Assembly: GCA_029052995.1 (NCBI GenBank)
Contig: JAIDHZ010000058.1
Location: 1 to 37,394 of the forward strand
Direction of reading: 5' to 3'
DNA length: 37,394 bases
From: Lachnospiraceae bacterium
GTDB taxonomy: Bacteria > Bacillota > Clostridia > Lachnospirales > Lachnospiraceae
The translations under genes and the position numbers were made by a program. The notes below the pieces were generated by a model, which was not told the DNA's origin, searched no databases, and saw only the letters and a program-made list of their open reading frames with translations. This document shows, one piece after another, positions 1 to 37,394 of this stretch. Each line of letters opens with the position of its first letter. Position 1 is the first letter of the stretch.

Positions 1-93
1 GGGTTAAGATTAGGCATGACTCTGAGCGTTGTGAACAAACGTAAAGCCAAAATCCTTGCAAAGCTAAGAAAAATAATGGAAAGCTGGTTTTAA
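1..93 (+). CDS. C-terminal fragment of a sigma-70-like/HTH protein (truncated by window edge)
   Basis: Open frame from base 1: GLRLGMTLSVVNKRKAKILAKLRKIMESWF*. Region-4-like HTH tail, resembling the next gene. Confidence 0.45.
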   Translation, partial: GLRLGMTLSVVNKRKAKILAKLRKIMESWF

Positions 94-100
94 GGCGTTC

Positions 101-142
101 AGCCCCCTTGTTTTTTCCTTTGGGAAAATGAGGGGGCTTTTT
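101..142 (+). terminator. Rho-independent terminator
   Basis: agcccccT...aggggGct inverted repeat followed by tttt. Confidence 0.7.
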
Positions 143-191
143 AAGCCCTCTCAATCTTGGATTTACTTAAATCCCGATTGGAGGAAAAAGC

Positions 192-617
192 ATGGCATAC
201 AACCACGGACGAGAGGAGAGGAAATGGCGTATCTGGAAAGAAGCGGAAGAAAAAGTTCTGCGTGAGTACGGTGTTGATGAAGCGACCATTGAGCAAATCC
301 GCATAGACGACAGGGCAGATTTTAATTCCAACAGGCGGTTTTACCGTTGGTCAAGCGACTTTGGGGAGTACCTTGAGGGCATGGAGGACAGGGAGCGGCA
401 GACGGAGGTAAAGACCGTTGCTGATTTACTGGACGAGATTGAGAGTGAAAATCTGTACCTTGCATTAGTCACGGTGGACAGGCGTACTTTGCAAATCATT
501 CTGTTAAAAATGCAGGGCTATTCCACAAAGGAGATTGCCCAGCTTGTGCATTTAACGGCAGGGGCTATTTATGCAAGGTTAGACCATCTGCGGAAGAAGC
601 TGCGGAAAATTTTATAA
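192..617 (+). CDS. Sigma-70 region 4/HTH protein of mobile-element type
   Basis: 141 aa; C-terminus LALVTVDRRTLQIILLKMQGYSTKEIAQLVHLTAGAIYARLDHLRKKLRKIL is a sigma region 4-like HTH; ggagg RBS upstream. Confidence 0.65.
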   Translation: MAYNHGREERKWRIWKEAEEKVLREYGVDEATIEQIRIDDRADFNSNRRFYRWSSDFGEYLEGMEDRERQTEVKTVADLLDEIESENLYLALVTVDRRTLQIILLKMQGYSTKEIAQLVHLTAGAIYARLDHLRKKLRKIL

Positions 618-710
618 CAATGCAGCTTTCTTTTCAGTGGGATGTTGGGTGAGAGGTCAATGGCTTCTCACTCATTCATTATATAGGGCATATCCCTTTA
701 TGTTCTCTAA

Positions 711-863
711 TGGAATTATACAGAAGAAATATTTATAGATGAACATTATTCAAAATATTTCGAAAACGTTGTGTTTACCATTTTAAGTGGAAAACGGAAA
801 GATAAGCTTGAGGCTTTTTCAGCGGCTTTTGGAAATAATTGTAAAGAGAAATCCAATATATAA
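711..863 (+). pseudogene. Unidentified protein C-terminal remnant
   Basis: WNYTEEIFIDEHYSKYFENVVFTILSGKRKDKLEAFSAAFGNNCKEKSNI* with no upstream start in a coherent frame. Confidence 0.3.
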
Positions 864-1116
864 TACTGTTTCAAAAACATAAGGCAAATTCGACAATTTC
901 CTTCTAAAACCGCTTTATGCAGATTATTTTAATCAGTAGCTCTTGACTTCCTATCAAACCATTCCGGAATAGTATTCTCATATATTTAGGCTATCTCCTC
1001 ATTCTTTATCACCTTCATGATCTTCTCTCCCTCAACAGTTCCGATATGTGTGGGAATAAAAGATTCTGATTGAAATATGGAATGATTTTTTTATTATTGA
1101 TTTTCTGTGAATTTTT

Positions 1117-1146
1117 TGTAATATTATGAAAAATTATGTGTCTTAT
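1117..1146 (+). promoter_or_regulatory. Possible ECF-type promoter (tgtaat-N17-gtcttat)
   Basis: tgtaatattatgaaaaattatgtgtcttataa directly upstream of the ECF sigma gene; ECF genes are often autoregulated. Confidence 0.35.
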
Positions 1147-1186
1147 AAATAGATACTTGAAATAGATGTAAGAAAGGGGGAGTGTG

Positions 1187-1741
1187 ATGGTGAACAAGCA
1201 TGAAAATGATATGGATATTATCTACAAAAAATATTATAAAGACGTGCTGTGCTTCGCCAGAGCACTATCCGGTAACAATGATATTGCACAGGAAATCACA
1301 CAGAACACTTTTTATAAGGCAATTCAGGCGGCATATAGATTTCGTGGAGACTGTGATATCCGTGTCTGGCTGTGCCAGATTGCAAAAAATGATTATTTGA
1401 ACTACATAAGGAAAGAAAAGCGTATGGTTTCCAATGACAGGATAGAGGATATGCTGTTGAATACTCCGGATTATGCAAAACCGGTACTTGATGATATAGA
1501 AGATGCGGAATCGGCAAGAGAAATCCGTCTGATTTTGGATAAAATGGAGGAACCATACAAAGAGGTTTTTATACTGAAGGTTTTGCATGAGATGCCATAT
1601 AGCAGGATTGCAGAAATTTATCATAAGACAGAAAACTGGGCAAGGGTAACTTATTACCGGGCAAAAATGAAAATATGTGATGCCTTAGAAGAGATGGATA
1701 AGACAGATGATAGGAAAAAGAGAAGAGGAGGACAGTTATGA
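1187..1741 (+). CDS. ECF RNA polymerase sigma factor
   Basis: Regions 2 and 4 recognisable (ENDMDIIYKKYYKDVLCFARALSGNNDIAQEITQNTFYKAIQ...; YKEVFILKVLHEMPYSRIAEIYHKTENWARVTYYRAKMKI). Confidence 0.9.
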   Translation: MVNKHENDMDIIYKKYYKDVLCFARALSGNNDIAQEITQNTFYKAIQAAYRFRGDCDIRVWLCQIAKNDYLNYIRKEKRMVSNDRIEDMLLNTPDYAKPVLDDIEDAESAREIRLILDKMEEPYKEVFILKVLHEMPYSRIAEIYHKTENWARVTYYRAKMKICDALEEMDKTDDRKKRRGGQL

Positions 1742-2331
1742 AGGAAATGAATTGTAATATTGCCAATGATTTAATCCCGTTGTATGTAGATAATGTATTA
1801 AGCGAGGATAGTAAAGAACTGCTGGAAAATCATATATCCGATTGTGTACATTGTAAAGAAATTTTGGAAAGAATGCAGAGCCATATCGTAATTGCAGAGG
1901 ATAAAGATATTAAACCGTTTAAAAGAATCAGGAAAAAACTTCTGATAAGGATGATTATCATTGTTTTTTTACTGATTGTAATTGCCGCTGGCTATTTTGC
2001 GTGTCAATTAGCTGAGATACCGGTAAGTTATGTGGGCGATGATTTAATGAAGGATATGGAAGTTGTATGTATGGAGGATGGTATTTATTTAAGGCGTGAG
2101 AATTTGAGTGCGAGGGGAGATATTGTTATTGTAGATGACAGCGAAGGTGTTTTAAAATTTTATATTGGTGAAAATGTTCCGGACCATTTCAGGCTAGAAT
2201 GGTGGGAGAAAACCTGCTATACCATGCTTGCTGAGAATGCCACCCATAGGGGAGAAAATGAGATAACGGAAGTGCATTACTGCGATAAGGATGGAAATAT
2301 TTTATATACATTATGGGAAAAAGGGGAATAA
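1738..2331 (+). CDS. Anti-sigma factor, zinc-finger (zf-HC2) type
   Basis: CNIANDLIPLYVDNVLSEDSKELLENHISDCVHCKEIL HxxxCxxC motif, then one TM segment; ATGA overlap with sigma gene. Confidence 0.85.
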   Translation: MKEMNCNIANDLIPLYVDNVLSEDSKELLENHISDCVHCKEILERMQSHIVIAEDKDIKPFKRIRKKLLIRMIIIVFLLIVIAAGYFACQLAEIPVSYVGDDLMKDMEVVCMEDGIYLRRENLSARGDIVIVDDSEGVLKFYIGENVPDHFRLEWWEKTCYTMLAENATHRGENEITEVHYCDKDGNILYTLWEKGE

Positions 2332-2400
2332 TGTAACTAACTGTAAAGTAAAAGGAGAATTAATACAAAACCATATATATTTTGCTACAAAATAATGAAA

Positions 2401-2438
2401 AAATCCGCTTATGTCTTAATCAGACAGGCGGATTTTTT
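2401..2438. terminator. Bidirectional terminator between convergent genes
   Basis: aaatccgc...gcggatttttt inverted repeat between the 2331 and 2458 gene ends. Confidence 0.75.
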
Positions 2439-2457
2439 GGTAGCTAGTTATATGATT

Positions 2458-3750
2458 TTATTTTTCTAATTTCCAGATGTGTTTATTCTGCCTGAAATAC
2501 AGGCATATTCCGATTCCTGAAAAGGCAATGACAAAGAATAAAAAGGCTGCACCGGAGCCTTTGCCATTTCCAAACATTTGTACCGGAATACTATTCTCGG
2601 ACTGTGTTGCCATAACCGGTTCAAATATCCGGTCCACTAAAAATCCACCCAAAAAATAACCAATCGGTATTGTGAAAAACTGCAATGAATTTCTTACAGA
2701 ATATACCCGGCCCTGCATTTGTTCCGGTACATGTAAACGCAAAATGGCATCCAGATTGGTACTCATGAGTGGTATAAAAATCCAGCCGAGAAAACCGCCG
2801 ATACACCAGACAAGTGGCGTTTTGCCAAATGCCAGCAGGAAGTTTTCCGTACTCATGGAAAACAGCAGGCAGTTGCAGATTACTCTGACCCGGCTTTTTG
2901 GTGTTTTCATAAAAGATGCCAGTATGCTTCCTACAAATGTGGTAATACCGATTACCGCATTGACCAGTCCCAGTACTTTTTCGCTTCCTCCATTTCTGGA
3001 AAGCATCATTGCCGGGAAGGCGGCATCATAAATGGATGCCACTAAATTGATTGCCGCCAGAAACAGAATCAGATTAAAAATCCCCTGTTCCTGCTTTAAG
3101 TAATGTATCCCACTTTTTACGGAAATCAGCAGCTTTTCCTTTGCTTCTGTACCGTTCTCGTTTTCAGGAATCCGGATTCCGAATGCCAGCGTACAAAATG
3201 CAATGCAGAAGGTAAACAGGTCAAAAGCAATCACTGCCCCCATGCCTGCTATTCCTAGAACTGCCGTAGCAATAATCGGTGTCATAATGGAATTAAGGGA
3301 GCTGGCAAAGTATCTAAGCCCGCCTACCCGCTGGTAGTATTTTTTCGGGAGTACTCTTGTGGTTGCTACCTCCGATGCCGGCTGCTGCACGGTATTCATC
3401 AGCCCATTTACCGCATTGATGACATAAAGATGCCATATCTGTAAGGTGTTGCTTCGTAATAAGAACAGCATAATAATAGTTGTCAGTGCAGCGACAGAGT
3501 CACATACCAGCATGGTAATTTTTTTATTCCATTTGTCACTGAGAGCTCCTGCGAAAATGCTGAGAAGCACATAAGGTGCATAGGAACTTACCATCAAAAG
3601 TGCGGTCATTAGGGCAGACCCTTTCTGAGTATAAGACCAGATAACTAGCGCATAGCTTGTTATAGCACTGCCAAGACCGGAAAATGACTGGGTAATCCAA
3701 AGCAGTAAAAATGTTTTTATTTGTTTTATTGTTTTTATATAATTTTTCAT
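2458..3750 (-). CDS. MFS efflux transporter (DHA3/Mef-like)
   Basis: 430 aa, about 12 TM; FAGALSDKWNKKITMLVCDSVAA MFS A-motif-like loop; RBS aaggag 8 nt before ATG. Confidence 0.85.
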   Translation of the reverse strand: MKNYIKTIKQIKTFLLLWITQSFSGLGSAITSYALVIWSYTQKGSALMTALLMVSSYAPYVLLSIFAGALSDKWNKKITMLVCDSVAALTTIIMLFLLRSNTLQIWHLYVINAVNGLMNTVQQPASEVATTRVLPKKYYQRVGGLRYFASSLNSIMTPIIATAVLGIAGMGAVIAFDLFTFCIAFCTLAFGIRIPENENGTEAKEKLLISVKSGIHYLKQEQGIFNLILFLAAINLVASIYDAAFPAMMLSRNGGSEKVLGLVNAVIGITTFVGSILASFMKTPKSRVRVICNCLLFSMSTENFLLAFGKTPLVWCIGGFLGWIFIPLMSTNLDAILRLHVPEQMQGRVYSVRNSLQFFTIPIGYFLGGFLVDRIFEPVMATQSENSIPVQMFGNGKGSGAAFLFFVIAFSGIGICLYFRQNKHIWKLEK

Positions 3751-3800
3751 AGACTTTGCTCCTTATCTTGTAGCCAAATAGATTTGAGTTATTGAAATTT

Positions 3801-3862
3801 GCAAAGTCTTAGAGCAGTTTCTCTACTCCATGCAATCCTGCTCTAGAAGACTTTGCATGGAG
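3801..3862 (-). promoter_or_regulatory. Attenuator-like competing hairpins in MFS 5' UTR
   Basis: Stem B: 3801-3817 with 3838-3856 (17 bp, 2-nt bulge). Stem A: 3826-3835 with 3853-3862 (10 bp). The two are partly mutually exclusive. Confidence 0.6.
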
Positions 3863-3884
3863 CTGTTGCAATGCATAAAATCAT
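3843..3884 (-). CDS. Putative 13-aa leader peptide MILCIATAPCKVF
   Basis: Minus strand ATG ATT TTA TGC ATT GCA ACA GCT CCA TGC AAA GTC TTC TAG; its 3' end forms one arm of stem B; aagagag 10 nt upstream. Confidence 0.45.
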   Translation of the reverse strand: MILCIATAPCKVF

Positions 3885-4127
3885 GGTGTGTTGACTCTCT
3901 TATAATTATTTTGTAATATCGGTTATTTCAATTTTATCATAATAGTTAATGGCGGACAAGCTCATTCAGATAAAAGACAGGAATTGTATTTTATAGAATT
4001 ATGCTCTAAAATACAAGGTAGAGTTAAAAAGTGGGACGGCTCAGCTTATGATAATGATACAAAACAGTATGGAGCAGGAGATACATTACAAGAAGAATGG
4101 AAGAATACGTACCGGCAAATGAGATGA

Positions 4128-4253
4128 AAAAAATCACGGAATAGGACTTTCCAATGTGGAGGATGCAGTTATTCGAAATTGGGGGTTTTGGAGGATACAC
4201 AGCAAGAAAATCAGTTCCGATGTGTGGTAAAATTAAAAATAAATGACCGTTAG
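4128..4253 (+). pseudogene. GHKL sensor histidine kinase (AgrC-like) C-terminal remnant, frameshifted
   Basis: KNHGIGLSNVEDAVIRN, then a frame change at ggggg, then VLEDTQQENQFRCVVKLKINDR*; HGIGLSN is the G2 box of GHKL ATPases. Confidence 0.6.
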
Positions 4254-4436
4254 AGCACTTAAGTGTAAGTCTAATTTATTCTACGTACATAGAAGGGGAT
4301 TATACTTACACCAAAAGTCACATTTCTTGTATTTATGCAGCTTATAACGCTATATACAATATTGTAAGAAGAATTCCATTGCGGAACTATAGTTTAATGA
4401 TTGTTGCATAGGTAATTGGAAATTTAAGGAGAGAAT

Positions 4437-4652
4437 ATGAAAGAAAAGATAAAAACTATTAGATTGATGATTGCAGGTTTGCAAATAATTTTAGGTATTA
4501 TAACAGTTATTATTGGTATATTGGTATTTAGGGGAATTGTTGATTTGGCTGTTGCGATTTTATGTTTGCTAATGTGTGTAATTTTAACAGCATTAAATCT
4601 ACTGATAACAGTAATTCAGTTGCGGAAAGATAGATGGGAAAAAGGTGAGTAA
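4437..4652 (+). CDS. Small two-TM membrane protein
   Basis: 71 aa, two hydrophobic segments, RBS aaggagag. Confidence 0.55.
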   Translation: MKEKIKTIRLMIAGLQIILGIITVIIGILVFRGIVDLAVAILCLLMCVILTALNLLITVIQLRKDRWEKGE

Positions 4653-4751
4653 AATTTATTTGTTTGAAGTCAGGCAGTTAATTTATATACGACAAGAAAT
4701 AGTCCTATTGTTTACAATTCTGTACTTTACTTCTATTCAGAAGATGAGACA

Positions 4752-5171
4752 ATGGAATATGCCAATCAATCTAAGGATGCAATAAGGCTAAAAAACGGCG
4801 AGGGTCTTTTGGATAATATTGGAAAAAAGGAAATATTGTATGACATAAAAGATAATGATAAGTCAATATTCGTGTCAAATAATAATCTGCTTTGCAATTA
4901 TATGAGTCAGAGCAAAATTGAAGATGAGGAAAGAATTGAAAAAATCTTAGAAAAATATGATGATTTTTTGAAAAAATATTTTAATAATAGAGCATTTGAG
5001 GTAGGAGATTTTTATGATACGGGGATGCCGGAAATATTGATTGGAATCATACTGGAAAAAGATGGAAGTTATTATTATGGAAATTTAGATAACAAGACTT
5101 CAGAAGAATTAGTCAAAGAAAATTCCACCGGAGGTCGACGGATAAAATATGTAGTTATTGAGATTGTATAG
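4752..5171 (+). CDS. Hypothetical protein
   Basis: 139-aa ORF, acidic; no recognised family. Confidence 0.4.
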   Translation: MEYANQSKDAIRLKNGEGLLDNIGKKEILYDIKDNDKSIFVSNNNLLCNYMSQSKIEDEERIEKILEKYDDFLKKYFNNRAFEVGDFYDTGMPEILIGIILEKDGSYYYGNLDNKTSEELVKENSTGGRRIKYVVIEIV

Positions 5172-5215
5172 AATAAATCAGTTCTTGACATTAGTCTATT
5201 TTATATAGTAAAAAT

Positions 5216-6334
5216 TTGGTAAATGGAGGGGATACTATCGTCAAATATGAAATCTATAAGATTTTCCGAAATAAAATTGTATACGTACCCATCGTTTTAG
5301 TTGTCATAGTAGTATTATATGCTATGCTTGCAAATGGAGAATTTGGATATGATAATTGCGATGTAATGATTGCATATTCCGAAATTGATGGGGAATTGGT
5401 AAATGGGGAACGGGGGTATTTACATAATAAAGAAATAGCGGATTATTATAAAGGCATTGTGGACGAGCATTATTTAGCTAAGATGCAGGAAGCGTATAAG
5501 GCATCATCATATGCAAGTATGGAGGACGGCATTAGATTTTATAATAGTACATTTCGTTTTTTTCAGGAAATATTTTATATCCAGGAGGAATCGTACCTGA
5601 CAAAAAATGATGTCTGGGGAAACAATACCATTATATATGGATTTACAGGAGACTGGGATGCGTATGGGAATGTTTTAGAAAAGTTCTTTCAGGCATTTTC
5701 CTTTTTTATTATAATTTTCGCAGTTCAGTTATTTACACATGAAAAAGAATGCGGAATGACAGAAATTCTTGGAACGGCAAAGTATGGAGGCAATCTGTTG
5801 CTTCGTTATAAAAGCATGGCGGCATTTTGTGTGATGAATATACTGATGTTTTTGATTTTGGTGTTTATTAGCCTTGTTCATTTTGGTCAGTATGGTTTTA
5901 TAAATGCGGATGTCAGCATCCAGTGCAGTACAGAAAAAGCAATGGCGGGGGCCGTTATTGCCTGTAACATGGGGCAGCTGACAGCATGGAAAATTGTTTT
6001 TGGGATACTTGGGTGCAATGTACTTTTATGCGTGACCATTTTAATATCTGTATTGAGTGAATCGTCTGTCACGGCATTGGCTGTTGCAGTGTGCTCCACT
6101 TGGATATGCAGTTACAGCATTGTACATAATCTGGTGAGAAGTCCGGTCATAGATGTTTTGCTGGCAGTAATACCGATTAATGCATTTTCTATGGAATCCC
6201 TTGTGAATGCAGTGACAACACAGGCGCAGATAGGCATGGTATCAATATTTGTAATTGTTTTTGCGGGACTGATAACATTAATATTAAAAAATATTTGGAG
6301 CAGAAAATTCTTTTACAGGGGAGGAATGAGATGA
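5216..6334 (+). CDS. ABC-2 type transporter permease
   Basis: TM1, a roughly 130-aa extracytoplasmic domain, then about 5 TM; followed immediately by the ATPase. Confidence 0.75.
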   Translation: MVNGGDTIVKYEIYKIFRNKIVYVPIVLVVIVVLYAMLANGEFGYDNCDVMIAYSEIDGELVNGERGYLHNKEIADYYKGIVDEHYLAKMQEAYKASSYASMEDGIRFYNSTFRFFQEIFYIQEESYLTKNDVWGNNTIIYGFTGDWDAYGNVLEKFFQAFSFFIIIFAVQLFTHEKECGMTEILGTAKYGGNLLLRYKSMAAFCVMNILMFLILVFISLVHFGQYGFINADVSIQCSTEKAMAGAVIACNMGQLTAWKIVFGILGCNVLLCVTILISVLSESSVTALAVAVCSTWICSYSIVHNLVRSPVIDVLLAVIPINAFSMESLVNAVTTQAQIGMVSIFVIVFAGLITLILKNIWSRKFFYRGGMR

Positions 6335-7197
6335 AATTAGAACTAAAAAATGTTACAAAAGAATTCACAGGCAAGACTGTTTTGAATGGTATTGACGCTG
6401 TATTAACAAATGGAGTCTATGGTCTGCTTGGACCGAACGGTGCCGGAAAATCAACCTTAATCCGTGCAATCTGTAATCTGGACAGCCCTACACAGGGAGC
6501 GGTATTTTATGATGGAGAGCATATTGATAAATTGGGAGCGCAGTATCGTGAAATATTGGGATATGTTCCACAGAAAATAGGATACTATCCTGATTTTACA
6601 GCAGTAGAGTTTTTGAAGTATATGTCAATTTTAAAGGGGATTCCCAAAAGGTATCAGGAGGAGAGGATTAGGGAAGTATTGGAGCTCGTTAATCTGACAG
6701 ATACGGGGAATAAGAAAATGAAGCATTTTTCGGGTGGCATGAAGCAGCGGATTGGAATTGCCCAGGCAATATTAAATCATCCTGAAATCTTGATTCTGGA
6801 TGAACCTACGGTTGGGCTTGATCTAGAGGAACGCATGAAGTTTAAGCAGTTTATCAGTGAGTATTCTGCTGACAGAATCATTATTTTTGCCACGCATATT
6901 GTTTCGGATATCGAGGATATCGGGAATGAAATTCTGATTTTAAAAGACGGAAAAATAAAGGTTCAGGCAGCACAGGAAAGGCTTCTGACAACGCTTACGG
7001 GAGCAGTTTGGGAGTGTGAGTGTGGGAAAAAAGAAGCAGCAGAATTAAAGAAAAAGTATAAAGTTTCTAATACAAGGGTAAACGGAGAAAAGATAATAGT
7101 ACGGGTGATTTCAAAAGAGAAACCGGGAGAAAATGCTGTGCCGGCAGAAGGGAGCCTGCAGGATTTGTATCTGTTTCTTTTCAACCGGGAAACCTAA
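6331..7197 (+). CDS. ABC transporter ATP-binding protein
   Basis: Walker A GPNGAGKST, signature FSGGMKQRIGIAQA, Walker B LILDEPT. Confidence 0.95.
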   Translation: MKLELKNVTKEFTGKTVLNGIDAVLTNGVYGLLGPNGAGKSTLIRAICNLDSPTQGAVFYDGEHIDKLGAQYREILGYVPQKIGYYPDFTAVEFLKYMSILKGIPKRYQEERIREVLELVNLTDTGNKKMKHFSGGMKQRIGIAQAILNHPEILILDEPTVGLDLEERMKFKQFISEYSADRIIIFATHIVSDIEDIGNEILILKDGKIKVQAAQERLLTTLTGAVWECECGKKEAAELKKKYKVSNTRVNGEKIIVRVISKEKPGENAVPAEGSLQDLYLFLFNRET

Positions 7198-7219
7198 GAA
7201 AGTAGAAAAAGGAGTATGG

Positions 7220-8008
7220 ATGATGTTTTGTTACGAAATAAAAAAAGTGTTAGGGATTAAGAAACGGGTGGCAATTGGTATTTTGCTGGCTTTGACAAGT
7301 ATTTATGCACTATACGGAATGGTATACCGTTCCGCAGAACAGGGGATTCAGGAACCGTTTTTGGACTTTTCAGCATTTATTGACAGCTTAGGAATGGTAA
7401 TGCAATTTATTGTTATTTTTATTGTAAGTGCGTTATATCCAATGGAACAGGAAACCGGTATGACACCGATGCTGCTTGTGACGAAGTATGGTGAAAAAAA
7501 TATGGACAGGGTTAAGGTAGCCGCAGCTCTCGCCGTTACAAATCTGTTAGTTGTCATGAAGGGGGCTGTTGTTTTTTGCGGATGTTATTTTGCGAAACAT
7601 TTGAATTTTGACGATATGGTTTCAGAGTCGTATGCGGTAAGCCTTAGTTCGGATCCGCTGGTACAGACATACGGAAATATAGTATGTATACAGATGATAG
7701 GATTTGCGTTAGGGATTAATTTTATTGCGCTCGTTTGTCTGCGGTTATCCGTCAAGATTCAAAAAAGCTTTGTTACTGCTATAGTCTGTGCATTGCTTTG
7801 TTTTATTCCGGGGCTGATACCGGAAAGTGTACCTGTGCTGGGGATTTTAGGCAGCCTGAGTCCGATGTGTCTGGCAGGCAGGGATTCAACCTATCGGGTA
7901 TTGTTTCAGAGCGGTTCTTATGCGTGTACAATACTTCATGTTGGCTTTCTAACTTATAGCGTACTGATATTCCTTATGATAAAATGTTACCAACCTGTAC
8001 GAGCTTAA
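7220..8008 (+). CDS. ABC transporter permease
   Basis: Multi-TM; start MMFCYEIKKVLGIKKRVAIG with ggag RBS; operon with ATPase. C-terminus may lie at a recombination junction. Confidence 0.75.
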   Translation: MMFCYEIKKVLGIKKRVAIGILLALTSIYALYGMVYRSAEQGIQEPFLDFSAFIDSLGMVMQFIVIFIVSALYPMEQETGMTPMLLVTKYGEKNMDRVKVAAALAVTNLLVVMKGAVVFCGCYFAKHLNFDDMVSESYAVSLSSDPLVQTYGNIVCIQMIGFALGINFIALVCLRLSVKIQKSFVTAIVCALLCFIPGLIPESVPVLGILGSLSPMCLAGRDSTYRVLFQSGSYACTILHVGFLTYSVLIFLMIKCYQPVRA

Positions 8009-8100
8009 GCGGGCGGCCTTCAATTTCCTCCATCGCAAAGTTAATGCAGTGCTGTCCCACAGAAAAGAAATGCTTAACATGTCTGTTTCCCCGGCAAAGA
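8009..8100 (-). pseudogene. Unidentified gene fragment, minus strand
   Basis: Reverse strand reads RGNRHVKHFFSVGQHCINFAMEEIEGRPLKLVQVG, protein-like but without start or stop context. Confidence 0.4.
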
Positions 8101-8101
8101 A

Positions 8102-8123
8102 GGGATAGCGCATGCGCTATCCC
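8102..8123. repeat. Perfect 22-bp palindrome gggatagcgcatgcgctatccc
   Basis: Sequence equals its own reverse complement. Confidence 0.85.
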
Positions 8124-8166
8124 CCATCTTAAACATTACAAGCATTTGCAAAATCTCTTTTTATTA

Positions 8167-8188
8167 CCATTTTATCTGCATAAAATGG
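8167..8188 (-). terminator. Hairpin downstream of the DUF4340 gene
   Basis: ccattttat-ctgc-ataaaatgg, 9-bp perfect stem; no strong U tract. Confidence 0.35.
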
Positions 8189-8240
8189 CTGTTTCCGTAA
8201 GCAGTGCTCCTTCAAACCGCCAGCACTTCATAACTACCCT

Positions 8241-8855
8241 CTATTGTGTGGTTCCAGCATCTTCTGTACTTCCGGATTCTGTAGTGTCCGTTTCCGTGCT
8301 CTCTGTCTCTTCCTCTGTATCACGGTAATCCTCAAGGGTGCCCGTAAAGGTCTGTGCCACACTGGAGCTTACCGTATATACCTTTGTCTTATCATCGTCT
8401 GAACACACATAATCATTTCCTGTCGATTCATTAGAATTGCCGAAATAAATATTGCAGACGGTACCTTCCTGCGACTTTAACACTACCGTTTGTACCGGCT
8501 TATCCAGACCATATTCCTCCAGATTCGCTATCTCTTCCAATGTTCTCTCCGAAGTCATATCTGTAACAGCTGAAATCGCACTTTCAACTGCACTGGCATT
8601 AACCCGAAAGCTGTCATCACCTGAAAGCTTCCATGTGTCACCATCCTTTACAAAGTCTACCTGTTGTCCATCTAAATTAAACTGTATAAATACCACATCT
8701 GAAAGCTCCAATGAAAGCACCTTCTCTGAAGCATCGGTATTTTGCTCTTCCTGATTCTTTAGATTATTGTGTCTTATAACGTAATATACAGAAATCAGGG
8801 CTATCATAAGAAAAACCAGTATGATTAAATTACGTCGTTTCATAGCATCCTCCAT
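8241..8855 (-). CDS. DUF4340 domain-containing protein
   Basis: N-terminal TM then VFIQFNLDGQQVDFVKDGDTWKL...EEIANLEEYGLDKPVQTVVLKS; Ser/Thr/Glu-rich tail. Confidence 0.8.
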   Translation of the reverse strand: MEDAMKRRNLIILVFLMIALISVYYVIRHNNLKNQEEQNTDASEKVLSLELSDVVFIQFNLDGQQVDFVKDGDTWKLSGDDSFRVNASAVESAISAVTDMTSERTLEEIANLEEYGLDKPVQTVVLKSQEGTVCNIYFGNSNESTGNDYVCSDDDKTKVYTVSSSVAQTFTGTLEDYRDTEEETESTETDTTESGSTEDAGTTQ

Positions 8856-8894
8856 TATTATTTATATCCCAAATTAACAGCTTCATCAATTCCG

Positions 8895-9095
8895 TTATCT
8901 GCGTTTTCTGCGGTAACAGATAACTCCACCTGCTATTAAGCATGCGACAGGAAGCACGATGCATAAAATGATTGCAAAAAATGATCCGCTTGCAGCAGTC
9001 ACTGTCAGATACTGCGTCTCCATGGATTTGCTGGCAATGGATACCGTTGCCAGCAAATCCGTATCTGACAGCCAGTTTAAGGAATTGGTGTATAT
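8895..9095 (-). pseudogene. GldG-type ABC auxiliary protein, C-terminal remnant
   Basis: NSLNWLSDTDLLATVSIASKSMETQYLTVTAASGSFFAIILCIVLPVACLIAGGVICYRRKRR*: C-terminal TM + basic tail, directly upstream of DUF4340 (usual GldG neighbour). The first 20 or so residues of the listed ORF are antisense to the FtsX fragment. Confidence 0.6.
9002..9071. repeat. Long imperfect inverted repeat (25 paired bp)
   Basis: ctgtcagatac / gtatctgacag (11 bp) enclosing ggatttgctggcaa / ttgccagcaaatcc (14 bp), 9-nt loop, 11-nt asymmetric bulge. Confidence 0.8.
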
Positions 9096-9098
9096 ACA

Positions 9099-9617
9099 AA
9101 AGAGGGTTATACCTATCAGGATCTCGAAAAATACTTCGATGATTATCCGGATATCGAGTTTTTTGACCAACAGAAGACCGCAGAGGTAAGCTTAAATTCG
9201 GTTTCTTCGGGAGTTAAGATGCTTTGTATCGTGTTTGGCAGTATTACGGTTTTTGTCATCGTTATGGTAGTGGTGTTACTGGTGAGGACTAAGCTGTTAA
9301 GAGAAAGAAGAACGTACGGAATTCATAAGGCATTGGGATTCACCAACGGACAGCTGATGCGTTCTACAATGATGGCTGATATTCCGGTGATTGCTGTGGG
9401 AGCAGTAATCGGAACAATCGCTGCCCATCTGCTGGCGGATTCCATTGTGGCACTGTGCCTGTCATTTTGCGGGATCACACAGGGAAATATGTATATGAAT
9501 CCTGTATTTGAGGTGCTGACCGTGCTGGGAATTACCGTTGCAGCGGTTCTGGCGGAGAGCATCTGTTCTTTGAAGATTCGGAAAATGGAACCTGTAAAGC
9601 TTATCACAGAGGAATAG
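9099..9617 (+). pseudogene. FtsX-family permease, C-terminal fragment
   Basis: GYTYQDLEKYFDDYPDIEFFDQQKTAEVSLNSVSSGVKMLCIVFGSITVFVIVMVVVLLVRTKLLRERRTYGIHKALGFTNGQLM...: FtsX domain hallmark; N-terminus missing. Confidence 0.75.
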
Positions 9618-9646
9618 GGAAAAATCAGATTAGGAAGTGTTATAGG

Positions 9647-9757
9647 ATGAGCATATCAGGATTAACATACAGGAAAATTTAAAACAGTTTTTTTATACTA
9701 TTAAGTATCGTCAGCACTGTTATTCGTATTCGTAAAGAGAAAAATAATCAAAATTAA
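9647..9757 (+). pseudogene. Second FtsX-type permease, N-terminal remnant with internal stop
   Basis: MSISGLTYRKI*NSFFILLSIVSTVIRIRKEKNNQN*. Confidence 0.4.
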
Positions 9758-9801
9758 CAGCATATTGCACACATCAAGGTGTATCGGAATGAGGAATTTA
9801 C

Positions 9802-9981
9802 AGCATTGCAGAGACTGCAAAAGCAAACAATCTGAAACCATATGATTACTTTGAACATCTGCTTATGGAGATACCGAAGCATCTGGATGATACTGACAGA
9901 ACCTTTCTGGACGACCTGCTCCCCTGGTCATTGAATCTCCCTGCGACCTGCCGGAAGCCCAATAAAAATGAAGTGAAATAA
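9802..9981 (+). mobile_element. IS66 family transposase C-terminal remnant
   Basis: SIAETAKANNLKPYDYFEHLLMEIPKHLDDTDRTFLDDLLPWSLNLPATCRKPNKNEVK* matches the IS66 transposase C-terminal pattern. Confidence 0.8.
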
Positions 9982-9985
9982 GACT

Positions 9986-10020
9986 GGAGCAAATCTGTTA
10001 TTATCATACAGGTTTGCTCC
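9986..10020. terminator. Hairpin after the IS66 fragment
   Basis: ggagcaaatctgt...acaggtttgctcc stem-loop. Confidence 0.5.
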
Positions 10021-10073
10021 GAGTTTGTATAGGTATACATTATCTACCGTTTATATTGTACTATCCATATAGT

Positions 10074-10349
10074 TCATGATATAAACATCATGACAAGGGC
10101 AGCCGCACCGCCAGCCATATAAAGACTATTTATAATCAGACAGACCTTCATCAGAGGGTTTTGCACTTTGGCTTTGACATAAGAAACAATTGTAAAGAGT
10201 CCACTGAATATCATGAATACGGCATAGCAGGAAATCATAATTTCAGCTGTGGGTGATTCTAGTGCCCATTCATTTGTTCTCAATGGAAGAATTGTCCACG
10301 GTATAAAGAGCATGGCAGTACTGACTATGGTTAGAATTTTATTTTTCAT
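10074..10349 (-). CDS. Small membrane protein, 91 aa, last gene of the LanFEG-like operon
   Basis: Three hydrophobic segments; ATG overlaps the stop of the 36-aa ORF. Confidence 0.6.
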   Translation of the reverse strand: MKNKILTIVSTAMLFIPWTILPLRTNEWALESPTAEIMISCYAVFMIFSGLFTIVSYVKAKVQNPLMKVCLIINSLYMAGGAAALVMMFIS

Positions 10350-10449
10350 AATGATTACCTCTTTTCATTTTCTTCTGCTTGGAAAACGGATAGAACATAA
10401 AGATACACAAATAAATAACTGCAATTGTAATAAAAATTTTTTTTATCAT
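10339..10449 (-). CDS. Small membrane peptide, 36 aa (absent from supplied ORF list)
   Basis: MIKKIFITIAVIYLCIFMFYPFSKQKKMKRGNHYEK*; SD aaaggag 8 nt upstream; 5 bp after the permease stop; overlaps the downstream start by 11 nt. Confidence 0.65.
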   Translation of the reverse strand: MIKKIFITIAVIYLCIFMFYPFSKQKKMKRGNHYEK

Positions 10450-10454
10450 AGTAA

Positions 10455-11243
10455 TTATCTCCTTTCATTCTGCCCAAAAAAGAGGCAGGAAATGGTTAAA
10501 CATAAACAAGTGAATGCAATGGCAACGGGTATCCATGGCACTAGTTTGATATCCCCTGCAGAAAGATTGGATGCCAGTTTTCCATATTCAGATGTGATCA
10601 CATAGAATGGATAGCTCATCGGATAGGAAAACCATGCCTTTGTATTTATGATCAGTACAGAGGGTACAATAGAGGCCAGTCCAATACCCATTGAAAAAAT
10701 CGGTGTCTGGATACATACTGCTGTCATCCAGAAAAATGCAAGCATTGGAATAGAGGAAAGATATACAAGTCCTGCCTCTTTTAGCACAAATAATGGAGAA
10801 AGCATAAAATGATAATGCTGTGTCTGGGTTGCAATGGCGGCACTGATAAAGTACATACCAGTCATCATTAGAATTTGTGTGGCACCCAGTGCAAGGAGTA
10901 TAGTAAACTTTGCCAGACAGAGCTTCAACGTGTTTATAGGCAGTGCAAGCATTTTGAGGATTCCTTTATTGCCCCGTTCTGTCTGTGTGAGCAGTACCGT
11001 GCTGACCACCATACTTGCAGGATACATAAACCAGGTCATCCCAAGGAATCCCTGTATCAGAAAATTATTTTCCGGGGAGATTCCGATTCCCTCTGTTTGC
11101 ATTTTAAAATTCAGATCTGCGTTAAGGATTGCAAGAATCCAGAGGACCACTGTGGCAGCAAGTAAAATAAGTAATATTTTAGAACGGTGTATTTTTTTAA
11201 ATTCCACGCCGATTAATGATAAAAAATTCATGTTGACCTCCAT
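10455..11243 (-). CDS. Lantibiotic-immunity-like ABC permease (LanG/MutG type)
   Basis: 262 aa ABC-2 permease, 6 TM, in an ATPase-permease-permease operon next to a two-component system. Confidence 0.75.
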   Translation of the reverse strand: MEVNMNFLSLIGVEFKKIHRSKILLILLAATVVLWILAILNADLNFKMQTEGIGISPENNFLIQGFLGMTWFMYPASMVVSTVLLTQTERGNKGILKMLALPINTLKLCLAKFTILLALGATQILMMTGMYFISAAIATQTQHYHFMLSPLFVLKEAGLVYLSSIPMLAFFWMTAVCIQTPIFSMGIGLASIVPSVLIINTKAWFSYPMSYPFYVITSEYGKLASNLSAGDIKLVPWIPVAIAFTCLCLTISCLFFGQNERR

Positions 11244-11283
11244 TCAGCCGCTTCATTACGGCATAAGTAATAAAAAATAGTCT

Positions 11284-12018
11284 TTAAACCAAAGCCCTTC
11301 TGATTCGTAAAAATGAAAGCTCTGCAATTCCGATCACCAGTAATTCCAAAACGGAAGCAGTTAGAAACTGGGATACTGTTTTATCTGTAGCTTCAGTAAG
11401 TACCTGAAGTGGTAGTGCAAATGGGAATATCTGCAAAACAAAATGGTTTGTGGATGCGATCATGGTTGCTGCAAAAACACATACAACCCCAATCCCAAGG
11501 GAAATCCACATATTACTGTATGCCGAGGAAATTGCCAGTGACAGCAATACGACAGGCAGCAGAAGTATAAAAAAATACCCAAAATTTTTTAGTAAATCGG
11601 TATACAGACCATCGTAAGTGTGGAACCAGTGAAGGGAGCAAAATAAAAAGGTTATGGCTTCCGTGGCTAAGACTACAATACTCATACCGATCATAAGTAT
11701 AAATTTAGCAAAAAATATGCCGCTTTCCCGAATAGGAAGAGTCTGCATTTTCTGTGCTGCATTATCCGCATATTCTGTGTGATACATAATACAGGCACCG
11801 GATATGATAAGCAGAACATTTAGCATGGCCATCATAGTCCAGTTTTCATCCAGCAGAATCCGGAGTGGAGACTGTTGTAAACCGGTAAAGAGTTCGGAAC
11901 GGACAGCCATATTGATAACTGGCAAACAGGAGGCAAGGATTGCTCCGGCAATAAATGCAGGGTAAAAACCGGTTTTTTTCATTTTTTTGCATTCTAAAAG
12001 GATATTCATCTTACACAA
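11284..12018 (-). CDS. Lantibiotic-immunity-like ABC permease (LanE type)
   Basis: 244 aa, 6 TM; start overlaps ATPase end. Confidence 0.75.
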   Translation of the reverse strand: MCKMNILLECKKMKKTGFYPAFIAGAILASCLPVINMAVRSELFTGLQQSPLRILLDENWTMMAMLNVLLIISGACIMYHTEYADNAAQKMQTLPIRESGIFFAKFILMIGMSIVVLATEAITFLFCSLHWFHTYDGLYTDLLKNFGYFFILLLPVVLLSLAISSAYSNMWISLGIGVVCVFAATMIASTNHFVLQIFPFALPLQVLTEATDKTVSQFLTASVLELLVIGIAELSFLRIRRALV

Positions 12019-12761
12019 CTCCTTTGCTGATTATCTTCATTTATCATGGCAAGAAAGGTATCTTCCAGATTATCGGTAGGGTAACCTTGAAATGCTGCAT
12101 TTTCTTTTAAATCCTCTAAGCTTCCCTCAAATAAAAGATGACCGTGATTGAGGATACCAATGTTGTCTGCCATTAACTCAACTTCTGAAAGTAAATGGGA
12201 GGATACGAAAACGGTACAGTCATATTTTTCCGGTAAAGAACGGATCAGTGTACGGATTTCATGGATACCTACAGGGTCCAGCCCATTGGTGGGCTCATCC
12301 AGTATTAAAATAGGTGGTTTTCCAATTAGTGCACCGGCAAGTCCCAGCCGCTGTTTCATGCCCAGAGAATATTTTTTTGCAAGACGGTTTTTGAATTCTG
12401 TCAGTCCTACAAGCTCTAATGCTTCCGATACGGCAGATTTTGGAAGTCCCAGAATTTTCTGTATAATTTCCAGATTTTCTTTGCCGGTTAGATTTCCATA
12501 GAAAGCAGGGGATTCAATAAAGGAACCTGTTTCTTTTAAAATAGAACCCCGGTTTTCGGGATATTTTTTACCGTTGATGTGGAAATTACCACTTGTTGGC
12601 TTCGTAAGACCTAAAAACATTTTCATAGTCGTAGATTTTCCTGCACCGTTTGGTCCGAGAAAACCGTATACCGTTCCCTTTGGGATGTGAAGGCTGACTT
12701 TGGAAACCGCAGTAAAACCGGAATAAGTTTTACTTAAATTTTCTGTTTCAATAATATTCAT
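12006..12761 (-). CDS. ABC ATPase (LanF/BcrA-like)
   Basis: GPNGAGKST, YSLGMKQRLGLAGAL, LILDEPTNGLDP. Confidence 0.95.
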   Translation of the reverse strand: MNIIETENLSKTYSGFTAVSKVSLHIPKGTVYGFLGPNGAGKSTTMKMFLGLTKPTSGNFHINGKKYPENRGSILKETGSFIESPAFYGNLTGKENLEIIQKILGLPKSAVSEALELVGLTEFKNRLAKKYSLGMKQRLGLAGALIGKPPILILDEPTNGLDPVGIHEIRTLIRSLPEKYDCTVFVSSHLLSEVELMADNIGILNHGHLLFEGSLEDLKENAAFQGYPTDNLEDTFLAMINEDNQQRSCVR

Positions 12762-12879
12762 ATTGTTTTTCTCCTTTCTCTATAGGTATTTGCAAAACTA
12801 GATTTTTTCTGTAGCTCGTTGTGCAATTACCTAATCTTCCTTTAGTCTATATAAATTACTTTGCAATAACCTTCTGGCT

Positions 12880-12901
12880 ACCTTACATTTACCTTACATT
12901 T
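12880..12901 (-). promoter_or_regulatory. Tandem 11-bp box TAAGGT-N5-TAAGGT upstream of the LanFEG-like operon
   Basis: Plus strand accttacattt accttacattt, an exact 11-bp tandem; minus strand aaatgTAAGGTaaatgTAAGGT with tatata about 27 bp downstream. Confidence 0.6.
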
Positions 12902-12930
12902 TTTAAGAAAAGGATTGCGGGGATTATTTT

Positions 12931-13145
12931 ATGGTATAATGAGGAAAAATTACTTGATTGTAAGAGTATTTGTTTTGAATGTATATTGGGAACTTTGTTT
13001 ATGATATAGTGAAGACAAATTTACTTGCTTGCAAAAATAAATTTGTCAACTGTGATCATTAGCTTTGTTCCATGGTACAATGTACACAAATTCACTTACT
13101 TATAAGGATGATGTTTCTGAATGCCATCATGAGCAACGCTCATGA
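12931..13145 (+). repeat. Three tandem ~70-bp promoter-like repeat units
   Basis: Units start at 12931 (ATGGTATAAT), 13001 (ATGATATAGT), 13072 (ATGGTACAAT), each with TGnTATAAT-like extended -10 then AAATTnACTTnnTTnnAAg. Confidence 0.65.
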
Positions 13146-13152
13146 TATGTAA
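13108..13152 (+). CDS. Putative mini-ORF in repeat unit 3 (MMFLNAIMSNAHDM)
   Basis: ATG ATG TTT CTG AAT GCC ATC ATG AGC AAC GCT CAT GAT ATG TAA after ataagg; overlaps hairpin 13127-13145. Confidence 0.25.
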   Translation: MMFLNAIMSNAHDM

Positions 13153-13191
13153 AAGCAATGGGAAAATATAAGAAATTTCAGGAGAAGGTGA

Positions 13192-13908
13192 ATGATGGAA
13201 AATGGATATTTAAAAAGGAAGAGAATTCTGCTTGTGGATGATGAGCAGGAACTGCTGGACATGGTGGTATCTGTTTTAGAAGAAAATGGATTTTTTAATG
13301 TAAGGACGGCGGGAAGTGTTAAGGAGGCGGTCACAGCCGCAGATGAATTCCAACCCGAACTGGTGATTTTAGATATTATGCTTCCTGACGGGGATGGATT
13401 TTCTTTAATGAAGCAGTTGAAAAGCAAAGCAGATTATCCGGTACTGTTTTTAACTGCCCGGGGTGAAGATGAAGATAAGTTTAAAGGATTTGGTTTAGGG
13501 GCAGATGACTATGTAGTTAAACCATTTCTTCCCAAGGAGCTGATTTTCAGGATTATGGCAATTTTACGCAGAAGTTATAAGGAGGAGAATCCACTGGTAA
13601 AGCTGAAAGACAGTGAAGTTGATTTTGAGCGGGCAGAAGTTGTGAAAAATGGCGAACATATTGCTCTGACAGCCAAGGAGTTTGCCCTACTGTCTGTTCT
13701 CTACCGTAACGCCGGACGTATTGTAACAATTGATGCACTTTGCGAAGCAGCATGGGGAGATAATCCCTATGGATACGAAAATTCCCTAATGGCACATGTA
13801 CGCCGCATTCGTGAAAAGATTGAAAAAAACCCTTCTAAACCGGTATCCTTGATAACGGTAAAGGGTTTGGGATATAAACTGGTGATAGAGGAAAAATGGA
13901 GTGAATAA
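13192..13908 (+). CDS. OmpR-family response regulator
   Basis: Receiver (ILLVDDEQELL, LVILDIMLPDGDG, K107-like VVKPF) and wHTH (LTAKEFALLSVLYRNAGRIVT...VRRIREKIEKNPSKPVSLITVKGLGYKL). Confidence 0.95.
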   Translation: MMENGYLKRKRILLVDDEQELLDMVVSVLEENGFFNVRTAGSVKEAVTAADEFQPELVILDIMLPDGDGFSLMKQLKSKADYPVLFLTARGEDEDKFKGFGLGADDYVVKPFLPKELIFRIMAILRRSYKEENPLVKLKDSEVDFERAEVVKNGEHIALTAKEFALLSVLYRNAGRIVTIDALCEAAWGDNPYGYENSLMAHVRRIREKIEKNPSKPVSLITVKGLGYKLVIEEKWSE

Positions 13909-13932
13909 TGGAATGCAGGACGGAGGATTGCT

Positions 13933-15333
13933 ATGAAAAGTATTTTAAAATTAATAAGGCGGTTTACCGGTATTTTGCTGATTAGTTTCATATTGATTCT
14001 TATCTTAAATATTGCAGTGGCAGCCAGGATCGCCTCTAAACAGACAGCGGGCCGTTCTCCGTGGACAACGGCGGTGGAAACTGCAAAGGGGCTGCAAAAA
14101 ACAGAAAATGGATATATTTTAGGAAAAGACCAGATGATGGAATTAAAAAGTGAAAATATATGGGCAGTCTACATTGATAATGATACACATAAAGTTCTCT
14201 GGCATACGGAAAATCTTCCGGCTGAAATACCGCTGGAATATTCCATTTCTGAAATTGCATTTCTTACCCGGGGATATGTAAAAGATTATCCGACATTTAC
14301 AGGCGGGGCAGAAGGGGGGCTGGTCGTTCTGGGGTATCCCAAGGATCGGTACTGGAAGGAAATGTATCCAAGCTGGGATTATGATTTCATTGCACATCTG
14401 CCTCGTACGGTCTTAGCTATGCTTGGCTGCAATATTGCTCTAATTTTTTTAATTTATGTAGTAACCAATACAGGACTTTTAAAATCAGTCAGACCAATTG
14501 CGGAGGGCATACAGGCACTACCAACCGGAAATCCTGTTCGTGTAAAGGAAAAGGGGTTATTGTCCGAATTGGCATCAAAGGTGAACCAAACTTCCGAGGT
14601 GCTCCAGTTCCAGACATACCAGTTAAAGAAAAAAGAAACTGCAAGAGCAAACTGGATTGCAGGAGTCTCCCATGACATCCGTACCCCGCTATCCATGGTG
14701 ATGGGGTATGCAGGGCAGTTGGAACAGGATTCCCATCTTACGAAGGAGGAACGTAATAAGGCAGGTGTTATTTTAAAGCAGAGCAAAAGAATGAAAAATC
14801 TGATCAATGATTTAAATCTTGCCTCAAAACTTGAGTACAACATGCAGCCGGTAAAAACCAGTCAAGAAAATGCAGTTGCCCTTGTGAGACAGGTGGTTGT
14901 GGATTTTATCAATATGGATATTGAGAACAGGTATCCTGTAAAATGGCTGACAGAGGATACGCTTGCCAGGTGCACTGTCAATGCGGATAAGGAACTGTTA
15001 AAGCGGGCAGTATACAATTTAATCCAGAACTGCATGAATCATAACGAAGACGGGTGCACAATTTATGTATCTGTAAGGGCAGAACAGGGAAAATGTGTTA
15101 TCTGCGTAGAGGATGATGGCTCGGGAGTTTCGGATGAACAGATAGAAAAATTAAATAATACACCGCATTACATGGTATGTGATGAAAATATCACGACACA
15201 AAGACATGGTCTGGGATTGCTGATTGTGAAACAGGTGGTGGCTTCCCATAAAGGGGAAACAATCATTGGACATAGCGGTTATGGTGGATTTGAAGTGAAG
15301 CTGGTGCTTCCCGTGGAACCAGCGGTTTCCTAA
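13933..15333 (+). CDS. Sensor histidine kinase
   Basis: VSHDIRTPLSMVMGYAGQLE H-box; NLIQNCMNHN N-box; GLGLLIVKQVVASHKG. Confidence 0.95.
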   Translation: MKSILKLIRRFTGILLISFILILILNIAVAARIASKQTAGRSPWTTAVETAKGLQKTENGYILGKDQMMELKSENIWAVYIDNDTHKVLWHTENLPAEIPLEYSISEIAFLTRGYVKDYPTFTGGAEGGLVVLGYPKDRYWKEMYPSWDYDFIAHLPRTVLAMLGCNIALIFLIYVVTNTGLLKSVRPIAEGIQALPTGNPVRVKEKGLLSELASKVNQTSEVLQFQTYQLKKKETARANWIAGVSHDIRTPLSMVMGYAGQLEQDSHLTKEERNKAGVILKQSKRMKNLINDLNLASKLEYNMQPVKTSQENAVALVRQVVVDFINMDIENRYPVKWLTEDTLARCTVNADKELLKRAVYNLIQNCMNHNEDGCTIYVSVRAEQGKCVICVEDDGSGVSDEQIEKLNNTPHYMVCDENITTQRHGLGLLIVKQVVASHKGETIIGHSGYGGFEVKLVLPVEPAVS

Positions 15334-15339
15334 GTTATC

Positions 15340-15483
15340 ATGAAGCGGAGGGGCTGACTTATGAATCCTATTTCTCGTTTCGTCAAAGGTTATATAACAC
15401 TTTGGAAACAAATCCAATATTGCACATGAAACAATATCTTCTTTAGTTCCTTTTGCTTCTTTTCCACAATATGCACATAACAT
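15340..15483 (-). pseudogene. HNH-like/zinc-binding protein N-terminal remnant
   Basis: MLCAYCGKEAKGTKEDIVSCAILDLFPKCYITFDETRNRIHKSA; the rest of the listed ORF is antisense to the kinase. Confidence 0.45.
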
Positions 15484-15496
15484 ATGTATAAATTCC

Positions 15497-15680
15497 TTAC
15501 TCTTGTTTCATCTGCCCTACAATCCGAATAAAACGCTCTTGTGCTTGACTATCGGTTTTAACAAGGTATTCATTAAATTTTCCGCTTGTAAGTAGGTTTA
15601 TGTAAGTTATTCTACAATAATGTTGTAGAAAATATAAATGCCGCTGTCCATATATACCGATTTCAAAATGTCCTGTGTCC
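15497..15680 (-). mobile_element. TnpV-like (Tn4451-type) protein remnant
   Basis: GHFEIGIYGQRHLYFLQHYCRITYINLLTSGKFNEYLVKTDSQAQERFIRIVGQMKQE* matches the TnpV pattern (YLKE-R..YINLLTSGKLN.YL...QAQERF..LV.QMK). Confidence 0.7.
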
Positions 15681-15697
15681 GTACTCTTGATTATGGA

Positions 15698-15734
15698 GTG
15701 CTAAAACTATTGTTTATTTCAATATTTTTAGCAC
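15698..15734. terminator. Hairpin gtgctaaaa...ttttagcac
   Basis: 9-bp inverted repeat beside the TnpV remnant. Confidence 0.4.
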
Positions 15735-16063
15735 CTTGCTAATTGAATAAAGGCTTTGCACCTTAACCGCTTATCTGTTATAATCAAGATATCATATTAC
15801 GGCACATATATAGAAAGTAGGTGATTAAATGGCTATGACTGATAGCCAATTCAAATTCCAATTTTTTTACAACTTTCTCTTAGCTTGGTATTAGTATATA
15901 GGTTGTTACGAAACGTAGGTCAGTGCGTGTTGTAATTCTTGTCCCATTCTTCAAAAAAGTACAATGTTTGCACACGATGTTCCCTTATACGTCTTTTCAG
16001 GAAATCCGAAAACATATGTGCATTTAAAAGGATAATTTGACAAATTTTCATATGATGCAATCT

Positions 16064-16080
16064 TAAGGTTAGCTTAAGGT
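16064..16080 (+). promoter_or_regulatory. Second TAAGGT-N5-TAAGGT box
   Basis: TAAGGTtagctTAAGGT, same 11-bp period and orientation relative to its operon as the box at 12880-12901. Confidence 0.6.
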
Positions 16081-16252
16081 TGCATTTATTTTTTCTTAAA
16101 GAGGAAGGCTTATGATAGGGAATATAAGGAAGTCACAACATCTGATATACTGGATATGCGGTAAGGGGTGTCATATTTGCAGAAAGCATATTCCTTTTTT
16201 GATAATACCGGAAACAGATGAAGGGCTTGGAAAAACAGAAAGGATAATAGCG

Positions 16253-16936
16253 ATGATTACATTATCACATCTTACAAAAACCTATAAAGGGAAAAGGGTG
16301 GTGGATGATCTGTCATTTACTTTAAGGAAAGGAACGCTCTTTGCGCTACTTGGCAGTAACGGAGCAGGGAAAAGCACCACCATTAAAATGATTCTCGGGT
16401 TAGTGAGGAAGGATAGCGGTGAAATGGTCATTCCGAAGGGAACAACGATTGGTTACTCGCCGGAAACACCGTATTTTCCTACATTTCTGACCGGATTGGA
16501 GGTGCTTCAATATTATGGGGAACTGCAAAAGATTCCAAAGGAAGAATTAAAGGAAACGTGCGGACGTTTGATGGAGCTTGTGAGCCTCTCCCCGGATAAG
16601 ACAAAGATTAAGGTTTATTCGAAGGGAATGCTGCAGCGGCTGGCTCTTGCCCAGGCACTTCTCGGTAATCCGCAGGTATTAATATTGGATGAGCCCTGTG
16701 CAGGAATGGATGCTATGGGGAGGATTGAAATGATTGAGATTATTGCAGGACTCAAAAAACAGGGGAAAACGATTCTTATGAATTCCCACATTTTAAGTGA
16801 TATGGAAAAGGTTTGTGACGAGGGAATCATCATGCAACAGGGAAAGGTCATGCGGACCTTTACAAAGGAAGAAATTGGTGAAGAGGGGAGCTTAGAGGAT
16901 ATTTTTGTAAAGACGATAGGAGGGAGTGCGAAATGA
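16253..16936 (+). CDS. ABC transporter ATP-binding protein
   Basis: GSNGAGKST, YSKGMLQRLALAQAL, LILDEPCAGMD; start at internal MITLSHLTKTYKGK preferred, frame open from 16112. Confidence 0.9.
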   Translation: MITLSHLTKTYKGKRVVDDLSFTLRKGTLFALLGSNGAGKSTTIKMILGLVRKDSGEMVIPKGTTIGYSPETPYFPTFLTGLEVLQYYGELQKIPKEELKETCGRLMELVSLSPDKTKIKVYSKGMLQRLALAQALLGNPQVLILDEPCAGMDAMGRIEMIEIIAGLKKQGKTILMNSHILSDMEKVCDEGIIMQQGKVMRTFTKEEIGEEGSLEDIFVKTIGGSAK

Positions 16937-17691
16937 GAGTCATCCTTATCAGCGCATTAAGAGAACGAATACGGAGAAAAGAGTTGTATATCGTTGTTGC
17001 AATCGGTATATTTCTGATTCTGTTATGCAGTAGTGATGGTACCAGTATCACAATGAACGGGGAGCCGGTTACCGGTTTTAATAATATGTTTATGGTTATG
17101 CATGTACTGGTGAATGCAATCGGTTGTATATTGGCAGTGATGTTAAGTGTAAAAACTATTCCCAATGAGTATGAGCGTAAAAACAGTCATCTTGTATGGG
17201 TACGGAGAATCAGCCAGACAGCCTATCATGGAGGACTGGCTGCCGCAAATGTGCTTGCATCTGTGATTTCGGTTGGAGTTCTCTATATGATACTTGCCAT
17301 TTATGTGATGGCAAACGGTTATACAGAACGTCTTTTTGCGATGCTTCCTGCATTTTGTTTGATTGCAGTCAATGTTTCTATGGTTAGTCTGTTAGTCAGT
17401 GTATTAAGTATCCGGCTGCCGGGTATGGCAGTAGGTGCACTCGGTATTTTGTTTGCAGGTCTCGGTATTTTTCATGGATTATTGGAAATATTTAAAAGCA
17501 TGGCTGGCGGTATTGGTGGGAAATGTATGTCTGTTCTCTTGCGGCTCGTTCCGGATTTACATGGAATCCAAAAGCAGGCATATAATTTGGTAATTGGTAA
17601 ACAGGTGGAGCTGCATTTGCTCTTTATAGGTCTTCTGGCAATATGGATTTTTTCGCTTGGCTTGTTTGTATTTAGAAGAAAAGAGGCATAG
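16933..17691 (+). CDS. ABC transporter permease
   Basis: 252 aa, 6 TM, ATGA overlap with ATPase. Confidence 0.8.
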   Translation: MRVILISALRERIRRKELYIVVAIGIFLILLCSSDGTSITMNGEPVTGFNNMFMVMHVLVNAIGCILAVMLSVKTIPNEYERKNSHLVWVRRISQTAYHGGLAAANVLASVISVGVLYMILAIYVMANGYTERLFAMLPAFCLIAVNVSMVSLLVSVLSIRLPGMAVGALGILFAGLGIFHGLLEIFKSMAGGIGGKCMSVLLRLVPDLHGIQKQAYNLVIGKQVELHLLFIGLLAIWIFSLGLFVFRRKEA

Positions 17692-17703
17692 AAAGGGGAG
17701 ATT

Positions 17704-18696
17704 TTGATGAAGCTCTGGAAAATCGGATACGCTGTAATGGGTATCGTATTTGCAGCGGGCAGTATGATTACTGGGGAATATGGATTATCGGAGGTAGACA
17801 GAGAAATATATGACACTGCGGTTTCCTTAGATTCGGATATGCAAAACATAGGATTTGAAGATTTTTCTGTAAAGGATTATAAGGTACGGTTTTATGATGG
17901 GAAGCATGATTATGTAGTGGTGCCCAGTGATGAACCTGAGGCGCCGGCAAACGTTGTCAAAGAACAGGCTGTGTTAGATGTATTTGCCGGGACGACGATT
18001 GATGTGGATGGAGAGTATCAGGTACTGCTGCCGTCTTATGGACAGTTTTCCAACCTCTTTGACGTGTTGGGAACAGCGGAAACGGTTACTCAGGGGATGA
18101 CCGAAGGAACAATGGCATTTACGGAAGATTCCTACAGCAGAAATTCTCAGGTAGCAACCATATGGCATGAGGCATTTCATGCGTGGCAGTACACAAAATG
18201 GCAGAAGGAGATTGATGCGGTGACGAAGCGGATGAATCTAAGTGCCGAGGAGAGCAGGGAAGATATCATTGTAAAGGAAGTGGATTCTGATCAGGAGATG
18301 GTAACAGCCTTTGAGCAGGAAATGAAACTGATTACGGAAGCATATGAGGAGACAGCGACAGAAAGAAAAAAAGAAAAGATTAGTCAGGTGTTAGAGATAG
18401 CAGAACAGCGGGAGAAATATTTATCAGATTCTGTCAATGCCATGGAATATTTTCTTGAAGATTTGGAGGGAAGTGCCATGTATGTCGAGAGTATGGTATA
18501 CCGTAAACTGGAAGGAGAAGCAACTTGGAAAGAATATTACTTAGGTGAGTTTTCGTATGAAAATGGAAGTGGAAAATATTATCATCTGGGTATGTTAAAA
18601 AGTCTTCTGTTAGATGAAATGCTGCCGGGATGGCAGAGCAGATTTTCTGCTAGCTACGGACTCAATAAACTGCTTTATGAATGTGTGCAGGAATAG
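17704..18696 (+). CDS. Membrane-anchored/secreted HExxH metallopeptidase-like protein
   Basis: N-terminal hydrophobic anchor; ATIWHEAFHAWQYT (HExxH) and downstream EDLEGSAMYVES possible third-ligand Glu helix. Confidence 0.6.
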   Translation: MMKLWKIGYAVMGIVFAAGSMITGEYGLSEVDREIYDTAVSLDSDMQNIGFEDFSVKDYKVRFYDGKHDYVVVPSDEPEAPANVVKEQAVLDVFAGTTIDVDGEYQVLLPSYGQFSNLFDVLGTAETVTQGMTEGTMAFTEDSYSRNSQVATIWHEAFHAWQYTKWQKEIDAVTKRMNLSAEESREDIIVKEVDSDQEMVTAFEQEMKLITEAYEETATERKKEKISQVLEIAEQREKYLSDSVNAMEYFLEDLEGSAMYVESMVYRKLEGEATWKEYYLGEFSYENGSGKYYHLGMLKSLLLDEMLPGWQSRFSASYGLNKLLYECVQE

Positions 18697-18714
18697 GTTA
18701 TTTTTTACTCATTA

Positions 18715-18738
18715 GCCCGCCGTTTGTTGCGGGCTTGT
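18715..18738 (+). terminator. Putative terminator
   Basis: gcccgc-cgtttgtt-gcgggc then ttgttg. Confidence 0.45.
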
Positions 18739-18804
18739 TGACTTCTAATCAGGTACAGGATATAGTTGTGAAAGGATACAATATGGAAAGGGAAGCATTT
18801 ATAT

Positions 18805-19509
18805 ATGAAGGATGGAAGATTTGTCATTCTGGCAGCAGATGATGAGGTGGAGCTTTTAGCAGCACTGGAATTATTTATGGAAAAAGAGAATATGCAGTTA
18901 ATTAAGGCAGCAGATGGTGTAGCTGCCTTAGAACTGTTTGAAAAATTTCAGCCGGATCTTGTGCTATTGGATGTTATGATGCCGGGGCTTGACGGATTTG
19001 CGGTATTAAGAAAAATTAGAGAGCAGAGTAGAGTGCCTGCCCTAATGATGACGGCAAGAACGGAGGATTATGATAAAATACTGGGACTGGAGCTTGGAGC
19101 AGACGATTATATTACCAAGCCATATAATCCGTTGGAGGTAATGGCACGGGTAAAAGCACAGCTTCGGCGGTGTTATGACTATCAGGAGCAGAAAGAAGAA
19201 ACGGAGGTACTATATGCCTTTGATCTGGAACTGAATCTGGCAGAGTGTCAGGTACGGAAAAAAGGGACAGAGATTTCCCTTACAAAGACAGAGTTTAGAA
19301 TTTTAGAGCTTTTGATGAAAACACCGGGACGTATTTATACAAAACAGCAGATTTTTGATTATTCATGAGAGGACACCTATATGGGAGATGACAGTACCAT
19401 AATGGTGCATATCAGCAATCTTAGGAACAAGATTGAAGATGAGCCGAAAAAGCCGAAAATAATCAAGACAATTAAGGGATTAGGATATAAATTTGAAAAA
19501 GAGAAGTAG
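18805..19509 (+). pseudogene. OmpR-family response regulator interrupted by an in-frame TGA
   Basis: ORF stops at 19368 (...KQQIFDYS*). The same frame resumes EDTYMGDDSTIMVHISNLRNKIEDEPKKPKIIKTIKGLGYKFEKEK* to 19509, the rest of the wHTH domain; TGA replaces an expected TGG (Trp). Confidence 0.85.
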
Positions 19510-19582
19510 GACGGATGCCTGACTGCTGACAGTACGGCAGGTAACGATGCGTCGGGTTTGTGATGGGCAATAATCGGATGTT

Positions 19583-21046
19583 ATGGGGGGAGAGGCTATG
19601 GTACAGGGGAACAGAAAGGAAAAAAGGAAGAAGGGGAGCATATTTTGGAAATTAATCGTAAGTTATGTCATTTTTTCCATGATTGCCATTGTTGTCACAA
19701 TGATCAGTGTGGCGGTATCTATTTTCATTTCCTTTGGTGGAAGTATAAATCCGTATTTTCCGGGGATTTTAGTGGAGGATGGTAAAATTGGGAATCTGAC
19801 AGAAATAGATAGTCTTGGCGGCTGGGTGGAAGAGCTGGATGAAAATTATCAGGTGGTAAACACATATGGAAGGAAACAGACGTCAGAGCAATCCTATACA
19901 CCGGAGCAGTTGCTCGCCATGACCGCACAGAAAAAGGCAGAGAGTATATATACATATGATAAACTGCCGGCTTCGGATCCTTCGGGTTATTATATATACT
20001 GGCAGCAGAGGGAAGGCGGATATTATCTCATGTTTTATCCGAGAGATTCCTTTATGATTACTTATAATTTTGATATTGATAAGGTGTTTACTACAAATGT
20101 GGGAAACGGAGTATTATTAGTGATACTTACGCTGCTATTGATTGATGTATTTTGCATGAGTTTTTATATTTTCAAAAAGATTAAGCGGCCATTGGATGGT
20201 CTGATATATGGTATGGAACGGGTGGAACAGGGAGAGGAAAAGGTGGAGTTTCCGTTACAGACCGAGCGTGAGTTTGTGGAGATTGGGGAAGCATTTAACC
20301 GGATGACAGAGCGGTTGGCATTGCAGAAGGCTGAAAATGAAAAAATGGCGAAAAGCCGTCAGAAAATGCTGTTGGAGTTATCCCACGATATTAAAACACC
20401 GGTAGCCACCATAAAAAGCTATGCCTCGGCGTTAGAGGAGGGAATGGTCCCGGAAGGAGAGCGTTTGAAATATTATCAGACAATTGCATTGAAGGCAGAC
20501 AGGGTAAATAATATGTCGGAAGATCTGTTTACTATGCTTAAGATGGAAAGCACGGATTATCCGTTAGAGCTTATCCGGATAGATTTTGCAGAGCTTACCC
20601 GCCAGATTTGTGCAGAATACTATGAAGAAATTACGGGAGCCGGATTTGTCTTTGATGTTGAGATTCCAGAGAATGCCATTTATGTAAAGGGAGATGAAAA
20701 GCTGCTCACGAGAGTAATTGGTAATCTGCTGATTAATGCGAAAAAGTATAACCGGACGGGCAGGCAGATTAAAATTAATATAAAGGAAGAGAAAAAGCAG
20801 GTGTGTCTTTCTGTTACAGATGACGGAGATTTGATTGAACAGGCAGTAAGGAATACCATGTTTACTGCCTTTGTCCGGGGAGAGAGTGCAAGAAACAGCA
20901 GCGGAGGAACAGGGCTTGGACTTGCAATTGCGAAAGCGGTTATGGAAAAGCATGGTGGAAGCATTTACTATAGGGAAGAGAACGGGTGTAATGTGTTTGG
21001 TCTGAGGCTGGCATTATCTGAGGGAACCCAGTTGCATATCTGTTGA
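19583..21046 (+). CDS. Sensor histidine kinase (HAMP)
   Basis: Two TM, HAMP, LSHDIKTPVATIKSYASALE, NLLINAKKYN, GTGLGLAIAKAVMEKHGG. Confidence 0.95.
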   Translation: MGGEAMVQGNRKEKRKKGSIFWKLIVSYVIFSMIAIVVTMISVAVSIFISFGGSINPYFPGILVEDGKIGNLTEIDSLGGWVEELDENYQVVNTYGRKQTSEQSYTPEQLLAMTAQKKAESIYTYDKLPASDPSGYYIYWQQREGGYYLMFYPRDSFMITYNFDIDKVFTTNVGNGVLLVILTLLLIDVFCMSFYIFKKIKRPLDGLIYGMERVEQGEEKVEFPLQTEREFVEIGEAFNRMTERLALQKAENEKMAKSRQKMLLELSHDIKTPVATIKSYASALEEGMVPEGERLKYYQTIALKADRVNNMSEDLFTMLKMESTDYPLELIRIDFAELTRQICAEYYEEITGAGFVFDVEIPENAIYVKGDEKLLTRVIGNLLINAKKYNRTGRQIKINIKEEKKQVCLSVTDDGDLIEQAVRNTMFTAFVRGESARNSSGGTGLGLAIAKAVMEKHGGSIYYREENGCNVFGLRLALSEGTQLHIC

Positions 21047-21108
21047 AAAAGAGATACTGTTAATGTACAATATAGTCATATTTACAAATTATGGGGTGTA
21101 GGGTAACA

Positions 21109-21477
21109 ATGAAACATGGTAAGAGGTATCAAAGATACAAAAAAAATATTAGAAAGTGGAATGCCTTTGGGACATGGCTGGATTATGTATGTCCGGAATG
21201 CGATAAAAAACAAACATTCTTTTTTGACAGGTATGATGCGGTATGTTGTGTATATTGTGACAGTTGGATTGATAAATCCTGTGGCGATCCGGACTGTCCA
21301 TTTTGTGCGAATAGACCAGATACTCCATCAGAAGCATTATTTTATCAAAAAGAGTGCAGGGGAATGAGAAAAGAATACATGAGAAAAAATTACCAGCATA
21401 AAGATAGTGGTGCTCAAAGACATCAAATGAGGAAAGAAGAATACCAGATTATAATGGAGAATAGGGAGTTACGCTAA
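21109..21477 (+). CDS. Cys-rich zinc-ribbon-like hypothetical protein
   Basis: CPEC, CCVYC, CGDPDCPFC clusters. Confidence 0.55.
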   Translation: MKHGKRYQRYKKNIRKWNAFGTWLDYVCPECDKKQTFFFDRYDAVCCVYCDSWIDKSCGDPDCPFCANRPDTPSEALFYQKECRGMRKEYMRKNYQHKDSGAQRHQMRKEEYQIIMENRELR

Positions 21478-21632
21478 GAGCAGGAGACGTATATTTCTTA
21501 TGCCAGTACAGATGATACAGTTTCATTTAATGAAAAATATGCGGATCAATATATGAAGAATGCAGACTGATAGGAATGGGGTGAATATAAATCAAAACAA
21601 TCTCGTTAAGGAATCCGGTTTCGTTTAAGGAT

Positions 21633-22517
21633 TTGAAAATAAAACATAGTATCGGACAGTATACCTTCGTTCGTGGGTGCATTGCGTATAATGACGAGGT
21701 TTATTTTCTCTTTTCAGAGCATGTACCAGAGAGGATTCAGGGGATGTTTGTGGATACACAGGCAAACACCAGATATATAGCAGTTCATGGTATTGTGGAT
21801 TGGATAAATGAAGAGCTGGTATATGATGAATGTCTTGACTTTGGTGTGCATGAAATGAACTATCACCATATACAGCCTGTTGGCGAAAATATATTGCTCC
21901 TTGGAGCCAGAAGCCGTCTGCAAAAAAATGGGATGTATGAGAAGAATGCCTGTATTGTAAATCGGCAGGGAGAAATTTTGCGGGCATTTTGCCTTGGTGA
22001 TGGAATTGAAAATTGTATTGTGACAAAGGATGAAAGAATTATTACCAGTTATTTTGATGAAGGCGTGTTTGGAGATGCGCCATTTGGAAATAAGGGATTG
22101 GTGGTTTGGGATTGTATGGGACACCGCATATGGGAGAATAAAAAATATGGGATTATGGACTGTTATGCGATAAATGTGGATGAATATGAGAATCTATGGT
22201 TTTATTATTACACAGAATTTGATTTGGTTCAGACAGATTTTAAGAGGGATATTGTGTATCACCCGGAAATAAAAGGAATGACAAAATTTCTGATTACAAA
22301 AGGGAGGCAGCTGCTATGTGATGGCGGTTATAATAATTATGGAGAGTTTTACAAGATGGATATTTTATATGACCGTTTAGGTGATAGGGAGTCCGTTAAT
22401 TTGGAGCATAATGGAAAAATTTTGCTCTTAAAGGATGCGTTTTTTCGCAGTTCTAAGGCAATATTTGTGGATAACAGAGAAAACATTTATTTTAAGGATA
22501 TAATGTACATAAATTAA
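21633..22517 (+). CDS. Hypothetical protein, possible beta-propeller
   Basis: 294 aa; repeated beta-rich blades suggested (YNDEVYFLF, GENILLLGA, KDERIITSYFDEG, NLWFYYYTEFD). Start codon uncertain (TTG in track). Confidence 0.5.
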   Translation: MKIKHSIGQYTFVRGCIAYNDEVYFLFSEHVPERIQGMFVDTQANTRYIAVHGIVDWINEELVYDECLDFGVHEMNYHHIQPVGENILLLGARSRLQKNGMYEKNACIVNRQGEILRAFCLGDGIENCIVTKDERIITSYFDEGVFGDAPFGNKGLVVWDCMGHRIWENKKYGIMDCYAINVDEYENLWFYYYTEFDLVQTDFKRDIVYHPEIKGMTKFLITKGRQLLCDGGYNNYGEFYKMDILYDRLGDRESVNLEHNGKILLLKDAFFRSSKAIFVDNRENIYFKDIMYIN

Positions 22518-22569
22518 CTAGCTTGCAAGGGTGAATTTGTGTGCATTAATGAATGTGCGGAGCACATGA
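22497..22569 (+). repeat. Dispersed fourth copy of the promoter-like repeat
   Basis: GGATATAATGTACATAAATTAACTAGCTTGCAAGGGTGAATTTGTGTGC...ATGTGCggaGCACAT; compare unit 3 GGTACAATGTACACAAATTCACTTACTTATAAGG. Confidence 0.6.
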
Positions 22570-22604
22570 TTTAATATATGTATAGTGTGCTGGAAAGGAT
22601 AAAT

Positions 22605-22685
22605 GTATGTCTGGCAGCCTCTAAGATATATGAAAAGTTAAAGAAGCAGTATGGATTCAAAAAAATCGAAATGAGAGAAACATAA
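22605..22685 (+). pseudogene. GNAT-like acetyltransferase C-terminal scrap
   Basis: VCLAASKIYEKLKKQYGFKKIEMRET* resembles GNAT motif B end (IYEKLGFK). Confidence 0.4.
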
Positions 22686-22737
22686 GAAAAAATGAGCTTC
22701 GCAATTACCTAAAAAGGGTGGGAAAGAGGATGATCAA

Positions 22738-23673
22738 ATGAAGAAATCATTTAAAGATATTTGTAAGAAAACGGACAAGAACGGAGGAAACCGGGAAAAC
22801 CAAAGTACGGAAGAATTCCATCAGGATTTGTCGCAGTCACAGCCTGCAGGAATGGTTTTTGTGATACAGCTTTTGATGAAAGAGCCTGTTAAAATGCCGG
22901 ACAAAGAACATATGATTACCGTTATGAAGAAGCATTTATCAGAGGTGGATTGTTTCACTTATGATAAAAAGTGTGCGGGATTTGCGGTGACAAAATATGA
23001 GGCAGAATTCAAAGAAGAAAAGATTCCGCCACAGTTAATGATAATGGAAAGTGTAAAATTTGATGATAGTAAAATTGAAGCTTTTGAGAGAAGACAGTTG
23101 TGGAATTGTGAAAATAGTGAACAGATACTGAAGGATTGCCATTATCAAGTGGTGGCTATGGATATGTTAGCAGCAGGACTTTCTGCAAAAGAACGGGCAG
23201 AGCTTGACATGGATTTTTTAGAGGCAGTTGTCGAACTTTATCCGGAATGTGAGGCGGTCTATTTACTAAGCTGTGGAAAAATGTTTACCGCAGATGACGT
23301 TCGAAACCACCAGATTCCCAGGGAAGCCCGTTTTATCTATTTTGGTGTAAATGTGCGATTTTTTAATATTCAGGGAACAAATGATATGTTGATAGATACG
23401 CTTGGGATGGGTACTCTGTTTTTGCCGGATATTCAGTATCATTTCCATGATATGGAACCGGACTGGATAGTTAATCATGCTTATGATATTGCTTCGTATA
23501 TTTTTGAAAATGACGACCCGATTCAATCCGGGGATGTGGTGGATGGAATTGTGGACGGTAAGATCAGTAGAGATGTACAGTGGAAGTGCCAATATGAAAA
23601 TGCCCTGATTCAGCCTGCCCGTCAAGTACTTGATGTAAATATGGGAGAGTATGCGGCGGGAACAAGGGGATAA
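22738..23673 (+). CDS. DUF4261 domain-containing protein
   Basis: 311 aa; AGMVFVIQLLMKEPVKMPDKEHM...RFIYFGVNVRFFNIQGTNDMLIDTLGMGTLFLPDIQYHFHDMEPDWIVNHAYDIASYIFENDDPI pattern. Confidence 0.7.
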   Translation: MKKSFKDICKKTDKNGGNRENQSTEEFHQDLSQSQPAGMVFVIQLLMKEPVKMPDKEHMITVMKKHLSEVDCFTYDKKCAGFAVTKYEAEFKEEKIPPQLMIMESVKFDDSKIEAFERRQLWNCENSEQILKDCHYQVVAMDMLAAGLSAKERAELDMDFLEAVVELYPECEAVYLLSCGKMFTADDVRNHQIPREARFIYFGVNVRFFNIQGTNDMLIDTLGMGTLFLPDIQYHFHDMEPDWIVNHAYDIASYIFENDDPIQSGDVVDGIVDGKISRDVQWKCQYENALIQPARQVLDVNMGEYAAGTRG

Positions 23674-23820
23674 AAAGACGGGTATAAAATGGAAAATTAT
23701 CATGGAATAAAGTCATAGGTATTGTAAAGGGGAATAAGATGGCAGATATTATTACAAAGATTATACGGGTCAAATATGATTACATAGCAATAGAAAACAA
23801 GGATTATGAAGGGAATAAGT

Positions 23821-24276
23821 GATATGACACCAGATGAAATCTTAAAATACTGTCTTGAAAATTTAGAAGGCACAGTTTTGATTAACAGTTGGGGAGAGCA
23901 AGGAGTATATTATAACCCCTGCAATAAGCTAAAGCGTGGCGTTTATATTTTGACAGTAAAAGAAAAAGATGGAGAAAATGATAAAAGCTCAAAATTAGAT
24001 AGAGAAGGTGTATATCGTGTAAATCTGGGAGTGCGAAAGAATACATTTGAAGAATTGTTTGGAGCCATACCTAAACGTCCAGCTAAAGGTTGTATTGTTG
24101 ATATGATGTATGATTTTTCGACAACGAATCAAATAATTCCACACCCTATATATGCGTGGATGGGGTGGATATGTGCTTTAAGTTTATCTGAAAAAACCTT
24201 TGAAGAATTAAAGCCTTATATTCAGGAAGCCTATGAATATGCAAAAGAGAAGTACGAGAAAAAGGGTCTTAAATGA
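23821..24276 (+). CDS. DUF6194-like family protein
   Basis: MTPDEILKYCLENLEGTVLINSWGEQGVYYNP...LDREGVYRVNLGVRKNTFEELFG...IIPHPIYAWMGWICALSLSEKTFEELKPYIQEAYEYAKEKY. Confidence 0.6.
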   Translation, partial: DMTPDEILKYCLENLEGTVLINSWGEQGVYYNPCNKLKRGVYILTVKEKDGENDKSSKLDREGVYRVNLGVRKNTFEELFGAIPKRPAKGCIVDMMYDFSTTNQIIPHPIYAWMGWICALSLSEKTFEELKPYIQEAYEYAKEKYEKKGLK

Positions 24277-24442
24277 AAGGGTGGAACAAAAGTAAAATAC
24301 CCTTGTCTGACAATATTGATAAGAAGTTTGGAGAAAAATAATTTTCTATAAAAAAAGATTTTTGCCAAGATGAAGGAAGAACCGCAAATAATAGAAGAAT
24401 TTTTTATGAGAGATTCTTGGTTTAATGGATTAATGGTAAGCT

Positions 24443-25060
24443 ATGGAGGTAGATATGATACTAGAAAATAAATTAGGCATTATTGATTCGGTGGAACTTG
24501 CACGGGTTGAAGAGAAGATGAGCAAAAGAAGAGCTCTTGAATTGTTTGAAAGTGGTTATTTGGATAACTTAAAAGCAGGAACCTATAAAACTCTTTCGGA
24601 AATTCATAAATATCTGTTTGATGAAATTTATGAGTTTGCAGGGAAGATGAGGAACATAAATATTGCAAAGAATAATTTTAGATTTGCTCCTGCTGTGTAT
24701 TTAAAAGCTGCTTTAGAAAATATAGAAAAAATGCCACAATCTAATTTTGATGAAATTATTGAGAAATATGTTGAGATGAATGTAGCACATCCTTTTTGTG
24801 AAGGGAATGGCCGCAGTACAAGAATTTGGCTTGATCTTATTCTAAAAAAAGAAATAGGTCAGGTAATTGATTGGAGTAAAGTGGATAAAGATGATTACCT
24901 ACTTGCAATGGAGAGAAGTCCAATCAAAGATATTGAAATCAAACATATTTTGAAAATGGCTCTTACAGATAAAATTAATGACAGAGAAGTATATATGAAA
25001 GGCATTGACTACAGCTATTATTATGAGGGGTATTCTGTTTATAAAATGGAAGAACTATAG
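24443..25060 (+). CDS. Fic family protein (class III-like)
   Basis: Active motif HPFCEGNGRSTR; C-terminal SYYYEG matches (S/T)xxxE(G/N) inhibitory motif. Confidence 0.9.
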   Translation: MEVDMILENKLGIIDSVELARVEEKMSKRRALELFESGYLDNLKAGTYKTLSEIHKYLFDEIYEFAGKMRNINIAKNNFRFAPAVYLKAALENIEKMPQSNFDEIIEKYVEMNVAHPFCEGNGRSTRIWLDLILKKEIGQVIDWSKVDKDDYLLAMERSPIKDIEIKHILKMALTDKINDREVYMKGIDYSYYYEGYSVYKMEEL

Positions 25061-25164
25061 TCTTGTGATTATTATAAAAAGTGAAATGTGAAGCAGGAAA
25101 ATAAAAGCTCGGACAGATATACGAAAAATTGGGTGTTGTGATAAAATGAAAGAGGTTGTGGCAT

Positions 25165-25650
25165 ATGAAAGAATTATACATACTAAGACATATTTACAAT
25201 TTTGAAGGGGAAGATGGAAGCCGGTATCAGTTTGAGGATAAATTTCTGGGGATTTACTCTTCACAGGCAAAGGCAGAGCAGGCGGCAAACCACCATACGG
25301 GGATGAAAGGATTTCGACAATATCCGAGGGAGTGTTTTAAGATTGAAAAATGGGAAGTAAATCAGGATTCTGCATGGAGGGAAGGGTTTGTAAAAATGTA
25401 TGAAGCAAATTTATGGGAAGAATCTGTAGAACAATATAATGAGAATAGTGGTGGATTTGATGTAAGCAGCTGGTTGCTTGGTGAAATACCATATAAGGAA
25501 GAAACACCATTAGAATTTGCAAAGCGTATGATGGATGAAAAATTCGGGCAGGGAAACTGGAATCTACAGGATGGATTGCTGGAAGAATACAATAATTTAT
25601 TGCTGTATGGTGAAACCGGATTTGAGCAGGAGTGTGGGGAAGGGGATTAA
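25165..25650 (+). CDS. DUF7336-like hypothetical protein, paralog A
   Basis: LYILRHIYNFEGEDGSRYQFEDKFLGIYSSQAKAEQAA...GFRQYPRECFKIEKWEV. Confidence 0.55.
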   Translation: MKELYILRHIYNFEGEDGSRYQFEDKFLGIYSSQAKAEQAANHHTGMKGFRQYPRECFKIEKWEVNQDSAWREGFVKMYEANLWEESVEQYNENSGGFDVSSWLLGEIPYKEETPLEFAKRMMDEKFGQGNWNLQDGLLEEYNNLLLYGETGFEQECGEGD

Positions 25651-25658
25651 GGGATAAA

Positions 25659-26153
25659 ATGGCAGAAATATATATGTTATGGCATCTATACTGGTATATA
25701 GATGATGATGGATATGAAGAAGATGAAGGTAAAATATTAGGTCTGTACACTTCGGAAGCGGAAGCAATGGAAGCTGCCAAAAGATATTACAAGCTTCCGG
25801 GATTTAATAAATATCCATTTGATTGTTTTGGAATTGATAAATGTACAGTAGATAAATATTCAAACTGGGAGGGGGGATTTTTCAGTCCTCGTGAGATTAT
25901 TTATAATATTGTCAAAAAGAACGTGGATTTATGGAATCCAGAGGAACTGCTGCCCTATGCGCCAGACGATGAGTATGATATTGAATCGAAACAGATAGCG
26001 AAGCAGGTAAAGATTAATCACACGGTAGATGAATTGGCAGAAATTGTAGCTCAGGTATTTTCTAAGGGATTTGGCAGGCAGTATGACATAGAGCACTGTA
26101 GTGAGATAGCAGAAGCAATATATCGGGATTTGAACAAGGAATTTTCTAAGTAA
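25659..26153 (+). CDS. DUF7336-like hypothetical protein, paralog B
   Basis: IYMLWHLYWYIDDDGYEEDEGKILGLYTSEAEAMEAAKRYYKLPGFNKYPFDCFGIDKCTVDK; N-terminal half parallels paralog A. Confidence 0.55.
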   Translation: MAEIYMLWHLYWYIDDDGYEEDEGKILGLYTSEAEAMEAAKRYYKLPGFNKYPFDCFGIDKCTVDKYSNWEGGFFSPREIIYNIVKKNVDLWNPEELLPYAPDDEYDIESKQIAKQVKINHTVDELAEIVAQVFSKGFGRQYDIEHCSEIAEAIYRDLNKEFSK

Positions 26154-26187
26154 TTTCCACAGATTGTTCCATTGTTTTACCATTTTT

Positions 26188-26220
26188 GCAATCCTGTAAA
26201 AGACACAGGTGCTCTTTTTT
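26188..26220 (+). terminator. Putative terminator
   Basis: gca-at-cctgt...acagg-tgc followed by tcttttttt. Confidence 0.5.
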
Positions 26221-26426
26221 TGACTTTTCGAACAAAAGGCGTATCTGTCAGAACTTAGGCTGGCCTAAATGAGAGAAAATAGTATCTTAAAATGGTCATG
26301 AATGGTATATGAAATGAATATCTGTATGGGGATAATGAGAATGTCATAGGGAAGTATATTTGATGAGAAATAGATAAAGCAAAAATAAGGGGTGGATGAA
26401 ATCATTAAAGAAAATATAAATAGTGG

Positions 26427-26455
26427 TTGAAAAAATTCGTTGAAACGAATAGAAT
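26427..26455 (+). promoter_or_regulatory. R-M operon promoter with spacer palindrome
   Basis: TTGAAA-N17-TAGAAT; ATTCGT-TGAA-ACGAAT at 26435-26450 fills the spacer. Confidence 0.6.
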
Positions 26456-26478
26456 ATAAGGTAAAGGGGTGACTTGTT

Positions 26479-27939
26479 ATGAGAGGATATTTAACTGCAA
26501 CAGAAACAGCGGAGCGCTGGAATATAACTGTTCGACGAGTTCAGGTACTTTGTAATCAAAATAGAGTAGATGGTGCAATAAAGGAAAGTGGAGTATGGCT
26601 AATACCGTTTAGTGCTAAAAAACCTGAAAGAATGAAATCAGGAAAAAAAGCAGAGGATACTAAACATTTAGAGGTGCTTTCACTTTTTTCCGGTTGTGGC
26701 GGTATAGATTTAGGCTTTGAAGGTGACTTTAAGGTGTTGTCTGCATCGGTCAACCCTAAGATAAATACGGATTGGAAAATCGAGAAAATAGATGAAAGAT
26801 GGAGTAATTTAGGAAAAACATCTTTCCATACGGTTTTTGCAAATGATATAAAACCAGAGGCAAGAGCAGCATGGACAAACTATTTCTCCACAAAAGGGAT
26901 TGATTCGGAAAACTACTATCTTGATAGTATTGTAGATTTGGTAAAATTGCAGAAAGAAAATAAAATTAATATTTTTCCTAAAAATATAGATGTACTTATT
27001 GGAGGCTTTCCGTGTCAGGATTTTTCTGTTGCAGGAAAACGTATGGGGTTTGAATCCAATAAAGGTCATGATGGTAAACAAATTACGAATGAAGAACCAA
27101 CTGTTGAAAATCGCGGACAATTATATATGTGGATGCGGGAAGTTATTGGAATTACTAAACCTAAAGTATTTGTTGCTGAAAATGTAAAAGGGTTAACTAA
27201 TTTAGATGATGCTAAAGAGGTTATTGAAAAAGACTTTGCCTCTGTTTGCAATGGTGGATATTTAGTAGTGCCGGCGCAGGTAGTTAATGCCGGAAATTAC
27301 GGAGTGCCACAAGGACGAGAAAGAATAATATTTTATGGATTCAAGAAATCCGCACTTACTACTAAAGCGTTGTATGAATTATCAAAAGCAGTAATCTCTG
27401 AGGAATATTCTCCATACCCGAAAAAAACGCATTACATAACTGAAAGTGAAAAAAATACGAACATGCAAAAATATGTTACCGTAAAACAGGCATTAAGTGA
27501 TTTAGAAGAACCTGAAACATCAAATGATATAAGCCAACAAAAGTATTCAAAGGCTAAATACATGGGAAAACATTGCCAGGGGCAACAGGAAGTGCGATTA
27601 GATGGTCTGGCTCCAACAATTCGTTCAGAGCATCATGGAAATATTGAATTTAGGAGATTGTCAAAGGAACATGGTGGAAAACATCAAAACGAACTGAAGA
27701 AAGGATTAAAAGAACGAAGACTTAGTGTGCGTGAGTGTGCTAGAATACAGACGTTTCCGGATGAATATCAATTTGTTATTCCTGCGTTAAATGGAAATAA
27801 GGCTGTATCGGGTTCAGAAGCATATAAAATTATTGGAAATGCAGTTCCTCCATTGTTAGGATATCATATTGCCAAAAGACTTGAGAAAAATTGGGATTTA
27901 TATTTTGGGGAGGACGAAAATGATTATAACAACCAATAG
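26479..27939 (+). CDS. DNA (cytosine-5) methyltransferase with N-terminal HTH domain
   Basis: Motifs: LFSGCGGIDLGFEG (I), GGFPCQDFSVAGKR (IV), ENVKGL (VI), QGRERI (VIII), IGNAVPP (X). N-terminus YLTATETAERWNITVRRVQVLCNQNRVDGAIKESGVWLIP is HTH-like. Confidence 0.95.
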   Translation: MRGYLTATETAERWNITVRRVQVLCNQNRVDGAIKESGVWLIPFSAKKPERMKSGKKAEDTKHLEVLSLFSGCGGIDLGFEGDFKVLSASVNPKINTDWKIEKIDERWSNLGKTSFHTVFANDIKPEARAAWTNYFSTKGIDSENYYLDSIVDLVKLQKENKINIFPKNIDVLIGGFPCQDFSVAGKRMGFESNKGHDGKQITNEEPTVENRGQLYMWMREVIGITKPKVFVAENVKGLTNLDDAKEVIEKDFASVCNGGYLVVPAQVVNAGNYGVPQGRERIIFYGFKKSALTTKALYELSKAVISEEYSPYPKKTHYITESEKNTNMQKYVTVKQALSDLEEPETSNDISQQKYSKAKYMGKHCQGQQEVRLDGLAPTIRSEHHGNIEFRRLSKEHGGKHQNELKKGLKERRLSVRECARIQTFPDEYQFVIPALNGNKAVSGSEAYKIIGNAVPPLLGYHIAKRLEKNWDLYFGEDENDYNNQ

Positions 27940-28981
27940 AGAACCTTCATTGGAAGAGTTTGAAACATTGTGTGTAAAAATGTGCGATTATATGAATGAT
28001 AGGGCATATAAAGAACCGGATTATTATTTATCTAAAGGGGCTCAGAAGTTGGAGCCGGAGGTAAAAAGTGCACTTGATATTGTTGCTAAGGGAACAATGT
28101 TTGAGAATACGATAGAAATTATTAGCGGACAGAGATTTCCTGATATTGTAGCAGCGGAATATTATGGTATAGAGGTAAAATCTACGAAAGATGATAAGTG
28201 GACAATGATAGGCGGTAGTGTGGCTGAGGGAACAAGGGTGGAAGATGTTGATCATATTTTTATTTTGTTTGGTAAGTTGCATAAGCCTGTGGAATTTAGA
28301 ACACGCCGGTATGAGGATTGCTTATGTGATATTGCAGTTACACATAGCCCAAGATATAAAATTGACATGGAGTTACCAAAGGGAGAAACGATTTTTGATA
28401 AAATGGGGATAACCTATGATGAAATGAGAAAGTTGGATAATCCCATTGTGCCAGTAGTAAAGTATTTTCGTTCTATTCTGAAACCGGGAGAATCCTTGTG
28501 GTGGGTTAATGGAGAAGATGCAGCTTCGGGTGCTGCACCTGCAAAAATCCGTATGTGGAAAACTTTATCAAAAGCAGAAAGAGAAGATTTGATTTCACAA
28601 GGATTTGCATTGTTTCCAGAGTTGTTTAGTAATAGCCCGAATAAATACGAACGATTTACTTTATGGTTGGTTGCGAATCATGGTGTTGTATCATCTTCAA
28701 TGAGAGATCCGTTTTCGGCAGGTGGACAAGTTGATTTTGAAATTAGTGGAAGAGTATATGAAAGGTTGCCGCAAAAGTATCATCAATTGGCAACATATAG
28801 TAATAAAGTTAAAGATGCTATTATGAATATAGATGAACAGACGCTGGTTACTACATGGGAAGAGGGTAATACAGAGTTAAAAAATAGAATGCAGCGTTGG
28901 ATACAATTGGTCGTTAATGCTGCAATTTCTGAGACATTTGATGTTGCACAATTTTTGGAAGATGTATTTGATGATAATTAA
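27920..28981 (+). CDS. Type II restriction endonuclease
   Basis: PDIVAAEYYGIEVKSTKDDKW fits PD-(D/E)XK; directly overlaps the methyltransferase 3' end by 20 nt. Confidence 0.75.
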   Translation: MIITTNREPSLEEFETLCVKMCDYMNDRAYKEPDYYLSKGAQKLEPEVKSALDIVAKGTMFENTIEIISGQRFPDIVAAEYYGIEVKSTKDDKWTMIGGSVAEGTRVEDVDHIFILFGKLHKPVEFRTRRYEDCLCDIAVTHSPRYKIDMELPKGETIFDKMGITYDEMRKLDNPIVPVVKYFRSILKPGESLWWVNGEDAASGAAPAKIRMWKTLSKAEREDLISQGFALFPELFSNSPNKYERFTLWLVANHGVVSSSMRDPFSAGGQVDFEISGRVYERLPQKYHQLATYSNKVKDAIMNIDEQTLVTTWEEGNTELKNRMQRWIQLVVNAAISETFDVAQFLEDVFDDN

Positions 28982-29035
28982 AAAATAGAACGAGAAAATT
29001 TGGTAGCGCACTGTACAATGTTAACCTACATAATC

Positions 29036-29407
29036 CTATTCAATGATGAGTTTTATGTATCCGTCGATTTCTTTATTATATACATGTTTTCCGATGATTG
29101 AACGCAATTTTTCCACATCTTCTAAATCAGGACTTGCAAACTCTAAATAGCAGGTTAAGGAATCCTCCGTGTTGAGATTTTCATAGAAATCCGATATATG
29201 ACAATAAAATTCATCAAGTATATCTTCCAACGGATACTGTGAAATCTCACTTGCATTTTCACCCTCTTCTAATTCAACTTCTTGAACAAATGATAGCGAA
29301 GTGACATATAGCTTTTCCTCTCCTTCAATTGCATATATATTATCTTCAATCTTGGAATAGGCATTATTGTTATATTTAGGGGCAGCATAATTCTTAATTT
29401 CTTTCAT
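29036..29407 (-). CDS. Hypothetical acidic protein
   Basis: 123-aa ORF with aaggag upstream; no recognised family. Confidence 0.5.
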   Translation of the reverse strand: MKEIKNYAAPKYNNNAYSKIEDNIYAIEGEEKLYVTSLSFVQEVELEEGENASEISQYPLEDILDEFYCHISDFYENLNTEDSLTCYLEFASPDLEDVEKLRSIIGKHVYNKEIDGYIKLIIE

Positions 29408-29447
29408 TGGGTATACTCCTTTTTTAATTTTTATGGTAGTTTGATGC

Positions 29448-30047
29448 TTATTTTTCCTGCATACGTTTTAAGCATTTTACAATTCTATCCCTGTTTTTCG
29501 CTGTTTTCATAAAGGCTGGAATCTGGTCAGCCTGTGTTCTCATTGTTCCATGTATAGGAGGCTTTTCACGCAGATCAGCGCTTAAATAATCTATCAAATA
29601 AGCCAAGTGTTCACGGTTAAGTGCCCAGACAAATTTTCTGTCATAGCTTGTTAAAAACCAAAGCTCAAACCCGAAAAACGGTTCCCGTCCATTTTCGATT
29701 CCCCCTGTATACCTGTATCCCAAAGATTTAAGGACTTTGCCTGGTGCAGTATATCCACAACATGGGCAGGCAACATAAAGCATAGGAAAGTGCTGCTTGC
29801 TGCTGTCAGAAATACTTACTCTATAATATCGTCCGCATTTGCTGCATTGGTTATTAACTTCATAGCAGTAAATATTGCGTTCTCTTGTCTTTGAATTTCC
29901 ACAATTTGTACATCTAAAACAAACGATATCGTCATCTGCTTTTATAATGCCGGGACCATCACATTTCGGACACTTTACATAGAGTCCCGATGTGACAGCA
30001 GTACTAACACAATAGGTAAAATAAGGTTTATCTACGGTTCGTTTCAT
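29448..30047 (-). CDS. Multi zinc-ribbon hypothetical protein
   Basis: CPKC...CFRCTNCG...CSKCGRYY...CPCCGY. Confidence 0.65.
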   Translation of the reverse strand: MKRTVDKPYFTYCVSTAVTSGLYVKCPKCDGPGIIKADDDIVCFRCTNCGNSKTRERNIYCYEVNNQCSKCGRYYRVSISDSSKQHFPMLYVACPCCGYTAPGKVLKSLGYRYTGGIENGREPFFGFELWFLTSYDRKFVWALNREHLAYLIDYLSADLREKPPIHGTMRTQADQIPAFMKTAKNRDRIVKCLKRMQEK

Positions 30048-30147
30048 AAATATTCTCCTATCATTTTTTATACAATCCTTTCGCTTCTGGCAGGGCTTTG
30101 GTGATGCTTATTTTATATAACAAAAAGGGTTGGTTGTAAGTTTTTTT

Positions 30148-30187
30148 ATTGTACCACAAAAATGAAAAAATTGTAAGCTGTTGTAAG
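30148..30187 (-). promoter_or_regulatory. Promoter of the zinc-ribbon gene with TTACAA repeats
   Basis: Minus strand TTACAA-N17-TACAAT with TGn extension; CTTACAA repeated 10 bp upstream (30181-30187) and again downstream (30134-30140). Confidence 0.45.
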
Positions 30188-30428
30188 TTCCGGTATGCCT
30201 GATTTTTTTTTGTGATGATAATTAATATCTGAAATGGTTAGATTGGTATCCCTAATACTGATATTTCTTTTGTTTTACCCGCACAAAAAGTAACGAGAAG
30301 GAAAAAATGGAAAAGGCATGCAGAGGCAAATGGAGCAGGTTCTTATAATGATAGATGGTAAAGTAAAAGATAAAAGTTTCCGATAATTAAAATGATCAGA
30401 TAATTGAATGTCCATTTTCTATAGCTCC

Positions 30429-30614
30429 TCAGTTTTCAGAGTAGCGGCAAATCTTCTGCAAAAGACAGCTTTCCCCGTTATCACAAATTACGTATAGGAC
30501 TTTAATTACACTGTCAGAAATACCCAGTTTTAGGTAAGCTTCATGATAAGCCATCTCTGTTTCACCAAATAAATAATTGAAGCGTTTCATTTCTTTTAAT
30601 GAGTAATTTTCCAT
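30429..30614 (-). pseudogene. MarR-family regulator, truncated after ~60 aa
   Basis: MENYSLKEMKRFNYLFGETEMAYHEAYLKLGISDSVIKVLYVICDNGESCLLQKICRYSEN*; the wHTH recognition region is missing. Confidence 0.6.
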
Positions 30615-30627
30615 ATTGAACCTCCGT

Positions 30628-30678
30628 TGGTACGAAATCGTACCATGGGATTATAGTATAAAATCATACTATTGCCAA
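30628..30678 (-). promoter_or_regulatory. Promoter and operator of the marR-like gene
   Basis: Minus strand TTGGCA-N17-TATAAT, then palindrome TGGTACGA-tt-TCGTACCA. Confidence 0.65.
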
Positions 30679-30799
30679 TAGTCTTTCAAAATTGCAGGAA
30701 AGGTTGAAAATGAAGGTGGAAGAGGGTGATTTCCGATTGTTAAACAGGCATATGAAAAATGTTTCGTAATTGATTACAATATAGAGAGAAGGGTGATGT

Positions 30800-31396
30800 A
30801 TGTTATACGATAAGGATATCCGGGAACCGCTCTTTGATTTTCTGGAAGAAAAATATGGGAAAATACGTATTATCGAAGAAAAGCAAATGGGAAAATCCAG
30901 AGCGGATGTGGTTATGGTGATGCCATTGGCGGTATATGGTATAGAGATTAAAAGTGATGCAGATACTTATACCCGCCTAAAACGGCAGGTTAAGGATTAT
31001 GACCAGTATTTTGATTATAATTATATTGTAGTGGGGACAAGTCATGCAATGCATATAGAAGAGCATGTTCCGGAATGGTGGGGAATTATCACGGTGGAAA
31101 TAGAGGATGGCAGAGTTGATTTTTATGTATTAAGAAAGGCAAAGGAGAATCCAAAGGTAAACTGGAAGAAGAAATTAAGCATATTATGGCGCCCGGAGCT
31201 TGCCCATATCCAGGAGTTAAACCAGATGCCTAAATATAGACAGAAAAGCAAGGATTTTGTGATAGATAAGATTTTGATGAAGGTGTCAAAGGCAGATTTA
31301 TATCAGCAGATTAGTGAGGAATTATTTGAGAGGGACTACAATGAGATTGAGAAACAGATAAAGGAATATCGGAGGAAGAAGGGGGAGGGTTTATGA
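30800..31396 (+). CDS. sce7726-like PD-(D/E)XK family protein
   Basis: DIREPLFDFLEEKYG...SRADVVMVMPLAVYGIEIKSDADTYTRLKRQVKDYDQYFDYNYIVVG: D...ExK core. Confidence 0.6.
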   Translation: MLYDKDIREPLFDFLEEKYGKIRIIEEKQMGKSRADVVMVMPLAVYGIEIKSDADTYTRLKRQVKDYDQYFDYNYIVVGTSHAMHIEEHVPEWWGIITVEIEDGRVDFYVLRKAKENPKVNWKKKLSILWRPELAHIQELNQMPKYRQKSKDFVIDKILMKVSKADLYQQISEELFERDYNEIEKQIKEYRRKKGEGL

Positions 31397-31866
31397 AAGT
31401 CATGAAACGAATCCTGTTTATTATCATGAGTATACCGGTTTTAATCGTGGTATTGTTTATTGTATTTGAGATATTTGGAATGGTAGTAAACCATGCATCA
31501 ACCGGTATACAGACTGCTAAACTAGAAAAAGCAGTAAAAGAGATTGATGATCTTAAAGTGATAGATACTTATAGTAAGACGGGAAATACAAGTGGAACTG
31601 GAAATCATGTGGATATGATGACCATTCTGATTGTTCAAACGGATGCCGGCATTTCTTCTTTGCAAGAAGCGCTAGAGGACTATGCTGACATGGATGAGTA
31701 TGGGTTCAGAATCGAATCATTATCAGATGTTAACAAAGCCCATGAAGAACACGATTATTTATATAGTATTTATGATAATTTGAAAATACCGGAACAGGAT
31801 GATAGTTGTTATTTAATATTTTGTGTGGATTCAGCACCTTTTGCAGATAATATACAGGGGCATTAG
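31393..31866 (+). CDS. Hypothetical single-TM protein
   Basis: 157 aa with N-terminal TM; overlaps the upstream gene stop (translational coupling). Confidence 0.5.
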   Translation: MKVMKRILFIIMSIPVLIVVLFIVFEIFGMVVNHASTGIQTAKLEKAVKEIDDLKVIDTYSKTGNTSGTGNHVDMMTILIVQTDAGISSLQEALEDYADMDEYGFRIESLSDVNKAHEEHDYLYSIYDNLKIPEQDDSCYLIFCVDSAPFADNIQGH

Positions 31867-32213
31867 TTTAACAGTTACCTAAAATCCAATAAAGAGCAAA
31901 AAACGTTGTTTCTATAACACGATTTGTTAAACAAAAGGGAAGTCTTTGATGGCTTTCCTTTTATAAAAAAGAATGAATATCTGAAATCTATGGCTTCTTT
32001 TATTATTTGTCGAAATAGTAATCTATCCTGCATAGGAAATTCTTCATAAAAAATGTTCCCCAAAAAACGGAAACAAGTGAATATTGTACTGGGCGTCATT
32101 CCCGCCAGTTACAGGATCAGCAATGTATGGAAGTAGTTCTGGTGTGGATTATAGTCTTATCCGACTTTAATTGTGAATATAATGTGAATTATCAGTTAAT
32201 ATTTAGAAAGATA

Positions 32214-32274
32214 TTGACTATTGGTCATTTTTGGACTATATTATCACTTGATAAATGACCGTTGTTCATTTTTG
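32214..32274 (+). promoter_or_regulatory. Promoter with duplicated TetR-operator-like sites
   Basis: TTGACT-N17-TATATT (32214-32242); TGACTATTGGTCATTTTTG (32215-32233) and TGACCGTTGTTCATTTTTG (32256-32274). Confidence 0.65.
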
Positions 32275-32288
32275 AAAGGAGAGATAAG

Positions 32289-34409
32289 ATGGTTGCGGTA
32301 GGAAAATGGATTACAAAGCACAAAACGTTCATTATTATTTTGAGTGTTCTGTTGATTATTCCGTCTATTATAGGAATGGCAAAGACAAGAACCAATTATG
32401 ATTTATTAAGTTATCTTCCGGATACTCTGGAAACTGTATCCGGGCAGGATATCATGGTAGATGAGTTTGAAATGGGTGCATTTTCAATGGTAATCGTTGA
32501 AAATATGGATATGAAAGATGTAAGTGCTTTAAAAGAAGAAATTAAGGGGGTTGATCATGTAAGTGATGTTCTTTGGTATGACAGTGTAATGGATATTTCA
32601 GTTCCGACAGAAATGCTACCAAAGGAGATTCAGGAGACATTATTTAATGGAGATGCAACGATGCTGATTGTATTGTTTGATGATACAACTTCAGCGGACA
32701 ATTCCATGCAGGCAGTTACCAATTTGAGAAAGCTAGTTGGAGAAAAATGTTTTATATCTGGAATGACTGGCCTTGTAACAGATATTAAGGATTTAGCACT
32801 AAGTGAAATACCGATTTATGTCGTGATTGCGGTCCTATTTACATTCATTGTATTAATGATTACAATGGATTCTTTTGTTACACCAATTATTTTCCTGGGG
32901 GGTATCGGGCTTTCAGTTCTTTACAATCTGGGTAGTAACTATTTTCTTGGTGAGACCAGTTACATTACAACGGCATTAACAGCAGTTCTTCAGTTAGGTG
33001 TTACAATGGACTATTCCATTTTTCTTCTGGAGAGTTTTCGTGCGAATAAAGAACGTTTTCCGAATGATAAGGAAAGGGCAATGGCACATGCCATTTCCAA
33101 TACGTTTCGCTCAGTATGTGGAAGTTCCCTTACAACAGTGGCAGGTTTTGCAGCACTTTGTGCTATGACATTTGCACTGGGCAGAGATTTAGGAATTGTA
33201 ATGTCGAAGGGGGTTGTAATAGGTGTTATTGTGTGCGTTACACTGTTACCATGTCTTATTCTTGTATTTGATAAATGGATTGAGAAATGGTCCCATAAAG
33301 AACTGCTTCCAGCCTTCCATAAGCTGTCTGATTTCATTATCAAATACCGATGGATTGCTATCTTAATTTTTGTAATCGGTATAGTACCGGCTGCTTATGG
33401 CAATAATCATGTATCCATTTATTATAATTTGGATAAAGGCTTGCCGGATGATATTTCTTCTTCTATTGCGAATAAAAAGCTGGAAGATGAATTTAATATG
33501 AATGTAATGCATATTGTTATGCTTCCGTCCGGAATGGATTCAAAAGTAAAAACAGAAGTAATAAAAGATATGGAAAACGTAGAGGGCATAAAATGGGTAG
33601 TAGGAATAAATTCGTTTTTAGGAGCCAGTGTTCCTGAGTCTATGATACCTAAGGAATATAAAGAAATGCTAGCCAGTGATAATTATGAACTTATGTTTGT
33701 ATGTTCTAATTATAAAACAGCTTCGGATGAAGTAAATAAGCAGATTGATGAATTGAATGATATTGTCAAGAAAGTGGATGATTCTTCTATGGTAATTGGT
33801 GAGGCTCCATTGACAAAGGATTTGATGGATGTAACCAATGTTGATCTGCGGAATGTTAACTATCTGTCAATTATAGCGATTTTTATCATTATTATGATTA
33901 CCTTTAAATCTATTTCATTGCCTGTTGTTTTAGTAGCTGTTATTGAATTTGCAATTTTTATTAATATGGCAGTTCCTTATTACAGTAATACACCTCTTGT
34001 ATTTGTTGCAAGCATTGTCATTGGAAGTATACAGTTAGGAGCAACCGTAGACTATGCAATTCTTTTAACAAGCCGTTATCATAAAGAGCGGGTAAGAGGT
34101 GCCGGTAAATCGGAAGCGGTATCAATTGCACATAGAGCGTCCATTAAATCTATTATTATTAGTGGTTCCTGCTTTTTTGCTGCAACTTTTGGTATCACCT
34201 TATATTCCAGTATTGATATGATTGGTTCTATATGCACATTGCTGGCAAGAGGTGCTGTAATCAGTGTGGTTGTGGTGGTTTGCATTTTACCTGCAATGCT
34301 TTGGATTTTTGACCCGATTATCTGTAAAACAACATGGGATTTAAGACATGTTAAAATCGGCAAAGCCAAATCTGCAAAGAAGATAGAGAGTGTAAAAGGA
34401 GGAATTTGA
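32289..34409 (+). CDS. MMPL/RND-family transporter
   Basis: About 706 aa, duplicated 6-TM architecture, GVTMDYSIFLLESFR and GATVDYAILLTSRYH motifs. Confidence 0.9.
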   Translation: MVAVGKWITKHKTFIIILSVLLIIPSIIGMAKTRTNYDLLSYLPDTLETVSGQDIMVDEFEMGAFSMVIVENMDMKDVSALKEEIKGVDHVSDVLWYDSVMDISVPTEMLPKEIQETLFNGDATMLIVLFDDTTSADNSMQAVTNLRKLVGEKCFISGMTGLVTDIKDLALSEIPIYVVIAVLFTFIVLMITMDSFVTPIIFLGGIGLSVLYNLGSNYFLGETSYITTALTAVLQLGVTMDYSIFLLESFRANKERFPNDKERAMAHAISNTFRSVCGSSLTTVAGFAALCAMTFALGRDLGIVMSKGVVIGVIVCVTLLPCLILVFDKWIEKWSHKELLPAFHKLSDFIIKYRWIAILIFVIGIVPAAYGNNHVSIYYNLDKGLPDDISSSIANKKLEDEFNMNVMHIVMLPSGMDSKVKTEVIKDMENVEGIKWVVGINSFLGASVPESMIPKEYKEMLASDNYELMFVCSNYKTASDEVNKQIDELNDIVKKVDDSSMVIGEAPLTKDLMDVTNVDLRNVNYLSIIAIFIIIMITFKSISLPVVLVAVIEFAIFINMAVPYYSNTPLVFVASIVIGSIQLGATVDYAILLTSRYHKERVRGAGKSEAVSIAHRASIKSIIISGSCFFAATFGITLYSSIDMIGSICTLLARGAVISVVVVVCILPAMLWIFDPIICKTTWDLRHVKIGKAKSAKKIESVKGGI

Positions 34410-34410
34410 T

Positions 34411-36510
34411 ATGAAATATTTGAAAAAAACAGGTGCAATTACATTAAGTACAGTGATGGTATTGGGTATGGCTGCTGGAAATGTATCCATGGCGGCAGGT
34501 AAGATAGAAAAAGAAGAGACTGTTTATGTAAATCAGGAAGCAGATGGAAGAATTAGTGAAATCACTGTATCGGACTGGTTAAAAAACGTGACGGGAACCA
34601 GTGATATTTCGGATGTATCAAATCTTACAGAGATTGAAAATGTAAAAGGTGATGAAGCTTTTGAACAGGGAAGTGACGGTGCGATTACCTGGAAAGCAGA
34701 TAATGCGGATATTTATTATCAGGGAAAAACAGACGAAGACCTTCCGGTAAGTGTTACAGTTTCCTATAAGTTAGATGGAAAAGCTGTAATGCCGTCTGAA
34801 ATAGCAGGCAAAAGCGGTAAAATGGAAATGATAATTAAGTATGAGAATAATGCAACTTATGAGGATAAGATTAATGGGGTAACTACCAGAATGAATACCC
34901 CATTTTTAATGGCATCTGCTGTCATTTTACCGATAGATAATTTTTCAAATGTTAAAATTAGTCAGGGTAAGATGGTATCCGAGGGCTCCAACCAGATTCT
35001 TGTCGTATATGGCATGCCGGGATTGGCAGAAAGTCTGAATTTATCAGGGGATATAAGGGATGAAATAGAGAAAAAGATAAATGATACGGTAACCATTACA
35101 GCGGATGTAACCGATTTCTCCATGAAACCTATTTATACGGTAGCGACATCAGAAGAATTTTCAGATATTGATTTAGATGATGAAAGTGATATCCATGATT
35201 TAGATGATGCAGTTGATGATTTAGTGGATGCAACGGATGAATTAATTTCAGGTTCATCGGATTTATCAGAGGGATTAACTACTTTACAGGATAGTTTCGA
35301 GACATACGCAAATGGTATGAAAGATGTAAAGAAAGGGGCTTCTGATTTAAATACAGGTGTTGAAAAATTGGCAGAAGGTATTTCACAATATACGGATGGT
35401 GTTAAGTCACTGACAGATGGCGCAAGTCAGTATGTGTCAGGAAGTGGTAAACTGGCCGCAGGTGTTAATGAATATGTGGCCGGTGAGAAATTAATTGATC
35501 AGGGCGCAAAGACATTGATGGACCAAAGTGCAGCATTGCCGGCAGGTTATAGTGCCTTTTCAGAGGGATTGTTAAGCTATATCACTGGAGTAAATCAGAT
35601 AGCAAATGCAGAAAATACCCAGAAACTGGCAGTGGGATCACAAGCAGTTTCAGATGGGATTCAAGGGATAAATGCAGCACTGGGTAGTTTGGATGTGGCA
35701 GATGTTGACTATGATTCGGCAATTAATGCTTTGAATACTGCTAAGGAAAGTCTGGGGGATGATCAGACAGATGCTATAGCAGCAATAGACGCTGCTGTCA
35801 ACCAGTTACAAACTGCAAAGTCAAAGCAGGCAGTAACAGCAGCAACAATAGAGGGCTTAAAGGGTAAAACTGCTTCCGGCTCAGAACTGGCAAATGGTGC
35901 ACTGACCATTGCTGGTGCAATGAAGCAGTTAAATGAAAATGCATCAACACTGGTGGCAGGAGGAGAGAGTCTGAAAGCTGGAAATCAAGAGATGAGTGCA
36001 GGTATTAAGGGCGTTACAGATGGAATTGCTGCACTATATAGTGGAATACAAACATTAAGTGCCAATAATGAAACCCTGCTTTCCGGTGCAAATCAACTGA
36101 CAGCAAAGGGATTGGATTTGACAACAGGGATTGCAAAATTAGATGGGAGTACTTCGACGCTGACTAAATCTACAAAAGAGCTGGCAGATGGTGCAAACGA
36201 TTTAAGCAAAGGTGTCAATCAATTAAACAATGCCACACAGAAAGTAGGCAGTGGTGTGAATGAACTTCAGCATGGTTCTGTTGATTTATTAGATGGAATG
36301 CATAAGTTTAAGGAAGAAGGTACCGGTAAGCTTCAGAATGAGTACAATGAGAATATTAAGACAGTTTTAGACAGATTCCAGTCTCTTACCGGTGATACTG
36401 CAAATTATAAAACCTTTTCAGGCATCGCTGAAGGAATGGAAGGAAGTGTAAAATTTGTTTTTCAGACGGCGGAAATTTCTTCAGATAAGCAGAAAAAAAT
36501 AGACAAATAA
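34411..36510 (+). CDS. Secreted XXXLXXG heptad-repeat protein (YhgE/Pip-associated type)
   Basis: Signal peptide; many LxxGxxxLxxG heptads (DLNTGVEKLAEGISQYTDGVKSLTDGASQYVSGSGKLAAGV...). Confidence 0.8.
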   Translation: MKYLKKTGAITLSTVMVLGMAAGNVSMAAGKIEKEETVYVNQEADGRISEITVSDWLKNVTGTSDISDVSNLTEIENVKGDEAFEQGSDGAITWKADNADIYYQGKTDEDLPVSVTVSYKLDGKAVMPSEIAGKSGKMEMIIKYENNATYEDKINGVTTRMNTPFLMASAVILPIDNFSNVKISQGKMVSEGSNQILVVYGMPGLAESLNLSGDIRDEIEKKINDTVTITADVTDFSMKPIYTVATSEEFSDIDLDDESDIHDLDDAVDDLVDATDELISGSSDLSEGLTTLQDSFETYANGMKDVKKGASDLNTGVEKLAEGISQYTDGVKSLTDGASQYVSGSGKLAAGVNEYVAGEKLIDQGAKTLMDQSAALPAGYSAFSEGLLSYITGVNQIANAENTQKLAVGSQAVSDGIQGINAALGSLDVADVDYDSAINALNTAKESLGDDQTDAIAAIDAAVNQLQTAKSKQAVTAATIEGLKGKTASGSELANGALTIAGAMKQLNENASTLVAGGESLKAGNQEMSAGIKGVTDGIAALYSGIQTLSANNETLLSGANQLTAKGLDLTTGIAKLDGSTSTLTKSTKELADGANDLSKGVNQLNNATQKVGSGVNELQHGSVDLLDGMHKFKEEGTGKLQNEYNENIKTVLDRFQSLTGDTANYKTFSGIAEGMEGSVKFVFQTAEISSDKQKKIDK

Positions 36511-36553
36511 AACAAAGATGTGCTATAGTCTAGTAAACAATGGAGGTAGCACT

Positions 36554-37159
36554 GTGGGTAAATTAGAAGATAATAAAAAAAGAAAAAAAGATGCAATTGT
36601 TAATTCTGCATTTGCATTATTTATCCAAAATGGAATTAACGATACCTCCATTGCAGATATCATGAAGAAGGCAGATCTGGCTAAGGGAACATTTTACCTG
36701 TATTTTAAGGACAAATATGATGTCAGGGATTATCTGATTCGAAAAAAGGCGGCACAAATTTTTGAAAAGGCACAGCTTGCGTTAGAGGAAACGGATATAA
36801 ATGATTTTGAAGAGCGGATTATCTTTATGGTAGATAATATATTAAACCAGTTAAACGATAATAAAGTGTTACTGCGCTTCATTTCCAAAAATTTAAGCTG
36901 GGGAATATTCAGGCATGCGATTATGAATATGTCGCTGGATAAGGCACTTAGTGCAGAAGAATTTATGAAAAAACTGTTTCGGGAAACAGATAAGAAATTC
37001 CGAAATCCGGAAATGCTGATATTTATGATAATTGAATTGGTTAATTCCACCGCTCATAATGTGATTCTTTATAAACAGCCGGTGGAACTGCCAGAGTTAA
37101 AGGACGAATTATATCCATTGATACGGCAAATGATTCATAGCTTTGAAATTGTGGAATAA
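36554..37159 (+). CDS. TetR/AcrR family regulator
   Basis: KRKKDAIVNSAFALFIQNGINDTSIADIMKKADLAKGTFYLYFKDKYDV. Confidence 0.95.
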   Translation: MGKLEDNKKRKKDAIVNSAFALFIQNGINDTSIADIMKKADLAKGTFYLYFKDKYDVRDYLIRKKAAQIFEKAQLALEETDINDFEERIIFMVDNILNQLNDNKVLLRFISKNLSWGIFRHAIMNMSLDKALSAEEFMKKLFRETDKKFRNPEMLIFMIIELVNSTAHNVILYKQPVELPELKDELYPLIRQMIHSFEIVE

Positions 37160-37167
37160 ATACCAGA

Positions 37168-37317
37168 TTAAATTGTACCAGATGATGAGATGGTAATTGA
37201 ATATTCTGGAGCAGCGTCCATTTCAGTTTCCAAAAGCTTTTGTAAAATATCTTTGAATCCTTCGTAATAAAGCTCATTGACCGGAACGGCAACCTTGTAA
37301 GAGCCGATGCTCCCCTT
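37168..37317 (-). pseudogene. Unidentified C-terminal protein fragment
   Basis: Reverse strand KGSIGSYKVAVPVNELYYEGFKDILQKLLETEMDAAPEYSITISSSGTI* preceded by a stop. Confidence 0.4.
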
Positions 37318-37394
37318 TTACCATTTGTATAATGAATATGATAAGGGGGGGGGTATCGGTTTAGGTTTTATGTTCAGGTGGTGTTTCTGAAATC

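Follow-up and report, generated by a model that had tools for sequence, protein, structure and literature searches.

The window (i.e., the whole 37,394-nucleotide stretch of Lachnospiraceae DNA analyzed here) raises the question of whether a short leader ORF and the competing hairpins that follow it form a switch for the transporter gene downstream and, if so, what this switch senses.

Leader ORF and competing RNA segments upstream of the transporter gene

The candidate regulated gene (positions 2458 to 3750, minus strand) encodes a 430-aa DHA3-type MFS transporter with MFS_1 and MFS_3 matches. With a score of 95 bits against Mef(A) (cut-off, 675), the protein is far from Mef. The leader ORF (3843 to 3884, minus strand) has 13 codons (MILCIATAPCKVF; ATG at 3884-3882 and stop codon TAG at 3845-3843), is kept in orthologs, and has a poor Shine-Dalgarno (SD) sequence of its own. 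A predicted promoter (TTGTCC-17-TAAAAT, with TG before the second hexamer; 3931 to 3959, minus strand), which is a consensus match only, lies upstream of the leader ORF, as do all promoters predicted in this way. No Rfam family reached the gathering score for the window or for 12 related loci, and a permissive search gave only noise. An ECF-type sigma factor gene followed by a zf-HC2 anti-sigma-like gene (1184 to 2331) is convergent with the MFS gene.

The putative switch comprises four segments of the minus strand. Segment A (3838 to 3862) contains CUCCAUGCAA (3862-3853), which pairs with segment B (UUGCAUGGAG; 3826 to 3835), as well as GCAAAGUCUU (3856-3847) and AGAGCAG (3844-3838), which pair with segment C (CUGCUCUAAGACUUUGC; 3801 to 3817). 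Segment D (AAGGAGCAAAGUCU; 3751 to 3764), the MFS SD sequence and spacer, is the other partner of C, with which it pairs through GCAAAGUCU; its GGAGC can also pair with GCUCC of A. When the minus strand was read again, all coordinates of the original prediction proved correct: GCAAAGUCUU and its complement (3810-3801) are both present, a second copy of its first nine nucleotides (3759-3751) sits between AAGGAG (3764-3759) and the MFS start codon (3750), and the competing stem between 3862-3853 and 3835-3826 is exact at 10 of 10 positions. The A:C stem also exists and is longer than had been claimed, with AGAGCAG (3844-3838) and CTGCTCT (3817-3811) extending it to a total of 17 bp.

Conservation and covariation of the layout

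Orthologs lacking the mini-ORF and compensatory stem changes had been named as evidence that would speak against a leader with competing hairpins. The orthologs instead bear out this arrangement: their stems have changed in a compensatory manner, and their leader is conserved through synonymous codons (see below). Among 47 nonduplicate MFS orthologs with a readable upstream region, which were judged by eye and by pattern, 43 share the same order, i.e., a short leader ORF ending in A, followed by B, C, and D at the MFS SD sequence and start. These layouts include 29 that are window-like, with a leader ending in LCIATAPCKV, and 14 that form a sister family (leader MLCHxIIDLSxxLCTRS...), in which the A, B, and C sequences differ from the window type and the partner of C is the start codon region itself. 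The switch is absent upstream of the MFS orthologs L008, L024, L046, and L048, and it is also found in a Treponema MAG (L051). At three loci (L076, L091, and L123), it precedes broken or truncated MFS genes, and in L091 it is largely kept. A sister-family switch (L029) has a leader ORF (MPNLN) that stops upstream of A and may represent a natural leader mutant.

When 49 distinct loci were aligned with MAFFT, 97.6% of the cells of the A:B helix were paired, and 7 of its 10 pairs showed two-sided changes. Its covariation score was 0.170, compared with 0.099 for shuffled and 0.012 to 0.050 for slid versions. For the A:C helix (96.3% of cells paired; 43 two-sided cells), the score was 0.399, compared with 0.227 for shuffled and 0.018 to 0.138 for slid versions. 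None of the shuffle controls in this analysis allows for relatedness among the sequences. Only 24 to 50% of cells were paired in the slid controls for the two helices. A:C covaries likewise in the sister family. Because both helices use columns 8 to 11 of A, they are mutually exclusive, and their covariation provides the two alternative conserved RNA structures expected of an attenuator. The C:D duplex of the window has a predicted energy of -12.7 kcal/mol (z-score, -4.6), and complementarity at the start site has a mean z-score of -2.7 relative to shuffled start regions across 86 loci. Native C:D combinations were better than swapped ones in 55 of 85 loci, which is a weak contrast given the near invariance of C and D. 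The fold of the window itself (z-score, -2.25; 4 of 200 shuffles) is modest taken alone. Judged by comparative analysis, i.e., by the layout shared among orthologs and the covariation of both competing helices, the switch is an arrangement beyond chance.

Selection on leader residues and on RNA

We numbered leader codons backward from A, so that -5, -4, and -3 are codons before A. Leu at -5 (codon 3 in the window) occurs in 56 of 65 MFS-type leaders and is encoded by all six synonymous codons; the synonymous share at this position was 0.70, compared with an expected 0.46 and a maximum of 0.55 in 100 shuffles. The residue at -4 is Cys, Thr, Ala, or Ser in 55 of 66 leaders (Cys in 39 of 66). Ile at -3 is nearly always encoded by ATT, and peptide selection is not separable from RNA selection at this position. 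The codon usage indicates that the MFS leader is under peptide-level selection, and the ORF, which is conserved and shows more synonymous variation at -5 and -4 than expected, appears to be the short leader ORF of an attenuator.

Segments A, B, and C, on the other hand, are conserved as RNA, since A is read in different frames in different classes (e.g., APCKV and LHAKS). Such strong RNA conservation across differing leader frames is also what would be seen if a protein or small molecule bound the RNA directly, as in a riboswitch or regulator site, with the leader being incidental. We regard direct binding as highly improbable, because leader residues are retained through synonymous codons, leaders vary by gene type as expected of a sensor, and the sister family has the same architecture with a different sequence.

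Predicted effect of a stalled ribosome

We masked the RNA with a ribosome footprint (-15 to +15 relative to the P-site nucleotide), one codon at a time, and calculated the accessibility from the SD sequence to the start codon, with edges good to approximately one codon. Across 85 loci, predicted accessibility was 0.32 with no ribosome, rose to 0.49 to 0.51 with the ribosome 3' edge at +3 or +5 in A, and returned to 0.29 to 0.32 once the edge was at +9 to +15; shuffled controls were flat (0.45 to 0.48). Only a ribosome whose 3' edge is about +2 to +6 nt inside A opens the start site in the simulation. A gain of >0.1 was found for 64 of 85 loci, compared with 17 of 85 shuffled ones, and the sister family, despite its divergent RNA sequence, peaked at 0.51 at +3. 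The median numbers of predicted pairs were 8.4 (A:B) and 6.5 (C:D) with no ribosome, 9.7 (A:C) and 0.2 (C:D) with a stalled ribosome, and 8.2 (C:D) with a ribosome over A. Together with the C:D duplex, the simulation places the SD sequence and start codon of the main gene in a sequestered state in the predicted OFF structure. The window alone showed a small contrast, weaker than that of the average locus (0.48 with no ribosome and 0.52 when stalled), and its accessibility fell to 0.31 to 0.38 only after the ribosome moved on. Its minimum free energy structure with no ribosome, A:C with GCUCC paired to GGAGC, would be a second OFF form.

These observations are consistent with a ribosome-operated translational attenuator controlling the MFS pump, a reading to which we assign a probability of roughly 80%. 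Without stalling, A:B and C:D would form and keep the gene OFF; in the window, A:C with the anti-SD sequence GCUCC of A on GGAGC of D may serve as an alternative OFF state. A ribosome that completes the leader would cover A and leave C:D, which is also OFF. A drug would stall the ribosome with codon -4 or -3 (Cys4 or Ile5 in the window) in the P site, such that its 3' edge covers just the first 3 to 6 nt of A. This would block A:B and A:D and leave the 3' part of A free for C; A:C would then form, D would open, and the pump would be translated. The stall position is a prediction of the masking simulation, as a ribosome at the peak has its P site on leader codon -4 or -3, the region of conserved leader residues. 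The motif at this position in MFS leaders is Leu-[Cys/Ala/Thr]-Ile.

The polarity could in principle be opposite, with a ribosome stalled over the leader end freeing C for D and shutting the gene off, and a ribosome placed over the whole of A did give C:D in the simulation. Conserved residues and peak accessibility, however, both fall on codons -4 and -3 rather than on the leader end, and a drug that represses a resistance gene makes little sense; we therefore give the opposite polarity very little weight. Under the attenuator that is opened by stalling, the drug sensor would be the leader residues at the predicted stall site.

Distribution of the switch and the genes behind it

Searches with two covariance models (R1 and R2; E-values are rough) detected the switch at three taxonomic levels: 39 of 392 genomes had it in the order set, 24 of 391 in the class set, and 6 of 300 in the phylum set, and each number includes the query genome itself. 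That genome has a single copy, at the MFS locus (R2); an Lsa-like ABC-F gene on contig 327 of the same genome (L173) has no R2 or R3 match. Similar DNA was found neither in PLSDB plasmids nor in INPHARED phages, and pattern scans of IMG/VR yielded just two matches, one of them a Vat-operon contig and the other palindromic.

The genes downstream of the 71 distinct loci fall into the following groups: DHA3 MFS genes or MFS remnants (41 loci); genes for CD3324-family small proteins, several followed by Vat-type acetyltransferase genes (13 loci); genes for ceramidase-like 430-aa proteins (6 loci); Cfr, Lsa ABC-F, CatA-like, and SpoU methyltransferase genes (2 loci each); and an APH-type kinase gene and a radical SAM gene (1 locus each), with 1 remaining locus without a gene class. 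In full-length checks, scores were above the cut-off (in parentheses) for Cfr at 677.8 bits (468) and Lsa at 759.7 (750), both against NCBIfam, SpoU at 90.7 (29.7), and APH at 54.9 (23.2), and below it for Vat at 240 (300) and CatA at 214 (270). Further switch loci are CatA-like L135, Lsa L162, and, weakly, CatA L155. When Cfr, CatA, Vat, and Lsa genes were searched in 128 genomes of the class, most had no switch; it was clear before one Lsa gene (L162) and probable before one CatA gene (L155; E-value, 0.03). Contig 61 of genome G820 carries tandem Lsa ABC-F and Cfr genes with a separate switch copy before each (L120 and L097).

The CD3324-family protein, which is small and HTH-like, is encoded first behind the switch (L080, L084, L085, L087, L089, L090, L092, L094, L116, L119, L122, L124, and L126) and a gene for a Vat-type acetyltransferase or an alpha/beta hydrolase often comes next. 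The six 430-aa proteins (L058, L063, L064, L065, L068, and L071; leader MRLTIxFSPCKV...) match neutral ceramidase weakly (PF04734, below the cut-off) and are possibly an unrecognized resistance enzyme.

Because the switch also precedes Cfr, Lsa ABC-F, Vat, CatA-like, and SpoU methyltransferase genes, it tracks resistance to ribosome-targeting drugs. The original prediction that the window switch senses such a drug is better grounded by its presence before Cfr, Lsa, Vat, and CatA-like genes, and we infer that it does so. From the types of downstream genes, induction by subinhibitory drug concentrations would be expected, and the inducer would be a drug that targets the 50S peptidyl transferase region; naming a phenicol- or oxazolidinone-like compound is guesswork. 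Stalling by chloramphenicol and linezolid is strongest with Ala in the penultimate position, followed by Ser/Thr (PMC8987054). We conjecture by analogy that Cys, Ala, Thr, or Ser at -4 meets a similar rule, which would require codon -3 to occupy the P site; the Gly-Leu-Asp leaders of CatA genes do not fit this rule.

Leaders of the other gene classes carry different residues near the predicted stall position, in motifs seen at few loci: Thr-His at -4/-3 is shared by Cfr and Lsa leaders (L097, L098, L120, L121, and L162), Vat operon leaders mostly have Asn and then Asp/Glu, and CatA leaders are mixed, with Gly-Leu-Asp in three (L117, L118, and L135) and CI in one. These differences bear on the possibility of an amino-acid attenuator, in which a shortage of charged tRNA would make the ribosome pause at Cys or Leu codons and the MFS protein would transport an amino acid or a thiol. 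Such a pause would agree with the frequent Cys at -4 (39 of 66) and with the Leu at -5, but Thr, Ala, and Ser also occur at -4, the Cfr, Lsa, Vat, and CatA leaders have other residues there, and the genes behind the switch are drug resistance rather than amino-acid genes, making this explanation most unlikely.

The best reading of the comparative data is a common RNA switch combined with interchangeable sensor peptides, in which other 50S-drug resistance genes would use the same RNA with different leaders. We consider it reasonably probable, with less confidence than for the attenuator at the MFS gene itself, that this represents a modular cross-gene device in Clostridia, i.e., one conserved three-partner switch with interchangeable 3- to 4-residue drug-sensor motifs at a fixed upstream distance, reused for MFS, Cfr, Lsa ABC-F, Vat, CatA-like, and SpoU genes and operated by stalling with specific 50S drugs. 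The proposed motifs are Leu-Cys/Ala/Thr-Ile, Thr-His, Asn-Asp/Glu, Gly-Leu-Asp, and Asp-Leu-Ser. If so, a single RNA regulator would be common to resistance genes that are not related to one another, cfr and lsa among them, and the stall codon predicted for each leader would make clostridial drug-and-peptide stalling rules directly testable. The switch could also flag unnamed likely resistance genes, such as the CD3324-family heads of Vat operons and the ceramidase-like 430-aa proteins.

Comparison with known attenuators

A search of mostly open-access journal articles found no published description of the element. Among described systems, mef(E)/mel of streptococci is controlled by macrolide-induced transcriptional attenuation (PMC4335068) and shares with the window a leader peptide before a DHA3-type MFS gene; the window differs in lacking the terminator and in the distance of its MFS protein from Mef. 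In Clostridioides difficile, the cplR leader couples an intrinsic terminator to a very short uORF, MRI (PMC10201436). Like the present switch, it is clostridial and combines a 50S-drug resistance gene, a uORF, and SD sequestration (PMC10201436), whereas the leader described here is longer and has a defined predicted stall position. As transcriptional attenuation is used by many related resistance genes (PMC4335068, PMC10201436), a terminator in the leader was considered as an alternative. Our search of positions 3650 to 4450 found no intrinsic terminator, and C:D spans the SD sequence and start, followed by coding sequence with no U run. We therefore consider transcriptional attenuation very unlikely, like the other alternatives discussed here, and translational attenuation remains our preferred reading.

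In the erm/cat-type attenuators (e.g., ermC, ermB, and cat-86), a drug-stalled ribosome on a short leader ORF selects between alternative hairpins, and the OFF structure sequesters the SD sequence and start. The window switch resembles them in its leader ORF, its alternative hairpins, and the predicted sequestration of the SD sequence and start, and stalling would complete the likeness. To our knowledge, its leaders match no known leader peptide. The topology also differs: erm-type attenuators have 1:2 and 3:4 in the off state and 2:3 in the on state, whereas the proposed states here are A:B with C:D (off) and A:C (on), with A swapping between B and C, and C between A and D. Finally, unlike the erm/cat systems, one RNA switch is common to at least five resistance-gene classes.
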